Source of the DNA: Halobacillus kuroshimensis DSM 18393
GTDB taxonomy: Bacteria; Bacillota; Bacilli; Bacillales; Halobacillaceae
Assembly: GCF_000425705.1 (NCBI RefSeq)
Contig: NZ_AUDY01000009.1
Location: 186,001 to 250,000 of the forward strand
DNA length: 64,000 nt
Reading direction: 5' to 3'
Shown in pieces: positions 1 through 64,000 of the stretch (its first letter is position 1; each line of letters starts with the position of its first letter). Both the position numbers and the translations under genes were made by a program. A model generated the notes under the pieces. The model was not told the origin of the DNA and searched no databases. It saw only the letters and a list, made by a program, of their open reading frames with translations.

Positions 1-85
1 CAATATCGCTGCATGGAACAACCTATCGCTGTCTGTCCGCTTTAGATTCTAGCTATCTATGATTTTTATTATGCAGGAGGTTCAT

Positions 86-2299
86 ATGAAAAAAATACAT
101 ATCGGCGGCTTCTTTTTGCTGTTCGCACTTTTTGTCATTTTTCCGGCTCAGGCTCAGGCTGAAAAGACGGTTATTCTTGACCCGGGTCATGGAGGAAGAT
201 TCTCTGGAACGACTGGTTATTCCGGCGTATCCACGGGTTATTATGAGAAACATTTCAACTTGGAAATGTCCAACGAAATTAAGGAAGAGCTGGAGGCTGC
301 AGGCTACGACGTACATATGACACGCACAAATGACAGCCACTTTGCCTGGAATCTCCACGACGACCTGCAGGCGCGTCTGGATATCGCCCACGATGCGGTG
401 AGTGGCAACAATGATAACTCGATTTTCTTATCTGTTCACTCGAACGCGCTTCCTTCAAACCCTTATATGAGAGGGTATGAAACTTATTTCTTCGATATTG
501 ATGAAGGGATTAACAAGACTTACCCGCCATCCAAGGAGCAGATCGAATATTCGCCGGAAAGTAAGCGGCTGGCGTACACCGTCCATGAAAACATCCTTGA
601 TGGTGCCCCGTTGAAAGAAGGGCGAGGCCTTGTTCCATCCGACTTATATGTCACACGGAACGCCCACATGCCGGCAGCTCTTTTAGAGTTCGGTTACATG
701 TCCAATCCGGATGAGGAAGCCCTGATTAAAACATCGTCCTTCCAGCAGAAAGCCGCAGATGCCGTCGTTGACGGGGTGAACGCCTATTTCCAGGTCTTTG
801 AAGTGTATGACATGGAAGGTGAGCGCTTGAAGGTGTTTGATGATCAGCAGGACGCCATTGATTACGCCAAAGACGAAGCCAACGTCTATGTTTTTGATAA
901 GTATACACAGGAGAAAATCTACGACAATACGAAAAAACGGTATGGCGCATATCACTCCAACCAGTCTTCTGTAACGAAGCTGTTCGTGAAAAAAGAAGAC
1001 GCCATCGATTATGCGGATGACTGGAAGAATATGCGCGTTGTTGATAACGAAGAAGGCGAAGTCGTCTGGAGCAACTACTTAGACAAAAACTATGTCGTCG
1101 AGCATTCCAACAAAGGGGCCTTGTACAAATCCTACAACCTCGACGATGCTGTCGCCTATGCAGTGAAGTGGAAAAACACATCTGTGGTGGATCAAGCGCA
1201 AGAAGAGGTTGTCTGGAGCAATTATCTGGATAAAGACTTCATTGTTACCCACTCCGACAAAGGTGAACTGAAATCCTTCTACCGCGAACAGGAAGCGGTC
1301 GCCTATGCGGAGCAGTGGAAAAACACGAAGGTGATGAACGACGGGGATGTGGTCTGGTCCAATATGGATGACAGTCACAACTATTCATTTGAAACGAACG
1401 TCCTTGCCGGTAAAGACCGGATGAAGACAGCGATTGAAGTGTCCAAGCAGCTATATCCGAATGGACTGGACGGAGAAAAAACGGTTGTCCTTGCGACAGC
1501 GTTTGAGTTCGCCGATGCCCTGTCTGCCGGTCCACTTGCTGCACAGTATGACAACGCTCCGATTCTGTTGAACCGTGACGATGAGCTCAGTGGCGATGTA
1601 AAACAGGAACTGCAGCGGCTGAATACGAAAAACGTCGTTATTCTGGGCGGGACGAATGCTATCTCTGAAGGCATCGAAAAAGAGCTGAAGCAGAGCTATA
1701 ACGTTGACCGCATCTCAGGATCCACGCGTATCGAAACGAATCTTGAAATCAATGAAAATCTGAAAGGCGCAGAAGGAGTGTTTGTTGCATCAAGCACAAG
1801 CTTCCCGGATGCACTGGAAGCCTCCTCTGTCGCAGCAGCCAACGGCTGGTCCATCGTTTTGACAGGAGAAGATGAAATCAGCAGCGACAGCTTGAATTAC
1901 TTGACCGGGAAAGAGGTCGTGATTCTCGGAGGAACCGCTGTAGTTTCTGAAGATGTTGAAAAACAGCTTGTTGAGGCGAACGGAGCGGATCGTGTGGAGC
2001 GTCTGTCCGGTGCGACCCGTTATGAAACCGTTGCGGCTACCCTCAAGTACTTCCAGGATGACATGAATTCCGATACCGTCCTTGCGGCGACAGGGAAGAA
2101 CTACCCGGATGCGTTAACAGCTTCGGCACTGTCCGCAAGAACGTCCGCCCCTCTTGTGCTCGTTGGGGACAAGCTGAATCCTGAGCTTGAAAAACAGCTC
2201 GATCTATACGGCGGGGAAAACGTCGTCGAACAGCTTCAAGTGATCGGAGCTGTCGTGGATGAGGACAGCCAGAAACAAATCGCTGACCACTTAAACTAA
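86..2299 (+). CDS. Secreted N-acetylmuramoyl-L-alanine amidase with C-terminal CWB2 wall-binding repeats
   Basis: This is a predicted extracellular peptidoglycan amidase of the Amidase_3 (zinc) family, 737 aa. The start at 86 is chosen because CAGGAGG lies just upstream (74-80) and MKKIHIGG opens a typical signal peptide ending near AQAQA (residue 25). Visible zinc and catalytic residues are H35 (DPGHGG), E54 (GYYEKHFNL), H118 (SVHSNA) and E201 (LLEFGY). Residues about 235-430 hold four imperfect repeats of roughly 45-50 aa sharing a D-A-[VI]-x-YA-x-x-W-K-N core and a VVWSNYLDK-like end; I do not recognise this repeat as a named domain. Residues about 440-737 are three CWB2 modules (for example DRISGSTRIETN, VERLSGATRYETV). 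It is followed closely by two more exported-protein genes. Family assignment is confident; the role (turnover, separation or defence) is not determinable. Confidence 0.93.
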   Translation: MKKIHIGGFFLLFALFVIFPAQAQAEKTVILDPGHGGRFSGTTGYSGVSTGYYEKHFNLEMSNEIKEELEAAGYDVHMTRTNDSHFAWNLHDDLQARLDIAHDAVSGNNDNSIFLSVHSNALPSNPYMRGYETYFFDIDEGINKTYPPSKEQIEYSPESKRLAYTVHENILDGAPLKEGRGLVPSDLYVTRNAHMPAALLEFGYMSNPDEEALIKTSSFQQKAADAVVDGVNAYFQVFEVYDMEGERLKVFDDQQDAIDYAKDEANVYVFDKYTQEKIYDNTKKRYGAYHSNQSSVTKLFVKKEDAIDYADDWKNMRVVDNEEGEVVWSNYLDKNYVVEHSNKGALYKSYNLDDAVAYAVKWKNTSVVDQAQEEVVWSNYLDKDFIVTHSDKGELKSFYREQEAVAYAEQWKNTKVMNDGDVVWSNMDDSHNYSFETNVLAGKDRMKTAIEVSKQLYPNGLDGEKTVVLATAFEFADALSAGPLAAQYDNAPILLNRDDELSGDVKQELQRLNTKNVVILGGTNAISEGIEKELKQSYNVDRISGSTRIETNLEINENLKGAEGVFVASSTSFPDALEASSVAAANGWSIVLTGEDEISSDSLNYLTGKEVVILGGTAVVSEDVEKQLVEANGADRVERLSGATRYETVAATLKYFQDDMNSDTVLAATGKNYPDALTASALSARTSAPLVLVGDKLNPELEKQLDLYGGENVVEQLQVIGAVVDEDSQKQIADHLN

Positions 2300-2337
2300 A
2301 TCAATCAGTACTTTTTTGAACAAAGGAGAGGGATTGG

Positions 2338-3231
2338 ATGAAGAAACTCAGCTTTATCGCCCTGTTCTTTGTTCTTCTGCTTTCAGCCTGCTCCGGCACC
2401 GATGTCGACCAGGCTGATCAGCTGGAAGAACCAGAGAACAGTGAAACAGAAACAACGGAAGAAGAGACTCCGTCAGAAGAAACTCCTTCAGAAGATACGG
2501 AGGAAGAAGCAGAACCTTCCGAAGAGGAACAGACGGAAGAAGCTCCTGTAGAAGAAGAGCCTTCAAAGGAAGAAGCGCCAACTGAAGAGGAACCTGAAGT
2601 TGAAGAAGAGGATCAATCACAAGAAGCGGCTGCAGAGGAACCAACAGAAGAAGAACAGTCGGAAGAAACGAAGGATGAAGAAGAAGATACTGTTTCTTCC
2701 GCATCCGATGACTCTGAAGAGACCGAGAAAGCAGGCTCATCCGCCGGTTTGAAGGCGTATATGCCGAAAGGACCGATGACGAAGACGTTCACGCAGAACG
2801 AAGATTACAAAGTGAAACATGAAGTAGTGGATGTGAACGACCGCTTCGTCCAGCAGATTGTGACGTTCGGAGACATGGTGACCCTACAGATTCTTGAATT
2901 CACAGAAGGCAGAATCGCTGTTGTCTACCAGGAGTCCAACCCGGAAGATACGTCCAGTCAGCTTGAATCATTTGAAGCGCATGAAACGATTGATGTCCTT
3001 GTTGATGCCACCGGTGGCTCTGAGAACTTCCAGATTCTTGATGAAGCTCAGACGACCGCTACGCCTTATGGAGAATTTGAGAATGTATTCGTTGTTCAAC
3101 GAACGTCCGGTTCCAAGGTGACATCGATGTACCACTATGCCCCTGATTACGGTCTGATCCGTGAAAAGGTCGAGGACAAAGGGGACAACGGCTATACGAT
3201 GACATCAGAACTGACTGAGATTCAGGAATAA
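2338..3231 (+). CDS. Acidic-linker lipoprotein of unknown function
   Basis: A 297-aa predicted lipoprotein. The signal peptide MKKLSFIALFFVLLLSAC ends in an LSAC lipobox, so Cys18 would be lipidated and the protein anchored on the outer face of the membrane. Residues about 22-135 are an extremely Glu-rich, low-complexity stretch with Thr, Ser and Pro, probably an extended linker through the wall. Residues about 140-297 form a compact, mostly beta-predicted domain that I do not recognise (it starts LKAYMPKGPMTKTF). The RBS AAAGGAGAGG precedes the ATG. The gene lies 38 bp after the amidase and 17 bp before the lysozyme-like gene, suggesting cotranscription and a shared envelope role. No function is assigned. 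Confidence 0.85.
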   Translation: MKKLSFIALFFVLLLSACSGTDVDQADQLEEPENSETETTEEETPSEETPSEDTEEEAEPSEEEQTEEAPVEEEPSKEEAPTEEEPEVEEEDQSQEAAAEEPTEEEQSEETKDEEEDTVSSASDDSEETEKAGSSAGLKAYMPKGPMTKTFTQNEDYKVKHEVVDVNDRFVQQIVTFGDMVTLQILEFTEGRIAVVYQESNPEDTSSQLESFEAHETIDVLVDATGGSENFQILDEAQTTATPYGEFENVFVVQRTSGSKVTSMYHYAPDYGLIREKVEDKGDNGYTMTSELTEIQE

Positions 3232-3248
3232 AAAACATAAAAGGACGG

Positions 3249-5621
3249 ATGAGTGTGAAAAGACTATTAACTTGCATTTCTGCTTTTCTATTGGCCTGCC
3301 TGACCGCCCCAGCCTTTGTTAGTGCAGAAGATTCCAACACATGGGTCGTCGAGGAAAGTAAAGCTTCCTATGAAATCAATGACTCTGTTACCGCTGAAGT
3401 TGAAAACAAAGAACTTGAAACGAGTCTTTCTGTAACAAAAGAGGGAAAAGAACTGCTTGAAGAAACGACACAGCTCAGCACAATCACGGATCTTATCCTT
3501 GTTGAAGAAACGCTCGTTGTCGTTTATCGTGCTGACGGGTCAGCTCAAAGTTTGTACTTTGATGCGTACGACTTGTCTAATGGAAAGAAAGTGTTCGAAT
3601 CCGAAGCCTATGACCGTTCGACCTTCGAACTGTCCGGCAAAGAACTTATTATACAATATCCAATCCTTGATGAAGACAGCATCGATACAGAGCCGGAAGC
3701 CCTGGCGGAAGATGCGTTCACGATTGCCGGCGGTGACGTGATGAAAGGGAAAACAGAGGAAAAAATGTCTCTGCAGAACACGGTCACATCTCAAGCTGCG
3801 GTCAATGAGAAATATAAGAACCCGAGCTATGCCGAAATCAACCGCATCTTGACCGAAGAAGCCGAGAATTTCGATATTCCCCCGGAAATAGTCAAAGCGA
3901 TTGCCTATCAGGAAAGTGGCTGGCAGCAATACTGGGATCCAGGCCGCACGCCTGTCACCCATTATCAAAATTCCTGTACGCCTTCAAAAACACGAGGAAT
4001 CGCCTGGGACGGAACGAACCTGAAGCTTGGTTATGACTGTATCGGAATCGGCATCATGCAGGTGTCTGACTACCGATTCATTGAGAACGAACAGGAAAGA
4101 AAAGAAGAAGTGTACAAGCTTTCCACTGATATCCGCTACAACATTCGTGAAGGCCTGAAGATTCTTGAGTCCAAGTGGAACTATGCCAACTACGATCTTA
4201 TTCCTACGGTCAATGACGGCGACCGTGATGTGATTGAAAACTGGTATTTCGCTATTTTAGCTTATAACGGAATTTCCGAGCGTAACAACCCGATCACGAA
4301 CGGGTATATTGCTTACCAGGAAAAGATTTATGACCGCATGCGTAATTATGGATTATTTAACGTAACCCCATTCCCGACGCACAAGCTGAACCCTTATCAA
4401 GACGGCATCATGCGTTTTAAAGAAAGCAACGTAGAAACGACCGGACCTCTTCATACGACAAAACATGATTTTGGTACGGGTGAAAAAGTATACGTAACCG
4501 CAGGAAGTCTGAATGTGCGCAAAGCACCAAACAGTACAGTTGTCACAAGCCTGAAACGCGGCGAGCAGGTCACAGTGACCGGCGCCCCGATCGGCTATAA
4601 CAGCAACACCCAGCACTGGGCATGGTACCCGGTGAAAACGACAAGTGGGAAAACCGGCTATGTCGCCTCCAGCTACCTGTCTGCCACACAGGAGCCGGAC
4701 AGCTACCGTCTTTCCGGAATCAACCGTTATGAAACAAGTACGGCCCTGTCCAACTACGGCTGGCACTGGAATGAACCGAATGTCGCTGTCATCGGACGCG
4801 GGGATCTGCCGATCGACTCCCTGACTGGAAGTGTACTGGCCGCTTATCACAACTCTCCGCTTCTTTTGACACAGACGGACCAGCTTCCGGCAACCGTGGA
4901 AAAAGAATTGGAGCGTATGGACCCGGCGAAGATTTATCTGCTTGGCAGTGAAGGAGCGGTATCCGCTTCTGTCGAAAGCCAGCTGAAGCAGGAATACGGC
5001 TCTTCGAATGTCGAGCGCTTGTCCGGAGCCAACCGCTTCGAAACCGCTTATGAAGTGGCCGACGAAGTCGCCGATGAAGTGAACGTCGATGAAATCTTCA
5101 TCACAACCTCTGATGAAACATCAACGGACGCCCTTTCCATCGCCCCTTATGCCGGCGATGAGAATACACCGATCCTATTGACACTGCCGTACAAGCTTGA
5201 AGACAACGTCATCAACTTCATCCGTGAAAACGGCGTGGAAAAAGCGACGATTGTCGGCGGAACAGGGGCTGTCCACCAGACCGTTGAGAACCAGCTGAAA
5301 GGTATCGTCGACACGGTCGAGCGTGTCAGCGGCCCTGACCGCTACAGCACAAGCGTGCAGATTGCCGAGAAGTACTTCAACGACCACCGCCTGGAAGAGG
5401 TGTTCTTCGCCCAAGGTGAGGAAGTCGTCGATGCTCTTGCCGGCTCACCGCTGGCCGCTTCCTACGAAGCACCGATTCTTTTGACGAGAAAAGACAACGT
5501 ACCATCAACAGTGAAAAACTACTTGAACCATCTGCCGATCAGCCCGGAGAACTACTACCTGGGCGGGAATGCTGCCATTTCCGAAGAGGCCGAGGTGGAG
5601 CTGGAAAGTATCCGCCGCTAA
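3249..5621 (+). CDS. Secreted lysozyme/transglycosylase-like protein with SH3 and CWB2 modules
   Basis: A 790-aa exported protein with a signal peptide ending near FVSAED. Domains in order are an N-terminal region of unknown fold (about 30-185); a lysozyme/SLT-like domain (about 195-370) with AIAYQESGW as the catalytic-Glu context and GIGIMQVSDYR as the G-I-M-Q signature; a bacterial SH3 domain (about 415-485, LNVRKAPNSTVVTSL to GYVASSYLS); and three CWB2 modules (about 490-790, YRLSGINRYETS, VERLSGANRFETA, VERVSGPDRYSTS). It probably cleaves the glycan strand of peptidoglycan while held to a wall polymer. AAAGGA sits close to the ATG, so a GTG two codons further (3255) is an equally plausible start. 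A strong terminator follows. The domain calls are firm; substrate and bond cleaved are inferred. Confidence 0.9.
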   Translation: MSVKRLLTCISAFLLACLTAPAFVSAEDSNTWVVEESKASYEINDSVTAEVENKELETSLSVTKEGKELLEETTQLSTITDLILVEETLVVVYRADGSAQSLYFDAYDLSNGKKVFESEAYDRSTFELSGKELIIQYPILDEDSIDTEPEALAEDAFTIAGGDVMKGKTEEKMSLQNTVTSQAAVNEKYKNPSYAEINRILTEEAENFDIPPEIVKAIAYQESGWQQYWDPGRTPVTHYQNSCTPSKTRGIAWDGTNLKLGYDCIGIGIMQVSDYRFIENEQERKEEVYKLSTDIRYNIREGLKILESKWNYANYDLIPTVNDGDRDVIENWYFAILAYNGISERNNPITNGYIAYQEKIYDRMRNYGLFNVTPFPTHKLNPYQDGIMRFKESNVETTGPLHTTKHDFGTGEKVYVTAGSLNVRKAPNSTVVTSLKRGEQVTVTGAPIGYNSNTQHWAWYPVKTTSGKTGYVASSYLSATQEPDSYRLSGINRYETSTALSNYGWHWNEPNVAVIGRGDLPIDSLTGSVLAAYHNSPLLLTQTDQLPATVEKELERMDPAKIYLLGSEGAVSASVESQLKQEYGSSNVERLSGANRFETAYEVADEVADEVNVDEIFITTSDETSTDALSIAPYAGDENTPILLTLPYKLEDNVINFIRENGVEKATIVGGTGAVHQTVENQLKGIVDTVERVSGPDRYSTSVQIAEKYFNDHRLEEVFFAQGEEVVDALAGSPLAASYEAPILLTRKDNVPSTVKNYLNHLPISPENYYLGGNAAISEEAEVELESIRR

Positions 5622-5632
5622 TATAATAGAAG

Positions 5633-5670
5633 AAAACCGGCTGTTCCCTTGAGGAGCAGCCGGTTTTTTG
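5633..5670 (+). terminator. Rho-independent terminator
   Basis: A perfect 9-bp stem AACCGGCTG / CAGCCGGTT (5635-5643 and 5657-5665) is followed by a T run. It closes the three-gene exported-protein cluster. Confidence 0.92.
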
Positions 5671-5696
5671 CGTTGACGGTCAGGTCTGCGGCCGGA

Positions 5697-5940
5697 TATC
5701 GGTCGGAGCGGTTGTTTTATCAGTCTTTTTGCGGGAATATCAGTCGAATCGCAGATATATCAGTCAAACCCGCATTATATCGGTCGAAACGGAAATATAT
5801 CGGTCAACCGCTCCCCCTCCCAGAGCACATATCAACGAAAATCCGCATATATCAATTATTCTGCGCATATATCAATGATTCTCCGCGTATATCAATGATT
5901 CCACTCATATATCAACGAATTCCACGATAGATCAACAAAC
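5697..5940. repeat. Array of 20-bp-phased imperfect repeats (TATCRGTC block then TATCAAYGA block)
   Basis: The tetramer TATC recurs at 5697, 5718, 5738, 5758, 5778 and 5798, then after one 32-bp step at 5830, 5850, 5870, 5890 and 5910, with a degenerate GATC at 5930. All other steps are 20 bp except the first (21). The first six units read TATC[AG]GTC and the last six read [TG]ATCAA[CTA], mostly TATCAACGA or TATCAATGA. The rest of each unit is poorly conserved. The array sits between a terminator and a promoter-like region, is followed by a C-rich stretch (5941-5990), and is not convincingly coding. A 20-bp period is close to two helical turns, which would place every unit on one DNA face. 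Function unknown. Confidence 0.85.
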
Positions 5941-6032
5941 CCTCATCCCGCCCGACCCACCCACCTCAATCCCACCACCCCCTCAGGTCGCATGAGCTTC
6001 TGCCCATATATGGAAAAGATATGACTAGACGA

Positions 6033-6061
6033 TTACGATTCGTTTAAGGTTATGGTAAAAT
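6033..6061 (+). promoter_or_regulatory. Candidate promoter of the flippase operon
   Basis: An extended -10 TGGTAAAAT (6053-6061) with a weak -35-like TTACGA at 6033, 17 bp apart. It lies about 70 bp upstream of the chosen start codon and downstream of the repeat array. Confidence 0.35.
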
Positions 6062-6132
6062 CAAAAAGTATGGATTATAGTGTTACATAGCGAAATTTGT
6101 TTGATTTTAGCAAACGTGAAAGAGGTATTTGT

Positions 6133-7659
6133 GTGAAATCTAAATTAGGTTTAGCGAGCATACTGTTTATCGGCGCCACCCTGATCCTGAAGGTTTCCGG
6201 ACTGATCCGGGACATGGTCATCGCCTACTACTTCGGGGCAAGCTACGTGGCGGATGCCTACCTGGCTGCCTTCATTATTCCGAATATGCTGATTTTATTC
6301 ATGCAGAACGGGATGAAGAATGCGCTCGTTCCGAGTTACATACAGGCGGCGGAGGAAAAACGCGGCCGCTCGTATTTGGGACAGGTCTTCAAAGGAACCG
6401 CCGGACTTGCTCTTATTCTTTCGATTATCGGAATGGCCATTGCACCAGTGCTGATTCCGCTCTTGTATCCGGATTTCAGTCCGGAAGCGAGTCAGATCGC
6501 CATCTGGGTGACGGTCATCTTCTTTGCGTGTATATCGTTCGTCGGCATGAACTCGGTTTTGGAAGCGTTCTTTGACGCGGAAAACAAGTTCTCTCTGTCG
6601 ATTGTTTCTCAAATCATCGTCATTCTAAGCTCGATTGCCGGTGCATTCCTTTTCGCCAACCAGATCGGGGCCTACTCGCTGGCGATCGGTTATGCAGTGG
6701 GTACGGTACTATCCCTGATTTTCAAGGCGTTCATCGTCGTCCCGCAGAAATCGTTGACGCTGAAGGAGAAGTTCGACTGGCCGGAAGTGCGCCAGTTTTA
6801 CTGGATCTTCCTGCCTGTAGGTCTGACGGTTATGGTCGGTCAGGTCAACCTGCTTGTCGGTTCGGTCTTTGCCAGCTACCAGGGAGAGGGCGCGGTCATG
6901 TACATCAATACGGCGAAGAACTTCGTGCACATGCCGCAGGCGATTTTCGGGGTGACGATTGCGACGATTATCTTCCCGTTATTATCTAAAGCGATTACAA
7001 CGAACGATACCGGGCAGTTTAAAAAGGGTATCGAAAAAGGACTCACAACGATGTACCTCGTATTGATGCCGTCGATCATCGGCATGATGCTCTTGATGCC
7101 GAACTTGATCGAGCTGTTGTATGAAGGCGGAGCCTTTGATAACAAGGCGACAGAAGCAACGACCCAGGTCGCGTATTTCTACTTCGGTTCCGTCCTGTTC
7201 TTCAGTCTCAACAACATCATCAACAAAGGTTTTTATACCATGAAAAAGGGCCACCTGATCCTCATGATCAGTATTGGTTCCATCTTATTGAATGTCGTCT
7301 TCAATTTCGTGTTTGCCGAATGGCTCGGCTACCTCGGCATCCCGTTTGCGGCATCTGTGATGGCGCTCTTCTATACAGGGGCATGCCTCATCGTTTTCAC
7401 AAAGCTTGTCGGGGGACTCAACTTCAAGTCCATCATCGTCGACTACGCGAAAATCACCGCAGCCGCCGCGCTTATGAGCGGAGCCGTCCTGGCTGTCAAA
7501 CCGCTGATTTCAGGACTGCCGAACTTGTTCATTATCATCATCGTCGCTATCATCGGCGCGGTTGTATATGTCGGAGCCGCTTTTGTTATGAAGTCAGACG
7601 CCTTTATGTTTCTACTCCATAATGTTACGAAACGGAAAAAGAAAGGAGCAACGTCATGA
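6133..7659 (+). CDS. MurJ/MviN-family lipid-linked precursor flippase
   Basis: A polytopic membrane protein of the MATE-like MOP superfamily, MurJ/MviN branch, 508 aa. The N-terminal signature KVSGLIRDMVIAYYFG and the AFIIPN motif are typical. The GTG at 6133 is chosen over an upstream in-frame TTG (6097) because AAAGAGG sits 7 bp before it and the protein then begins MKSKLGL. About 13-14 hydrophobic segments are visible. MurJ flips lipid II, but this copy is cotranscribed (4-bp overlap with the next gene) with a deacetylase, a ligase/polymerase-like protein and a glycosyltransferase. It may therefore move an undecaprenyl-linked wall polymer unit instead. In C. difficile an MviN homologue lies in the locus for the polymer that CWB2 proteins bind, which matches the CWB2 neighbours here. 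The substrate is inferred. Confidence 0.87.
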   Translation: MKSKLGLASILFIGATLILKVSGLIRDMVIAYYFGASYVADAYLAAFIIPNMLILFMQNGMKNALVPSYIQAAEEKRGRSYLGQVFKGTAGLALILSIIGMAIAPVLIPLLYPDFSPEASQIAIWVTVIFFACISFVGMNSVLEAFFDAENKFSLSIVSQIIVILSSIAGAFLFANQIGAYSLAIGYAVGTVLSLIFKAFIVVPQKSLTLKEKFDWPEVRQFYWIFLPVGLTVMVGQVNLLVGSVFASYQGEGAVMYINTAKNFVHMPQAIFGVTIATIIFPLLSKAITTNDTGQFKKGIEKGLTTMYLVLMPSIIGMMLLMPNLIELLYEGGAFDNKATEATTQVAYFYFGSVLFFSLNNIINKGFYTMKKGHLILMISIGSILLNVVFNFVFAEWLGYLGIPFAASVMALFYTGACLIVFTKLVGGLNFKSIIVDYAKITAAAALMSGAVLAVKPLISGLPNLFIIIIVAIIGAVVYVGAAFVMKSDAFMFLLHNVTKRKKKGATS

Positions 7660-8543
7660 GTCGTAAAGAATTGTTCATGAACGCGGTGCGTCCGGTCAAC
7701 GCACCGATGACGAAATTCATCCTCGGCCGTCACTATAACGCAGACCTGATGGCGCTGAAAAATGAACCGGTCCAGAAGGTGCTCGTCCTCGCGCCCCATA
7801 TGGACGACGAAACGATCGGTCCGGGCGGCACCCTCCGCCAGCACGCCGATCAGGGAGCAGAGGTCCACTGTGTGTTCATCACCGATGGAGCGAGCAGTGT
7901 TTCTGAGATGAGTGCGGAGGAGCTGAATGCCAAGCGCCGCCAGGAGATTGACAAGGTCAAAGACATCCTCGGACTGACGGACGTCGCCTACCTCAATCTG
8001 CCGGACGGTGGTGTATCAAGCACCCCGGATGCGATTCAATACTTGAAGGAAAGGATCGAAACCCTGAGCCCCGACATCATCTACACGACGCCGTTCATTG
8101 ATGCGCATACCGATCACAGCGCCACCGCCAAACTGCTCAGCGATACGCTGAAGCGGATGGATAACGTGCGTTGTAAAATCCGCATGTATGAAATCAACTG
8201 TGCCTTCCCGCCGGATTCGATCAACTGCCTCGTCGACACGACCGAGCAGCATGAGAGGAAAGTGGAGGCGACCGAAGTGTTCGATTCCCAGGCCATCGCT
8301 TTTGACGGCTTCCTGGAGTTGAATCGTTACAAAGGAAAACTCGCTTCTGATCCTGTAGAAACTGCGGAGGCGTTCATCGAATGGGACAAATCCAACTTCG
8401 TGAAACACGTTGATGTGCTTGATCAGATGGGCTATAAGTTCCCGGAGAAGTTCAAGCAGGTCAACCGTACCGATACACTGCTGTGGGCGATTTTCAAAAA
8501 CTACGCCATGAAGAAGGATTTGTACCGCAAAACCATCAACTAA
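7656..8543 (+). CDS. PIG-L/LmbE-family deacetylase
   Basis: A 295-aa cytoplasmic zinc-dependent N-deacetylase of the PIG-L/LmbE family. Metal ligands are visible: H48 and D51 in APHMDDE, and H154 in DAHTDHSAT. Family members remove an N-acetyl group from GlcNAc-type sugars on lipid carriers or small thiols. The ATG overlaps the flippase stop by 4 bp and has AAAGGAG upstream, indicating translational coupling. In this operon it probably trims an N-acetylhexosamine of the polymer precursor. The alternative, a BshB-like bacillithiol role, is disfavoured by the context. Confidence 0.86.
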   Translation: MSRKELFMNAVRPVNAPMTKFILGRHYNADLMALKNEPVQKVLVLAPHMDDETIGPGGTLRQHADQGAEVHCVFITDGASSVSEMSAEELNAKRRQEIDKVKDILGLTDVAYLNLPDGGVSSTPDAIQYLKERIETLSPDIIYTTPFIDAHTDHSATAKLLSDTLKRMDNVRCKIRMYEINCAFPPDSINCLVDTTEQHERKVEATEVFDSQAIAFDGFLELNRYKGKLASDPVETAEAFIEWDKSNFVKHVDVLDQMGYKFPEKFKQVNRTDTLLWAIFKNYAMKKDLYRKTIN

Positions 8544-8568
8544 TCATCATAGAAAAGAGGTGTCCCCC

Positions 8569-10011
8569 ATGCCTATCCCATGGAGAAAACTATACTTCGT
8601 GTTCGTCGCGCTTGCGCTTTTCTTCATCGGCGCAGCTCTCGATAACACGGTGATCGACCTATTGATCATGCTGTTCTTCGCCGGCTATGCCATCGCCAAG
8701 CCGAAGAACTCGCTGCTGATATTATTCACGTATTTCCCGATCCGCCCGTTTCTGCTGGAATTCAACCCGGCATTAAAAGGGATCGGCGACATCATCATCT
8801 TTGCGCTTTTATTCCGTGTCTTACTCATGTACCGCAAGGATTTAAAAAAGCTGTTCCAGTTCTACTGGTTTGAATACGCCTTTTTCGGCTTCCTTATTGT
8901 CGGAGCGGTATCGGCGTACTTGACTGGTGTATCCCTGACAGCGATCATCTTCCAAATCCGCGGCTTCCTGCTGTTTTACCTCGTGTTCTACATAGCAAGA
9001 AGGCTACACATTACGAAGGAAGACATCAACAAGTTTATTCTCACGACGCTGATCATGACCTTCTTGATCTGTATCCACGGCATGGTTGAAAAGCTGTCCC
9101 TACGAGGCGTCTTTCTGCCGCAGAGCTGGCAGGATATGCCGCTGTCTGCAACCAACCGGATTCGTATTTACGGAATGACAGGAAACCCGAACGTCCTGGC
9201 GTATTACCTGTCCTTCTCCATCATCATCATTATGTACTTCCGCAACCGTTTTACAGGCAAATGGCTGTGGTTGACGTACATTTCCCTTGCCTGTCTGTTT
9301 GGCGTCTGGAGTCTCACGTATTCCCGTGGAACATGGATTGCGTTTGCTCTCGCGCTTGCGATTTACGTTGTTGTAGCAAGAAAGTGGAATTTCCTGAAGC
9401 CGCTGCTCATTTCTCTCGCCGCCGGTGTGGTTCTCATCGCTGTCCCGGTCAGTATCGGTACGTCGATCGTCGAGAATACCGACTTCGGAAAAGAGAAGAA
9501 AGAGAAGCAGTCGCAGTATGACGACAGTGAAGGAAGCTTCAAGGACAGACTCGGCTCAACGATCGATAAAGAGACCCGTGAGCAGTCAAGCCAGTCCGGC
9601 CGTATCTGGATTGTCAGCAAAGGCTTTGAAATTTATCTCGATCACCCGATCATCGGGACCGGCTTTGCAACATTCGGTGACGGAGCGACATTGAGCTATG
9701 ATTCACCGATTTACGATGACTACGGCATTGAGCGTGAATTCTTCTCCGACAACCAGTACATCCAGATCATCACCCAGACAGGGGCGGTCGGTGTCATTCT
9801 ATTCGCCATCTTCCTGCTGAACATGCTGTACCACATTTGGAAAAAGCGGAACGAAACGCTGCTCGGACCGGTGCTCCTCGCTGTTCTGCTTGCGGCCTAT
9901 GCCGCCGGGATGGTGTACAACATTTGGGAAGGCGATTCGTTCACGATCTTCTACTTCGCCATGCTCGGCTATCTCTTGAATATGCGGCCGGAGCATGAAT
10001 ATGACCTCTAA
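8569..10011 (+). CDS. O-antigen ligase/polymerase-like membrane protein (Wzy_C family)
   Basis: A 480-aa polytopic membrane protein with about 11-12 transmembrane segments and a large extracytoplasmic loop (about residues 300-400). The loop contains the HPIIGTGFATF and DNQYIQI region typical of the O-antigen ligase/Wzy_C domain. The start is ATG 8569, 8 bp after AAAAGAGG; an in-frame GTG at 8560 would overlap that RBS. Such proteins polymerise repeat units or transfer a glycan from undecaprenyl phosphate. Genes on both sides are 16-25 bp away in the same direction. Whether it is a polymerase or a ligase cannot be told from sequence. Confidence 0.85.
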   Translation: MPIPWRKLYFVFVALALFFIGAALDNTVIDLLIMLFFAGYAIAKPKNSLLILFTYFPIRPFLLEFNPALKGIGDIIIFALLFRVLLMYRKDLKKLFQFYWFEYAFFGFLIVGAVSAYLTGVSLTAIIFQIRGFLLFYLVFYIARRLHITKEDINKFILTTLIMTFLICIHGMVEKLSLRGVFLPQSWQDMPLSATNRIRIYGMTGNPNVLAYYLSFSIIIIMYFRNRFTGKWLWLTYISLACLFGVWSLTYSRGTWIAFALALAIYVVVARKWNFLKPLLISLAAGVVLIAVPVSIGTSIVENTDFGKEKKEKQSQYDDSEGSFKDRLGSTIDKETREQSSQSGRIWIVSKGFEIYLDHPIIGTGFATFGDGATLSYDSPIYDDYGIEREFFSDNQYIQIITQTGAVGVILFAIFLLNMLYHIWKKRNETLLGPVLLAVLLAAYAAGMVYNIWEGDSFTIFYFAMLGYLLNMRPEHEYDL

Positions 10012-10026
10012 TAGAGGAGGGCGCTT

Positions 10027-11118
10027 ATGAGTAAACGTGTACTCGTCATCAGCAACATGTATCCGAGCCACCGCACACCGACGTACGGCATTTTTGTCAA
10101 AAATCAAGTGGAGGCCCTGAAGGAAAAAGGGGTCTCCGTTGATACCGCCGTCAACCGTGATAACCGCGGCGGGAAAGGCAACCTGATCCGCAAGTATATG
10201 ATCTGGATCTTGAAAATCCTTGCCCGCTTCATCACGAAGGGGCGGTCGTATGATGTTGTGCATGCGCACTATATCTTCCCGAGCGGCCTGCCCGGGCTGT
10301 TATTCAAAAAGCTGTTCAAAACGAAGCTGATCGTCACCTCTCACGGCGGAGATCTTGATCAGATGGCAAAAAAGAGCGGACTGATCAAGAAGCTGACGAA
10401 AAAGATCCTTCATGAAGCCGATCACGTCATCGTTGTCGGCGAGGCTTTGAAATCGGAAGTGATTGACGGGTTTGGAGTCGCGGAAAACAAGGTATCTGTC
10501 ATTAATATGGGGGTCGACCGCCGCGTCTTCCAGCCGGTCGACAGTACCGATGCGAAAAAAGAACTCGGGCTGAATCCTGATCATTTTCACATCCTGTTCG
10601 TCGGCAACCATATCAAGGCGAAAGGGCTCACCGAGCTTCTGGAAGCAGTAAAGAACATCCAGAAAAACCATAGAAACGTCGAGCTCCATCTTCTTGGAAG
10701 CGTCAAAGACGAAGGATACCTCCAGGAATTAAAAGAAAGCGTCCAACAGGAGAACAGCACCCTCGTTCATTTTCACGGACCGAAAGACCAGAAGACGGTC
10801 GCCACATGGATGGCTGCCGCTGATGTGTTCACTCTGCCGTCTTACATCGAAGGCTTCGGTCTTGTCGCCCTTGAGGCGATGTCATGCCACACCCCTGTGG
10901 TCGGTTCGGATGTCGGTGGTCTTTCCTATCTGCTTGCGGATGACCACGGCGTGCTCGTCGAGCCGAAGAGTGTGTCTTCCTTGCAGACCGGTCTGCAGCG
11001 GGTGATGGAGGATGAGCTCTTACGTAAGCGGCTGATCGAGAACGGTGAACAGGCAGCCGAGGAAAGCGATACGGAGCGGCTGCTGAATGAAATCATTGAT
11101 CTTTACAACCGTGCATAG
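10027..11118 (+). CDS. GT4-family glycosyltransferase
   Basis: A 363-aa GT-B fold glycosyltransferase. The N-terminal acceptor domain begins VLVISNMYPSHRTPTYGIFV and includes HAHYIFPSG. The C-terminal nucleotide-sugar domain (about 190-340) carries ILFVGNHIKAKG and the E-x7-E retaining signature in PSYIEGFGLVALEAMSC. It is the last gene of the four-gene operon beginning at 6133, preceded by AGAGGAGG and followed by a hairpin. It likely adds a sugar to the lipid-linked polymer precursor; donor and acceptor are unknown. Confidence 0.88.
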   Translation: MSKRVLVISNMYPSHRTPTYGIFVKNQVEALKEKGVSVDTAVNRDNRGGKGNLIRKYMIWILKILARFITKGRSYDVVHAHYIFPSGLPGLLFKKLFKTKLIVTSHGGDLDQMAKKSGLIKKLTKKILHEADHVIVVGEALKSEVIDGFGVAENKVSVINMGVDRRVFQPVDSTDAKKELGLNPDHFHILFVGNHIKAKGLTELLEAVKNIQKNHRNVELHLLGSVKDEGYLQELKESVQQENSTLVHFHGPKDQKTVATWMAAADVFTLPSYIEGFGLVALEAMSCHTPVVGSDVGGLSYLLADDHGVLVEPKSVSSLQTGLQRVMEDELLRKRLIENGEQAAEESDTERLLNEIIDLYNRA

Positions 11119-11142
11119 CCTGCCGTTTTAGATGAACCATAA

Positions 11143-11174
11143 GGAAGGGAAGCGGGGAACTGCTTCCCTTTTCC
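11143..11174 (+). terminator. Rho-independent terminator
   Basis: Stem AAGGGAAGC / GCTTCCCTT (11145-11153, 11162-11170) followed by TTCC, so the U tract is short. A second small hairpin CCACCT / AGGTGG follows at about 11175-11193. Confidence 0.7.
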
Positions 11175-11198
11175 TCCACCTCGTTTAAGGTGGATTAC

Positions 11199-11227
11199 TT
11201 ACATAATCCTCTGACATGTTTTATACT
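11199..11227 (+). promoter_or_regulatory. Candidate promoter of zwf-gnd
   Basis: TTACAT (-35-like, 11199) and TATACT (-10, 11222-11227) separated by 17 bp, about 40 bp before the zwf RBS. Confidence 0.45.
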
Positions 11228-11275
11228 AAAGGCGGTGTAAATGAATCGTACAGAGAAACAGGAGGTAACAGGAAA

Positions 11276-12778
11276 ATGGACGAACAAAGCAACCAAAGTC
11301 AGCTTGGAATCGATTCCGCTCAGCTTATGGATGATATGACTTTCGTATTATTCGGAGCCAGCGGCGATCTTGCGAAACGTAAAATCTATCCGGCTTTATA
11401 CAATTTATATGTCGAAGGAAAAATGCCGTCCTCTCTATCTGTCGTAGGCTTAGGCCGCCGGCCGTATTCCCAGGAGGACTTCCGTGAAATCATCAAGGAG
11501 TCGCTGTCTACGTTCTCCCGTAGAGAAGCAGACCCATCCCATATGGAAGAGTTTTTGGAAAGCTTCCGCTACTTCATTTTTGACGCGATGGAGCCGCAGT
11601 CGTACGCCGACTTGAAGGCCTTCATAGAAGAGCGTGAAACAGAGAAATCCATTCCACAAAACCGTCTCTTCTACTTATCTGTGGCGCCGAGTCTCGTCGA
11701 GCCGATTACGGCATCGCTTCAGAAGAGCGGCATCACAGAAACCGACGGCTGGAAAAAGCTGATCGTGGAGAAGCCGTTCGGCAGTGACCTGCATACCGCC
11801 CGTCACCTGAACGCTGAATTGAGAAAAGCGTTCGATGAAGAAGAAATCTTCCGCATCGACCACTATTTAGGCAAGCCGATGGTGCAGAATCTGGAATCGT
11901 TGATCCGTCCGAACCCGATTTTGAAATCCTTGTGGAACCATGACCAGATTGCCAACGTACAGATTACTGCCAGTGAAACGGTCGGTGTCGGTACACGTGC
12001 CGGTTATTACGATAAATCCGGAGCGATCCGCGATATGGTGCAGAACCATTTGTTACAATTGGTCATGATGACCGCACTTCACCACCCGGAAAAGCTGTCC
12101 GCCAAGCAGATCGAAGAGAAAAAATCGGCCATCATGGAGGCACTGCGCCCGGTCGATGAGGGGAATATCCAGCAGGATGTCGTCCGCGGTCAGTATGAAG
12201 CAGGAGAAGTGGACGCTCAGTCCGTTGTCGGCTATCAGGAAGAAGACGGTGTCGAAGAAGGATCCAACAACGATACGTATTTCGCTGCCCGTCTGTACAT
12301 CGATAACGAATACTGGAAAGGCATTCCGTTCTACATTCGTACCGGAAAACGTCTTGCCCAGAAATCGACGCGCATCATCATTGAATTCAAAAACGAAGTA
12401 GAGGATGAGCCGGATTCCGAAGGCGCTACATCCAACCTGCTTCTTATTGAAATCAACCCGAACGAAAGCATCGGTCTGCGGGTCAACCTGAAGGATGACG
12501 GCAACGAGAAATTCGAACCGGCTTACGTCAATTTCACGAAAAATCTGGATGAGCAGCCGGAAGCGTATGAGAACCTGTTGAATGACGCCATGGCAGGAAA
12601 CGCCACGTACTTTGCGCACTGGAACGAAGTTGAGCTTTCCTGGCAGTGGATTCAGCCGATTCTTGAGGCCTTCGAAGCCGACGAGCTTCCGCTTCACACG
12701 TATCATGCAGGATCCCAGGGACCCGAAGCAGCGGAGAAGCTGCTGAACGAAGACGGCTTCACCTGGTGGGAAGTATAA
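11276..12778 (+). CDS. zwf: Glucose-6-phosphate 1-dehydrogenase
   Basis: Oxidises glucose 6-phosphate to 6-phosphogluconolactone with NADP, the first step of the oxidative pentose phosphate pathway; cytoplasmic. The protein is 500 aa, normal for the family. The Rossmann motif is GASGDLAKRK near residue 31, with EKPFG and the active-site RIDHYLGK motif in the middle. The ATG at 11276 is chosen because AGGAGGT (11260-11266) lies 9 bp upstream; an upstream in-frame ATG at 11216 lacks an RBS and overlaps the likely -10. The 6-phosphogluconate dehydrogenase gene follows 31 bp later, so the two NADPH-producing steps are probably cotranscribed. The lactonase is not in this window. Confidence 0.97.
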   Translation: MDEQSNQSQLGIDSAQLMDDMTFVLFGASGDLAKRKIYPALYNLYVEGKMPSSLSVVGLGRRPYSQEDFREIIKESLSTFSRREADPSHMEEFLESFRYFIFDAMEPQSYADLKAFIEERETEKSIPQNRLFYLSVAPSLVEPITASLQKSGITETDGWKKLIVEKPFGSDLHTARHLNAELRKAFDEEEIFRIDHYLGKPMVQNLESLIRPNPILKSLWNHDQIANVQITASETVGVGTRAGYYDKSGAIRDMVQNHLLQLVMMTALHHPEKLSAKQIEEKKSAIMEALRPVDEGNIQQDVVRGQYEAGEVDAQSVVGYQEEDGVEEGSNNDTYFAARLYIDNEYWKGIPFYIRTGKRLAQKSTRIIIEFKNEVEDEPDSEGATSNLLLIEINPNESIGLRVNLKDDGNEKFEPAYVNFTKNLDEQPEAYENLLNDAMAGNATYFAHWNEVELSWQWIQPILEAFEADELPLHTYHAGSQGPEAAEKLLNEDGFTWWEV

Positions 12779-12809
12779 ATTACGGATAGAGAAGGGGACT
12801 GATTGAAAC

Positions 12810-14222
12810 ATGGAGAAACAGAACATCGGTGTCATTGGTTTAGGAGTCATGGGTGCGAACCTGGCCCTGAACATTCAAGATAACGGATATAAAGTATCTG
12901 TGTACGACTACTGGACAGACCGTGTGGATGAGCTCGTCCAAAACAAAGAAAACACCGGCAACGTCAGCGGTGCCTACAGTGCCGAGGAATTCGTGGCTTC
13001 TTTGGAATCCCCACGCAAAATCCTTATGATGGTCAAAGCCGGCGAAACGACGGACAAAGTGATCGAAAGCCTTGTCCCTCACCTTGATCAAGGCGACATG
13101 CTGATCGACGGCGGAAACACGTATTACGAAGATACCGAGCGCCGTGCCGCCTACTTAGAAGAAAAAGGCATCCACTTCATCGGTACCGGCTTCTCCGGCG
13201 GGGAGGAAGGCGCGCGCCGTGGTCCTTCCATTATGCCTGGTGGGCCAATCGAAGCGTACAAAGAAGTGCAGCCGATCTTTGATGCGATCGCGGCGAATGT
13301 TGAAGGTACAGCATGTGCGGCCTACATGGGACTCGGCGGTGCCGGTCACTACGTGAAAATGGTCCACAACGGTATCGAGTACGGCGATATGCAACTGATC
13401 TGTGAAGCGTACTTCATTATGAAAAACGTCCTCGGCCTGTCTGCTCAGGAGCTTCACGAAGTATTCAAGGAGTGGAACGAAGGCGAGCTGGACAGCTACC
13501 TGATCGAAATCACGGCCGACATCTTCACGAAAGTGGACGAAGAAACAGGCAAGCCGTTGGTTGAAGTGATCCTTGATACAGCCGGCCAAAAAGGAACCGG
13601 AAAATGGACGAGTAAGAGTGCCCTTGATTTAGGTGTCCCACTTCCGATCATTACCGAGTCCGTATTCGCCCGTTTCATCTCTGCGATGAAGGAAGAGCGT
13701 GCGAAGGCAAGCAAGTACTTGACCGGTCCTGAAGTGAACTTCACCGGCAACAAGGAAGAAGCGATCGAATCGATCCGTAAAGCGTTGTACATGAGTAAAA
13801 TCTGCTCCTATGCGCAAGGATTCGCTCAGATGCAGTCCATGAGTGAAGAAAAAGGCTGGGATCTTCAGTACGGCGATATCGCCATGAACTTCCGCGGCGG
13901 CTGCATCATCCGCGCGCAGTTCCTGCAGAAGATCAAAGAAGCGTATGACCGTGAAGACCACCTGTCCAACCTGCTGTTGGACCCGTACTTCACAGACATC
14001 GCAACAACGTATCAAAAAGAGCTTCGCGAAACGATTGCGATTGCGATCCAGAACGGTGTTCCAGTTCCAGCGTTCTCCAGTGCGCTTGCCTACTACGACA
14101 GCTACCGCACAGAGAAGCTTCCTGCGAACCTGCTTCAGGCGCAGCGTGACTACTTCGGTGCCCACACGTACAAGCGTGTTGACAAAGAAGGAACGTTCCA
14201 TACGGATTGGATGAATATTTAA
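12810..14222 (+). CDS. gnd: 6-phosphogluconate dehydrogenase, decarboxylating
   Basis: Converts 6-phosphogluconate to ribulose 5-phosphate plus CO2 with NADP. It is 470 aa, full length for the dimeric class. Visible features are the N-terminal dinucleotide fold [15 protein letters not shown], the substrate-binding [16 protein letters not shown] and the catalytic [10 protein letters not shown] segment. It follows zwf directly and ends in a strong terminator, giving a two-gene pentose phosphate unit. B. subtilis has an NADP-type GndA and a second paralogue; the long full-length architecture fits the main pathway enzyme. Confidence 0.97.
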
Positions 14223-14228
14223 TAGACG

Positions 14229-14257
14229 AAAACCCAGGCCATGCGCCTGGGTTTTTT
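14229..14257 (+). terminator. Rho-independent terminator after gnd
   Basis: Stem AACCCAGGC / GCCTGGGTT (14231-14239, 14245-14253) with a 5-nt loop, then a T run. Confidence 0.93.
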
Positions 14258-14324
14258 ATATAGAAAGTGTAAAAATTCCATTTTGTGGTATAGAAGAACT
14301 ATACAAACGATGGGAGATGAGAAT

Positions 14325-14777
14325 ATGAATGAAAAGATGCCGGCAGGGTTCTGGGTGAGGTTGGGAGCAAGGGCCATTGATGGACTTTTAATAGGTATTT
14401 TTATCGTTGCCCTGACCTTTATCATTTTCCAAGGCTTCAGTCAGGACAATTCTGCTTTTAACTCCATTGCAACCGTCTACTACGTCGTTCTGCCTGCGCT
14501 ATGGGCCGGATACACTGTAGGCAAAAAGGCCGTTGGGGTACGGATTGTGAAAAAGGATGGCACAGATGTAGGATTTGGACGGATGATTTTGAGAGAGGTT
14601 GTCGGTGGAATTGTCTACGCCGTGACTCTCGGCATTGGAGCCATTGTCAGTGCGTTCATGGTTGGAATGCGCGAAGACAAGCGCGCCATCCACGACCTCA
14701 TCGGTGGCACGTATGTGACGCATCGTGAACCGGAAACATCAAGTGCAGGTCAGGCGGTTGAAAGCTCGTACATCTGA
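14325..14777 (+). CDS. RDD-family membrane protein
   Basis: A 150-aa small membrane protein with about three hydrophobic segments. The RDD signature is present: WVRLGARAIDG at the N-terminus and a conserved Asp in EDKRAIHDLIGGTYV near the end. The ATG at 14325 follows GGGAG by 8 bp; the longer in-frame ORF would start inside the gnd terminator. RDD proteins are poorly characterised; some halophilic members have been linked to Na+/H+ exchange, but function cannot be inferred here. It is probably monocistronic, ending at a terminator shared with the convergent gene. Confidence 0.85.
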   Translation: MNEKMPAGFWVRLGARAIDGLLIGIFIVALTFIIFQGFSQDNSAFNSIATVYYVVLPALWAGYTVGKKAVGVRIVKKDGTDVGFGRMILREVVGGIVYAVTLGIGAIVSAFMVGMREDKRAIHDLIGGTYVTHREPETSSAGQAVESSYI

Positions 14778-14780
14778 AAA

Positions 14781-14814
14781 TAAAAAGAGGAGACGGCGTC
14801 ACGCCGTCTCCTTG
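14781..14814 (-). terminator. Bidirectional terminator between convergent genes
   Basis: A 10-bp perfect stem GGAGACGGCG / CGCCGTCTCC (14789-14798, 14802-14811). Read on the minus strand it is followed by TCTTTTTATT, so it mainly serves the minus-strand gene. The plus-strand side has only a weak U tract. Confidence 0.85.
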
Positions 14815-16806
14815 TTATTGCGATTCTGTACTTTCAGGTTCTTCTGCTTTTTTCGCGAACACGGCACTGACCTGTTTGTTCCGTGTCATCGTTACGGACG
14901 TGCTGGCACTCGATCCTGAGACGTCCCCTTCCCAGCGGACGAAGGTGTAGCCTTCATCTGGTACGGCCGTGACAGAAATGGACTGTCCCGCCTTCACCGT
15001 TTTATTGGACGCCTGTATCGTTCCTTCACCGATGACCGACATTGTCAAAGAATATCTCTCTGGCTCAGGTTCCGGTTTTGGCTTCGGCTTAGGTTCAGGT
15101 GTTGGTTCTGGCTCAGGTTCGGGCTGAGGCGCGGCTTTTCTTTCAAAGTTCGCAGCCACAACCTTGTTGCGGTTCATCTTCAACGTGATGGATGATGAGG
15201 AGGAACTGGCATCCCCGCTCCATCCGGTAAAACGCCAGCCATCTGCAGGAATTGCAGATAAGCTTACGTTCGTTCCGTCGTTGAACTGGCTGCCAGACGC
15301 ACTTTTCTGGATTCGCCCTTGGCCATTAATCGCCACGTTCAAGGAATAGGTTTCTACAGCTTCTGTCTGTTCTTCTTCATCTTCCTCGGGTTCCTCTTCG
15401 TCCGTTTCTTCATCCACTTGTGTAAAAACAGCACGAAGCGTTTTGTCTTCATTCATCGATACTACGATATCGGAGGTTTCTGAAGTGAGTGATCCTTCCC
15501 AGTGATCGAATTCCCAGCCGTCAGCGGCACGGGCACGAAGCGGCACTTTAGCGAGGTGTTCAAAGTCTGTTTCCAACGTGTCCCGGACGACTTCGCCTTC
15601 CCCGGTCTTAGCCAGCGTCAAGGTGTGTTTGACAGGCTCAAAGACAGCCGTCACATTCATATGATCTTCCACTGTCAGGTTCACTGGATTCACGGCACCA
15701 TCCAGATCATTTTCCCAGCGGACGAATTCATATCCCAGCGCCGGGTGAGCCTCTATCGTAACTTCTTCACCGACACTATAGCTATCCTGATCAGGATAGA
15801 CCGTAACGGTTCCCTGCCCCTGGGATTTTGTTTGAATGATTTTAGATGACCCTTCAACGAAAATGTCGATTTGTTCTTCAAAATCTTCGAAGCGGACGTT
15901 CAGTACATCCTGACCTTCTTCTACTGCGGTCAACGTGGCTGTCTGGTCCTGGTTCACATCCAGTTCAAACAGCTGCTTTTCAATCGACCATTCGGGTTGG
16001 ATGCTCATTTCTTCTCCGTCCGCATCATACCCGGTCACTGATAAGTCGAGGGTTTCTCCAACCGCAAGCGGTTCGATTTCTTCTGGTGTCACTTCAATCT
16101 GGTCCAGCAGCTGATCTACGACTTCCACTTCCATATCTTCTGTGTAGGATTCCCATTCAGCAGTAACCACCACTTTACCGACTTCCTCTGCAGAAAAAGT
16201 CGTCCCTGTGACGCCTTCAACAGTGACCAGTTCACCAAGGCTGTCCTCTTCCTTCGTCCACTTCGCCTCAAGAGGAATGAACTTTCCTTCTTCACTCTCC
16301 CACGCTAACTGCAGATCACGTTCATAGCCTTTCTGCACACGGGGTCGTTCCGATTGTATGGAAATCTGAGATTCCAATGTTTCCATGGCCTGTTTTACAG
16401 CATCAGCATCGTTTTCACTGTATTTGATGCCTTTCTCTAAAGCGCTGTATGCTTTTTCTACATCCTGCAGCTGCAGCTGGATGTCGGAGGATTTTGTATA
16501 CAACTTTCCTTCTTCCGGTGTTTCATAGATCCCGTCCGACAAAGTTTTTACGGCTTTTGAAGATTCTTTTACAGCGACAAAAGCATCCGCAAGACCCAGC
16601 CTTGCATCTACAAATGCTGGATCTTTCTCTAATACAGATTGATATAAGTCAATGGCTTCTTCATAGTTTTCCTCTTCCAATGCCGCCTGGGCTTTCTCAT
16701 ATGTACTGTCCACAGAGTTTGCGCCAACGCCGTTCATAGTAAAAAAGATACCCGCACCAACAGCGAGCACTGCGATGACAGCAATGATGAGCACTTTCTT
16801 GTTCAA
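14815..16806 (-). CDS. Membrane-anchored TPR / Ig-like / InlB-type repeat surface protein
   Basis: A 663-aa protein displayed outside the cell. An N-terminal TM anchor (NKKVLIIAVIAVLAVGAG) is followed by TPR-like helices (about 30-160), beta-rich Ig-like regions (about 175-325), and four copies of a divergent InlB B-repeat-like unit ending in W[ED]-x-[DG] and VTAVF-type strands (for example YEFVRWENDL, WEFDHWEGSL, WRFTGWSGDA, YTFVRWEGDV). A Pro/Glu/Lys-rich spacer separates the third and fourth copies. The TTG at 16806 is favoured over ATG 16833 because GGGG lies 6 bp before it and a -10-like TATAAT at 16851-16856 would leave almost no leader for the ATG. Probably an adhesion or matrix-binding protein; it is divergent from the EPS operon. 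Partner unknown. Confidence 0.85.
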   Translation of the reverse strand: MNKKVLIIAVIAVLAVGAGIFFTMNGVGANSVDSTYEKAQAALEEENYEEAIDLYQSVLEKDPAFVDARLGLADAFVAVKESSKAVKTLSDGIYETPEEGKLYTKSSDIQLQLQDVEKAYSALEKGIKYSENDADAVKQAMETLESQISIQSERPRVQKGYERDLQLAWESEEGKFIPLEAKWTKEEDSLGELVTVEGVTGTTFSAEEVGKVVVTAEWESYTEDMEVEVVDQLLDQIEVTPEEIEPLAVGETLDLSVTGYDADGEEMSIQPEWSIEKQLFELDVNQDQTATLTAVEEGQDVLNVRFEDFEEQIDIFVEGSSKIIQTKSQGQGTVTVYPDQDSYSVGEEVTIEAHPALGYEFVRWENDLDGAVNPVNLTVEDHMNVTAVFEPVKHTLTLAKTGEGEVVRDTLETDFEHLAKVPLRARAADGWEFDHWEGSLTSETSDIVVSMNEDKTLRAVFTQVDEETDEEEPEEDEEEQTEAVETYSLNVAINGQGRIQKSASGSQFNDGTNVSLSAIPADGWRFTGWSGDASSSSSSITLKMNRNKVVAANFERKAAPQPEPEPEPTPEPKPKPKPEPEPERYSLTMSVIGEGTIQASNKTVKAGQSISVTAVPDEGYTFVRWEGDVSGSSASTSVTMTRNKQVSAVFAKKAEEPESTESQ

Positions 16807-16850
16807 ATGGTTCCCCGCCTTTCCTTCACACATAGGTTAAATGTCTCTTC

Positions 16851-16856
16851 ATTATA
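16851..16856 (-). promoter_or_regulatory. Candidate -10 for the minus-strand surface protein gene
   Basis: Minus-strand TATAAT, preceded directly by CTG, about 45 bp upstream of the TTG start. No good -35 is visible, so this is tentative. Confidence 0.35.
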
Positions 16857-16893
16857 CAGGAATAGATGAAAGATTTGGTAAATGTCCCGTTAA

Positions 16894-16953
16894 TTTGTCT
16901 AATGAAGTAGAATGATAAACAATCAAATTAAGCGATTTGAACTAATTTCGACA
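16894..16953. promoter_or_regulatory. Two Spo0A-box-like motifs in the divergent intergenic region
   Basis: TTTGTCTAAT (16894-16903) differs by one base from the 0A-box form TTTGTCGAAT. TTCGACA (16947-16953) is a perfect inverse of the TGTCGAA core. A third copy is at 17091-17097. They lie between the surface protein gene and the EPS regulator module. Confidence 0.4.
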
Positions 16954-17066
16954 AAATTCTAAATAATGGATAGCGTCATGCCGATACTTTAACAAGATGT
17001 AGTACAAGAGGTTTGTTAACATTTTGAAAAAATACGCAATCCTCCCTCTTTGAAAGAATAAGAGTG

Positions 17067-17097
17067 TGCTATAATGTTCCTATCTGTAAATTCGACA
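17067..17097 (+). promoter_or_regulatory. Extended -10 promoter with an overlapping Spo0A-box-like site
   Basis: TGCTATAAT (17067-17075) is a canonical extended -10 upstream of the Wzz-like gene. TTCGACAAAT at 17091-17100, the inverse of ATTTGTCGAA, sits about 10 nt past the expected transcription start and just before the GGAGG RBS. That position would suit repression. Confidence 0.5.
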
Positions 17098-17115
17098 AAT
17101 ATTGGAGGTTTATTA

Positions 17116-17880
17116 ATGGAAGAGACCATTTCCTTGAAAGAAATTTTCGAGGTGATCAAAAAAAGAGTGTGGCTGATTGTCGGCTTAGCAGCTGGAGCAG
17201 CGGTCATTAGTGCCTTAATTACATTGTTTGTTCTGACACCAACGTATGAATCATCGTCCCAGTTTATTGTGAACCAGTCCAACAATCAAGAACAGAGTGC
17301 ACAGTATAATTATGATGAAATACGAACGAACGTTGAACTTATCAATACATACAACGTTATTATACAAAGTCCTAAGATTTTAGATCAGGTGGCGGATGAA
17401 TTAAACCTTGATATGACAGCATCAACTCTATCTAACAAGATTTCTGTTTCAAATGCGGAACAGTCCCAGGTTGTGAACGTTACTGCAACAGACGAAAATG
17501 CTATGCTGGCCGCTGATATTGCCAATACGACGGTGGAAGTATTCAAACAGGAGATTCCACAGTTGATGAACGGAGTCGATAATATTAATGTCCTGTCTAC
17601 AGCTGATGTGGAACCGAATCCAACGCCGGTAAGCCCGAATACGGCTTTGAACATTGCGATCGCTTTAGTGGTTGGATTAATGCTTGGTGTCGGTCTTGCT
17701 TTCCTACTTGAGTACCTCGATAACTCGATCAAGTCTGAAACGGATATCGAAGACGCTCTCGGCCTTCCAGTTATGGGTGTCGTATCCACGATCACATCCG
17801 ATGATACGGTGGATTTAGGGAAAGCACGGAAGTCAAAGAACCGCGTATCTGAAATGAGGGGTGAATCTGTTGGCACGTAA
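17116..17880 (+). CDS. Wzz-type polysaccharide co-polymerase / BY-kinase modulator
   Basis: A 254-aa membrane protein with two TM segments (about 20-42 and 172-197) flanking an extracellular helical loop. The Pro-rich PNPTPVSPNTALN motif precedes TM2, as in CpsC/CapA/YveK/YwqC modulators. The cytoplasmic tail (about 198-254) should contact and activate the partner tyrosine kinase encoded next. ATG 17116 is preceded by GGAGG; an upstream in-frame ATG (17074) overlaps the likely -10 and is rejected. The 3' end overlaps the kinase gene. The protein sets polymer length or coordinates export in Wzx/Wzy systems. Confidence 0.92.
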   Translation: MEETISLKEIFEVIKKRVWLIVGLAAGAAVISALITLFVLTPTYESSSQFIVNQSNNQEQSAQYNYDEIRTNVELINTYNVIIQSPKILDQVADELNLDMTASTLSNKISVSNAEQSQVVNVTATDENAMLAADIANTTVEVFKQEIPQLMNGVDNINVLSTADVEPNPTPVSPNTALNIAIALVVGLMLGVGLAFLLEYLDNSIKSETDIEDALGLPVMGVVSTITSDDTVDLGKARKSKNRVSEMRGESVGT

Positions 17881-18571
17881 GAAGAAAGCAGCAACAGCGA
17901 CAAATACAAGAGCGAAGAATCTAGTTACAAAGAACAATCCGAAATCTCCAATTGCCGAACAGTTCCGGACAATCCGAACGAACCTTCAGTTCACTTCTGT
18001 CGATAAAGACTTGGAAACGATTGTTGTCACATCAGCCAACCCTTCAGAAGGGAAGTCAGTCACAACAGCCAACGTGGCTGTTGTCTTTGCCCAGCAGGGG
18101 AAAAGGGTGCTATTGGTAGATGCAGATTTACGAAAACCTACCATTCACTATACGTTCCGTGTACCGAATACGATTGGTTTGAGCAACTATTTGATTGGTG
18201 CTCAGAAAGTATCTGAAATTGCGAGTCATACAGACTTAAATAAGCTTGATGTCATTACATGCGGCCCGATTCCACCAAACCCATCTGAACTGCTTGGTTC
18301 CAACAAAATGAAGGAATTCATTGAAGAAGCCAAACATACGTATGACATGATCATTTTTGATACACCACCGGTTCATGCCGTAACCGATTCCCAGGTGCTT
18401 GGAAACTTTGTTGATGGAGTCCTTCTCGTTGTACGCAGTAAACAGACAGAGAAAGATTCTGCGGTGAAGGCAAAAGAACAATTGGAACAGTCCCAGGCCA
18501 ATATCCTCGGTGTTGTATTGAACGACCAGGATATTAAGTCGAGCAACTACTACTATTATTATGGGCAATAA
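17870..18571 (+). CDS. BY-type protein tyrosine kinase (CpsD/CapB/YwqD-like)
   Basis: A cytoplasmic bacterial tyrosine kinase of about 233 aa. Walker A is SANPSEGKSVTTAN, Walker A' is VLLVDADLRKP, and Walker B is MIIFDTPP. The C-terminal tail SSNYYYYYGQ carries five consecutive Tyr, the autophosphorylation cluster. The TTG at 17870 fits the AGGGG at 17856-17860 better than an in-frame GTG at 17861, which is nearly adjacent to that SD. It overlaps the modulator gene by 11 bp. Together with the modulator and the PHP phosphatase it forms the usual phosphorylation cycle for capsule/EPS assembly. Targets could include the UDP-glucose dehydrogenase at 33.3 kb, as known for YwqD-YwqF/TuaD in B. subtilis. 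Confidence 0.93.
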   Translation: MARKKKAATATNTRAKNLVTKNNPKSPIAEQFRTIRTNLQFTSVDKDLETIVVTSANPSEGKSVTTANVAVVFAQQGKRVLLVDADLRKPTIHYTFRVPNTIGLSNYLIGAQKVSEIASHTDLNKLDVITCGPIPPNPSELLGSNKMKEFIEEAKHTYDMIIFDTPPVHAVTDSQVLGNFVDGVLLVVRSKQTEKDSAVKAKEQLEQSQANILGVVLNDQDIKSSNYYYYYGQ

Positions 18572-18602
18572 AAAAGGGAGGGTCTAAGACCTTCTTTTTT
18601 TA
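18570..18602 (+). terminator. Rho-independent terminator after the tyrosine kinase gene
   Basis: An A-rich 5' arm with GGTC, loop TAA, GACC, then a run of T. It separates the modulator-kinase pair from the phosphatase gene. Confidence 0.8.
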
Positions 18603-18690
18603 TTAGTCTCACCAGATAAAACTTCAGTCACATAATCTACAAAATTATAACAAATGTCATTGTCTTATTCTTCATATCCATGCTTATTCT

Positions 18691-18699
18691 TGATATAAT
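18691..18699 (+). promoter_or_regulatory. Extended -10 upstream of the PHP phosphatase gene
   Basis: TGATATAAT is an extended -10 located about 45 bp before the RBS. No convincing -35 is seen. It suggests the phosphatase has its own promoter. Confidence 0.45.
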
Positions 18700-18755
18700 C
18701 GGCGTTAGTTTATAAAACTAGTTTGATAGGTTGGAATAAGAAAGGGGAGTTTACC

Positions 18756-19529
18756 ATGATTGATATTCACAGTCATATTCTGCCTGGTGTAGATGATGGT
18801 GCTCAAACGATAGAAGAAAGTATACAGATGGCCAAAGCAGCGGTCGCCGATGGGATTACAACGATTGTAGCGACGCCGCACCATAAAAATGGTGTGTATG
18901 ATAATTATAAACATGACATTTTGATTCAAGTGGCTGAACTGAATCGGACCTTTCAGGAGCGTGGAATAGATTTAGAAGTACTTCCCGGGCAGGAAAACCG
19001 TATCTACGGCGAAATGGTTCAAGGAATTGAAGCTAATGAAATCCTAGCAATAGATGATAAGACAAAGTACGTCCTGGTGGAATTTCCATCCAGTTCCGTT
19101 CCACGTTATGCCGAACAGCTCTTCTTTGACCTGCAGGTAGCCGGGTACAGCCCTGTCATCGTGCATCCGGAGCGTAATAAACAGATCATAGAAAATCCCG
19201 ACCTTTTATATTCCTTCGTTAAAAAGGGAGCCCACACTCAGGTCACCGCCGGCAGTCTCTGTGGGCATTTTGGGAAGAAAATCAAGAAGTTCTCCGAGCA
19301 GCTATTGGAAGCGAACCTGGCTCACTTAATTGCCTCTGATGCTCATAATACAAAGACTCGCGGGTTCTGTATGAATGAGGCGTATGAAGGGATTCGTAAG
19401 AAGTTTGGGAACGATATGGTTTATTTATTGATGGAAAATGCAGAAGATGTGCTGGATGGTAAAGTGTTGGCAGCCGAGCCTCCCAAACATATTAAGAAGT
19501 CTAAATTTTTAGGTGTATTTAACCGATGA
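18756..19529 (+). CDS. PHP-family protein tyrosine phosphatase (CpsB/CapC/YwqE-like)
   Basis: A 257-aa metal-dependent phosphatase that reverses BY-kinase phosphorylation. The protein opens MIDIHSHILPGVDDGA with metal ligands H5 and H7; further PHP signatures are ATPHHKNGVY, GQENRI, VIVHPERN and ASDAHN. The start follows AAAGGGGAG by 6 bp; the longer in-frame ORF adds residues that overlap the RBS. It is flanked by terminators on both sides, so expression may be uncoupled from the kinase. Confidence 0.94.
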   Translation: MIDIHSHILPGVDDGAQTIEESIQMAKAAVADGITTIVATPHHKNGVYDNYKHDILIQVAELNRTFQERGIDLEVLPGQENRIYGEMVQGIEANEILAIDDKTKYVLVEFPSSSVPRYAEQLFFDLQVAGYSPVIVHPERNKQIIENPDLLYSFVKKGAHTQVTAGSLCGHFGKKIKKFSEQLLEANLAHLIASDAHNTKTRGFCMNEAYEGIRKKFGNDMVYLLMENAEDVLDGKVLAAEPPKHIKKSKFLGVFNR

Positions 19530-19536
19530 TCTAATG

Positions 19537-19577
19537 CGAAAAGGGCACATTGAACTATCTCACCTGTGTCCTTTTTC
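19537..19577 (+). terminator. Rho-independent terminator after the phosphatase gene
   Basis: Arms AAAAGGGCACA and TGTGTCCTTTT pair with one G-U, loop about 15 nt, followed by more T residues. Confidence 0.75.
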
Positions 19578-19897
19578 TTCTTTTTGTTATATAAGTAAGC
19601 GTATTCATAACAAACTTTTACATTTTATATAAGAGTTATGTAAAAATCTACATAGTAAGTCTTCTATTGGTTGGGGGAAAATGGTACAATCATATTTGTT
19701 ACAAAAGAGTTACATTTGTGGGAATTATCAGGGTTATATCACAATTATAAGAAAGGTGGCAATTTTAAAAACTTCCATAATTAGTTATCAGAAACCCTAG
19801 ACATATTAAATACGAATCTCTAGAAGAAAAGTTAATCACCAAACATAGAGTAATAGAAAATGCCCAGATTTAAATATTTAAAAAAGGAGGAAGTTCA
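19578..19897. other. Long leader/intergenic region before the main EPS operon
   Basis: About 320 bp with no gene. It holds a near-cre site (19593-19608), an 8-bp inverted repeat TTTTACAT / ATGTAAAA (19616-19623, 19638-19645), an extended -10-like TGGTACAAT (19682-19690) and then an A/T-rich leader of about 190 nt up to the AAAGGAGG RBS. The length suggests room for post-initiation control; no known riboswitch was recognised. Confidence 0.5.
19593..19608 (+). promoter_or_regulatory. Near-consensus CcpA cre-like site upstream of EPS genes
   Basis: AAGTAAGCGTATTCAT matches WTGNAARCGNWWWCAW at 15 of 16 positions (the second base is A instead of T). It lies upstream of the candidate -10. Binding is inferred only. 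Confidence 0.35.
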
Positions 19898-21763
19898 TTG
19901 ACCACTGCATATAGAAGAAGGCTTCTATTATTAATACTGATAGATTCACTTATTGTTTCCTTCTCCATCTATATGTCCCATTTTTTCCTTAACCCATATG
20001 TTGCTGTTTTCGATGGAATTATGCTGGTTTTATCATTATCGCTGTTAGTCAGTCATCATTTGTTTTCAAGTCTTTTTGGGATGTATAAGAAGAAGTGGCG
20101 TTACGCAAGCACAGAGGAACTGTTAGGAATCATATCTGTTGTCACTTTATCAATTATTGCTGCTGCTCTCATTCAGTTGATTTCTTTCGGTGCTATATAT
20201 GAGAGGGCCCTTGTTGTTACTTGGATGTTACATATTTTACTTATTGGTGGAGTCCGGTTCGCGTGGCAGTATTATAAGACCTATGGGTTTACAATCAATC
20301 CTAAATTTAAAAAGGCCAGAATTATAAAAAAGGACCCTAACCATCAGCGAACTTTAATTATTGGAGCAGGCTCTGCGGGAAGAATGCTTGCCAGGCAGAT
20401 GATGAATTCCAATGAAGTGGAAAATGAACTTGTAGGGTTTGTCGACGATGACTTCACGATGCACCACTTAACAGTTGCTGCTCTTCCTGTATTAGGGAGT
20501 ACGAACGAAATCAAAGCAATCGCAAGTGATTATCATGTGAATCACATTGTCCTTGCTATGCCTTCTGTTGATAATGAAAGAATTAAGGAAATCATTACGG
20601 AGTCCAAACAAGTAGTGAATAATGTGCAGACTTTGCCAATGATTGAAGATATCGCTATGGGGAATGTGTCTGTTAATCAAATTCGAGACGTACAGATCGA
20701 AGACCTTCTAGGTCGTGAGCCTGTTGAACTGGATATCAATTCCATCGAATCAGAAATCAAGGGGCAGACCGTCTTGGTAACAGGTGCTGGAGGAAGTATA
20801 GGGTCTGAAATCTGCCGTCAGCTTGTCAAGTTCGGACCGGAACGCCTCATTTTACTTGGTCACGGCGAAAACAGTATTTATACGATTCATATGGAGTTAA
20901 AACAGTACGATATTGAAACGGAACTTGTGACCGTCATTGCCGATGTGCAGGATCGGGAACGTATTTTTCAAGTTGTACAAGATTATGCGCCATCCTATAT
21001 TTATCATGCAGCTGCTCACAAGCACGTTCCATTAATGGAAGCGAATCCTAAAGAAGCGGTGAAAAACAATGTCATTGGTACGAAAAACGTTGCTGAAGCT
21101 GCTCACCATACAGGGGTGAAAGCTTTTGTACTCGTTTCTACAGATAAAGCAGTCAACCCGCCTAACGTGATGGGTTCAACAAAACGTATTGCAGAAATGG
21201 TAGTGCAGAATCTTGGTCGATATAGTCAGACAAAATTTGTTGCTGTACGTTTTGGGAATGTGCTTGGAAGTCGTGGAAGTGTTATTCCTCTCTTTAAAAA
21301 GCAAATTGCTACTGGGGGACCCGTCACTGTCACTCACCCTGATATGACCAGATATTTTATGACTATTCCAGAAGCGTCTAGATTAGTTCTGCAAGCAGGC
21401 GCTCTTGCTCGCGGTGGAGAAGTGTTTGTACTTGATATGGGTGAACCTGTGAAAATTGTTGACCTTGCAAAAAATTTAATTCATCTCTCCGGTTTCACTG
21501 AGGATCAGATCCCCATACAGTTTAATGGGATTCGCCCTGGAGAGAAGATGTATGAAGAGCTTCTAAGTGATGAGGAAGTAAATAAGAAGCCGGTGTTTCC
21601 GAAAATTTTTATTGGGAAGACAGTGGAGTTTGATTATCAATTAGTAGAGTATCTAGTGAATAATCATAGTAAAAGTAGTAGTGAAAGTTTGAAAAAATAC
21701 GCAATTGATTTAGCAAATAACAAGAATCCAGTAAAAAAAGAAAGTTTTGAGCAGGTCTTATAA
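19898..21763 (+). CDS. CapD/EpsC-like membrane nucleotide-sugar 4,6-dehydratase
   Basis: A 621-aa membrane-bound SDR. Four N-terminal TM helices (about 8-125) precede a CoA-binding-like Rossmann region (TLIIGAGSAGRMLARQ, about 155) and a C-terminal extended SDR domain (from about 285, VLVTGAGGSIGSEICRQ). Substrate signatures HAAAHKHVPLME, STDKAVNP and MGSTKR are those of UDP-GlcNAc 4,6-dehydratases of the CapD/PglF/EpsC group; as in that group, the usual SDR Tyr is replaced (MGSTK). The TTG start follows AAAAAGGAGG by 4-5 bp. It probably makes the UDP-4-keto-6-deoxy-GlcNAc used for the first sugar of the repeat unit. First gene of the main EPS operon. Confidence 0.92.
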   Translation: MTTAYRRRLLLLILIDSLIVSFSIYMSHFFLNPYVAVFDGIMLVLSLSLLVSHHLFSSLFGMYKKKWRYASTEELLGIISVVTLSIIAAALIQLISFGAIYERALVVTWMLHILLIGGVRFAWQYYKTYGFTINPKFKKARIIKKDPNHQRTLIIGAGSAGRMLARQMMNSNEVENELVGFVDDDFTMHHLTVAALPVLGSTNEIKAIASDYHVNHIVLAMPSVDNERIKEIITESKQVVNNVQTLPMIEDIAMGNVSVNQIRDVQIEDLLGREPVELDINSIESEIKGQTVLVTGAGGSIGSEICRQLVKFGPERLILLGHGENSIYTIHMELKQYDIETELVTVIADVQDRERIFQVVQDYAPSYIYHAAAHKHVPLMEANPKEAVKNNVIGTKNVAEAAHHTGVKAFVLVSTDKAVNPPNVMGSTKRIAEMVVQNLGRYSQTKFVAVRFGNVLGSRGSVIPLFKKQIATGGPVTVTHPDMTRYFMTIPEASRLVLQAGALARGGEVFVLDMGEPVKIVDLAKNLIHLSGFTEDQIPIQFNGIRPGEKMYEELLSDEEVNKKPVFPKIFIGKTVEFDYQLVEYLVNNHSKSSSESLKKYAIDLANNKNPVKKESFEQVL

Positions 21764-21784
21764 TATTTTAAGGGGGAATATGTT

Positions 21785-22666
21785 ATGAAAACAGTAAAAA
21801 AAGCAATAATTCCAGCGGCGGGTCTTGGGACACGATTTTTACCAGCGACTAAAGCGATGCCAAAGGAGATGCTTCCGATAGTAGATAAACCTACAATACA
21901 GTATATAGTCGAAGAAGCAATAGAATCTGGTATTGAAGATATTATTATTGTCACAGGAAAAGGGAAGCGTGCAATTGAAGACCATTTTGATAAAAATTTT
22001 GAACTTGAAGATAATTTGATGCAAAAAGAGAAATATGATCTTTTAGAAAAAGTTAATGCTACTTCTAACGTGGAAATTCATTTTATTCGTCAAAAAGAGC
22101 CTAAAGGCCTTGGTCATGCTGTTTGGTGCGCTCGGAAGTTTATTGGGAATGAACCTTTTGCAGTTCTTCTTGGAGATGATATAGTACGTTCAGAAAAACC
22201 CTGTCTACGTCAGTTGATAAATGAGTATGAGAATACACTTTCTTCTGTAATTGGTGTTCAAACAGTTATGGATGAAGAAACACATCGCTATGGTATTATT
22301 GATCCTCAAGAACAAGAAGGTCGCCGTTATCAAGTAAATACTTTTGTGGAAAAGCCTAAGCAAGGCACTTCACCATCAAATTTGGCTATAATGGGTCGCT
22401 ATGTTTTGAATCCAGAAATTTTCATGTTTTTAGATAAGCAAGAAAAAGGTGCTGGTGGAGAAGTGCAATTAACAGATGCAATCCAAAAATTAAATGAAAT
22501 TCAACGAGTATTTGCTTATGATTTTGAAGGTCAAAGGTATGATGTAGGAGAGAAACTTGGCTTTGTAAAAACAACGTTGGAATTAGCTATTTCAAGGGAT
22601 GAACTTAAAGATGATGTATTAACGTTTATGAAAGATTTATTAGAGAATTCAGTAGTGAAAAATTAA
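21785..22666 (+). CDS. galU: UTP-glucose-1-phosphate uridylyltransferase
   Basis: A 293-aa cytoplasmic enzyme making UDP-glucose from UTP and glucose 1-phosphate. The nucleotidyltransferase signature [26 protein letters not shown] is at the N-terminus (key residues G-x-G-T-R and the K-E pair), with VEKPK and a GEVQLTDAI motif further on. Its product feeds the UDP-glucose dehydrogenase encoded at 33.3 kb and then the UDP-glucuronate epimerase. AGGGGGA precedes the start and the gene lies 21 bp after the CapD-like gene. It is the last gene before composition becomes markedly AT-rich. Confidence 0.96.
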
Positions 22667-22718
22667 AAAGCTATCTTTATGCATTTTTTAGTTGATTGAG
22701 TAAAAACATGTACTAAAC

Positions 22719-22759
22719 TTTGCCATCCGATAAAGTTTTGGCCCTTTATCGGTGGCAAA
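22719..22759 (+). repeat. Strong hairpin between galU and the sugar transferase gene
   Basis: TTTGCCATCCGATAAAG (22719-22735) pairs with CTTTATCGGTGGCAAA (22744-22759) with one bulged base and an 8-nt loop. There is no T run after it, so it is not a standard terminator. It could be an RNA processing or antitermination element, or a small mobile remnant. Confidence 0.7.
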
Positions 22760-22850
22760 CTTTAAAGACATTGTTTAAATGAATAATATAAATATTCATA
22801 CGAGAATAAAGTGACCATTTATAAAAGTGAATTTTTTTATCATAATGATG

Positions 22851-22912
22851 TTTAGTGAATTAGGAGTTAAGTGGAAGGTTAATAATTGCCAACTAAGTTC
22901 TAGTTCACTAAA
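22851..22912 (+). repeat. Inverted repeat in the leader of the sugar transferase gene
   Basis: TTTAGTGAATTAG (22851-22863) and CTAGTTCACTAAA (22900-22912) are inverse copies with one mismatch, 36 nt apart, ending 6 bp before the AAGGAG RBS. Folding of the leader could affect initiation. Confidence 0.55.
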
Positions 22913-22935
22913 AACTTTCAAGGAGTGTCTTAGGA

Positions 22936-23571
22936 TTGTATCTAGCTGTTAAGAGGTTAATTGATATTACGCTATCCATTATAGGTCTTGCTTTTCTTTT
23001 TCCGTTTTTCTTGATTCTATTTATTGCTATTAAAGTTGACTCACCAGGACCGGTATTGTTCAAGCAAAAAAGAGTTGGAATCAACTGCAGGTATTTCTAT
23101 ATATTAAAATTTCGTACAATGAGAGTAGATACCCCTAATAATACTCCGACGCACTTACTGAAAAATCCAGAAAATTACATTACAAAAGTAGGGAAGTTTT
23201 TGAGAAAGACCTCTCTTGATGAACTACCCCAGATTTGGAATATTTTTATAGGCGATATGAGTGTAATCGGTCCTCGTCCGGCGTTATGGAATCAATATGA
23301 TTTGATTTCTGAACGAGAGAAGTATGGCGCAAACGAGGTGCCACCAGGGCTTACTGGATGGGCGCAAATTAAAGGTAGAGATGAACTTTCTATTGAAGAA
23401 AAAGCTAAATTAGATGGTGATTATGTTCGAAAATTAAATTTTTGGTTTGATATTAAATGTTTCTTTGGGACTATACTTACTGTTTTAAGAAGTAAGGGTG
23501 TAATAGAAGGTAAGAAAGATACCAACGAAGAAACTGACACAAATAATACTAAGAGGAATATATCTAAATGA
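22936..23571 (+). CDS. Initiating phosphoglycosyl transferase (bacterial sugar transferase)
   Basis: A 211-aa monotopic membrane PGT (PglC/EpsL type) that places a sugar-1-phosphate on undecaprenyl phosphate. An N-terminal membrane hairpin (LIDITLSIIGLAFLFPFFLI) is followed by SPGPVLFKQKRVG, FKFRTM-like LKFRTMR, the catalytic D-E pair in TSLDELPQIWNI, and MSVIGPRPAL and GLTGWAQIKGRD. It starts with TTG at 22936, 11 bp after AAGGAG. The CapD-like product suggests a 6-deoxy-HexNAc-derived first sugar. Its C-terminal tail is Asn/Thr/Glu-rich, and the next gene overlaps by 4 bp. Confidence 0.93.
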   Translation: MYLAVKRLIDITLSIIGLAFLFPFFLILFIAIKVDSPGPVLFKQKRVGINCRYFYILKFRTMRVDTPNNTPTHLLKNPENYITKVGKFLRKTSLDELPQIWNIFIGDMSVIGPRPALWNQYDLISEREKYGANEVPPGLTGWAQIKGRDELSIEEKAKLDGDYVRKLNFWFDIKCFFGTILTVLRSKGVIEGKKDTNEETDTNNTKRNISK

Positions 23572-24425
23572 AAAAAATACTTATAACTGGGTCTACTAGT
23601 TACATAGGCGAAAATGTAGTGAAATGGTTAGAAGATAGTCAAGGAGAATATGTTACACAAACAATTAGTGTAAGAGATGATTACTGGAAGAGAAGGGATT
23701 TTTCCAAATATGATGTGGTCCTCCACCTAGCAGGTATAGCCCATGTATCTGCCGATCCTAGAATGAAAGAAAAGTATTATCAGATAAACCGTGATTTAAC
23801 TATTGAAGTTGCTAAGAAAGCTAAGGATGAAGGTGTTAGCCAATTTATCTTTATGAGTAGTATTATTGTTTATGGTGATGTTCAGAGGAATACTGTTATT
23901 GACAGGGATACTGTGCCAAATCCCAGTGATTATTACGGAGATAGTAAGCTACAAGCAGAAAAAAGTATTGTTACTTTAAGTAATAGCGCTTTTAATATAG
24001 CCGTTATAAGGCCTCCTATGATTTATGGAAGAGGTTCAAAAGGTAATTATCCAAGACTAGCAAGATTAGCTAAAAAAACCCCCATTTTTCCTAATATAAA
24101 TAATCAACGTAGTATGCTTCATATTGATAGCCTTTGTGAGTTTATAAGATTAATTATAGAAAATAAAGAAGAGGGGCTATATTTCCCTCAAAACAGTGAA
24201 TATGTTAATACTAGTGAATTAGTTTTGGAAATTTCAAAGCTTCATGGGAGAAAGGTTCATTTAACTAAACTATTTAATCCTTTAATAAGGTTCTCATGTA
24301 ATAAAAGTAAATTATGCAATAAATTGTTTGGGGATTTAGTATATGATAAGAATATGAGCTTTTACTCTTCCGAATATAGAATTAGGAATTTCAAGGAATC
24401 TCTAAAGTTAACTGAGAACACTTAA
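23568..24425 (+). CDS. NAD-dependent epimerase/dehydratase (extended SDR)
   Basis: A 285-aa extended SDR. The dinucleotide motif is TGSTSYIG, in which the usual middle glycine of TGxxGxxG is replaced by Ser. The catalytic YYGDSK (Y-x-x-x-K) and SSIIVYGD segments are intact. The ATG overlaps the sugar transferase stop (ATGA), so the two are translationally coupled. In related clusters this pair appears together, with the SDR reducing or epimerising the 4-keto sugar before or after loading. The exact product is not determinable. Confidence 0.85.
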   Translation: MKKILITGSTSYIGENVVKWLEDSQGEYVTQTISVRDDYWKRRDFSKYDVVLHLAGIAHVSADPRMKEKYYQINRDLTIEVAKKAKDEGVSQFIFMSSIIVYGDVQRNTVIDRDTVPNPSDYYGDSKLQAEKSIVTLSNSAFNIAVIRPPMIYGRGSKGNYPRLARLAKKTPIFPNINNQRSMLHIDSLCEFIRLIIENKEEGLYFPQNSEYVNTSELVLEISKLHGRKVHLTKLFNPLIRFSCNKSKLCNKLFGDLVYDKNMSFYSSEYRIRNFKESLKLTENT

Positions 24426-24451
24426 ACTCATTAAGTAAGGACTGTGAAAAA

Positions 24452-25315
24452 ATGGCCGATTTAACTGCAATTATATTAACAAAAAACGAAAGTAAGAATA
24501 TAGAAGCTTGTTTAGATTCAATAAAAGGTTTTGCTCATAGAATTGTTGTTGTTGATAGTGGTAGTACAGATAATACTGTAGAACTAGCCAAATCTAAAGG
24601 GGCAGAAGTTTTTACTAATGAATTTCAATATTATGCACAACAATTTAATTGGGGAATTAATAATACGAATATTGAATCTAAGTGGATACTTCGTCTGGAT
24701 GCTGACGAGAGATTTACTCCTGAACTTTGTAAAGTTTGTGAGAGAATCATGGTTAAACATGCTGAGGATAACGTTAACGGTATTACAATGGAAGCATGGT
24801 TATACTTTTTAGGAAAACGTTTAAAATATGGAGCTAGTAAAAAAAGAAAACTAATGATTTTTAAAAGAGGTATTGGAAGGATTGAGGATCGGAAAAGAGA
24901 CGCTCATACTGTACTTGATAAAGGTGAATCAATATCCGTAAATGAAAGGTTTTTACACTATGATTTTAAGGATATTAAAAGTTTCATTAATAAATATAAC
25001 TGGTATGCTACCAGAGAGATGCATGATTATTTAGCCTTTAAGAACGGTAGCACAGAAAATATTAAATCTGATAAAAAAATTGAAAATACTAGGAAAAAGA
25101 AGTTTGGTATCTATTATAAAGCACCTAGATTTTTAAGAGCAAAGTTATGGTTTATATATAATTATTATCTAAGATTAGGATTCTTAGATGGAAGAGAAGG
25201 GTACATTTATCATTACTTTGAGTGTTATTGGTATAGGTTCCTGGTCGATACAAAAATCTATGAAAATGAAACAATGGATACTGAAGTTGAAAACTTAAAA
25301 GCTCTACAGGATTAA
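24452..25315 (+). CDS. GT2-family glycosyltransferase
   Basis: A 287-aa GT-A glycosyltransferase. Its N-terminus reads LTAIILTKNESKNIEACLDSI, with VDSGSTDNT and the D-x-D-type LRLDADERF motif. It resembles the WaaE/KdtX-like subgroup, including a conserved HYDF region. It is soluble or peripheral and should add a sugar to the lipid-linked unit at the cytoplasmic face. Codons and composition are very AT-rich, like its downstream neighbours. Donor unknown. Confidence 0.88.
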   Translation: MADLTAIILTKNESKNIEACLDSIKGFAHRIVVVDSGSTDNTVELAKSKGAEVFTNEFQYYAQQFNWGINNTNIESKWILRLDADERFTPELCKVCERIMVKHAEDNVNGITMEAWLYFLGKRLKYGASKKRKLMIFKRGIGRIEDRKRDAHTVLDKGESISVNERFLHYDFKDIKSFINKYNWYATREMHDYLAFKNGSTENIKSDKKIENTRKKKFGIYYKAPRFLRAKLWFIYNYYLRLGFLDGREGYIYHYFECYWYRFLVDTKIYENETMDTEVENLKALQD

Positions 25316-25345
25316 TTTGGTAATTAAAAAGGGGGGGACATTTAT

Positions 25346-26236
25346 ATGGATAAAACTCTTAAGAATATAGTATTAACACCTATGAATTTTCTGTACAAAA
25401 TTAATCCTAAAATCGGGTTAAAAACATTATATTTTATGAAATATTTCTCAAAATTAAATATAGACAATCCTAAAACATATAATGAAAAGCTAAATTGGAT
25501 GAAGATAAACTATAGAAATGAATTAATGCCACTCTGCGCTGATAAATATACTGTTAGGCAGTATGTAAAAGAAAAAGGATGTGGCGAAATTTTAACTAAA
25601 CTATTATGGGAAGGGTTTAACGCCGAAGATATTCCTTTTGAGAACCTACCTCAAAAATTCGTTATAAAAGTTACACATGGTTCAGGAAATAATATAATAT
25701 GTAAAAATAAAAATGAATTAGATAAAAATAGAACTATAAAAAGATTAAACCAATGGCTCAAACAAAAGTACTTACCGTGCTATGGGGAATGGTTTTATGG
25801 AATTATCAAACCACGGATCATTGTTGAGGAATTTATATCAGATGATCATTTAAATATACCTGTTGATTATAAAGTGTTTTGTTTTAATAGTGTAGAGGGT
25901 ATAAATGGGGCGCCAGTTACTGTTATTGACACTGACCGATTCACCACACATAAAAGAAAAGTATATGATGATACTTGGCAGGAATTACGTAATATTAGAA
26001 TTAACTTTCCACTTGATGAAGAAAAGGAATTTAAAAAGCCAGATCAATACGAAGAGATGCTGAATTATGCAAAAATACTATCCGAACCATTTCCACATGC
26101 TAGAGTTGATTTTTATATAATGAATGAGAGGTTATACTTTGGTGAGATAACGTTTATGAGTGATGCTGGGTTTGGTAACATATCACCAAAATCATTTAAT
26201 GAAAAGATGGGCCAATGGATTAAATTACCTGATTAG
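25346..26236 (+). CDS. TupA-like ATP-grasp protein
   Basis: A 296-aa protein of the TupA-like ATP-grasp family found in polysaccharide clusters. Typical features are the TYNEKLNWMK opening, the CADKYTVRQYVKEKGCG segment, the FVIKVTHGSGNN nucleotide-binding loop and acidic metal-binding positions near HARVDFYIM and YFGEITF. In TupA itself the enzyme links glutamate to glucuronate in teichuronopeptide. By analogy it may attach an amino acid or another amine to a uronic acid of this EPS. The RBS AAAGGGGGG is strong. Family call good, reaction inferred. Confidence 0.85.
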   Translation: MDKTLKNIVLTPMNFLYKINPKIGLKTLYFMKYFSKLNIDNPKTYNEKLNWMKINYRNELMPLCADKYTVRQYVKEKGCGEILTKLLWEGFNAEDIPFENLPQKFVIKVTHGSGNNIICKNKNELDKNRTIKRLNQWLKQKYLPCYGEWFYGIIKPRIIVEEFISDDHLNIPVDYKVFCFNSVEGINGAPVTVIDTDRFTTHKRKVYDDTWQELRNIRINFPLDEEKEFKKPDQYEEMLNYAKILSEPFPHARVDFYIMNERLYFGEITFMSDAGFGNISPKSFNEKMGQWIKLPD

Positions 26237-26248
26237 TAGGTGTTAATA

Positions 26249-27367
26249 GTGCAAACAGATAAAAGAAAGGTTTTAATAATTGCTACAACGAAATTTGAAC
26301 TAGACGGAATCACTAATGTAATTTTAAATTACTATAGGGCAATGGATAAAAGTGATATGCAATTTGATTTTGCAGTCCCCAACATATTAAAAATTGAGTT
26401 AAGGAAAGAAATTGAAAATCAAGGAAGTAATATCTTTATAATTCAGGGGCGTAACAAAAATCCCTTATCATATATGAGAAAGTTGACAAATTTAATAAAA
26501 AGAAATAATTACGATATAGTACACGCTCATGGTAATAGTAGTACATTAGCTATGGAGATGGTTGCAGCAAAAAGAGGTGGTTCAAAAGTTCGTATCCCTC
26601 ATAGTCATAATACAACAACAAACCATAGAGTGGTCCACAAGCTCTTGAGAAGGACTTTTGATAAAAACTATACAAATGGGTTTGCTTGTGGTGTCAAAGC
26701 AGGGGAATGGTTATATAAAGGAAAACCTTTTACGGTTATTAATAATGGTATTGATGTTAATAGATTTAAGTTTAATGAAGAGGATCGTAAGAATTATAGA
26801 AAAAAATATGGGTTAGTCGGATGTAAGGTGATTGGAAATGTTGGTGCATTCAATTATCAAAAAAATCATGAGTTTCTAACTGATGTCTTCTTCGAGTTAT
26901 ACAAGTTAGATAAATCATATAGACTCTTATTGATTGGTGATGGTGGGCTTCGAACAGAGATTGAAAAAAAGGTAGATAGTTTAGGATTAAATAATGCTGT
27001 TATTTTTGCTGGGAAATCTAGAGAAGTACCCCAACTTTTACAAGTGATGGATGCAATAGTAATGCCATCTCGATATGAAGGATTACCATTAAGTTTAATA
27101 GAAGCTCAATCAGCAAGCCTACCGTGTTTTGTCTCTGATGTTATAACACAAGAAATAGGGGTAACTGATTTAATTAAATTTATTCCATTGGAAAAGAAAG
27201 CTGATACATGGGCAAAAATTATTAATGATACTGAGATAATGAACAGTAGATTAACAAATGATAAAAGCTTATACGAAATTACCGAAGCAGGATATAACAT
27301 TAAAGAAAATGCACAGGATCTACAAAATTTATATAACCTCTTTCTGACTAATCAATTAAAGGAGTGA
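26249..27367 (+). CDS. GT4-family glycosyltransferase
   Basis: A GT-B glycosyltransferase of about 372 aa, like EpsF. It opens KRKVLIIATTKFELDGITNV, has HAHGNSST in the acceptor domain, and the C-terminal donor motif PSRYEGLPLSLIEAQS carrying E-x7-E. A GTG at 26249 follows AGGTG by 6 bp; an in-frame GTG at 26240 is the alternative and overlaps that motif. It starts soon after the ATP-grasp stop and is in the same operon. Donor and linkage unknown. Confidence 0.87.
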   Translation: MQTDKRKVLIIATTKFELDGITNVILNYYRAMDKSDMQFDFAVPNILKIELRKEIENQGSNIFIIQGRNKNPLSYMRKLTNLIKRNNYDIVHAHGNSSTLAMEMVAAKRGGSKVRIPHSHNTTTNHRVVHKLLRRTFDKNYTNGFACGVKAGEWLYKGKPFTVINNGIDVNRFKFNEEDRKNYRKKYGLVGCKVIGNVGAFNYQKNHEFLTDVFFELYKLDKSYRLLLIGDGGLRTEIEKKVDSLGLNNAVIFAGKSREVPQLLQVMDAIVMPSRYEGLPLSLIEAQSASLPCFVSDVITQEIGVTDLIKFIPLEKKADTWAKIINDTEIMNSRLTNDKSLYEITEAGYNIKENAQDLQNLYNLFLTNQLKE

Positions 27368-27371
27368 AAGT

Positions 27372-28028
27372 GTGGTGAGTTTTGAGGGTATCAAATTAAG
27401 GTTTAGAAGAAAATATATGAAAAAAACTGCAAATATACGAAAAAAATTTTTGACTAGTGCTGACTTTACGATCATTTCAAATAATTGCTGGGGAGGGTTT
27501 ATCTATCAAAGCTATGGACTAGCATACAATTCTCCAACGATTGGATTGTACTTTATGGCAGAAGATTATATTAAATTTATATCAAATTTGAGAGATTATA
27601 TAAATTCAGAGTTGACTTTTATTAATCCGAATGAATCGCGTCATCTAAAGACTCTTAAGAATAGTGAAAATTTTGGAGAGTACCCTATTGGTTTATTAAA
27701 GGATATTGAAATCATTTTTCTTCATTATACTAGTGAGGAAGAAGCTTATGAAAAGTGGAATAAAAGATGTAACCGAATTAATTGGGATAAGCTATTAGTC
27801 AAGTTTAATGATCAAAATGAGTGCACAAAGGAACATTTAGAAAAATTCGACAACCTTACATATAAGAATAAAGTTTGTTTTATTTCTAATGATTATCCTA
27901 GTTTAAAGTCAATGATATTTATAGAAGCTGCAAAAAAACAAAAGTTTGTACGAGCCTCTCAAGAACCATTCGGTAAGTCAAGATACTTAGATGTAACTAA
28001 GCTAATAAACACAATTAAAGGTAGGTAA
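27372..28028 (+). CDS. DUF1919-family exopolysaccharide protein
   Basis: A 218-aa protein matching the DUF1919 family as I recall it: ISNNCWGGFIYQSYGLAYNSPTIGLYF near the N-terminus, a conserved YPIGLL, and FISNDYP towards the end. It has no signal peptide or TM segment. Members occur in capsule/EPS clusters and are annotated only as exopolysaccharide biosynthesis proteins, possibly transferases. Start is GTG 27372 or the adjacent GTG 27375, after AAAGGAG. No mechanism can be assigned. Confidence 0.8.
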   Translation: MVSFEGIKLRFRRKYMKKTANIRKKFLTSADFTIISNNCWGGFIYQSYGLAYNSPTIGLYFMAEDYIKFISNLRDYINSELTFINPNESRHLKTLKNSENFGEYPIGLLKDIEIIFLHYTSEEEAYEKWNKRCNRINWDKLLVKFNDQNECTKEHLEKFDNLTYKNKVCFISNDYPSLKSMIFIEAAKKQKFVRASQEPFGKSRYLDVTKLINTIKGR

Positions 28029-28068
28029 ATCTTATACTTTTATTTTTGCAAGAAGGTAGGTAAATTTA

Positions 28069-29148
28069 TTGAAAGTTTTATTTGTTACTAGGAGTATGTG
28101 GGCTGGTGGAGCAGAGCGTGTAATTGCAGAGCTGGTTAAACACTTCACTAAAATGAAGATAAAATGTGAAATATTGACTATTGATGATGAGAATATATTG
28201 TATGATATTCCTAAGGAAGCAAAAATATATCCTATAGGAGAGGTCACAAAGAATAAATTACTAGACAAATTTCTCAGGTATAAGAAAGTTAGAAAGCTTG
28301 TTAAAGATTCAAAGCCGGATGTAGTGTTGGCTCTTCCGGAAGATATAGGTATATATGTCATCCCTTCTCTATTAGGTATTAATGTACCTGTTATAATATC
28401 TGAACGAAATAACCCTTGGGTTATGCCTTGGAAAAAAGAAACCCGTTTCTTAAGAAAATTATTTTACCCGTTTGCTAATGGTTTCATATTTCAAACAAAA
28501 GATGCGGCTAACTACTTTCCTGATAAGATTAAAGAAAAAAGTATAATCTTACCAAACCCATTAGACTTAAAACAAATTCCTTCTATTAACCAAGAAAAAA
28601 GAAAAGAAATAATTGGGGCTGGGAGGTTAGATAAGCAAAAAAACTTTCCACTATTAATTAGGGCTTTTGCAAAATTTTATAAAAATAATAACGATTATGT
28701 GCTAACAATTTATGGAGATGGTGCACTGAAAAATGAGCTAGAGGACCTTGCTTCGTCGCTACTACCACAAGATTCCTTTCAATTTCCGGGGAGAAAAGCA
28801 GATTTATTAGAGCATATTAGTGGTGGCTCTATGTTTGTTCTTAGCTCGGATTATGAAGGAATGCCTAATGTAGTAATAGAGGCAATGGCTATGGGAATAC
28901 CGGTCATTTCTACAGATTGTCCAACTGGAGGACCTGCAGAGTTAATAGATGATGGTGTAAACGGTTTATTAGTACCCGTAGGAGATTTAGATTCTATGAC
29001 ACAAGCTATGAGTAAAATAGCAAAATCCAAGAGTTTAGCTAGAAATTTAGGATTGAATGCTCTGAAAATTAGAGATCGCTTGGACACAAATGTTGTTTCA
29101 GAGAAGTGGATAGAATATATCAAGTTTGTGAAGTCAAATAAGGTGTGA
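28069..29148 (+). CDS. GT4-family glycosyltransferase (PglH-like)
   Basis: A 359-aa GT-B glycosyltransferase. It begins KVLFVTRSMWAGGAERV, typical of N-acetylgalactosaminyl/galactosyl transferases acting on lipid-linked glycans, and carries ERNNPW and the donor motif SSDYEGMPNVVIEAMAMG with E-x7-E, then TDCPTGGP. The TTG start at 28069 follows AGAAGG. Sugar specificity is not determinable. Confidence 0.88.
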   Translation: MKVLFVTRSMWAGGAERVIAELVKHFTKMKIKCEILTIDDENILYDIPKEAKIYPIGEVTKNKLLDKFLRYKKVRKLVKDSKPDVVLALPEDIGIYVIPSLLGINVPVIISERNNPWVMPWKKETRFLRKLFYPFANGFIFQTKDAANYFPDKIKEKSIILPNPLDLKQIPSINQEKRKEIIGAGRLDKQKNFPLLIRAFAKFYKNNNDYVLTIYGDGALKNELEDLASSLLPQDSFQFPGRKADLLEHISGGSMFVLSSDYEGMPNVVIEAMAMGIPVISTDCPTGGPAELIDDGVNGLLVPVGDLDSMTQAMSKIAKSKSLARNLGLNALKIRDRLDTNVVSEKWIEYIKFVKSNKV

Positions 29149-29234
29149 AATTAAACAAGTGACAGGTAAGTTCAAATAATGGATCCAAATTGATAACATT
29201 TTTCAAATTTTAAAATAATAAGGATCGATAACTT

Positions 29235-30497
29235 ATGAGATCTCTAGGTAACAAAATAAGTGTAGAAAACATAGCGGATGTATTATTTTGTCTGTTTTTG
29301 GTGATGTCTTTTCTTTCAGAACGTTCAATCCTTGGACGCTCTACGATGTTTTTATTTATCGGTATATGTTTATTCTTAATCGTTTTAAGAGGTAGCATAG
29401 CCAAACTTCCTTTTTATTTTGTGTTAGAAATAATTTTTATTGGGTATTGCATATTTCAGGTTCTAAGTGATATATCAGTAGATCAAAGTGCCTCCATAGA
29501 TATGATTTATACGCTATCTATATGTACATTAGTATACATTATGTTATATAATTATGCGATTTTAAAAAACAATTTTAAACATATGTTAAAACTATTTTTC
29601 TTGTCTTATTTTGGGGCAATTGTTATTAATTTGATTATTGATGCAGGAACTCTGTTTGAAAGTAGGAGTGGTACCGGAATAGAAATAGGTGGAGTCCAAA
29701 TAGGAGGAGTTACACCAATCAGCGTTGGATGGATGGCAGGTATTTGTATGGTGTTGGCAACTATTGTATATAAGAAAGATAAAAAAAAGTTTTGGCTAGT
29801 ATTTGTTTTGTTGTTACTTGCGCTTTTATCGGCTGGTACTAGAAAAGCTTTTCTATTTGTTCCAATAGCCATGTTAGGTTGGTTTTATTTTAATAAACGT
29901 TCTAAAAATATTTTAAAATTATTCTCTTATATAATTATTGTAACAATATTATGTATTATCGGCTACTACATAACTATTAGTAATCCAACTCTATATTCAA
30001 TTGTGGGTTATCGTTTTGAGAGTGTTGTGATATATATAACTAGTGATAAAGGTAATATTGATGACGCTTCAATGCTAACAAGGTTATCTTTAATTGAAAC
30101 AGCAAAGTTTGCTTTGTCAGAAAGACCATTTGCTGGATGGGGACTAGATAATTTCCGTTATATTTTTAACAGTGGTGGATATTATTCACATAGTAACTTT
30201 TTTGAAATCCTTGTTAGCGGTGGATGGATTGGTTTTGTTATTTATTATATGAAATATCTATATGTAATGTTCTCTCTATGGTTTTGCCGAAGATATGCAG
30301 ACAATCAAGCTAAAAATCGGATTAATATTTTACTATTATTAACAATAGTCATGATCGTATTAGAATATTGGCAAGTAACTTACTATACTAGAAAATTTAT
30401 GATGGTGTGGGTCTTGATTTTGATATATGTACAGAGTGTTAGAACTTCTGAAAAGTCAATGCAAATACCAATTGAGTATAGGAGGAATCCATGTTGA
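29235..30497 (+). CDS. Wzy-type O-antigen/EPS polymerase
   Basis: A 420-aa polytopic membrane protein with about 10-12 TM segments. A large loop carries SERPFAGWGLDNFRYIF and YYSHSNFFEILVSGG, the conserved region of the O-antigen ligase/polymerase family. In this locus, with a Wzx flippase and a Wzz-like modulator, it is the natural repeat-unit polymerase. Sequence similarity to other Wzy proteins is expected to be low. It overlaps the next gene by 7 bp. Confidence 0.85.
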   Translation: MRSLGNKISVENIADVLFCLFLVMSFLSERSILGRSTMFLFIGICLFLIVLRGSIAKLPFYFVLEIIFIGYCIFQVLSDISVDQSASIDMIYTLSICTLVYIMLYNYAILKNNFKHMLKLFFLSYFGAIVINLIIDAGTLFESRSGTGIEIGGVQIGGVTPISVGWMAGICMVLATIVYKKDKKKFWLVFVLLLLALLSAGTRKAFLFVPIAMLGWFYFNKRSKNILKLFSYIIIVTILCIIGYYITISNPTLYSIVGYRFESVVIYITSDKGNIDDASMLTRLSLIETAKFALSERPFAGWGLDNFRYIFNSGGYYSHSNFFEILVSGGWIGFVIYYMKYLYVMFSLWFCRRYADNQAKNRINILLLLTIVMIVLEYWQVTYYTRKFMMVWVLILIYVQSVRTSEKSMQIPIEYRRNPC

Positions 30498-31660
30498 GAA
30501 TTTTATATGTTGCCCCAAGATATCACACTAATCAAATCCCAATTGCAGAAGGATTAATAAATAATGGATATTATGTTCGTTTTCTTGTTATGTATAAAGG
30601 AGTAACTGAAAATTATGAAGCATTAAAACCTGATATATTAAAACCCACTTTTAAGATTAAAGCTTTATATTATATGATTCTCAAACGCAAGGGGAAGGTA
30701 TATGCTGAAAATTGGATGCTTCGTAATTATAAGCCAGGATATATTCAAGTTTTAAGATATTTGATAAACCTCAAGCCGGATATTGTGATAATTCGTGAAA
30801 GGTCTAGGCAATCAAGAATTGTGTATATGTGTTGTAAATTATTGGGGATAAATAAAGTGATTTTATATAACCAAAAACCAATAAATGTTTACGAATGGAA
30901 GGGGAAAAGGTTTAAGGAACTGTTATCTAAATTTGCATTTCCTCAAGTCAGATATTCTCCAGTAAAATATATTAATTTACTGAGCGACTCAACCCAATCA
31001 TATCCATCTCATGAGAATCACCACGCATATTTCGCGCCATTTGTACAAGAAGCAAATGTTTTAGAAGGAGAGAAACAATATGGTACAGGTGGAATTATTC
31101 GTGTTTTAGATGTGGGAAAATATCGTAATTATAAAAATCATAAAATTTTAGTAGAGGCAGTTTCTTTAATGAAAGAAAAAGAGAACTTTCACGTAACTAT
31201 TATTGGGCAAGTATCAAATAAGGATGAACAAGATTATTTCGATAACCTTGCTAGTATGATTAAAGATAAGAATTTACAAGATACTTTTACACTATTGAAA
31301 AATATACCATATCGACAAATGGTACCATTATACAAAGAACATGATATTTTTGTTCTACCGAGTAAAAAAGAAGTTGCTAGTATATCTGTTCTTGAGGCCA
31401 TGGCGAATGGTCTATGCACTATTAGCACAGACAATAACGGAACAGCATTTTATGTGTCAGAGGGAAATGCAGGTCTAACTTTTGATAATAATAGTGCTCA
31501 AGACCTTGCGAATAAATTGACATATTTAGTGAACAACCCTGAATCAATAAGATTTTATGGGGGGAATGCCATTAAACACATTCAAGATAACTGCGGGTTT
31601 AATAATTATCTTGAAAGTTTAAAGCATATTGTAAAAACGGAGTTTGAATATAATTTATAA
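30491..31660 (+). CDS. GT4-family glycosyltransferase
   Basis: A 389-aa GT-B protein. The N-terminal domain begins LRILYVAPRYHTNQIPIAEGL. The donor domain includes RVLDVGKYRNYKNH and LPSKKEVASISVLEAMANG, a GT1/GT4-type E-x7-E-like region. It has an unusually long N-terminal half and lies between polymerase and flippase genes. It overlaps the polymerase gene by 7 bp with an AGGAGGA RBS inside that gene. Confidence 0.82.
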   Translation: MLRILYVAPRYHTNQIPIAEGLINNGYYVRFLVMYKGVTENYEALKPDILKPTFKIKALYYMILKRKGKVYAENWMLRNYKPGYIQVLRYLINLKPDIVIIRERSRQSRIVYMCCKLLGINKVILYNQKPINVYEWKGKRFKELLSKFAFPQVRYSPVKYINLLSDSTQSYPSHENHHAYFAPFVQEANVLEGEKQYGTGGIIRVLDVGKYRNYKNHKILVEAVSLMKEKENFHVTIIGQVSNKDEQDYFDNLASMIKDKNLQDTFTLLKNIPYRQMVPLYKEHDIFVLPSKKEVASISVLEAMANGLCTISTDNNGTAFYVSEGNAGLTFDNNSAQDLANKLTYLVNNPESIRFYGGNAIKHIQDNCGFNNYLESLKHIVKTEFEYNL

Positions 31661-31790
31661 GTTACTCATGATTGACAATAACAATAATAAGATTAAGGGA
31701 TAAATTTAGAAAGACTGAATAGATTAGAATTCAGTTAGATAAAAGAATATTTCGAGTTAAAAATATAATTATGGGTGGATTAATAACGAA

Positions 31791-33056
31791 ATGAAGTTAG
31801 GTGAATTTGGAAAAAATATTTTCATGCTTGCAGGCGGTACAGCCTTTGCACAAGTTTTGAGTTTTCTTCTAATACCAATAATAACAAGAATTTACTCCCC
31901 TGAAGAATATGGAATACTCGCTGTTTACGTTTCAGTTTTGGGTTTAATAAGTATATTGGGTTCAATGAACTACGAATTAGCAATTCCTATAGCAGAGAAT
32001 GAAAAAAAAGCTATAAATGTACTGGGATTAAGTTTAATTATTTTATCTATATCCTTTGTTTTATTAGTTGTATTGGTTATTTTTGTTGGTGATCCTATCT
32101 TAATAATGTTAAATAACGAAACTCTTATAGATTATAAACTCCTAATACCAATAGGATTTTTTTTACTAGGAGTATATAATATTTTAAAACAATGGGCTAT
32201 TAGAAGAAAAGCATTTAAAGGAATTACAAAAACCAAATATATTCAGGCTATATTACAAAATATTACTACAATAGGGTTAGGAACCCTTGGCGTAGGAGGG
32301 ATTGGCCTTTTATTAGGAAAAATGGTTGGACAAAGTTCAGGTATATCCACCTTAATGAGTCCATTATTAAGAAGAGAAAAAGAGTTATTTAATAAAATTA
32401 AAAAAAGGTATTTATTATGGGCTGCTAAGCGTTATAATAAATTCCCCCTATATACAACACCTAGAAGATATCTGGGAGATATAACAATTGTACTCCCTGT
32501 ATTATTTATTACTTCTATATATGGATCAGAAGAAGTTGGTCTATTTGGTTTGGCAAATAGTGTGGTTCAAATACCGATGACTTTAATTGGGGCCTCTGTT
32601 AGTGATGTGTATTATGCAGAGTCTGCAAAGTTAAGGGGAACTAACCCAGCTAAACTAAAAAAACTTTCACACAAGCTATTGAGAAATCTAATTTTCATCG
32701 GAATAATTCCACTAATTTTGCTCGTTCTTTTTGGCCCCTATCTATTTTCTTTTGTATTTGGAAACCAATGGAGTGAGGCAGGAGTTTACGCAAGTTTATT
32801 ATCACTTTCAGTTTTTTCAAGATTAGTATTTAAACCAATTAGTAACATCTTTGATGTTTTTGAAAAGCAAAGAATAGCGCTTTTATTAAATATATTTAGA
32901 CTAGTTAGTGTTTTAATTGTTTTCGGAATAACAAAATATATGGCTTTAAACCCTTATTGGGCAATTGGTTTATATAGTGCATCGATGTCTCTAGTATACT
33001 TTACTCAATATTTATTAGCTCAAAAAATATTAGACTCAGCTATAAAAAGGTTTTAG
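31791..33056 (+). CDS. Wzx-type oligosaccharide flippase
   Basis: A 421-aa polytopic membrane protein of the polysaccharide transport (PST) branch of the MOP superfamily. It has about 12 TM segments, starting FGKNIFMLAGGTAFAQVLSFLLIP, followed by IYSPEEYGILAVYVS, which is typical of Wzx. It flips the finished undecaprenyl-linked repeat unit outward. A 130-bp AT-rich gap separates it from the upstream glycosyltransferase. It is the last gene of the AT-rich core. Confidence 0.9.
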   Translation: MKLGEFGKNIFMLAGGTAFAQVLSFLLIPIITRIYSPEEYGILAVYVSVLGLISILGSMNYELAIPIAENEKKAINVLGLSLIILSISFVLLVVLVIFVGDPILIMLNNETLIDYKLLIPIGFFLLGVYNILKQWAIRRKAFKGITKTKYIQAILQNITTIGLGTLGVGGIGLLLGKMVGQSSGISTLMSPLLRREKELFNKIKKRYLLWAAKRYNKFPLYTTPRRYLGDITIVLPVLFITSIYGSEEVGLFGLANSVVQIPMTLIGASVSDVYYAESAKLRGTNPAKLKKLSHKLLRNLIFIGIIPLILLVLFGPYLFSFVFGNQWSEAGVYASLLSLSVFSRLVFKPISNIFDVFEKQRIALLLNIFRLVSVLIVFGITKYMALNPYWAIGLYSASMSLVYFTQYLLAQKILDSAIKRF

Positions 33057-33300
33057 GAAAATTCAACGATTTCAGTATTGAAAATTTCTAATTGAATATT
33101 GGGCAATGGGTTAAATGTTCCATAATAGATTTTCTAATACAAAATTCAATTAATAAACTAATGTTGTCTTTTTACATTTATAAGATATTTGTAGTGTTAC
33201 GCTTCACACGTATAAGTATTGAAATCTTTAGTTGCTTACCGTTCACACCATTGGTTATAAGTGGTATATATGTAAATAGGAAAATTTAGGAGGCAGTAAA
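33057..33300. other. Intergenic junction at the 3' edge of the AT-rich EPS core
   Basis: A 244-bp stretch without a credible gene. Base composition rises abruptly in the following ugd gene, so this marks the boundary of the variable block. No clear terminator is visible; AGGAGG precedes the next start. Confidence 0.5.
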
Positions 33301-34671
33301 ATGCATAAGATAGCAGTAGCAGGAACAGGGTACGTTGGTTTAGTCGCAGGAGTTTGTTTCGCAGAAATGGGTCATCAGGTAACATGTGTAGACATTGACA
33401 AAGATAAAGTGAAATTAATGGAGTCTGGAGTGTCTCCGATCTATGAAGAAGGATTGCAAGAACTAATGCAAAAAAATTATGCGGAAGGTCGCATCCAGTA
33501 TACGACCGATTATAAATCTGCATACAAAGATGCAGATGCAGTCTTTCTTGGAGTAGGGACACCAGAAAAGCCTGATGGATCTGCAGATTTATCATACATA
33601 GCTACAGTCGCTAGACAAGTCGCTGAATCCGTAGAAAAAGATTGCTTGGTTGTTGTTAAATCCACGGTACCGGTAGGAACGAACGACAAAGTTGAACAAT
33701 TCATTCAAGATTTTCTGGTTAACGATGTAAATGTAGAGGTTGCATCCAACCCTGAATTCCTAGCTCAAGGCTCTGCTGTTCATGATACACTTCATGCAGA
33801 GAGAATTATCCTAGGCACGGAAACAGAATGGGCTGAGAACGTTCTTAAAGAAATCTATAAGCCTTTCAATCTTCCAATTGTATCTGTTAATCGAAGATCG
33901 GCAGAGATGATCAAGTATGCATCGAATGATTTCTTAGCTTTGAAAATCTCTTATATGAATGATATAGCTAACCTTTGTGAACTAGTGGGAGCAGACATTC
34001 AAGATGTAGCAAAAGGGATGAGCTATGATGAACGTATAGGTTCTAAGTTCTTAAACGCTGGAATTGGTTTTGGAGGTTCCTGTTTCCCTAAAGATACACA
34101 AGCCCTTGACTATTTGGCTCAACAGAATGGTTATGAGCTCAAAACGGTAAAAGCTGCTATTGATATTAATAAAGAACAAAAAACGGTGCTTTACAAGAAA
34201 GCGAGCAATCGCCTTATTACATTTAATGGATTGAAAGTTGCGGTGCTGGGATTGACCTTCAAACCAGGCACGGATGATTTGCGCGAAGCACCTTCACTTG
34301 AAAATGTTCCTCTTCTATTGGAACAAGGAGCCGACATTTTTGCTTTCGACCCAGTAGGAGCAGAAAACTTTGCAAAAGTGTTCCCAGAAGGTAAAAACGG
34401 AAAAGGTACAATCACTTATGTAGAAAACGTGGAGGAAGCTCTGAAGGATGCGAATGTTTGCTTTGTCTTTACAGAGTGGGGAGACGTAAAAGCGTTAACT
34501 CCAGAACAATATAAGAATCTAATGAGAACTTCTTTAGTATATGATGGACGTAACGTCTATGATGTGAAAGAAATGAAGGGTGCTGGAGTAGAGTATCACT
34601 CCATCGGACGTGAACCAGGGCAAAGAGAGTTGTCTGCAAAGGAGCGTAATCATGAGCTACAAACCACTTGA
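33301..34671 (+). CDS. ugd: UDP-glucose 6-dehydrogenase
   Basis: A 456-aa cytoplasmic enzyme oxidising UDP-glucose twice to UDP-glucuronate with 2 NAD. It has an N-terminal Rossmann fold (KIAVAGTGYVGLVAGVCFAEMGH), the catalytic Cys in GFGGSCFPKD (about residue 260), and a C-terminal UDP-binding domain (VAVLGLTFKPGTDDLREAPS). Its substrate is supplied by the GalU in the same locus. Homologues in B. subtilis are activated by BY-kinase phosphorylation, so the kinase at 17.9 kb is a likely regulator. Its 3' end overlaps the epimerase gene by 20 bp. Confidence 0.96.
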   Translation: MHKIAVAGTGYVGLVAGVCFAEMGHQVTCVDIDKDKVKLMESGVSPIYEEGLQELMQKNYAEGRIQYTTDYKSAYKDADAVFLGVGTPEKPDGSADLSYIATVARQVAESVEKDCLVVVKSTVPVGTNDKVEQFIQDFLVNDVNVEVASNPEFLAQGSAVHDTLHAERIILGTETEWAENVLKEIYKPFNLPIVSVNRRSAEMIKYASNDFLALKISYMNDIANLCELVGADIQDVAKGMSYDERIGSKFLNAGIGFGGSCFPKDTQALDYLAQQNGYELKTVKAAIDINKEQKTVLYKKASNRLITFNGLKVAVLGLTFKPGTDDLREAPSLENVPLLLEQGADIFAFDPVGAENFAKVFPEGKNGKGTITYVENVEEALKDANVCFVFTEWGDVKALTPEQYKNLMRTSLVYDGRNVYDVKEMKGAGVEYHSIGREPGQRELSAKERNHELQTT

Positions 34672-35695
34672 TACGAATAAAACCTATTTAGTTACCGGTG
34701 CAGCGGGATTCGTTGGCTATTACCTTTCTAAGCAATTGCTGGAGCAAGGCTGTAGAGTAATTGGCGTGGATAACATTAACGATTACTATGATGTTAACCT
34801 TAAACACACTCGTCTTGAGTCATTAGACCCTTTTGAAAAGTTTACGTTCATTAAAGAGGATATTTCTAATAAAGACGCATTAGAGAATATTTTCATAGAG
34901 CACAAACCGCAGATTGTAGTGAACTTAGCAGCCCAAGCAGGGGTACGGTATTCTATTGAAAATCCAGATGCTTATATCCAAAGTAATATGATTGGTTTCT
35001 ACAATATCTTAGAAGCCTGCCGTCATTATCCGGTCGATCACTTAGTGTATGCATCTTCGAGTTCTGTGTATGGTGCCAATAAGAAAGTGCCTTTTGAAGA
35101 ATCAGATTTTGTTGATAATCCTGTATCTCTATATGCATCAACGAAAAAGTCTAATGAACTAATGGCTCATACATACAGCCATTTGTATGATATACCTGCA
35201 ACAGGTCTTCGTTTCTTTACCGTTTACGGCCCTATGGGACGACCGGACATGGCTTATTTCGGCTTTACGGATAAATTCTTCGCCGGAGAACCAATTAAGA
35301 TTTTCAACAATGGCGACTTTGAAAATGATTTATATCGTGACTTCACCTATATTGACGATATCGTTATTGGTATTGAGCGTCTATTAAGCAATGAACCTGG
35401 TAAGGAAGAGGGAGCTCCACATAAAGTCTTCAACATTGGTAACAACAGCCCTGAAAAGTTAATGACGTTCATCCACTCTTTGGAAACTGCTTTAAGTAAT
35501 GCACTTGGTCAAAAGATAGAGTTTATTAAAGAATATGAACCTATAAAACCAGGTGATGTCCCAGCGACCTACGCATCAACCGAACAACTCCAAAAAGCTG
35601 TAGGTTTTAAGCCAGAGACTACCATCCAAGCTGGCTTGCAGCGATTCGCTGATTGGTATGTTAAATACTATGAAAAAAAGATAACGGTTAAGTAA
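34652..35695 (+). CDS. UDP-glucuronate 4-epimerase family protein
   Basis: A 347-aa extended SDR that probably interconverts UDP-glucuronate and UDP-galacturonate. The dinucleotide site is VTGAAGFVGYYLSKQL. Family signatures are AAQAGVRYSIENPDAYIQSN, SSSSVYG, YASTKKSNE (Y-x-x-x-K), RFFTVYGPMGRPDMA and DLYRDFTYIDDIV, as in LspL/Cap1J/GAE-like epimerases. ATG 34652 with AAAGGAG upstream is preferred over a longer in-frame ORF inside ugd. Coupling to ugd implies that UDP-GalA (or GlcA) is a building block of this EPS. Confidence 0.93.
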   Translation: MSYKPLDTNKTYLVTGAAGFVGYYLSKQLLEQGCRVIGVDNINDYYDVNLKHTRLESLDPFEKFTFIKEDISNKDALENIFIEHKPQIVVNLAAQAGVRYSIENPDAYIQSNMIGFYNILEACRHYPVDHLVYASSSSVYGANKKVPFEESDFVDNPVSLYASTKKSNELMAHTYSHLYDIPATGLRFFTVYGPMGRPDMAYFGFTDKFFAGEPIKIFNNGDFENDLYRDFTYIDDIVIGIERLLSNEPGKEEGAPHKVFNIGNNSPEKLMTFIHSLETALSNALGQKIEFIKEYEPIKPGDVPATYASTEQLQKAVGFKPETTIQAGLQRFADWYVKYYEKKITVK

Positions 35696-35701
35696 TGAAG
35701 T

Positions 35702-35734
35702 AATCCCCCTCATTTTGAATGAGGGGGATTTTTA
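35702..35734 (+). terminator. Rho-independent terminator closing the EPS locus
   Basis: A 12-bp perfect stem ATCCCCCTCATT / AATGAGGGGGAT with loop TTG, followed by TTTT. Confidence 0.94.
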
Positions 35735-35783
35735 TGACGCCCCAGGGCTTCTTCATTGAATAAAAAGGGACATATTTAAGTCG

Positions 35784-35812
35784 TTGTTTTAACACATGCG
35801 GTTATCTAAACT
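35784..35812 (+). promoter_or_regulatory. Candidate promoter of the first catabolic operon
   Basis: TTGTTT (35784-35789) and TAAACT (35807-35812) with exact 17-bp spacing, about 30 bp before the GAGGAGGT RBS. Both hexamers deviate from consensus, suggesting dependence on an activator. Confidence 0.35.
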
Positions 35813-35851
35813 TTCTTATAAGAGGAGTAACTATTATGAGGAGGTTTCAAT

Positions 35852-36868
35852 GTGGAAACGATAGAAGAACTCGAATCAGTCCTGTGTACGCCATCAGAAG
35901 CGTTAGTGGGAGATATAACGAAAATTGAGGGAGATGTGTTGATTTTAGGGGTAGGCGGAAAAATGGGACCGACGTTAGCGAAACTTGCTAAAAATGCAAT
36001 GGACCAGGCCCAAGTGCAGAAAAAGGTGATAGGAGTTTCCAGGTTTTCTAATGAAACATTGCAAGCAGAGCTGCATGAACATGGGATTGAGACCATCGCT
36101 GCGGATTTATTGAAAGAGGAAGAACTTCAGGCCTTACCTGAGACAGAAAATGTCATATATATGGCAGGGAACAAATTCGGGACCACTGGGAATGAACATT
36201 TCACGTGGGCGATGAATGCTTATTTACCTGGGAGAGTGGCGGAAAAGTTCAAGAATTCCAGGATCGTGTCTTTTTCTACGGGGAATGTGTACCCTCAGAC
36301 TTCGGTCGGTCATGGCGGGGCGTCGGAGGAGCATGCTGCGGGACCGGTCGGCGAGTATGGCCAATCCGCTCTGGGACGGGAGCGTGTGTTCACTCATTTT
36401 TCCCATAAATATGGAACACCTTTGTTACACCTGCGTCTGAATTATGCCATTGATCTGCGTTACGGTGTTTTATTGGAAGTCGCAAAGGCGGTGAATGAAG
36501 GCACTCCAATCGATTTAAATATGGGCCATGTGAATGTCATTTGGCAGGGGGATGCGAACGAGGCAGCTATTCGTTCCCTTTTACATTGTGATTCTCCTCC
36601 CGTCACCTTGAATCTTACGGGGCCGGAGACACTATCTGTCCGTTGGCTCGCGGAGAGACTTGGTGAGAAGCTCCACAGACACCCGGTTTTTGTTGGAGAG
36701 GAGCAGGAAACGGCCCTGTTGAGCAATGCTTCTCGAGCTCATGAGATTTTCGGATACCCGAACATCGGCATCCGTCAAATGCTGGATTGGACAGCAGATT
36801 GGGTGAAAGGACAGGGGCAGATGCTGGATAAACCGACTCACTTTCAAGAACGAAAGGGGCAATACTAA
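35852..36868 (+). CDS. NAD-dependent epimerase/dehydratase-like protein lacking the catalytic Lys
   Basis: A 338-aa SDR-fold protein. The nucleotide motif is GVGGKMG (residues 33-39). The position equivalent to Y-x-x-x-K reads Y169-G-Q-S-A173, so the catalytic Lys is Ala, while the upstream SFSTGNVYP strand is conserved. It may thus be a divergent or noncatalytic SDR. The start is GTG 35852 behind GAGGAGG; the overlapping ATG (35850) is out of frame and stops at once. Its stop shares a base with the aldolase start, and the lyase gene follows in the same way, so it works in the same sugar pathway. Function unassigned. Confidence 0.82.
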   Translation: METIEELESVLCTPSEALVGDITKIEGDVLILGVGGKMGPTLAKLAKNAMDQAQVQKKVIGVSRFSNETLQAELHEHGIETIAADLLKEEELQALPETENVIYMAGNKFGTTGNEHFTWAMNAYLPGRVAEKFKNSRIVSFSTGNVYPQTSVGHGGASEEHAAGPVGEYGQSALGRERVFTHFSHKYGTPLLHLRLNYAIDLRYGVLLEVAKAVNEGTPIDLNMGHVNVIWQGDANEAAIRSLLHCDSPPVTLNLTGPETLSVRWLAERLGEKLHRHPVFVGEEQETALLSNASRAHEIFGYPNIGIRQMLDWTADWVKGQGQMLDKPTHFQERKGQY

Positions 36869-37929
36869 TGGAGCAGACCTTATCATCCTCCATTCGTACG
36901 TTGCTGCATGAAGGGACGGTCATCCCGGCCCACCCGCTTGCTTTGCGCAAGGATCGTACGCTGGACGAAGAAAGACAGCGGGCTTTGACGAATTATTATA
37001 TCTCATGCGGGGCAGGTGGAGTCGCGGTCGGTGTTCATACGACTCAATTCGAAATCAGGGACGAAAGCATTGATTTGTACGAAACGGTGCTGCGGTTGGC
37101 CGTTGAAGAAATCGACCAAGCAAATTTGTCCCGCTCGTTCATTAAAGTGGCAGGCGTTGTAGGAGAGGTGGAACAAGCACGGGAGGAAGCGGAAACAGCT
37201 AAAGGTTTGGGGTATGACCTTGCGCTTGTAAGCATGGGAGGGCTTTCCCATTTAAATGAAGAAGAGCATTTAGAAAGAGTCAAGGCCGTTGCAGAAATCA
37301 TGCCGGTCTTTGGTTTTTACCTGCAGCCCGCCGTCGGTGGACGTGTCTTCTCTTATAAATTCTGGTGTGCTTTTGCCGATATTCCGGGGGTGTGTGCCAT
37401 TAAACTTGCTCCCTTTGACCGATATCAAACCATTGATGTAGTAAGGGCCGTGTGCCATTCGAAAAGAAGGGATGACATTGCTTTGTACACAGGGAATGAT
37501 GACCATATTGTGGATGATCTTCTGACGACTTTTCGATTTTCAGTCGATGGAAAAGTGGTAGCAAAATCGATTGTCGGCGGGCTGCTTGGGCAGTGGGCGG
37601 TGTGGACCTCTAAAGCGGTCACGCTGCTTGAGCAAGCAAAAGAAGCGAAACAGCAAGGGCTCGTTCCTGCTGAGTTGTTAACGGCAGGTGTGGAACTGAC
37701 GGATGCGAATGCAGCTATTTTTGATGCGGCGAATGGCTTCAAAGGAAGTATCGCAGGGATCAATGAAATTTTGAGGCGTCAAGGCTTATTGCGGGAACGC
37801 ATTTGTCTGATGGAACACGAGCAGCTCAGTCCGGGGCAGGAAAAAGAAATTGATCGGATTTATGAAAACTACCCACATTTACATGATGATGCATTTGTAA
37901 GAAATCACATTCAATCAGGGGTTTTATAA
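36868..37929 (+). CDS. DapA-family (DHDPS/NAL superfamily) aldolase
   Basis: A 353-aa class I aldolase-like TIM barrel of the dihydrodipicolinate synthase family. The Schiff-base Lys is visible as K179 in GVCAIKLAPF and the conserved Tyr as Y151 in FGFYLQPAVGG. It is longer than the usual 290-300 aa, with a C-terminal helical extension. Coupled by 1-bp overlaps to the SDR before it and the lyase after it, it more likely cleaves or dehydrates a 2-keto-3-deoxy sugar acid or related product than makes dihydrodipicolinate. Substrate is inferred from context. Confidence 0.83.
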   Translation: MEQTLSSSIRTLLHEGTVIPAHPLALRKDRTLDEERQRALTNYYISCGAGGVAVGVHTTQFEIRDESIDLYETVLRLAVEEIDQANLSRSFIKVAGVVGEVEQAREEAETAKGLGYDLALVSMGGLSHLNEEEHLERVKAVAEIMPVFGFYLQPAVGGRVFSYKFWCAFADIPGVCAIKLAPFDRYQTIDVVRAVCHSKRRDDIALYTGNDDHIVDDLLTTFRFSVDGKVVAKSIVGGLLGQWAVWTSKAVTLLEQAKEAKQQGLVPAELLTAGVELTDANAAIFDAANGFKGSIAGINEILRRQGLLRERICLMEHEQLSPGQEKEIDRIYENYPHLHDDAFVRNHIQSGVL

Positions 37930-39986
37930 TGCCGACAGATGAAAAACGAAACCATCCATCCACAGATGTACGACGATTTTTTTATTCGCGTGAAGACCGC
38001 AATGAAATCAGGGATCTGACTCTCCAATACTGGAAAGGAGAAGCAGATGAAGTAATCGAACGGGCTCGTCTTGCCAGTGAAAACACGTTTGTATTTACTC
38101 ACCGTTGGGACATGGAGCGCTGTGAAACACCGGTCACTTTCCCGAATGAAATCGATTGGACGTTCCAGTTTCAGGATGATTTTGAGTGGACGGTGAACTT
38201 GAACCGCGCGCGCTTCATGGCAGAACTCGGGCAGGCCTACTGGTTAACCGGAGAGGAGGGCTTTGCGAGTCATTACATCCGGCTGATGAAAGACTGGATC
38301 CGTCAGAACCCATTGACAGAAGAAGAAATACTCGAAAGTCGGCCCCGTCATTATAATGTCAAGGATACTTGGAGGAAGCTCGATAGCGGCATCCGGATCT
38401 GTAACTGGATCAAAGGGTATTTCTGTGTCAGGGAGTCTGAGGAGTGGGGGGGAGCGCAAGAAAAGCTGTTTGAGGAGGCGCTTGCTCTTCATGGGAAATA
38501 TTTGAGTATCGCCTATACGGCTCATGATCAACAGAGCAACTGGGGATTTTTAGAGACGAATGGCTTGTTTCAAATCGCTTTGTTATTTCCACAGCTAGAA
38601 GGTTCAGATCAATGGATGCAGCTGGCTGTGGAGAGAATGGCTGCGATGTGTCATCTTCAAGTTTTTGAAGATGGGATGCACAATGAACAAAGTCCGATGT
38701 ATCATCATGAAGTCCTGCACTGTTTATTTGAAACGGTCCTGTTGGCCGGAAAGAATCAACGGTCCATTCCGGACATCATGGAGGATGCGTTGAACCGAAT
38801 GTTCACAGCTTCGCTTTCTTTTGTGAAGCCGAGTGGTTATCAGCCGATGACGAGTGACAGTGATCATACGGACATCAGAGATGTTTTGAGCCGCGGTTCC
38901 CTGTTGTATGAAAGGGTGGATTTAAAGCATCAGGGGTATGATGTCCTGGATTATGAAGGCATTTGGTATTACGGGAAAAAAGGCTTTGATGTGTATGAGA
39001 GACTGGAAGCAGCTGAACCCGATTTCCAGTCGACCCATCTGGAGCAAAGTGGATACAGTATCATGCGGAGCGGATGGTCTCCGGACAACCATTACCTCCT
39101 TTTTGATGGTGGTCATATGGACATTATCAGAGCCCACGGCCACGATGATTTTCTCCATTTCGATTTAATTGTTCATGGATTGGATATGATCATTGATCCA
39201 GGGCGGTACACGTACAAGGAGGATGAATATCGGCAGTATTTCAAGGAGTCTTTCCAGCACAACACGTGCAGTGTGGATGGACGCTCGATTTCCACTTATC
39301 TAGATTCATGGCACTGGGAAGATGTCGCCCAGCCTGTGGACAGCTTTTGGAGAGGGAATAAGGAATTCGATTACGTCCAGAGTGGTCACAATGGATATTT
39401 GAGGCTCGAAGACCCTGTTCAGGTCAAGCGGCAGATACTGTTCGTCAAGCCTCATTATTGGGTGCTGGTCGATACGTTCAAGTCCAAGCATGTCCATGAA
39501 TTTGCACAGCACTTCCATTTCGCTGAACATACCAGCCTTCACTATGACTCTTCCAAACGTAGGATTCAAATCCATGGGGGAGAGGGAGGGCATTTGGACA
39601 TGACCTATCTTCAGGGTGTCTCGATGACTCAAGAAGACTGCTGGATTTCCAGAGACTACAACCAAAAATCGAAGTCTATGAAAATGGTGAATCGGCAGAA
39701 AGGGAGCGGACAGACGACGTTCGCAGCCATCCTGAACCCCTATCGTGATGAGGAAAACCCAGACATGGAGATCCTTGAATTGGACGTTTATAACACTCGT
39801 TCAGAGAAGATGTCGAAGGATGAGGTGACAGCCTTTGAAGTAAAAAGGGGAGAAGAAAGCGAGGTCCTGTTATTCTCCCATGATGGGCCGAAGAGCTTTC
39901 AATTTGCCGGTACACAAATGACTGGAGATGTGCTCTTGGTTAAGCGCAGTAGTGATGCCGAGGATCAATTGATCGTTAAAGTCTAG
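37929..39986 (+). CDS. Cytoplasmic heparinase II/III-family oligosaccharide lyase
   Basis: A 685-aa protein with an N-terminal alpha/alpha toroid (to about 340) and a C-terminal heparinase II/III-like beta domain (about 365-600). Catalytic-type features are N204 in QQSNWGF, Y258 and H259/H260 in QSPMYHHEV, and H residues in RAHGHDDFLHFD and FQHNTCSVDG. There is no signal peptide, so it should act on imported oligosaccharides, cleaving uronic-acid linkages by beta-elimination. Known families of this fold act on alginate, heparin/heparan and related polymers. Exact specificity cannot be called. Third gene of a tightly coupled operon. Confidence 0.88.
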   Translation: MPTDEKRNHPSTDVRRFFYSREDRNEIRDLTLQYWKGEADEVIERARLASENTFVFTHRWDMERCETPVTFPNEIDWTFQFQDDFEWTVNLNRARFMAELGQAYWLTGEEGFASHYIRLMKDWIRQNPLTEEEILESRPRHYNVKDTWRKLDSGIRICNWIKGYFCVRESEEWGGAQEKLFEEALALHGKYLSIAYTAHDQQSNWGFLETNGLFQIALLFPQLEGSDQWMQLAVERMAAMCHLQVFEDGMHNEQSPMYHHEVLHCLFETVLLAGKNQRSIPDIMEDALNRMFTASLSFVKPSGYQPMTSDSDHTDIRDVLSRGSLLYERVDLKHQGYDVLDYEGIWYYGKKGFDVYERLEAAEPDFQSTHLEQSGYSIMRSGWSPDNHYLLFDGGHMDIIRAHGHDDFLHFDLIVHGLDMIIDPGRYTYKEDEYRQYFKESFQHNTCSVDGRSISTYLDSWHWEDVAQPVDSFWRGNKEFDYVQSGHNGYLRLEDPVQVKRQILFVKPHYWVLVDTFKSKHVHEFAQHFHFAEHTSLHYDSSKRRIQIHGGEGGHLDMTYLQGVSMTQEDCWISRDYNQKSKSMKMVNRQKGSGQTTFAAILNPYRDEENPDMEILELDVYNTRSEKMSKDEVTAFEVKRGEESEVLLFSHDGPKSFQFAGTQMTGDVLLVKRSSDAEDQLIVKV

Positions 39987-40028
39987 AAAACTTCTCTTCT
40001 TTACGTTCTTATAAAAAGGAATCCTTTC

Positions 40029-40097
40029 GCCTCCTGCAGGGTTTCGTGTAAACTTTCAGGAACTTGCAGATCATCTACATCTTTACCACAGGAGGCG
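40029..40097. repeat. Inverted repeat in a convergent intergenic region
   Basis: CGCCTCCTG (40029-40037) and CAGGAGGCG (40089-40097) are perfect inverse copies 51 nt apart, between the lyase gene and the convergent response regulator gene. No T run follows. It may act as a weak transcriptional barrier; function unclear. Confidence 0.35.
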
Positions 40098-40172
40098 TTT
40101 CATTTCCGGACCGCTTGAGGGGTAGCTGAACGGTTTGAAAAGCTTGGATTTTCCCGCTGCGAAACAGGATTT

Positions 40173-41228
40173 TCAACTGATTCCTTTTCTTTTTCTGTAT
40201 TGGGTCGGTGTCATTCCCAACTGTTTTTTGAAAGTCTTCGTGAAGTGAGGATAGTCGCTATAACCTAGATCTTCAGCGATTTCATAGGTTTTATATAAAG
40301 GATTATTGAGCAGTTCTTTTGCTTTCTCTATTTTTAAATTCGTCAGGTACTGCTTGAAGCTCACACCGACTTCTGATTTGAATTCCATACTGAAATACGA
40401 GGAAGACATATGGATCGTATCCGCCACTTCACTTAACGTGAGGTTCTTTTCTGTGAAATTCGCTTCAATATATCGAACAGCCGTCCGAATGCTGTTTCGA
40501 TGGCCGATGTTCCGGAAGGATTTGATTTCCTCTAGAACAGCGTGGCACAAACGATTCAGTTCGGCCGTCATTTCTATCCTTTCCCGTGAAAAATCGACAT
40601 CAGTGAACAACGGATGAGAATGAAAAGGTGAATGATGAACCTCCAGTTCCCCCTGTAAGTACACCGTTAAATCTGAGTACATCCCCCGCATCACGTCTGG
40701 ATGGACCTGTAAGTGATTCAACTTCTCTGATAGCTCCTCTGTTGCCTGGAAGACTTGATCCTCCTCCAGCAACCAAAGGTGTTCACCAAGACTTTCTGCG
40801 TACGATTTGATCATAAGCAAGCATTCGCTTCGCTGTTTGGAAGACGTGTGATCATTTTCCAGCTGCCGGTAAACCTTCCTTAACGAAGATAAAAATTGAT
40901 CCGGCTTGATCGGTTTAAGCAGGAAATCGACCACCCCATAACGAATCGCTGTCTGCGCATATTCGAATTCGTCATATCCGGAGATGATGATGAATTTCGT
41001 ATGCGGGTTTCTTTCCTTCACCTTTTTGATAAAATTCAACCCATTCATCTTCGGCATACGAATATCCGTAATAACCAGGTCTGGATTGGCTTCCTCCTGC
41101 AATTGCAGCGCTTCGCACCCATCCTTCGCTTCTCCAACGATTTCAAATCCTGTGTCATTCGCACGGATCAACGCAGCGATGCTTCTTTTAATCAACTTCT
41201 CATCATCTACAGTAATCGCTTGATACAT
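40173..41228 (-). CDS. YesN-type response regulator with AraC HTH output
   Basis: A response regulator of about 351 aa. The receiver domain begins YQAITVDDEKLIKRS with the phospho-acceptor Asp in LVITDIRMPKMNG and a conserved Lys in LLKPIKPDQF. A central linker leads to two AraC-type HTH motifs at the C-terminus (LSEVADTIHMSSSYFSMEFK and AEDLGYSDYPHFTKTFKK). ATG 41228 is preferred over a TTG two codons upstream because GGAGG is 7 bp away. It is transcribed right after the sensor kinase gene and likely activates the adjacent transport and catabolic genes in response to an extracellular sugar. Confidence 0.93.
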   Translation of the reverse strand: MYQAITVDDEKLIKRSIAALIRANDTGFEIVGEAKDGCEALQLQEEANPDLVITDIRMPKMNGLNFIKKVKERNPHTKFIIISGYDEFEYAQTAIRYGVVDFLLKPIKPDQFLSSLRKVYRQLENDHTSSKQRSECLLMIKSYAESLGEHLWLLEEDQVFQATEELSEKLNHLQVHPDVMRGMYSDLTVYLQGELEVHHSPFHSHPLFTDVDFSRERIEMTAELNRLCHAVLEEIKSFRNIGHRNSIRTAVRYIEANFTEKNLTLSEVADTIHMSSSYFSMEFKSEVGVSFKQYLTNLKIEKAKELLNNPLYKTYEIAEDLGYSDYPHFTKTFKKQLGMTPTQYRKRKGIS

Positions 41229-41230
41229 GG

Positions 41231-43060
41231 TCAAGCCTCCTTCTTCGTTTCATGAGTCAGATAGGGCAGGGTGATGACGATAACCGTCCCTTTCTCATTG
41301 GATCGCTCAATAGTTAAACCATACGGTTGTCCAAACGTCGCGTGCAGACGTCTGTGGACATTATTCATACCGATTCTCTTCGTCGTCTTCTTCTCATCCA
41401 AGGTTTCATTGGTAAGGAAAGCCTGATTGTAGGTGTCTTTCGTTGACCGGTCCATTCCACTCCCATGATCTACAATATACAAGGAGTAACCGTGTTCATT
41501 TCTTTTCCCGTAAATGCCAATGAAAGAGGGAGCTGATCCGTGATCTTCATACCCATGGATGAAAGCATTCTCCACAATTGGCTGTAAAGTGATGCGTGCA
41601 GCCAGGACCTCTTTCATGTCCTCCTCTTTGAAATCATACACGACGTTTAAGTCTTCGAAGCGCTCTTGTTGAATATCAAGATACGACTGAATCTGCTGGA
41701 TTTCCTCCTTCAGGGTGACGACTTTCTTGGAATTGCTGACATTATATCTGAACATGTCTGCTAAAGAGGTCGTCATCCGACTGATCATCCACTGATTTTC
41801 AATAATGGCATGGGAGTTGATGAGTTCAAGTGTGTTGTAAAGAAAGTGCGGGTTGATCTGTGATTGCATCGCTCTCAGCTCCGATTCCCTGTTTTTGATT
41901 TCCAGTTCCTTTTCCTTCAACTTCGAGTGGTGGACCTCTTCAATCAGTCGATTAAGCTCGTCTGTCATGTTGTAAAAGCTGTCATACAGGTCACTGACTT
42001 CGTCATTACGATAAAAACGGAGAGGTTTGATTTTATTAAATTTCAATCGCCCGGATTGCGCTTTTTTCATAAGCTTCTGCAGGTTGATCAATGAATAGGT
42101 CAAAGAGAAGGAGAAGCCTCCGACAAACAGTAAGGCTACACCGATGAGCGCAAGGCCGATCCATATGGTAAGGTTCCTGAAACTCATCAAATTGGTCATG
42201 ACAGCCTGCATCGGGACATTGGCAATCATCGTCCAGTTGGACTGATCGGATCGATTCATGACCATGAGGGTCCGTTTGTCTTCGATTTGGTTGATCAGGA
42301 AATTCTGGCTTTCCGTCTGATTCTCTTCATAATCAAAGGTTTGGTTAAGTTCTGTCTGATCAGGATGGAAAATGATTTTATGATTTTCATTGACAATCCA
42401 GACACGGTTGAAGTGGCTTTCGGTGACTTCATTGATAATGTTATCGATTTGATTGAGGCGCAGATTGATGATGAGTAAACCGGAAGTCTCGAAGGTTTGA
42501 ACATCGTAGACTTTGCGGACGACGGTTAATACAGGTGTATCATGGATGAAGTCGATATTCATGATCTGATAAGCGTCCAACTGTTCGGTTTGTTCCAGAA
42601 GTTCCTGATTTCTATTTCGGATCCGGTCCATATTCAGGAAGTGATTGACTTGGCTGTAATTGTTGATCTGCATTCCGAATTTGTTGATGAGGGAAATACC
42701 AAAAATATCCGACCTTCCTTCTAAAATACTGGAAAAGGCCTCTTCTTTAATGTCCTTATCCAATGTAAACCGTTCATAACGGCTGGTGGAACCGGGGGAT
42801 AAATCCAAGTATCTTTGAATTGGTGACATGGAAACGATTGGTGCGGTGGACTGTTCTAAGTCATTCAAGTAAAAGTCCAAGTATTCATTCGTTTGAGCCA
42901 GAAGGTGCTGGCTGTTTTGGACCGCGTTATTTTCAATCGTTTTCGTTGATTTTCCATACCAGAAGAAACCGAGGATCAGCAGGGGAATACATACAAACAC
43001 AAGAATGATCATAAAAAGCTTCGTGTGAATCGAGTTCTTTTTCAACAGTGAAAAATTCAT
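41231..43060 (-). CDS. YesM-type sensor histidine kinase
   Basis: A 609-aa membrane sensor kinase. TM1 (about 15-37) and TM2 (about 290-315) flank a large extracellular sensor (Cache-like position). HAMP-like and coiled segments follow, then the His_kinase motif QINPHFLYNTLE (phosphorylated His) and the ATPase motif HGSGMDRS with GIGM-like RIGMNNVHRRL. AGGAGGTG precedes the ATG. It is divergent from the ABC importer genes and directly upstream of its response regulator. Such pairs typically control adjacent oligosaccharide uptake operons; the ligand is unknown. Confidence 0.93.
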   Translation of the reverse strand: MNFSLLKKNSIHTKLFMIILVFVCIPLLILGFFWYGKSTKTIENNAVQNSQHLLAQTNEYLDFYLNDLEQSTAPIVSMSPIQRYLDLSPGSTSRYERFTLDKDIKEEAFSSILEGRSDIFGISLINKFGMQINNYSQVNHFLNMDRIRNRNQELLEQTEQLDAYQIMNIDFIHDTPVLTVVRKVYDVQTFETSGLLIINLRLNQIDNIINEVTESHFNRVWIVNENHKIIFHPDQTELNQTFDYEENQTESQNFLINQIEDKRTLMVMNRSDQSNWTMIANVPMQAVMTNLMSFRNLTIWIGLALIGVALLFVGGFSFSLTYSLINLQKLMKKAQSGRLKFNKIKPLRFYRNDEVSDLYDSFYNMTDELNRLIEEVHHSKLKEKELEIKNRESELRAMQSQINPHFLYNTLELINSHAIIENQWMISRMTTSLADMFRYNVSNSKKVVTLKEEIQQIQSYLDIQQERFEDLNVVYDFKEEDMKEVLAARITLQPIVENAFIHGYEDHGSAPSFIGIYGKRNEHGYSLYIVDHGSGMDRSTKDTYNQAFLTNETLDEKKTTKRIGMNNVHRRLHATFGQPYGLTIERSNEKGTVIVITLPYLTHETKKEA

Positions 43061-43172
43061 GCTTCACCTCCTCCTGGTTAATATTCTGAATATTTATAAT
43101 TTTATTGAAAAAAACACAAACTTTCAAATGGAATGACATTTTTATTTTTTATCAATCGCTTTAGAATAGTGG

Positions 43173-43188
43173 TTGTAAGCGATAACAA
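43173..43188 (+). promoter_or_regulatory. Perfect-consensus cre site (CcpA)
   Basis: TTGTAAGCGATAACAA matches WTGNAARCGNWWWCAW at all 16 positions. It lies 20 bp before the importer start codon's RBS region, just downstream of a -10-like TAGAAT (43162-43167). That position should give carbon catabolite repression of the importer operon. Confidence 0.8.
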
Positions 43189-43207
43189 GAGTAAAGGGGG
43201 AAACAAG

Positions 43208-44542
43208 ATGGCAGGCAAGTGGTTGAAGATTTCTGTCCTTATTATGGCTTTTGTGTTCATTCTAACAGGATGCTCGGATGAATCAGGTGGTGAAGCCGGT
43301 GCGAATTCTGATCAAACGGAAATCACGTTAGGATTTTATTCCTCAGGCAGTGCGGATGAGAAAATGAATGAACTAATCGAGAAGTTTGAGGCGGAACACC
43401 CCGACATCAAGGTCAACACGCAGAATGCTCCGTATCAACAGTTCTTTCAAAAGCTGGATACTCAAATTGCAGGAGGAACCGCACCTGATGTCTGGTTGTC
43501 TGACGGGGTGTTCGTACAGAAATATGCAGAACGTGGAGCAGCGAAGGACCTGACGGAGTGGATCAATGAAGATTTAAACAAAGATGAATACTATGGTTTG
43601 GATTTCAATAAAGACTCAGATGGAAAGTATTGGGGCGTCCCTCAAGGAATACAGATCGGTGCCCTTTTCTACAACAAAGACATGTTCGATCAAGCGGGTG
43701 TTGATTATCCAGACGAAAACTGGACGTGGGAAGACCTGAAAGAAGCCGGTGCCAAGTTGACGATGGATACGGAGGGTAAAAAAGCAGATGATGCTTCGTT
43801 CAAACCGGATAGTGTGAAGCAGTATGGTTTAACGTTCTTCAATATTACAGAAGGCTGGATGCCTGTGATGAAGTCTTATGGTGGAGGCGTACTCGGGGAA
43901 GATTTACGGAACTCGATTGTTGATTCGGAAGAGAACAAGGAAGCGGTCAACTATATCGTCGATGGAATGGAACGTGGAATTTTCACAGACCCTTCCGACC
44001 TTCAGGCATTTCAAAGTCCGATGTCTCCATTCCCTAGTGAAACAGCAGCGATGCGGATCGGGATTTATGCAAGGACGCTCGCCGCTAATGAAACAGGTGT
44101 GAATTATGATGTAACGGTGCTTCCGAAGGGTCCTGATGGAGAGAGGTTCTCACCGACCATCGCTAACTCATGGGTTATCAGTGATAGTGCGTCCGATGAA
44201 AAAGCGAAAGCGGCATGGGAATGGGTGAAGTATTGGGTCCAGGAAGATGAAGTGCAAAAAGAATGGGCGGCTTTAGGTGAAGCGGTGCCTGTGAAGAAAT
44301 CTGTCGCGAACTCTGACCTGTTCTTAGGATCCGGGGACAAACCAGCCAATAAGCAGGCATTCCTGGACAGCTTTGAGCATGCGGGTACGTTGGACGTCAA
44401 TGCGGTTTGGTCGGAATGGGTGAAGAAGTTCGGTGACAACATCAACCGAGCCTTTCTTAATGAAACGAGTGTAGAGGAAGCGCTGGAAAACGCAGACGAG
44501 GAAGTTCAGAAAGTATTGGATGAATTTTACGAAAACCAATAG
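43208..44542 (+). CDS. Carbohydrate ABC transporter substrate-binding lipoprotein
   Basis: A 444-aa family 1 extracellular solute-binding protein. The signal peptide ends in the lipobox LTGC (Cys about 22), so it is membrane-tethered outside. The fold signatures are NELIEKFEAEHPDIKV, GGTAPDVWL and WTWEDLKEAG. ATG 43208 follows AAAGGGGG by 7 bp; a longer in-frame ORF would run through the cre site and is rejected. It is the first gene of an importer operon with two permeases immediately downstream. The ligand is probably an oligosaccharide processed by the lyase and hexosaminidase of this island. Confidence 0.94.
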   Translation: MAGKWLKISVLIMAFVFILTGCSDESGGEAGANSDQTEITLGFYSSGSADEKMNELIEKFEAEHPDIKVNTQNAPYQQFFQKLDTQIAGGTAPDVWLSDGVFVQKYAERGAAKDLTEWINEDLNKDEYYGLDFNKDSDGKYWGVPQGIQIGALFYNKDMFDQAGVDYPDENWTWEDLKEAGAKLTMDTEGKKADDASFKPDSVKQYGLTFFNITEGWMPVMKSYGGGVLGEDLRNSIVDSEENKEAVNYIVDGMERGIFTDPSDLQAFQSPMSPFPSETAAMRIGIYARTLAANETGVNYDVTVLPKGPDGERFSPTIANSWVISDSASDEKAKAAWEWVKYWVQEDEVQKEWAALGEAVPVKKSVANSDLFLGSGDKPANKQAFLDSFEHAGTLDVNAVWSEWVKKFGDNINRAFLNETSVEEALENADEEVQKVLDEFYENQ

Positions 44543-44554
44543 AGAAGAAAGTGT

Positions 44555-45577
44555 GTGGCTGATATGAGCGATAACTTAAAACCGAAGGATCACTTCCCTG
44601 AGCAGCAAGGGGAGAAAAAACAAAAGAAATCCAAGTTAACATTAGCCAAGCAGAAGAAACCTAAATCACCGAAGAAGAAGTGGTTGACGGATGAGGGGAA
44701 ATGGGGGCTTTTCATGATTTCCCCCTACCTCATTCAGTTCATCGTCTTTATTGCCTTTACGTTAATTGCATCGTTATACTTCAGTTTTTCCAGGTACGAT
44801 ATGCTGAACGCTCCGCAATGGATCGGACTTGATAATTATGACAAATTAATCAACGATCCGGTTTTCTGGAAGTCGTTATGGAACACCCTTTACTTTACCA
44901 TCCTGTTTGTTCCGACACAGACGATCCTCGCTTTGATTTTAGCTGCGGCTTTGAATCAAAGTCTGAAAGGATTGAAGCTTTACAGGATGGCTCATTTCAT
45001 TCCTGTCATTTCTTCCTGGACGGTCGTGTTGTATGTGGCGGATGCCATCTTCAACCCCCGTTTTGGATTGGCCAATGACTTGTTATTGAAACTGGGAATG
45101 GAGCCGCAGCAATGGTTGAACGATGAAGCCCTTGTCATTCCGGTGTTGGTCACCGTCGCTGTTTGGAAAGGAATCGGCTATATGATGATTATTTTCCTGG
45201 CCGGGCTGCAGAACGTTCCGGAAGATCTTTACGAAGCAGCAGATATCGAAGGGGCAGGCGTACTGCAGAAGTTCAGGCATGTAACGGTCCCCTTGATTTC
45301 TGGTACGACGTTCCTCGTTCTTGTCCTGAGTACCATCACGACTTTCCAAGCGTTTGAACAAATCTATGTCATGACAGGGAACTCCGGAGACATTACGGCA
45401 GCAGGTGGTCCGAATAATGCAAGTATGGTACTTATGCTTTACTTGTTCCAGCAAGGGTTTGCCTTCTTGAAGATGGGTTATGCCTCGGCCATTGCCTGGG
45501 TGCTGTTCCTTATTTTATTCGCCATTACGCTCGTTCAAGTGAAACTGCAGAACAAGTGGGTGCACTATGAGAAATAG
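44555..45577 (+). CDS. Carbohydrate ABC transporter permease (MalF type)
   Basis: A 340-aa permease. An unusually Lys-rich, charged N-terminal extension (about 45 aa) precedes six TM segments. The EAA loop contacting the ATPase reads YEAADIEGAGVLQKFRHVTVPLI. The start is GTG 44555 (weak AGAAGAAAG upstream) or ATG 44564. It lies 12 bp after the binding-protein gene and 20 bp before the second permease. Confidence 0.93.
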   Translation: MADMSDNLKPKDHFPEQQGEKKQKKSKLTLAKQKKPKSPKKKWLTDEGKWGLFMISPYLIQFIVFIAFTLIASLYFSFSRYDMLNAPQWIGLDNYDKLINDPVFWKSLWNTLYFTILFVPTQTILALILAAALNQSLKGLKLYRMAHFIPVISSWTVVLYVADAIFNPRFGLANDLLLKLGMEPQQWLNDEALVIPVLVTVAVWKGIGYMMIIFLAGLQNVPEDLYEAADIEGAGVLQKFRHVTVPLISGTTFLVLVLSTITTFQAFEQIYVMTGNSGDITAAGGPNNASMVLMLYLFQQGFAFLKMGYASAIAWVLFLILFAITLVQVKLQNKWVHYEK

Positions 45578-45597
45578 AGGATCTAGAGGTGTTATCT

Positions 45598-46425
45598 ATG
45601 AAAAATCCCAATAGGAAAAGGAAGATTATCAGTTATCTAATCATTACGTTCAGTGCGCTGATCATGCTGACACCTTTTGTGGCAGCGGCCTTGAACTCTT
45701 TAAAATCCTACACGCAATATACAGCGATACCGGTTGAATGGATTCCCAATCCTTTTAAATGGGAGAACTATATAGAAGTCTGGCGAATGACGGATTTCGC
45801 TCAATACGGGTGGAACAGTCTGGTTGTGACGTTGTTGTCTGTCCTTGGTGCATTATTCTCCTGTTCCATGGTTGCGTATGCGTTTGCCCGTCTGGAATTT
45901 CCTTTTAAAAATTCTTTGTTCGTCATGGTGCTCGGTACCTTGATGATCCCACCAGTAGTTATGATTATCCCGCAATTTATCATCTTTAGGAATATGGGTT
46001 TTTTAGATACGCTCGTTCCCTTATGGATTTTAGAATGGCTGGCTCAGCCCTTCGGGGTATTCCTGATGAGGCAGGCGTTCCTATCGATTCCTAAGAGTTA
46101 TGAGGAGGCCGCGAAGTTGGATGGATGTTCTCCGTTCCAGACCTATTGGAGGATCTTCCTGCCGATGTGTAAGCCACAGTTAGCGACACTGACGATTTTT
46201 ACCTTCATGACCAAATGGAACGAAATCATGGCCCCTGTGATTTACCTATCTTCAGAAGAGAAGTTCACGCTGCCCATCGGAGTGCTGTCGATGTCCGGCG
46301 CCTGGTTCGGTAAGGAGCAGTACTTGGTGGCCGCGGCATTGATGACATTGATCCCTATCCTGATTGTCTTCTTGTTCACAGAGAAGTTCTTTGTCCGCGG
46401 GGCCAGTTCATCAGGTCTGAAATAA
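45598..46425 (+). CDS. Carbohydrate ABC transporter permease (MalG/AraQ type)
   Basis: A 275-aa permease with six TM segments. The EAA motif YEEAAKLDGCSPFQTYWRIFLP is clear, as is the conserved WNEIMAP. ATG 45598 follows AGAGGTG by 7 bp. No ATP-binding subunit gene lies in this operon, so a shared MsmX-type ATPase elsewhere in the genome would have to energise it, as is established for many Bacillus sugar importers. Confidence 0.93.
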   Translation: MKNPNRKRKIISYLIITFSALIMLTPFVAAALNSLKSYTQYTAIPVEWIPNPFKWENYIEVWRMTDFAQYGWNSLVVTLLSVLGALFSCSMVAYAFARLEFPFKNSLFVMVLGTLMIPPVVMIIPQFIIFRNMGFLDTLVPLWILEWLAQPFGVFLMRQAFLSIPKSYEEAAKLDGCSPFQTYWRIFLPMCKPQLATLTIFTFMTKWNEIMAPVIYLSSEEKFTLPIGVLSMSGAWFGKEQYLVAAALMTLIPILIVFLFTEKFFVRGASSSGLK

Positions 46426-46462
46426 TAGCTTGACGATTCCCGTTCATAGGATGTGACTTCAT

Positions 46463-47377
46463 ATGAAAAAAAGGTTGTTGTTTGTCGGACAAAAAGAGGT
46501 TTGGAATAAAGTAGAGCGAGTAGCTGAAGAATTTCCTCTTCTCACGGTGACCCCTCTTTTGAAAGAGTCAGATAGAGATCCAAGTTTGGAGAGTCTCTCT
46601 TTATCTACCTTTGATGCTGTTCTGACTCCCATGTTTGAAAGTGAGAACCTGAAGAGGAAGTTCCCTGAAATAACGTTCCATGAACTGACTTGCTCTCCAA
46701 TAGCTCTGAATGCTGCCTTGACCAAGTGTCTGTTCAGCCAAAGCCGGGTTTCAGAAGGGAAGTGGAGCGTTGACTATAGGAGTAAAGAAGAAATCCGTAT
46801 GCAGGTTATGGAGGAAAACCTGCCGCTTGAGAACCTGGAAATCTTTGAACATAGGAAAGAGATGAAGGTGAACGATATCATCACCCATCATAAGCGTGGT
46901 TTGGAAAATCAACATATCACAAGTATCATTACCACTCATCCTCGCGTCTTCCAAGCTTTTCAGACGATGTGTGAGGAAACCCATTTGATCACGCCAACCC
47001 ACTCCTGCATCCGGAGAGAAATACAAAAACTTGTCGACCGATGGAGTTGTCTGGCACCATCGTTTCCTTACAGACTGGAAGGTCAACAGTCACTGAAACA
47101 CATGAAAAATATAGGCATCAGTGGAGCGACCATCTATCGTCTGATCGGGTTATGCCGTGCATTAGGCCGAGATAAAATGACAGCCGCGGAATTAGCGAAG
47201 GGGTTCTCCATCACCTTGAGAAGTGCACGCCGGATCCTTACGACACTGGAAAGCCACAGTCTCGCCAAAATCATCGGAGAAGAGCAGTCCGGAGGAAGAG
47301 GGCGTCCGAGATATATCTATCAAGTGGATTTATCTTCGTTTGAAGAAGGACTGACTTCCCTGTCTGCCCTGGGCTGA
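46463..47377 (+). CDS. Putative winged-helix regulator with unrecognised sensor domain
   Basis: A 304-aa cytoplasmic protein. Residues about 230-290 look like a winged helix: MTAAELAKGFSITLRSARRILTTLESHSLAKI followed by the GGRGRPRYIYQVD wing. Residues 1-220 do not match a domain I can name. They begin RLLFVGQKEVWNKVERVA and contain FDAVLTPMFES, which loosely recalls a Rossmann-like receptor half. It lies between the importer and the enzymes, all on the same strand, and so may be a second local regulator besides the two-component system. Function is inferred. Confidence 0.7.
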   Translation: MKKRLLFVGQKEVWNKVERVAEEFPLLTVTPLLKESDRDPSLESLSLSTFDAVLTPMFESENLKRKFPEITFHELTCSPIALNAALTKCLFSQSRVSEGKWSVDYRSKEEIRMQVMEENLPLENLEIFEHRKEMKVNDIITHHKRGLENQHITSIITTHPRVFQAFQTMCEETHLITPTHSCIRREIQKLVDRWSCLAPSFPYRLEGQQSLKHMKNIGISGATIYRLIGLCRALGRDKMTAAELAKGFSITLRSARRILTTLESHSLAKIIGEEQSGGRGRPRYIYQVDLSSFEEGLTSLSALG

Positions 47378-47405
47378 ATGGATTGTTAATGAAAGGAAGT
47401 GTACG

Positions 47406-48182
47406 ATGAGTCGATTTTTAATGAATACCGTCCTCTTCGAAAGAAATCGCTGGGAGGCAGGTCGCAACCCCTCCCTTCGCGTCAGTGAGTGGATGGGAAG
47501 GATGAAGGCCGATGGTTTTGATGGGATTGAATTATGGGAGAACCATGCATTGAAAAGCTCTAACGAAGAAGTAAGAGCTCTCATAAATCACTCATTACCG
47601 GTTGAAATCTATAATTCTTATGTCGGTTTTGATGACGATCAGGACAAAGAAAGAGCGGAAGCTGCAGCCATGATTGACCGGTTACATTCGAAGCAAGTGA
47701 AGTTCAACTTTGGAGATTCGGAAGCCTCGCTGGATGCGTATATTCGTAATCTTAAAGATTGGAAGAAACAAATCCCTGAATATTGCGAACTGTTATGTGA
47801 GTGTCACCCAGGGACGGTCATGGAAGATCCCAGAACTGCACGGGAGGTTCTTGAACAACTCGCACCAATGGACGTCAGAGCGGTCATCCATCCATTTCAT
47901 GTCCAGGTGGACCTGAATAAATGGTTCGATCATTTAGGAGGAAAAATCACTCATGCTCATGTGAGTCTCTTTAAAAACCATGTGTTTCATGCCCTGGAAG
48001 AAGAACCTCATTTCATCCAGGAACGTCTTCAAATTCTAAAAGATGAAGAGTATCGAGGGAGCTTCTCTATGGAATTCACCAAAGGAGTAGCTGAAGCGGA
48101 CGATACGAAGAAGGATATTTATGGGAATGCAGTAAAAGATTTCTCATACTTAAGGAAACAACTACAAAAACAGGAGGTGTAA
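47406..48182 (+). CDS. Sugar phosphate isomerase/epimerase-like TIM barrel
   Basis: A 258-aa xylose isomerase-like (AP endonuclease 2 superfamily) TIM barrel. Probable metal and catalytic residues are Glu in GIELWEN, Glu/His in CECHPGT, His in VIHPFHVQVD and Glu in SMEFTKG. GAAAGGAAG precedes the start. It is followed by a Gfo/Idh/MocA gene only 2-5 bp away, and such pairs commonly act in sequence on keto or inositol-like sugars. The reaction cannot be specified. Confidence 0.82.
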   Translation: MSRFLMNTVLFERNRWEAGRNPSLRVSEWMGRMKADGFDGIELWENHALKSSNEEVRALINHSLPVEIYNSYVGFDDDQDKERAEAAAMIDRLHSKQVKFNFGDSEASLDAYIRNLKDWKKQIPEYCELLCECHPGTVMEDPRTAREVLEQLAPMDVRAVIHPFHVQVDLNKWFDHLGGKITHAHVSLFKNHVFHALEEEPHFIQERLQILKDEEYRGSFSMEFTKGVAEADDTKKDIYGNAVKDFSYLRKQLQKQEV

Positions 48183-48187
48183 AGGTG

Positions 48188-49186
48188 ATGTTAAACGTCG
48201 GAGTCATCGGAGGAGGACTAATTGCTAAAGAACACCTGCAAGCTATTCAATCCCTGGACGAACTTCAAGCAGTGGCTTTAGCGGAGATAGACTCTTCCAA
48301 AAGAGATGCTTTAGCTGAAGAGTTCAGGCTGAATGGTTATACCGATTACAAACAAATGATCCATGAAACCACACCGGATATTGTCATCATCACCCTTCCT
48401 CACCACTTACATAAGGAGGCGGCGCTGTTCTCTGCCCAGCAAGGCTGTCACCTTCTGCTGGAAAAACCGATGGCCCTGAACTCTAAAGATTGTGAGGAGG
48501 TTCTGGCAGCAGCAACTGAGCACAACGTACAGTTGCTGGTCGGACATATTCAGCACTATTTTCAAGAAAACAAGAGAGCGAAGCGGGTGATCCATGAGCT
48601 TAAGCTGGGAGAATTGGTATTCATCAATGAGAAGCGTCATCTCAACTACTTTACAGCTGACCGGCCGGAATGGTTTCTGGATCCGGATTGCTCCGGGGGT
48701 GGCATCATCATGAACATCGGAGCTCATTGCATTGATAAGATTCAATGGGTGGTGAATGAGCCGTTTACGAAAGTTACCGCCAACTTGTCGTATACGTCAC
48801 CAGGGATTGAGGGAGCTGGATTGCTTCACATGGAGACAGAATCAGGGATTCCCGTCAGCGTTTCAATATCAGGTTATAACCCGGTCCCTAAGCAGCTCAC
48901 GGAATTTGTCTTCACAAACGGGATGATGAAAGTGGAGATAGGAAAAGGGGTGTGGGTGAGTAAAGGTGGAAAGTATGAACAAGTGTATGCCTCTAATCTG
49001 GACCACCCTTTTCAAGAGCAATTAACCGAGTTGGTGAATGGGATCACAGGGAAAGCTCCTATTGAAAATACGGGGGTGTACGGCAAGTCTATCATTCAAG
49101 TCATTGAATCCATCTACCAATCGGATCAGGAATCAAGGGCTGTACGGGTATCTCATTCGTACCAAGGGAAGGGGGAACTTTTGTGA
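48188..49186 (+). CDS. Gfo/Idh/MocA-family oxidoreductase
   Basis: An NAD(P)-dependent sugar oxidoreductase of about 332 aa. It has the N-terminal Rossmann motif VGVIGGGLIAKEH, the family EKPMAL motif with its conserved Lys, and GAHCIDKIQW in the substrate domain. The start is ATG 48188 or GTG 48185; AGGAGG is 7-10 bp upstream, inside the end of the previous gene. The stop overlaps the hexosaminidase start by 4 bp. It probably oxidises or reduces a released monosaccharide of the imported oligosaccharide. Confidence 0.9.
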   Translation: MLNVGVIGGGLIAKEHLQAIQSLDELQAVALAEIDSSKRDALAEEFRLNGYTDYKQMIHETTPDIVIITLPHHLHKEAALFSAQQGCHLLLEKPMALNSKDCEEVLAAATEHNVQLLVGHIQHYFQENKRAKRVIHELKLGELVFINEKRHLNYFTADRPEWFLDPDCSGGGIIMNIGAHCIDKIQWVVNEPFTKVTANLSYTSPGIEGAGLLHMETESGIPVSVSISGYNPVPKQLTEFVFTNGMMKVEIGKGVWVSKGGKYEQVYASNLDHPFQEQLTELVNGITGKAPIENTGVYGKSIIQVIESIYQSDQESRAVRVSHSYQGKGELL

Positions 49187-51060
49187 ACGTAAGGATGGAA
49201 GGGGATAGTGGAGAATTTCAAGCAGCCCTGGAGGAGCTTGCAGAAATTTATGGCTGCTCACTCAACAAAGAGGGTGGCTTGCGGATTCAGGTGAAACGGT
49301 GGGAGCATAAGAACCTGAAGGTCACCTTGAATGAAGAGGAAGGAGCTATTTTTTTCAATCAGCCGATTCATTTCTTCAGGGCGTTGGGATTATTGTTGAA
49401 AAAAGCAGCTCACACCTCTACTTTCACTATGGAGGAAACCCCACAGTTCACCATGAACGGAATCATGCTCGACTGTTCCAGGAATGGTGTCATGAAGCCG
49501 GACCAAATCAAAACGATCATCCGGATCATGGCCGTTATGGGGTTGAATATGCTGATGCTTTATATGGAAGATACATACGAAATCAAAGAGCAGCCGTACT
49601 TTGGTTATAGGCGGGGGCGTTACAGTCAGGAAGAACTGAAGGAATTGGACGATTATGCAGATCAATTCGGGATTGAATTGATTCCGAGCATTCAGACTCT
49701 TGCTCACCTGTCGACCTTCTTACAGTGGGACGGGAATGAGGCATTGAAAGATACATCCGATATTCTGCTTACAGGGGCAGAAGAAACTTATGAATTGATT
49801 GAGCAGATGATTTCCTCCGTGATGCAGTCATTCAGGACGAAACGAATCCATATCGGTATGGATGAGGCGCACTTGTTAGGGCGAGGACAATATTGGAAGA
49901 AGCACGGATACCGTCCAAGCTTTGAGATCATGAACGATCATCTGAAGGAAGTCTTGCAAATCACCCGGAACAAAGGGCTTGATCCGATGATATGGAGTGA
50001 CATGTACTTCCGGATGGCTTCTGACAAAGGACACTATTACGATTTGGATGCCCGGATTCCGGATGAGGTCATTCAAGAGATGCCTAAAGATCTTCAGTAC
50101 GTCTACTGGGATTACTATCATGAGGATGAGGAGTTTTACAGAGCATTCATGCAAAAGCATCAATCGTTCGGGACGAAACCATTATTTGCTGGAGGGATCT
50201 GGACTTGGAACGGTGTTTCGATTCATTATCCAAAAACATTCCGTGTCATCGAGTCTTCCTACAGGGCTTGTAAAAAAGAAGGCATACAAGAAGTATTCTC
50301 CACCCTGTGGGGGGATAACGGAGCGGAAACCAACCCTTTTCAAAGTCTTTTGGGACTGCAGCTGATTGCTGAACATGGCTATGATGAAGAGCCGGATAGG
50401 AAGAAGGTTAGGGAACGATTTGCTTTCTGCACAGGAGCAGATATGGAAGCTTTTCTAAAAATAGGAGAGCTGGATCAACCTCCAGAGTATGAGGAGGGGG
50501 AGTTGGAGCCTGCTAATCCATCCAAATACTTGTTATGGCAGGACCCATTCGTCGGTTTGTTTGATAAACAAACGGAAGGCCGGCCTTTGAACACTTATTA
50601 CGGAGACCTCCATCGTCAGTTGGAGGGTGCTAAGAAAAAGGTGGGGATCTGGAGTTGGATTCTGGAGGTTCCCAGTCAAATGTGTGCGGTCTTAAGCCTG
50701 AAAAGCGAACTCAACCGTCAGTTGAAGGCCGCTTATGAGGAAAAAGATCATCAAACCCTGCAACATATGAAAGAACAACTTCTGCCCAGTCTATTACAAG
50801 AGGTGGAGCGGCTAAGAGATATGCATTACGAACAGTGGATGAAAGTGAATAAGCCTTTTGGATGGGAAGTTCTGGACATTCGATATGGAGGGTTAATGGC
50901 GAGACTTCGGACAGCAGTACGAAAGCTCTCAGACTATTTGGAAGGTCACACTCCAGATCTTCCTGAACTCGAAGAAGCAAGGCTTCCTTTTTCATCGCGG
51001 AAAAACGGGTATGTCAGGTGCAATGATTATCGTAACATCGCATCGGCGAACCCGCTTTAA
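49183..51060 (+). CDS. Cytoplasmic GH20-like beta-N-acetylhexosaminidase
   Basis: A 625-aa protein without a signal peptide. The N-terminal GH20b-like domain (to about 85) is followed by a TIM barrel (about 90-430): GIMLDCSRNGVMK, MLYMEDTYEI, IELIPSIQTLAHLS and the catalytic Asp-Glu pair D227-E228 in HIGMDEAHLLGRG. A helical C-terminal region follows. GH20 enzymes remove terminal GlcNAc or GalNAc by substrate-assisted catalysis. With the lyase at 37.9 kb this implies an oligosaccharide containing N-acetylhexosamine and uronic acid. The GTG start overlaps the previous stop. GH20 versus a sister family should be checked. Confidence 0.83.
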   Translation: MNVRMEGDSGEFQAALEELAEIYGCSLNKEGGLRIQVKRWEHKNLKVTLNEEEGAIFFNQPIHFFRALGLLLKKAAHTSTFTMEETPQFTMNGIMLDCSRNGVMKPDQIKTIIRIMAVMGLNMLMLYMEDTYEIKEQPYFGYRRGRYSQEELKELDDYADQFGIELIPSIQTLAHLSTFLQWDGNEALKDTSDILLTGAEETYELIEQMISSVMQSFRTKRIHIGMDEAHLLGRGQYWKKHGYRPSFEIMNDHLKEVLQITRNKGLDPMIWSDMYFRMASDKGHYYDLDARIPDEVIQEMPKDLQYVYWDYYHEDEEFYRAFMQKHQSFGTKPLFAGGIWTWNGVSIHYPKTFRVIESSYRACKKEGIQEVFSTLWGDNGAETNPFQSLLGLQLIAEHGYDEEPDRKKVRERFAFCTGADMEAFLKIGELDQPPEYEEGELEPANPSKYLLWQDPFVGLFDKQTEGRPLNTYYGDLHRQLEGAKKKVGIWSWILEVPSQMCAVLSLKSELNRQLKAAYEEKDHQTLQHMKEQLLPSLLQEVERLRDMHYEQWMKVNKPFGWEVLDIRYGGLMARLRTAVRKLSDYLEGHTPDLPELEEARLPFSSRKNGYVRCNDYRNIASANPL

Positions 51061-51144
51061 TAGATCACAGAGGAGGGTGTGATAGTCAAGGTTGGCAACT
51101 CGTTTCTTAAGACGCAGGTGTATGTAAAATACAGGAGGGTCTTA

Positions 51145-52101
51145 ATGGAAAAATTATCTGAGAGAATAGGTTGGTTGACAGGTTTATGCGCAATGGCTGT
51201 GGTTTTCGTATTTCTTCCCGGAAGCATCTCAGCAGAAACAGCATCCGGCAAAGACAAAGCGATGTGGGCGTGGTTTCCGAATGAGGATATTAATACGGAA
51301 GAATCCAGGGAAGAGATGGTTTCCTTTGCGGAAGAAAAAGGTGTTAACATGATTTACTTGAACATTGGCGCAAGAGAGGATCTGCCCTATATCCAAAAGC
51401 ACCCTGAACATTACCAAGCGTTTATCCAGCTTGCCCATGCCAATGGAATTGAAGTCCATGCTTTGGATGGAGCGGCGGAATGGGCATTAGCTGAAAATAG
51501 ACATGTCCCCTTATCCCGTTTGTTCAGTGTACTTTGTTACAACCAGACCGCCGGAGGAGACGAGAAATTTGATGGCATCCAGTTTGATATTGAACCTTAT
51601 TTACTTGACGAGTGGGATACAGATGAAAGAACACAAGTCATCGATCAATACTTGAAAGGGCTGCATGTGATCGACTCTATCGTGCAGTTCCCTAAAATGA
51701 AAAGTGATTTTGAGTTCATGGTTGCTATGCCGTTCTGGTTTGATGGAGAAAAATATGAAACCACGTATAAAGGCGTAACCAAGCCTCTTTCAGATCATGT
51801 CATGGATACCGTGACTGATGGGGTGGCGATCATGGCCTACCGGGATTTTGCAGAAGGAAAAGATTCCATATCGTATCATACCGAGCACGAAATCCAATAT
51901 GCCAATCAGATTGGCAGCAAGATCGTAATGGGAGTAGAAACACAATATTTGGAGCCTTATGAGAAGGTGTCCTTCTTTGAAGAAGGGGAAGATTATATGA
52001 ATGACCAGCTGAACATACTAGATGAACTCTATGAGAATGAACCTTCTTATGCCGGTCAGGCGATTCATAAATATCAAAGCTACCAGACGATGAAGCCATA
52101 A
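51145..52101 (+). CDS. Secreted TIM-barrel, glycosidase-like protein
   Basis: A 318-aa exported protein. The signal peptide ends near GSISAETA. The mature part has a barrel-like pattern: AMWAWFPNEDI, GVNMIYLNIGA, GIEVHALDGAAEW, FDGIQFDIEPYLL (acidic D-x-E at a strand end, as in many retaining or hydrolytic TIM-barrel enzymes), MVAMPFW, GVAIMAYRDF and KIVMGVETQY. I do not recognise the family with certainty. ATG 51145 with AGGAGGG upstream is preferred over a longer ORF that lacks an RBS and a signal peptide. As the only soluble exported protein of this island it could cut the polymer outside the cell. No catalytic claim is made. Confidence 0.75.
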   Translation: MEKLSERIGWLTGLCAMAVVFVFLPGSISAETASGKDKAMWAWFPNEDINTEESREEMVSFAEEKGVNMIYLNIGAREDLPYIQKHPEHYQAFIQLAHANGIEVHALDGAAEWALAENRHVPLSRLFSVLCYNQTAGGDEKFDGIQFDIEPYLLDEWDTDERTQVIDQYLKGLHVIDSIVQFPKMKSDFEFMVAMPFWFDGEKYETTYKGVTKPLSDHVMDTVTDGVAIMAYRDFAEGKDSISYHTEHEIQYANQIGSKIVMGVETQYLEPYEKVSFFEEGEDYMNDQLNILDELYENEPSYAGQAIHKYQSYQTMKP

Positions 52102-52253
52102 CCTTGTGATAAGAGTTATAAATTCTGTTTAGAAAAGCGCAACTCCTCATCGCAATATAAAACCAAAGGCATTGTCACAAATTGAGAAAATCGATACGGC
52201 TGTTCTATTTGGCAGCCGTGCGCTGGGGATGATGAGTGGAAGGATTTGATTAC

Positions 52254-52312
52254 GGCATTATTGAAGCAGTTCCCTTTTCGGGACTTGCTTGTGATAATGC
52301 CTCTTTTTTTCT
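52254..52312 (+). terminator. Rho-independent terminator of the catabolic island
   Basis: Outer arms GGCATTAT / ATAATGCC and inner arms AGCAGTTCCC / GGGACTTGCT (one mismatch) form a long hairpin followed by a run of seven T. Confidence 0.9.
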
Positions 52313-52462
52313 GTATTCGGGCCTTTGTGTAAGCTTAATTTCACAGGCTCTCTTATGTCTTTCAGCATGCTGTAAGCATCAGACTTAAAATCTAATCACA
52401 TAAAAATTCAGAATAATTGTAGAAATCAGAAAACGTTTGTTGTAGACTAATTGTATATAGAA

Positions 52463-52474
52463 ATTGTATACAAT
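52463..52474. promoter_or_regulatory. Palindromic operator candidate of the GntR/FCD regulator
   Basis: ATTGTATACAAT is a perfect 12-bp palindrome 26 bp upstream of the regulator's start; a half-copy AATTGTATA lies at 52449-52457. FCD-type GntR proteins commonly bind such sites, so autoregulation and operon control are likely. Confidence 0.6.
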
Positions 52475-52500
52475 CTTTAAACACAATGGTGGTAGGCGAA

Positions 52501-53157
52501 ATGAATAAAAGGAAAAACGAAGAAATTGCGTACGAAAAAATCAAACGGGCCATTATGCTGAAGCGCCTGGTGGCAGGACAGCGAGTAACGGAAGACTGGG
52601 TAAGTAACGAGCTCGAAATGAGCCGCACCCCCATCCGTGCGGCATTCACCAAACTCGAAAATGAGGGATTGATTGAACTTGTTCCACATAGAGGAGCTTT
52701 TGTCTGCAGTCCCTCGGATAAAGAGCTCGAAGATGTGTTTAATCTTCGAATTGTTCTTGAAAGCTATGCGGCAGAGCTGGCTGTTCATCAGATGACCAGT
52801 GAACATTTTCAACAAATGGACCGGCTGCTAGACGAAGAAGTAAAGGCTTATGAGGACAAAGATTACGAGGAATTTCTCCGTATCAACGCCCTCATTCACG
52901 CGTACCCGGCACAAGTGGCGGGGAACAGATTTCTTCTTCAGGAAATCCAAAGGCTGAACCAATGGTCTGACTGTTATTTGATTCTAAGAGACAACTTTTA
53001 TACAACAGCGATGGATGAGGTTCTCTCCGTGCCGGAGCATTTGGAGGTTGTGAAAGCGCTGAAGAAACGCGATGTGGCCGCTTCTAAGAAAGCGATTGAA
53101 GCCCATATGCTGTCCACGCTGACGGATCTCGCGGAACGAACATCCATTTTCAATTGA
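52501..53157 (+). CDS. GntR-family (FCD/FadR) transcriptional regulator
   Basis: A 218-aa DNA-binding protein. An N-terminal winged helix (VTEDWVSNELEMSRTPIRAAFTKLENEGLIEL) precedes an all-helical FCD ligand domain (LRIVLESYAAELA to HMLSTL). ATG 52501 is chosen over ATG 52486, which has no RBS, although the RBS here (GGTAGG) is also weak. First gene of a same-strand run with the aminotransferase 13 bp downstream. Probably a repressor relieved by an operon substrate such as GABA or a guanidino acid. Confidence 0.9.
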   Translation: MNKRKNEEIAYEKIKRAIMLKRLVAGQRVTEDWVSNELEMSRTPIRAAFTKLENEGLIELVPHRGAFVCSPSDKELEDVFNLRIVLESYAAELAVHQMTSEHFQQMDRLLDEEVKAYEDKDYEEFLRINALIHAYPAQVAGNRFLLQEIQRLNQWSDCYLILRDNFYTTAMDEVLSVPEHLEVVKALKKRDVAASKKAIEAHMLSTLTDLAERTSIFN

Positions 53158-53170
53158 AGGGGGAAAAATA

Positions 53171-54520
53171 ATGACAACACACGCGTCCATTCAAACACAG
53201 CTTCCAGGCCCTAAGGCAAGTGAGCTTTTAGAAAGGCGTCACAATATCGTACCGAATGCTGTCAGTTATGGCATCCCGACGTTTGCGGCAAAAGCAGAGG
53301 GAGCGAAGGTGACCGATGTGGATGGCAATACGTTCATCGACTTCGCCGGTGCGATTGGGACGATCAACGTCGGGCACTGTCATCCAACCGTGAAGGCAGC
53401 TCTCCATGATCAGGTTGACCAGTATATCCACACAGGCTTTAACGTGATGATGTATGAACCGTATATTGAACTGGCTGAGAAGCTGGCGGCTCTTGCCCCG
53501 GGCTCACATGATAAAAAAGTGCTCCTGCAGAACAGCGGTGCAGAAGCAGTGGAGAATGCCGTGAAAATTGCACGAAAACATACAGGTAGACAGGCCGTCG
53601 TTACGTTTGAAAATGGCTTCCATGGCCGGACGTTAATGACGATGTCGATGACGAGTAAGGTGAAGCCTTATAAGTTCGGCTTCGGACCTTTTGCTCCGGA
53701 AGTGTATAAGGCACCATTCCCGTATCCATACCGGAAACCGGAAGGGATGACGGAGGAAGAATACAACTTGTTCATGATCGAAGAATTCAAGAAATTCCTT
53801 CTCACAGAAGTCGCACCTGAATCTATCGCAGCCGTCGTTATGGAGCCGGTGCAGGGAGAAGGTGGCTTCATCGTTCCTGAAAAGAGCTTTGTACAGGCGG
53901 TTAAAGGGTTGTGCGAGGAACACGGCATTCTTTTTGTTGCTGACGAGATTCAGACAGGATTTGGCCGGACAGGAAAGTATTTTGCGATTGATCACTATGA
54001 CGTGACGCCGGATTTGATTACCGTATCCAAATCACTAGGAGCCGGAACACCGATCAGCGGGGTCATCGGACGAAGTGAAGTGATGGATGCAGCCGGTGCT
54101 GGTGAGCTCGGTGGTACATACAGCGGGAATCCATTAGGCTGCCGTGCGGCTATTGCGGCAATTGAAGTCATTGAAAATGAGGGATTGAATGAGCGGGCCG
54201 TTCATATCGGAAATGTCGTCAAAGACAGGTTCCATCAGTTATCCGAAGATCTCGATTGTATCGGTGAAATTCGTGGCCTCGGAGCCATGGTGGCTGTAGA
54301 GATCGTAGAAGACAGGGATACGAAGGCACCGGACAAGCTGTTGACTCAGAAAATTATTTCCGAAGCCCAGCATGCAGGACTTCTTGTCTTAGGAGCAGGT
54401 TTGTACGGGAATGTCATCCGCTTCCTGATGCCGCTTGTCATTACAGATGAAGAATTAGACGAAGGATTATCCATTTTAGAAACAGCAATCAAGAACTGCT
54501 CGACACCCCAGCATGTGTAA
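53171..54520 (+). CDS. gabT: 4-aminobutyrate aminotransferase (class III)
   Basis: A 449-aa PLP enzyme that would convert GABA plus 2-oxoglutarate to succinate semialdehyde plus glutamate. Signatures are NSGAEAVENAVKIARKHTGR, FHGRTLM, VADEIQTGFGRTG (the PLP-binding Asp) and the Schiff-base Lys in TVSKSLGAGTPISGV. AGGGGGAA precedes the start. The succinate-semialdehyde dehydrogenase gene follows 14 bp later, fixing the GABA assignment. Related class III enzymes use 5-aminovalerate or putrescine, which remain alternatives. Confidence 0.93.
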   Translation: MTTHASIQTQLPGPKASELLERRHNIVPNAVSYGIPTFAAKAEGAKVTDVDGNTFIDFAGAIGTINVGHCHPTVKAALHDQVDQYIHTGFNVMMYEPYIELAEKLAALAPGSHDKKVLLQNSGAEAVENAVKIARKHTGRQAVVTFENGFHGRTLMTMSMTSKVKPYKFGFGPFAPEVYKAPFPYPYRKPEGMTEEEYNLFMIEEFKKFLLTEVAPESIAAVVMEPVQGEGGFIVPEKSFVQAVKGLCEEHGILFVADEIQTGFGRTGKYFAIDHYDVTPDLITVSKSLGAGTPISGVIGRSEVMDAAGAGELGGTYSGNPLGCRAAIAAIEVIENEGLNERAVHIGNVVKDRFHQLSEDLDCIGEIRGLGAMVAVEIVEDRDTKAPDKLLTQKIISEAQHAGLLVLGAGLYGNVIRFLMPLVITDEELDEGLSILETAIKNCSTPQHV

Positions 54521-54534
54521 AAAGGAGGCTGACT

Positions 54535-55950
54535 ATGAATATCGTAATTGACGGAGAACAGATACAGACAGACAAAACCTTCCCGGTCTATAATCCGATC
54601 AACGGAGAAATCGTTGCTTCTGTACCGGATGCCGGTGAGAAAGAAGCAAAGCAGGCGGTGGAAGCTGCCCATCGTTCCTATCAAGCTTGGAAAAAGACGA
54701 CGGCGGATGAGCGCGCCGATTTTCTAACGAGATGGTTTCAATTGATAGAGGAGCACACCGATGAGCTCGCTGAAATCATGACAAAAGAGCAGGGCAAGCC
54801 GCTGAAGGAAGCCAAGGGCGAGATTGGGTACGCCAACAGTTATATCTCCTGGTATGCCGCTGAAGCAAAGCGAGTGTACGGACAGACCATCCCGGCCTCC
54901 AAGCCTGATAAGCGGATTCTCGTTCAAAAGCAGCCTGTCGGAGTGGTAGCGGCTATTACGCCGTGGAATTTTCCGGCGGCAATGATCACTCGGAAAGTCG
55001 CGCCCGCTATTGCAGCAGGGTGCTCAGTCCTTATTAAACCAGCAGAAGAAACGCCATTAACGGCGATCCGCTTAGTAGAATTGGCTATAGAAGCGGGGGC
55101 GCCTGCAGGGCTGATCAATGTTTTGACCGGTGATGCAGAAACGATCAGTGATGTGTGGCTTTCAGATGCCAGAGTAAGGAAGCTTTCGTTTACAGGATCC
55201 ACAGAAGTCGGGAAGCTGCTTATGAAAAAATCTGCGGAAACGATGAAGCGGGTGTCCCTGGAACTCGGTGGGCAGGCTCCTTTTGTCGTGCTGGCGGATG
55301 CGGATCTTGATAAAGCGGTTGCAGGAGCGGTGGCCTCGAAGTTCAGAAATGCCGGGCAGACGTGCATCTGCTCTAATCGTTTCTTTGTTCATGAATCCAT
55401 CGTTGATGCTTTTACCGACAAATTAAAAGCAGCTGTTGAAGCGCTTAAAGTCGGTGACGGCATGGATCCTGACACAGATATCGGCCCGCTTATCAACCAG
55501 GGGGCTTGCGATAAAGTGGCTCGACATATCGAAGATGCACGCTCCCGAGGGGCAGAAATTGTAACCGGTGGAGCGGACTCAACCTCTAAAGGAAGTCTTA
55601 TCATGCCGCCGACGATTTTGAAAAACGTCGATGAGTCCATGATCTGCATGAAGGAGGAAACGTTCGGTCCCGTCGTACCAATCACATCATTCAGTGATGA
55701 GGAAGAGGCTGTACAACAAGCCAACAATACCCCGTTCGGTCTGGCTGCTTACCTTTTCACAGAAAATATGAGCAAAGCGTTAACCCTCTCGGAAGCGCTG
55801 GAATACGGAATTGTCGGTGTCAATGACGGATCCCCGTCCGCTGCTCAGGCACCTTTCGGAGGATTCAAGGAAAGTGGACTCGGTCGAGAAGGTGGTCCCC
55901 AGGGGATCGAGGAGTATCTGGAAACGAAATACATTTCATTAGGTCTTTAA
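54535..55950 (+). CDS. gabD: Succinate-semialdehyde dehydrogenase [NAD(P)+]
   Basis: A 471-aa aldehyde dehydrogenase of the GabD type, oxidising succinate semialdehyde to succinate. Catalytic Glu in SLELGGQAPFVV, nucleophile Cys in NAGQTCICSNR, NAD fold FTGSTEVGK, and the C-terminal PFGGFKESGLGREGG. Strong AAAGGAGG RBS. Length and motifs are canonical. Coupled to gabT, it completes GABA entry into the TCA cycle. Confidence 0.94.
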   Translation: MNIVIDGEQIQTDKTFPVYNPINGEIVASVPDAGEKEAKQAVEAAHRSYQAWKKTTADERADFLTRWFQLIEEHTDELAEIMTKEQGKPLKEAKGEIGYANSYISWYAAEAKRVYGQTIPASKPDKRILVQKQPVGVVAAITPWNFPAAMITRKVAPAIAAGCSVLIKPAEETPLTAIRLVELAIEAGAPAGLINVLTGDAETISDVWLSDARVRKLSFTGSTEVGKLLMKKSAETMKRVSLELGGQAPFVVLADADLDKAVAGAVASKFRNAGQTCICSNRFFVHESIVDAFTDKLKAAVEALKVGDGMDPDTDIGPLINQGACDKVARHIEDARSRGAEIVTGGADSTSKGSLIMPPTILKNVDESMICMKEETFGPVVPITSFSDEEEAVQQANNTPFGLAAYLFTENMSKALTLSEALEYGIVGVNDGSPSAAQAPFGGFKESGLGREGGPQGIEEYLETKYISLGL

Positions 55951-55972
55951 ATAATAAAAAGGGAGTTTTTTG

Positions 55973-56935
55973 ATGTATAAACCGATTGATTCTTCATTGT
56001 CCCCACGCTTTTGCGGATTGAGCACATTTATGAGATTGGAAGCTGTGAAAACGGAAGAAAACGTTGATTTCGCTGTGCTCGGAGTTCCTTTTGATACGGC
56101 AGTTTCAAACCGGACAGGTCAAAGAGGCGGACCGCAGCATATCCGGAATTCATCCGTGCTGCTGCGCCCGTACAACCCTGATCAGGACATCAATATTTTT
56201 GACTATGCCTCTGGTGTCGATTATGGCGATATCGATGTGATCCCAGGCAACATCCACCGTACATACGACAACATCGTCGAAGGACTGGATCCTCTTCTTG
56301 AGAAATCGGTCACGCCGATCATTTTAGGCGGTGATCATTCGATTTCCCTTGGAAACCTGCGCGCCTTCCATAAAAAATACGGCAAGATGGCGTTTGTTCA
56401 TTTTGACAGCCACGGCGATACGTGGGACAACTATTTTGGTGAAAAGTATATGCACGGGACACCATTCCGGAGAGCGGCGGAAGAAGGGCTGCTGGATATG
56501 GATCGTTCGATACAGATTGGTTTGCGCGGACCTCTTTACGGACCGGAAGACTATAAGGATGCGGAAGACCTCGGCTTTGAAGTCCTGCCGATGAAAAAGG
56601 TCCGCAAAATGGGCTATGAAAAAGTCATTGAGCGCATTCATGAAAAAATCGGGCCGGACCATCCGGTATTTGTCAGCTTCGACATCGATTTTGTGGACCC
56701 GGCTTATGCACCTGGAACAGGAACGCCTGAAGTCGCAGGGCCGACAAGCTTTGAAGCGCTGGAATGTGTGAGAGGCCTGCATGGGCTTAACCTTGTCGGA
56801 TTCGATTTAGTGGAAGTGCTGCCGACGTACGATGCCGGTGATATCACGGCAGGTCTTGCTTCTGCGGTTGGCTTTGAAATGATCAGTCTCGTCGCGATGA
56901 AGAAAAGAGCAGAACAGAAGGCGTTGACCAGATAA
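55973..56935 (+). CDS. Ureohydrolase (agmatinase/guanidinobutyrase family)
   Basis: A 320-aa binuclear-metal (usually Mn) ureohydrolase that splits a guanidino group to urea. Metal ligands lie in GGDHSISLG, HFDSHGDTWD and SFDIDFVDPAYAPGTGTPE. ATG 55973 follows AAAAAGGGAG by 7 bp; the TTG one codon upstream is less likely. Family members include agmatinase, guanidinobutyrase, guanidinopropionase and proclavaminate amidinohydrolase. Lying directly behind gabT-gabD and before a transporter, 4-guanidinobutyrate to GABA plus urea is the most economical reaction. Agmatinase (to putrescine) would need extra steps not encoded here. Confidence 0.88.
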   Translation: MYKPIDSSLSPRFCGLSTFMRLEAVKTEENVDFAVLGVPFDTAVSNRTGQRGGPQHIRNSSVLLRPYNPDQDINIFDYASGVDYGDIDVIPGNIHRTYDNIVEGLDPLLEKSVTPIILGGDHSISLGNLRAFHKKYGKMAFVHFDSHGDTWDNYFGEKYMHGTPFRRAAEEGLLDMDRSIQIGLRGPLYGPEDYKDAEDLGFEVLPMKKVRKMGYEKVIERIHEKIGPDHPVFVSFDIDFVDPAYAPGTGTPEVAGPTSFEALECVRGLHGLNLVGFDLVEVLPTYDAGDITAGLASAVGFEMISLVAMKKRAEQKALTR

Positions 56936-56965
56936 CCACGATTTCTAAACGAAGGGGGAATGCAC

Positions 56966-58354
56966 ATGCACACACCGGAAAAAGTAGAGCAATGGGAGGA
57001 AAAGCGAGCGTCGACGTTTACCAATAATGATTACATAAAATTTATCATTCCGTCCGTTTTTGGCGCCCTGCTTTTCTTAGTGCCCATCAATTACAATGGT
57101 AAAGTGACGATCGGTGTCGGAATTATGGCAGAAGCGCTTCAATCCATCTTTGAGCCATACCTGTATATATTCATGACTGTGATTCTAGCCCTGTCTGCTC
57201 TGGGGGCGGCTTATACAAAAGCCGCCAAACCCAGGTGGATCATGCAGTCGAACTTTCTACAGTCATTGTTTTATATCCATTCTTTCTGGTTGACCATCCG
57301 CACGATGGGGGCCTTATTCGCCATTTGTACGATATTCAAATGGGGCCCGAGCTGGCTGTATGCCGATATTACCGGCGGAACGGTCCTTTATTCCTTGATC
57401 CCCGTTCTGACGACATGGTTTTTGTTTGCCGGTTTACTGATGCCCTTAATGCTGGAGTTTGGCTTAATGGAATTCGTCGGCTCCATCTTCCGGAAAATCA
57501 TGTACCCCCTTTTCAAATTGCCGGGACGCTCCTCCATCGATGCCTTCGCTTCGTGGATGGGAAGCGGAACAGTCGGGGTCCTCATTACCACAAAACAGTA
57601 TGAAGAAGGCTTTTATACCAAACGAGAAGCAGCCGTCATCTCGACCACTTTCTCCGTTGCTTCCATCGCCTTCAGCTTAGTCGTTATTACCTTCATCGGA
57701 CTTGAACACATGTTTGTCCAGTTTTATTTGACCACTGTAGTGGCCGGATTGGCAGCTGCAGTGATATGTCCACGTATCCCTCCTCTATCCAGGAAAAAAG
57801 ATGAATACTATGAGCCCGTTGGAAAACAGATCAGTGAAGCGGTTCCTGAGAACACCTCCAATTTCCAGTGGGGATTGCAGAAAGCATTAGAAAAAGCGCA
57901 GAAAGTCACCGGTTTCAAACAAGTAGCCAGGCAGGGCGTTCAAAATGTCATCGATATCTGGTTCGGCCTGCTGCCCTTAGTGATGGCTCTAGGAACCCTC
58001 GCCTTGATATTAGCCGAATTCACACCTGTATTTACGTACTTGTCCTATCCATTCGTCGGTCTATTGAATCTCCTCCAAATCCCATCCGCCGTAGAGACCG
58101 CACCAGCGATGCTCGTCGGATTTGCGGACATGTTCCTTCCAGCTGTCGTCGGGAGCGGAATTGAAAGTGAGCTCTCCAGATTCGTCATTGCTGCTGTATC
58201 ATTGACTCAGCTGATTTACATGTCTGAAGTCGGCATCCTGCTTATTAAATCGAAAATCCCGGTCGGTATTGTCGACCTTCTTGTGATTTTCCTGCAGCGG
58301 ACGTTGATTACGCTGCCGATTATAGCTGTGATGGCACACGTGTTCTTTTTTTAA
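56966..58354 (+). CDS. YjiH-like membrane protein with nucleoside-recognition (Gate) domains, probable transporter
   Basis: A protein of about 462 aa with about 10-11 TM segments and a cytoplasmic loop (about 270-310). It resembles YjiH proteins, including Gate-type segments FASWMGSGTVGVLITTKQYEEG and ETAPAMLVGFADMFLPAVVGSGIESE. ATG 56966 is 7 bp after AAGGGGGA; the in-frame ATG 56960 is too close. YjiH substrates are poorly defined. The gene order suggests uptake of the guanidino acid or GABA used by the upstream enzymes. Last gene before a terminator. Confidence 0.82.
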   Translation: MHTPEKVEQWEEKRASTFTNNDYIKFIIPSVFGALLFLVPINYNGKVTIGVGIMAEALQSIFEPYLYIFMTVILALSALGAAYTKAAKPRWIMQSNFLQSLFYIHSFWLTIRTMGALFAICTIFKWGPSWLYADITGGTVLYSLIPVLTTWFLFAGLLMPLMLEFGLMEFVGSIFRKIMYPLFKLPGRSSIDAFASWMGSGTVGVLITTKQYEEGFYTKREAAVISTTFSVASIAFSLVVITFIGLEHMFVQFYLTTVVAGLAAAVICPRIPPLSRKKDEYYEPVGKQISEAVPENTSNFQWGLQKALEKAQKVTGFKQVARQGVQNVIDIWFGLLPLVMALGTLALILAEFTPVFTYLSYPFVGLLNLLQIPSAVETAPAMLVGFADMFLPAVVGSGIESELSRFVIAAVSLTQLIYMSEVGILLIKSKIPVGIVDLLVIFLQRTLITLPIIAVMAHVFFF

Positions 58355-58393
58355 GATACTAGATGATTCATTGTAGTAGCAGAGGAAACGAAT

Positions 58394-58443
58394 AAAAAGC
58401 GGGTCGATTTGTTGTTGATAACGAATCGGCCCGCTTTTTTCTT
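58394..58443 (+). terminator. Rho-independent terminator of the guanidino/GABA operon
   Basis: Arms AAAAAGCGGGTCGATT and AATCGGCCCGCTTTTTT pair with one G-G/T interruption; loop about 11-12 nt; long T run. Confidence 0.9.
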
Positions 58444-58531
58444 TTGATTATGGTAAATGAGAGGTTTAGTTCGATCCCATTGATTTATTTGATGGATAAT
58501 TTTGTTAATGGACTTTAGAAGTTCATCACTA

Positions 58532-58642
58532 AAACAAACAAATTCAAACATTTCTTTAGATTAAACGAACAAAAAGTAACATTATTTGTTTATTTATGTT
58601 GATTTACCTTAATTGTAAGCGTATACTTAACACAAACGAACA
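58532..58642. promoter_or_regulatory. Repeated AAAC[AG]AACA motifs, candidate DeoR-family operators
   Basis: AAACAAACA (58532-58540) and AAACGAACA (58563-58571 and 58634-58642) recur upstream of the DeoR-type gene. DeoR/GlpR-family proteins often recognise TTCG/CGAA-containing repeats, so these are plausible autoregulatory sites. A cre-like TTGTAAGCGTATACTT (58613-58628, one mismatch to the 16-nt consensus) lies between them. Confidence 0.45.
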
Positions 58643-58661
58643 TTGGAAGAGGTTGAAGCAC

Positions 58662-59411
58662 ATGATACAAGCAGAAAGACGGTTTGAGATTTTGAAACAT
58701 CTTCACACAGAAGGAGCGGTTTACATTGATCAATTATCCTCCCTGTTTGATGTGTCACCGATGACCATTCGAAGGGATCTTGCTTCGCTCGAAGAAGAAG
58801 GCAGACTCATTCGTTCCCATGGTGGCGCAGTTTTGCCGGAAACATTGACTCAAGAGATACCTTATCAAACGAAGCTGTCCAGTTATACAGCAGAGAAACA
58901 AGAAATAGCTAGAAAAGCAGTCGAACGTATTCCGGAGCATTCCAGAGTGTTATTAGACTCCGGAACAACCAACCTTGAAATCGCTAAGCTCTTAAGCAAA
59001 AGAGATGACCTTTTAATTGTGACCAACGATGCGAAAATATCTATGGAACTCCTCAATTCAGAATGCCAGGTCATATCAACAGGGGGAGAACTCCAGAGAG
59101 GTGTCGGTGCTTTCATCGGTGCCCATGTACAGGAATTTTTGAAACAGATTAAAGTGGATATCGTCTTTATCGGCGCAAATGCTGTTCATCCAACAGAGGG
59201 GATTTCGACTCCTACGCTAGAGAAATCGTACATCAAAAAGCAGATGCTCAAAAATGCGAGTGTCAAATGGGTCGTTGCAGATTACAGTAAATTCAACAAA
59301 CGATCTTTTGCTCACGTATGTGACTTAGAAGAAATCAACGGTATTATCACAGATGGTCAAATAGATAGTAATACAGTCGAAGAATTACAGAAAGTAACCA
59401 ACGTCTATTAA
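58662..59411 (+). CDS. DeoR-family transcriptional regulator
   Basis: A 249-aa sugar-metabolism repressor. The N-terminal HTH is RRFEILKHLHTEGAVYIDQLSSLFDVSPMTIRRDL (key R-R-D-L recognition helix), followed by the EEGRLIRSHGGAV wing. The C-terminal DeoRC sugar-phosphate-binding domain has DSGTTNLEIAKLL and FIGANAV. ATG 58662 with AGAGGTTG is preferred over an ORF beginning far upstream in the operator region. It heads the acid-sugar operon and probably senses a phosphorylated intermediate. Confidence 0.92.
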   Translation: MIQAERRFEILKHLHTEGAVYIDQLSSLFDVSPMTIRRDLASLEEEGRLIRSHGGAVLPETLTQEIPYQTKLSSYTAEKQEIARKAVERIPEHSRVLLDSGTTNLEIAKLLSKRDDLLIVTNDAKISMELLNSECQVISTGGELQRGVGAFIGAHVQEFLKQIKVDIVFIGANAVHPTEGISTPTLEKSYIKKQMLKNASVKWVVADYSKFNKRSFAHVCDLEEINGIITDGQIDSNTVEELQKVTNVY

Positions 59412-59428
59412 ATGAAGGAGGGGTGAGG

Positions 59429-60724
59429 ATGAACAATATTGTTGTGCTTTGTGACGACCTGACTGGAGCCAATGCAACAGGAGTAAAGCTAAATAAAAAA
59501 GGGTTCAAAACGGCAACCATCATTCATGGTCTGCCTGTTCTGGATGCTGGATACCAAGCGATCTGCCTGGACACTGACAGTCGCTATGCTTCAAAGGATC
59601 TGGCAAGAAGCAGGGTGAAAGCAGCCCTTGAGAAGAGTGAACGTGTTGGACAGGGAGGGATTTACAGTAAGCGAATCGATAGTACCTTGAGAGGAAACAT
59701 CGGAACCGAAATGGAGACAATGCTTGAATTCCTCGGCGAGGATGCAGTAGCTGTAGTCGTCTCCTCCTTCCCGGATTCGGCGCGAACCACTATTGGAGGA
59801 TTTTTATTGGTGGACAATATTCCTCTCCAACAAACAGATGTAGCAGCAGACCCCGTTAAGCCTTTAACTACGTCAAAGGTGGAGGAAATCATACGATGTC
59901 AGACGTCCCTGCCAATTACTTCCGTAGGTCTCGATATGGTCATGGGTGATCCGGCTGCATTAAAGAAAAAAATTGATGACGTAAAGCAACATTCGAAAGT
60001 CATTTGTTTCGACGCTGTTACCGATGAGCATATTGAGTCGATTGCGGAAGTTGTCAAAGACATCGACAGTCCTATTCTTGCCGTAGATCCGGGCCCATTC
60101 ACCGCTGCCTATGCAAGTAAGAAGTTGAACCATGTCCGAACGAATGAAAAATATTTAATAACCATAGGCAGCGCCACTTCCCAAACCGGTCTTCAAATTG
60201 ATTATTTCACGCAGAAAACAAATGTTAAACCGATACATGTGGATCCTGCTCGCCTGGCTACTTTTTCAGAAACTTGGGATCAGGAAGTAAATCGGATAGT
60301 CGATATAGCGGGGGAAAGAATTAGGGACAGCGATATTCTGCTCGTGACAACCTATCATCCGGGACAGAAGATGCTGAACCTTTCTCAAATAGCAGAAGAA
60401 GAAGGGACAACGGAAGAAGGACTCGCCAAGAGAATAACAGATGGTCTCGGCGTCATCAGCCGCCGGCTTTTGCAGAGCCATAGTGAATCATTTAAGGGCT
60501 GCTATTTAAGTGGTGGAGATGTAACTGCTTCTGTAGCCTCGATCACTAGAGCACATGGGATTGCCCTAAAAGACGAAATACTACCGCTTGCCGCCTATGG
60601 AAACTTTACAGGAGGCTATCTGGATGGCCTGCCGATAGTCACTAAGGGTGGGATGATTGGGGATAAGAAAGCTTTGTACACTTGTATGAACTATATGATT
60701 TCTTCTACAAAAAACTATAATTAA
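59429..60724 (+). CDS. DUF1537-family four-carbon acid sugar kinase
   Basis: A kinase of about 431 aa for D-threonate, D-erythronate or related acids (DtnK/DenK/OtnK type). N-terminal substrate domain VVLCDDLTGANATGVKL, DTDSRYAS and KRIDSTLRGNIGTE; C-terminal ATP domain with GSATSQT and LSGGDVTASV. ATG 59429 follows AAGGAGGGG; GTG 59423 overlaps that RBS. Established work on this family pairs such kinases with PdxA2-type or Otn enzymes. The partner here is PdxA-like, fitting D-threonate or D-erythronate 4-phosphorylation. Confidence 0.9.
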   Translation: MNNIVVLCDDLTGANATGVKLNKKGFKTATIIHGLPVLDAGYQAICLDTDSRYASKDLARSRVKAALEKSERVGQGGIYSKRIDSTLRGNIGTEMETMLEFLGEDAVAVVVSSFPDSARTTIGGFLLVDNIPLQQTDVAADPVKPLTTSKVEEIIRCQTSLPITSVGLDMVMGDPAALKKKIDDVKQHSKVICFDAVTDEHIESIAEVVKDIDSPILAVDPGPFTAAYASKKLNHVRTNEKYLITIGSATSQTGLQIDYFTQKTNVKPIHVDPARLATFSETWDQEVNRIVDIAGERIRDSDILLVTTYHPGQKMLNLSQIAEEEGTTEEGLAKRITDGLGVISRRLLQSHSESFKGCYLSGGDVTASVASITRAHGIALKDEILPLAAYGNFTGGYLDGLPIVTKGGMIGDKKALYTCMNYMISSTKNYN

Positions 60725-60737
60725 AGGATGATGAGTA

Positions 60738-61745
60738 ATGAAAAATAACCAACCTGTCATAGTAATTCCAATTGGAGACCCTGCTGGTATCGGACCTGAA
60801 ATTGTTATCAAATCCTTAGCAAAGCAGGAAATTTATGATGTATGTAATCCTGTTGTCATTGGTGATCAAGGCGTCCTGAAAGTAATCATGGAATCCATTA
60901 ATACTCACCTGAACCTGAATGTTATCAAACAGACGTCAGAAGCACTTTTTGAAACCGGTACCATCGATCTGATGCATCTCGACAATGTCGACCTCGACAA
61001 GTATGAAATGGGGTCTGTTTCGGGGATGTGCGGGCGTGCTTCCTATGAGTATATTAAAGCAGCTCATGACTTAATTGAGTCTGGAGAAGCTGACGCCATC
61101 TGTACTCCTCCAATAAACAAGGAGTCCCTGCAAGCAGCAGAAGAAGTCCCTTATATTGATCATACAGCGATGCTGTCAGCGTTTACAAAGGCTGATGATC
61201 CGATGACGATGTTTGAAGTGAACGACTTGCGCATCTTTTTCCTTACCCGTCACGTTTCTCTCGCCGATTCCATTCCTATGATGACAAAGGGGCGGGTGGA
61301 AGATTACTTGATTCGTTGTAAGAAAGCTTTGGAGTTGTTGGGGATAGAAGAGCCAAAACTGGCGCTTGCCGGTTTAAATCCCCACTCTGGAGAAGGCGGA
61401 CTGTTTGGGCGCGAAGAGATAGAAGAGCTGAAGCCCGGTTTAGAAGCAGCTCGTGAACAAGGAGTTGATGTGAATGGACCAGTTCCAGCAGACTCTGTTT
61501 TCCATCAGGCTGCAAACGGAAGATATGACGCTGTGCTTTCGTTATATCATGACCAAGGGCACATTGCTGCAAAAATGTACGACTTTGAACGGACTGTATC
61601 TGTGACAAACGGTCTCCCGTACTTGCGCACCTCTGTTGATCATGGGACGGCTTTTGATATTGCCGGTAAAGGAATAGCAAGTCCGGTCAGTATGGTGGAA
61701 GCTATTAAGGCTGCAGCGAAATACACACCATTTTTCAAAAAATAG
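60738..61745 (+). CDS. PdxA2-type 4-phospho-D-threonate/erythronate dehydrogenase
   Basis: A 335-aa PdxA-family NAD-dependent oxidative decarboxylase. Signatures are IPIGDPAGIGPEI, CTPPINKESLQ, the metal-binding YIDHTAML with ARH-like LTRHVSLAD, LNPHSGEGG and the second metal His in SLYHDQGHIAAK. Expected product is dihydroxyacetone phosphate plus CO2. Bacilli make PLP by PdxST and do not need PdxA, which supports a catabolic role. Gene order kinase-dehydrogenase-permease matches known acid-sugar operons. Confidence 0.91.
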   Translation: MKNNQPVIVIPIGDPAGIGPEIVIKSLAKQEIYDVCNPVVIGDQGVLKVIMESINTHLNLNVIKQTSEALFETGTIDLMHLDNVDLDKYEMGSVSGMCGRASYEYIKAAHDLIESGEADAICTPPINKESLQAAEEVPYIDHTAMLSAFTKADDPMTMFEVNDLRIFFLTRHVSLADSIPMMTKGRVEDYLIRCKKALELLGIEEPKLALAGLNPHSGEGGLFGREEIEELKPGLEAAREQGVDVNGPVPADSVFHQAANGRYDAVLSLYHDQGHIAAKMYDFERTVSVTNGLPYLRTSVDHGTAFDIAGKGIASPVSMVEAIKAAAKYTPFFKK

Positions 61746-61769
61746 ATAATAAACATACATTCTCAAAAA

Positions 61770-61839
61770 GAGTCCCCTTGGTGCCGTTCATGTTCCGACC
61801 CTACCAAAGATCCAGAACTGACAGTCCAAGGGAGGACTC
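61770..61839. repeat. Inverted-repeat-bounded 70-bp element inside the acid-sugar operon
   Basis: GAGTCCCCTTGG (61770-61781) and CCAAGGGAGGACTC (61826-61839) are inverse copies with a 2-nt gap. They bound a 44-nt interior with no coding potential. This lies in an unusually long 186-bp gap between the PdxA-like and GntP genes. It could be a MITE-like insertion, a mobile-element relic, or an mRNA processing/stability hairpin. No T run follows, so it is not a standard terminator. Confidence 0.6.
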
Positions 61840-61931
61840 GCTTGTGATTATATATAAACAGAAGTTCATTAGCAAATGAAAGAAGCGTTCTATACATGGA
61901 ATTCCCCTATTAAGGAACATAAAGGAGATGA

Positions 61932-63311
61932 ATGAGAGTGGAAGCACCAGGTGGACAAATAATATTAGGTTTGGTTATTGGTATTGCTCTGCTTGTTTTC
62001 TTAGTTATGAAAACTAAAATACATGCCTTTATCGCATTGATTATTTCAGCCTCGATCATCGGTTTAGTAGCAGGTATGACTCCTCCCAATGTGGCAGATG
62101 CTATAACAGATGGCTTTGGGGGAACCCTTGGTTCAATCGGTATCGTCATCGGTTTTGGAGTCATGTTAGGGCGAGTCATGGAAGTCGCGGGTGCTTCAGA
62201 AAGGCTTGCCTATTCATTCGTAAAAATGTTAGGGAAACGACGAGAGGACTGGGCGATGGCGTTAACTGGTTACGTCGTTTCCATTCCTATTTTTGTGGAT
62301 TCAGCATTTGTTATTTTAACGCCATTATTGAAAGCGATTTCAAAGAAAACCAGACGTTCTATCGTAACCTTGGGTGTCGCACTAGCCATCGGACTAGTAG
62401 TAACGCACTCGCTCGTTCCTCCTACTCCAGGACCGCTCGGAGTTGCAGGAATATTCGACGTCAGTGTGGGGCTCATGATTTTATGGGGGTTGATTTTCTC
62501 TATTCCACTGATCATCGTCGGTGTATTCTATGCAAAATGGATAGGTAAACGAATTCACCAGCTTCCGGACGAAGAGGGGTTAGGATGGATACGGCCGGAA
62601 CAGCCGGCTGATACTTATGAAGAATTTATTAATCAGCAAGAGAACAAACGTCTGCCATCCTTATTCATGTCTATGGCTCCAATCTTAATACCGATTTTAT
62701 TGATTTTTGCAAACACAGTCGTCTCTGCGCAGGAATTAACAGAAGGGATCTTCGGCTATATTCAATTCTTCGGGAACCCTGTTATTGCTGTCGGTATCGG
62801 TTTGGTTTTTGCGATTTATACTTTGACGACGAGGTTAAGCCGTACAGATTCTCTTGACCGAATGGAAGAGGGGATTAAATCTGCAGGTATTATTTTACTT
62901 GTCACAGGTGCTGGTGGCGCTCTGGGAAACGTTCTTCGTGAAAGTGGATCAGGGGACTATGTTGCTGAATTGATTGTAAACATGTCCGTGCCGCTCGTTC
63001 TTCTGCCGTTCTTTGTTTCTAGCTTTGTACGACTAGTTCAAGGAAGTGGAACAGTGGCAATGATTACGGCGGCTTCCATCACCGCTCCTATATTAGCGGG
63101 AGTGGATGGAGTGTACATGCCCCTTGCAGCAATAGGAGCAACAACAGGGTCACTATTGTTCTCTTATTTTAATGATAGTTTTTACTGGGTTGTGAACCGT
63201 ATGCTTGGTATTAAGAATGCGAAAGAACAAATAATGGTATGGTCAATTCCAACTACTCTGGCATGGCTGACGGCTTTTGTTATGTTGGTTTTAGTTTCAT
63301 TCTTTGTATAG
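61932..63311 (+). CDS. GntP-family acid-sugar permease
   Basis: A 459-aa H+ symporter of the gluconate permease (GntP) family with about 12-13 TM segments. Typical elements are GFGGTLGSIGIVIGFGVMLG, GYVVSIPIFVDSAFVIL, VTHSLVPPTPGP and SGTVAMITAASI. ATG 61932 is only 4 bp from AAAGGAG; GTG 61938 is a reasonable alternative. It likely imports the four-carbon acid sugar consumed by the kinase and PdxA-like enzyme. Confidence 0.93.
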   Translation: MRVEAPGGQIILGLVIGIALLVFLVMKTKIHAFIALIISASIIGLVAGMTPPNVADAITDGFGGTLGSIGIVIGFGVMLGRVMEVAGASERLAYSFVKMLGKRREDWAMALTGYVVSIPIFVDSAFVILTPLLKAISKKTRRSIVTLGVALAIGLVVTHSLVPPTPGPLGVAGIFDVSVGLMILWGLIFSIPLIIVGVFYAKWIGKRIHQLPDEEGLGWIRPEQPADTYEEFINQQENKRLPSLFMSMAPILIPILLIFANTVVSAQELTEGIFGYIQFFGNPVIAVGIGLVFAIYTLTTRLSRTDSLDRMEEGIKSAGIILLVTGAGGALGNVLRESGSGDYVAELIVNMSVPLVLLPFFVSSFVRLVQGSGTVAMITAASITAPILAGVDGVYMPLAAIGATTGSLLFSYFNDSFYWVVNRMLGIKNAKEQIMVWSIPTTLAWLTAFVMLVLVSFFV

Positions 63312-63355
63312 TACCTTTTAAGTGTCGAATATAAATAGTCTCAAGTATTAAAGGG

Positions 63356-63401
63356 ACCGGACGCTGTGTTTTATCCTCCAACATAGCGTCCGGTTTTTTT
63401 T
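63356..63401 (+). terminator. Rho-independent terminator of the acid-sugar operon
   Basis: A 10-bp perfect stem ACCGGACGCT / AGCGTCCGGT with a loop of about 19 nt, then TTTTTTT. Confidence 0.92.
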
Positions 63402-63651
63402 GACTTGAAACACTTAGTTATCCAAATATCACACGGGGGATAAAGCTGGGGTTGTGTAAATGCTGCTGAAGGGTTCTGCTTGTCAAAGACAATGTATAGA
63501 GAGATGCTCGCCTCATGAATAGTTGTTTATTTTTCTGAAAAATGGAGGATTACTCCTTTTTTATTAAATAATATAAAGAATATCTTCACAAAAACACAAA
63601 GCTGTGCTAAGGTTAGTTTATGAAAGGGCTTACATAAGCGGGGAGGTCATG
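63402..63651. other. Intergenic region before the last gene
   Basis: About 250 bp without a gene. A small hairpin GGAG-GATTA-CTCC followed by T residues (about 63544-63565) could be a weak attenuator. No confident promoter was found. Confidence 0.4.
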
Positions 63652-64000
63652 ATGGTAAGGAGCTTCATCTCAAATCATTCAATAGAGAGCGTTTTTCTGA
63701 AAAAAACAGTCACGTACAGATTGCTGAAATCAGGGGAAGCCCCAGGTGATTGTGTCGACCTTCTTATAGTTCATGATGGAGACGATTATTTAAAACTTGG
63801 GATGCTGAAAGAACAGTTTGAGAATGATTTACAGAAAGGACTGGGGAGAAACACTTGCTTCATCCTTTTACCACCAGGCACCTCCATAGATCGTTGGCAT
63901 TATTACCATTCTGAAGGCAGAGATGTCCAGGCATTCCAACAGTTTATTTATGAAGAGCTGTTGCCGGAACTCAGGGAGACTTTCAAAATCAGAAAGCTCG
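63652..64000 (+). CDS. Putative esterase (alpha/beta hydrolase), 5' part only
   Basis: An open frame running off the window end (116 codons visible). The translation begins MVRSFISNHSIESVFLKKTV and contains LLIVHDGDDYLKLGML, then FILLPPGTSIDRWHYY and FIYEELLPELRETF. These features match the putative esterase (esterase D/enterochelin-esterase-like) family, in which the nucleophilic Ser would lie beyond the end. GGGGAGGTC precedes the two adjacent ATGs (63649, 63652); the second has the better spacing. Incomplete, so only a family-level call is possible. Confidence 0.75.
   Translation, partial: MVRSFISNHSIESVFLKKTVTYRLLKSGEAPGDCVDLLIVHDGDDYLKLGMLKEQFENDLQKGLGRNTCFILLPPGTSIDRWHYYHSEGRDVQAFQQFIYEELLPELRETFKIRKL

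Follow-up and report, generated by a model that had tools for sequence, protein, structure and literature searches.

Plasmid centromeres of the ParR/parC and TubR/tubC kinds, which work with a filament-forming partner, are iterated direct repeats on which DNA-binding proteins load side by side. A different partnership between proteins and repeats is that of RAYT genes with REP sequences and REPINs. According to the accessible parts of two reports, the RAYT gene is flanked by its own repeats, non-autonomous copies are intergenic, the repeat type co-evolves with the gene, RAYT presence tracks cognate repeats, and RAYTs are vertically inherited and reported to be absent from plasmids (PMC2817692, PMC8049555). 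A third example is provided by the TAACTGA direct repeats of Beggiatoaceae, Cyanobacteria and Bacteroidetes, whose distribution is said, in the part of the report that was available, to resemble that of XisH/XisI (PMC4679880). In literature titles and abstract openings, which leave most subscription journals uncovered, we found neither a link between NERD proteins and repeat arrays nor a description of the arrays discussed below; in the accessible text of one report, NERD appears only as a gene close to upp of Bacillus methanolicus (PMC12802215).

In this report, we focused on a two-block array of TATC-led units (Table 1) in the window, a stretch of 64,000 nucleotides from Halobacillus kuroshimensis DSM 18393 (genome G000). 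We estimate at about 0.72 the probability that, as sequence comparisons suggest, both blocks represent dispersed ("solo") copies of the array recognised by a protein combining a NERD domain, a zinc ribbon and a winged helix (NERD-ZnR-wHTH), and the repeats appear to belong to a widespread, undescribed nuclease-like protein group in Bacillus-type bacteria. The phased two-block pattern proposed by the initial annotation stands: within positions 5681-5960, TATC at 20-bp steps forms a longest run of five and eight pairs, whereas 5000 dinucleotide-preserving shuffles never gave a run longer than three or more than two pairs. The 20-bp phasing had been called rigid, which holds for most steps but not for the first step of block 1, which is 21 bp; 20-21 bp corresponds to roughly two turns of the helix. 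A 32-bp step (5798 to 5830) separates the blocks, and the sixth unit of block 2 (5930) has a GATC core instead of TATC. The repeats are direct, and no inverted pair that could fold into a hairpin is found inside the array. The terminator-like hairpin ends 30 bp ahead of block 1 and is kept in the sister species (G010), where a C-rich stretch found right behind block 2 (5942-5990) is present too. A coding role for the 93-aa ORF that overlaps the array was rejected, because the 20-bp units cross all three frames and the motif is found in either strand elsewhere. CRISPR was rejected as well on account of the 20-21 bp unit and short core, since CRISPR loci have nearly identical repeats of about 23-50 bp, separated by unique spacers and accompanied by cas genes; both rejections agree with the earlier reading.

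Table 1. Features of the two-block array and its surroundings, in window coordinates
Feature	Position	Strand	Remarks
Upstream neighbour gene, 790-aa ORF	3249..5621	+	Neighbour only; presumed cell-wall role, judged from the look of the sequence
Terminator-like hairpin of upstream gene	5633..5667	+	15-nt arms, 93% complementary, T run
Array block 1, six units, dialect TATCRGTC	5697..5811	+	Starts 5697, 5718, 5738, 5758, 5778, 5798; steps 21, 20, 20, 20, 20
Array block 2, six units, dialect TATCAAYKA	5830..5941	+	Starts 5830, 5850, 5870, 5890, 5910, 5930; steps 20
Downstream neighbour gene, membrane protein that we take to be MurJ-like	6133..7659	+	Neighbour only; anchor for orthologous site

The window array has many relatives. 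A spaced-motif search of the kind suggested by the initial annotation gave 51 matches in the genome for TATCRRY-N13-TATCRRY on both strands, against one for the reversed pattern. Reading of the matching places gave 14 arrays in the same genome, once one antisense duplicate was dropped: by a chain program, eight have six units, four have seven (three of these through an extra end unit without the TATC core) and two have five. These arrays are intergenic, occur on either strand and proceed in 20-bp steps with occasional steps of 21 bp, frequently the first; their spacers look unrelated from array to array, with motif and spacing kept. A three-unit pattern was matched in 13 of 22 Halobacillus genomes, two of which (G009 and G017) have a single matching locus each and were counted as lacking TATCRR arrays, leaving 11 genomes with and 11 without. 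A scan of a genome collection returned at least 117 stretches, by title mostly from Bacillaceae and relatives; some titles were non-Bacillales, most of which were left out of the context counts, with a few remaining. The letters that follow TATCRR vary by species (for example TATCGGCGA, TATCAGCGAAA, TATCAAGAAA and TATCAGAACTCA). At the level of the four-unit TATCRR pattern, there are also matches in 20 stretches of viral contigs (L206-L225), and Oceanobacillus senegalensis has many-unit arrays (L081, L132, L139 and L142; up to 27 units by the chain program), compared with six-unit arrays in Halobacillus. Similar strings thus exist in other Bacillaceae, as the initial annotation had suggested, and several lie beside terminators, an adjacency read by eye and not counted; an upstream same-strand terminator was called for 14 of 112 arrays of 4-9 units, by a finder so insensitive that it placed the window's obvious terminator on the opposite strand. 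Of these 112 arrays, 13 overlap a long ORF. No rule relating array positions to replication polarity was visible by eye in the Halobacillus genomes.

One kind of neighbour recurs beside the arrays. When the 249 distinct proteins flanking arrays were grouped, the largest family had 15 members, from Halobacillus and six other genera, seven of them from one locus, the glcF-side site (this and the yeeE-side and sortase-side names below follow presumed gene names). The family protein, about 317 residues long, combines a NERD domain (PF08378; 72.4 bits, the cut-off being 22.1) with a zinc ribbon of the CxxC..CxxC form and, at the C-terminus, a winged-helix-like domain; NERD alone passes the Pfam cut-off in the four members scanned. 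Across 22 aligned members, G48-E49, Q79, D81 and E94 are invariant and K96 is found in 90% or more, which is the pattern that we would expect of PD-(D/E)XK nucleases, and we take these to be the catalytic residues. An AlphaFold2 model of the member at L095, built on a four-sequence alignment, has a mean pLDDT of 86 and a C-terminus running helix, strand, helix, helix, strand, which is winged-helix-like. Foldseek returned nothing below an E value of 0.001; its best match (0.005) heads a list with several PD-(D/E)XK nucleases and, lower down, a winged-helix factor and TubR, fold classes that we assume from the match titles. A weak match (E 0.045) is an XisH family protein (2inb), and XisH with the TAACTGA repeats is perhaps a second nuclease-repeat pair. 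Searching solved structures by sequence gave nothing useful, and PHROGs gave matches to unknown-function families only. For four proteins run against PADLOC and NCBIfam models, there was no strong match to a known anti-phage defence system; the weak ones, among them PglW and MAD6, reached at best 39.6 bits in NCBIfam against a cut-off of 460, and the PADLOC output comes without cut-offs. The protein resembles the N-termini of PglW and MAD6 weakly, in having a NERD domain above the Pfam cut-off, but differs from both in its ZnR-wHTH C-terminus and its arrays, which mark a subfamily, as well as in NCBIfam scores far under the cut-offs. Of the 199 genomes and 97 genera sampled in the order, 160 and 77, respectively, have the family at an E value of 1e-20, with up to 12 matches per genome and one in the window's genome. 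That sole gene (C2:409388-410338, minus strand) lies outside the window, between two TATCRR-dialect arrays.

The link between gene and array is seen equally from the side of the gene. In this reverse test, NERD genes were taken regardless of arrays, and a gene counted as positive if an array with a period of 20 or 21 bp reached a z of at least 5.5 within 450 bp of it. Outside Halobacillus, 20 of 28 ZnR-wHTH genes at the top-scoring loci (30 loci minus those of G000 and Halobacillus G015) have an array, as do 18 of 20 in a second sample comprising 20 of the last 21 family matches in the score list (one with an internal stop was skipped). Pooled, this is 38 of 48 against 5 of 294 control genes (Fisher p about 1e-35), the controls being drawn from the window and from loci fetched for holding an array, minus genes less than 1 kb from a TATC chain, so that some of the five positives may be other-dialect arrays. 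Within Halobacillus, 40 NERD neighbourhoods were taken and one without an ORF (L406) was dropped: 21 of 27 ZnR-wHTH genes have an array, compared with none of 12 NERD genes with other or truncated C-termini. This split was set after a first look at the Halobacillus array signals, and four truncated genes were placed by hand (L386 and L414 as other, L399 and L415 as wHTH); omitting them gives 19 of 25 against 0 of 10. L386, a truncated gene scored negative, has a weaker signal further out, at about 320-370 bp (z 5.9 at lag 21 and 6.2 at lag 27). In the rest of the phylum, almost all matches span the NERD half only, and no array was found at the 14 such places examined, two of which had frames that broke early; one more locus was too short to be counted. 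Full-length members occur in one genome of another order, where the one examined (L477) has a doubtful array (z 4.5 at lag 21). Conversely, 10 of the 48 ZnR-wHTH genes outside the genus and six of the 27 inside it have no array at threshold. At z of at least 5, the NERD-ZnR-wHTH genes of the first sample and of Halobacillus peak at lags 20 and 21 only, and L454 in the second sample at lag 30. Taken with the dialects described below, this linkage makes it probable, on sequence grounds, that the arrays are binding sites of the NERD-ZnR-wHTH protein.

Adjacency of this sort could also arise if the arrays marked the termini or attachment sites of a mobile element, with NERD as a homing or integrating nuclease and solo arrays as empty sites or, in the manner of solo LTRs, scars that stay behind once the gene is lost. 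The layout is partly what such an element would leave. RAYT genes are flanked by two inverted REPs; here, arrays are found on one or both sides of the 38 positive genes, not always both, and by manual reading they are direct, not inverted, in eight of nine genes with both sides shown. The NERD gene lies between two same-orientation arrays in G000, G016 and G018, two G004 loci have in common a run of identical unit sequence, and at L451 (Bacillales genome G194) exact 110-bp array copies on both sides of the gene (1257-1366 and 2456-2565) resemble a recent duplication or insertion. However, a search of 72,556 plasmid and 50,697 phage records at an E value of 1e-5 gave no match to the G000 protein, eight Halobacillus genomes have the glcF-side gene at one and the same locus, and solo arrays keep cores and spacing while their spacers diverge, all of which makes a mobile element unlikely.

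The motifs themselves argue for recognition by the linked protein. Home arrays, next to the NERD genes, read for example GTTAGGGAACAAT, TTGAAAGAA, CRCACGGCCCAATCGGGGGAG or CGATAAA (the TATCRR dialect in gene sense), among many others; related NERD genes have common motifs, and motifs differ between gene lineages. Across the 22 Halobacillus genomes, all 11 with TATCRR arrays also have a NERD gene whose home array has a TATCRR core, against 0 of the 11 without TATCRR arrays, so that cognate repeats accompany the gene at this level, with a finer dialect mismatch in two genomes (G008 and G020). These home arrays have a 20-bp period in G000, G001, G004, G010, G011, G013, G016, G018 and G021, and a 21-bp period in G008 and G020. 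The 22 NERD loci examined in the other 11 genomes showed no TATCRR home array; in G012 nothing matched NERD, and G003 carries an array reading TATCCG. A 21-bp dialect of its own marks G002, a genome lacking TATCRR arrays; it occurs next to the NERD gene and in three other places, two of them single pairs with two mismatches, and this dialect occupies one gap that in other species holds TATCRR arrays. Comparisons at the glcF-side locus show where the protein changes. NERD is 96% identical between G004 and G020, compared with 45-51% for linker, ZnR and C-terminus; identity between G011 and G004 is 93%, falling to 50-58% from the linker on; G000 and G010 are 90-94% identical up to the ZnR and 60% beyond. 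The adjacent home arrays differ in all three pairs. In G004, arrays at the yeeE-side and sortase-side sites are in the home dialect, and of its old-dialect arrays L245 and L257 are intact and L244 is worn. In G008 and G020, the home array is of the 21-bp TATCRGTGGSTTTGG type and the solo arrays inspected there (L239-L243; L053, L065) are RRYYRAA at 20 bp, so the solo dialect need not equal the present home dialect. G000 has RGTC and AATTA arrays with a single protein. We infer from these alignments that the home array changed where the C-terminal half changed, and that dispersed arrays followed partly in G004 and not in G008 and G020, where the mismatched solo arrays may, at a guess, be relics of a former protein.

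These correspondences are hard to square with binding of the arrays by another, unlinked nucleoid or topoisomerase-type protein, NERD adjacency having some other reason. The role of BIMEs with gyrase is the model for this reading, and gene context lends it something: of the 112 arrays, 85 have both neighbours called, and among these 27 lie between convergent and 5 between divergent genes, as raw observed counts. The others, 33 antisense and 20 sense to co-directional genes, give no support to the strand bias relative to neighbouring genes that the initial annotation had raised for checking. Nonetheless, motifs differing by NERD lineage, home arrays differing where C-termini differ, and the lack of arrays at the 12 Halobacillus genes with other or truncated C-termini leave an unlinked binder distinctly improbable.

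Orthologous sites show the arrays in the same place with different letters. Around the MurJ-like gene, terminator and flanks are conserved in the sister genome G010, where block 1 has a single unit and block 2 has three; in G008 there is no array between the same two neighbours. The yeeE-side site, compared in 21 genomes, has five to six units between the same neighbours in G000, G001, G004, G008, G011, G013 and G020, in the dialects RGYC (G000), RRYYRAA-like (G001, G008, G011, G013 and G020) and AGYATTT (G004); only one unit is present in G010, G002 carries a long array with a 21-bp step and a quite different motif, and a TATC chain was not found in the other 12. The glcF-side site exhibits five dialects: AATTA (G000), RGTC (G010), AGYATTT (G004), RRYYRAA (G001, G011 and G013) and the uniform 21-bp TATCRGTGGSTTTGG type (G020 and G008). 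At the sortase-side site, in-phase TATC cores counted manually number five of five in G004, three of five in G020, four of five in G011 and two of five in G001, genomes whose home dialects differ. The orthologous arrays L035/L227 and L037/L230 show mainly point changes, and since other arrays at fixed sites are wholly different, arrays are either inherited or differ as a whole. Phasing therefore persists wherever an array is kept, even with its letters replaced, which is the opposite of the lack of phasing at homologous loci that would have spoken against the initial annotation. Its suggestion of a recombination hotspot was not borne out, though whole units vary between sister species and whole arrays at fixed sites. 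Upstream of the yeeE-side array (L241, L033 and orthologues) is a highly conserved stretch with a short hydrophobic ORF, which to us resembles a type I toxin with antisense RNA.

The divergence within arrays also bears on neutral minisatellites, that is, 20-bp repeats made by slippage and later decaying. Slippage would suit the long, nearly perfect arrays of 13-41 units in some genomes and the variation in unit number between sister species, but unit spacers have diverged with TATC and the 20-bp steps persisting, unrelated arrays of one genome have a common motif, and the linkage, with periods of 20 and 21 bp, is to a single gene family, so we regard this origin as very improbable. Just as improbable is an RNA element, in which transcript repeats would act like a riboswitch or the antitoxin RNA of a type III toxin-antitoxin system: several home arrays do lie directly 3' of the gene, but the window has no Rfam match at gathering scores, its plus-strand RNA folds no better than shuffles (z +0.91), and arrays occur in both orientations relative to neighbouring genes.

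Recognition by the NERD-ZnR-wHTH protein suggests a mechanism. The C-terminal ZnR-wHTH half would read TATCRR and the next few bases, and about six sites two helical turns apart would lie on nearly one face of the helix. Molecules could then load side by side, presumably cooperatively, into a bent or wrapped nucleoprotein complex carrying the NERD domain, a putative nuclease of PD-(D/E)XK type that would thereby be placed on the DNA. The initial annotation's multi-site protein-binding element with helical phasing is supported in kind, the NERD-ZnR-wHTH protein being the binder that we infer. The protein might further keep or spread its own arrays in intergenic gaps, as RAYTs do with REPINs, and by analogy we favour, as a guess, a domesticated element that maintains itself over a defence island. 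More tentatively, and with slightly more doubt than confidence, we propose order-wide nuclease-array systems in which each NERD-ZnR-wHTH protein writes or maintains its own phased arrays and, whenever the DNA-reading half is exchanged, arrays at unchanged sites would in time be rewritten to the new dialect, as in an arms race of a binding protein with its sites. The pairing of protein and arrays provides a likely partner for an intergenic repeat family of many Bacillaceae and a likely DNA target for a large group of NERD proteins. Moreover, the many separate protein-motif pairs make the DNA-reading code of the C-terminal domain, and the co-evolution of protein and dispersed sites, directly testable.

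That the relation is RAYT-REPIN-like we judge, by analogy, to be as likely as not. As in the published accounts, to the extent available, a gene stands beside repeats, intergenic dependants are scattered, gene and repeats co-vary, and the G000 protein lacks plasmid and phage matches. However, the NERD-array system is no RAYT, because enzyme and repeat architecture differ: a PD-(D/E)XK-type NERD domain with zinc ribbon and winged helix stands against an IS200/IS605-related tyrosine transposase, some six non-palindromic direct sites spaced 20-21 bp apart stand against REP palindromes, and 14 arrays in the G000 genome stand against more than 100 repeats, as far as those accounts describe them. 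The similarity to TubR/tubC includes TubR itself as a weak Foldseek match (E 0.30); unlike ParR and TubR centromeres, the NERD arrays are chromosomal, occupy many loci per genome and come with a nuclease-type domain, and their G000 protein has no plasmid match. The TAACTGA repeats differ in being heptamers of one motif across species, found for the most part immediately 5' of start codons in the Guaymas genome, with candidate binders from other families and no helical phasing mentioned in the parts of the report covered (PMC4679880). As for the NERD arrays, two unlinked ones in Halobacillus G004 (L258 and L260) have in common some 33 consecutive identical bases of unit sequence, which hints that one array may be copied into another.
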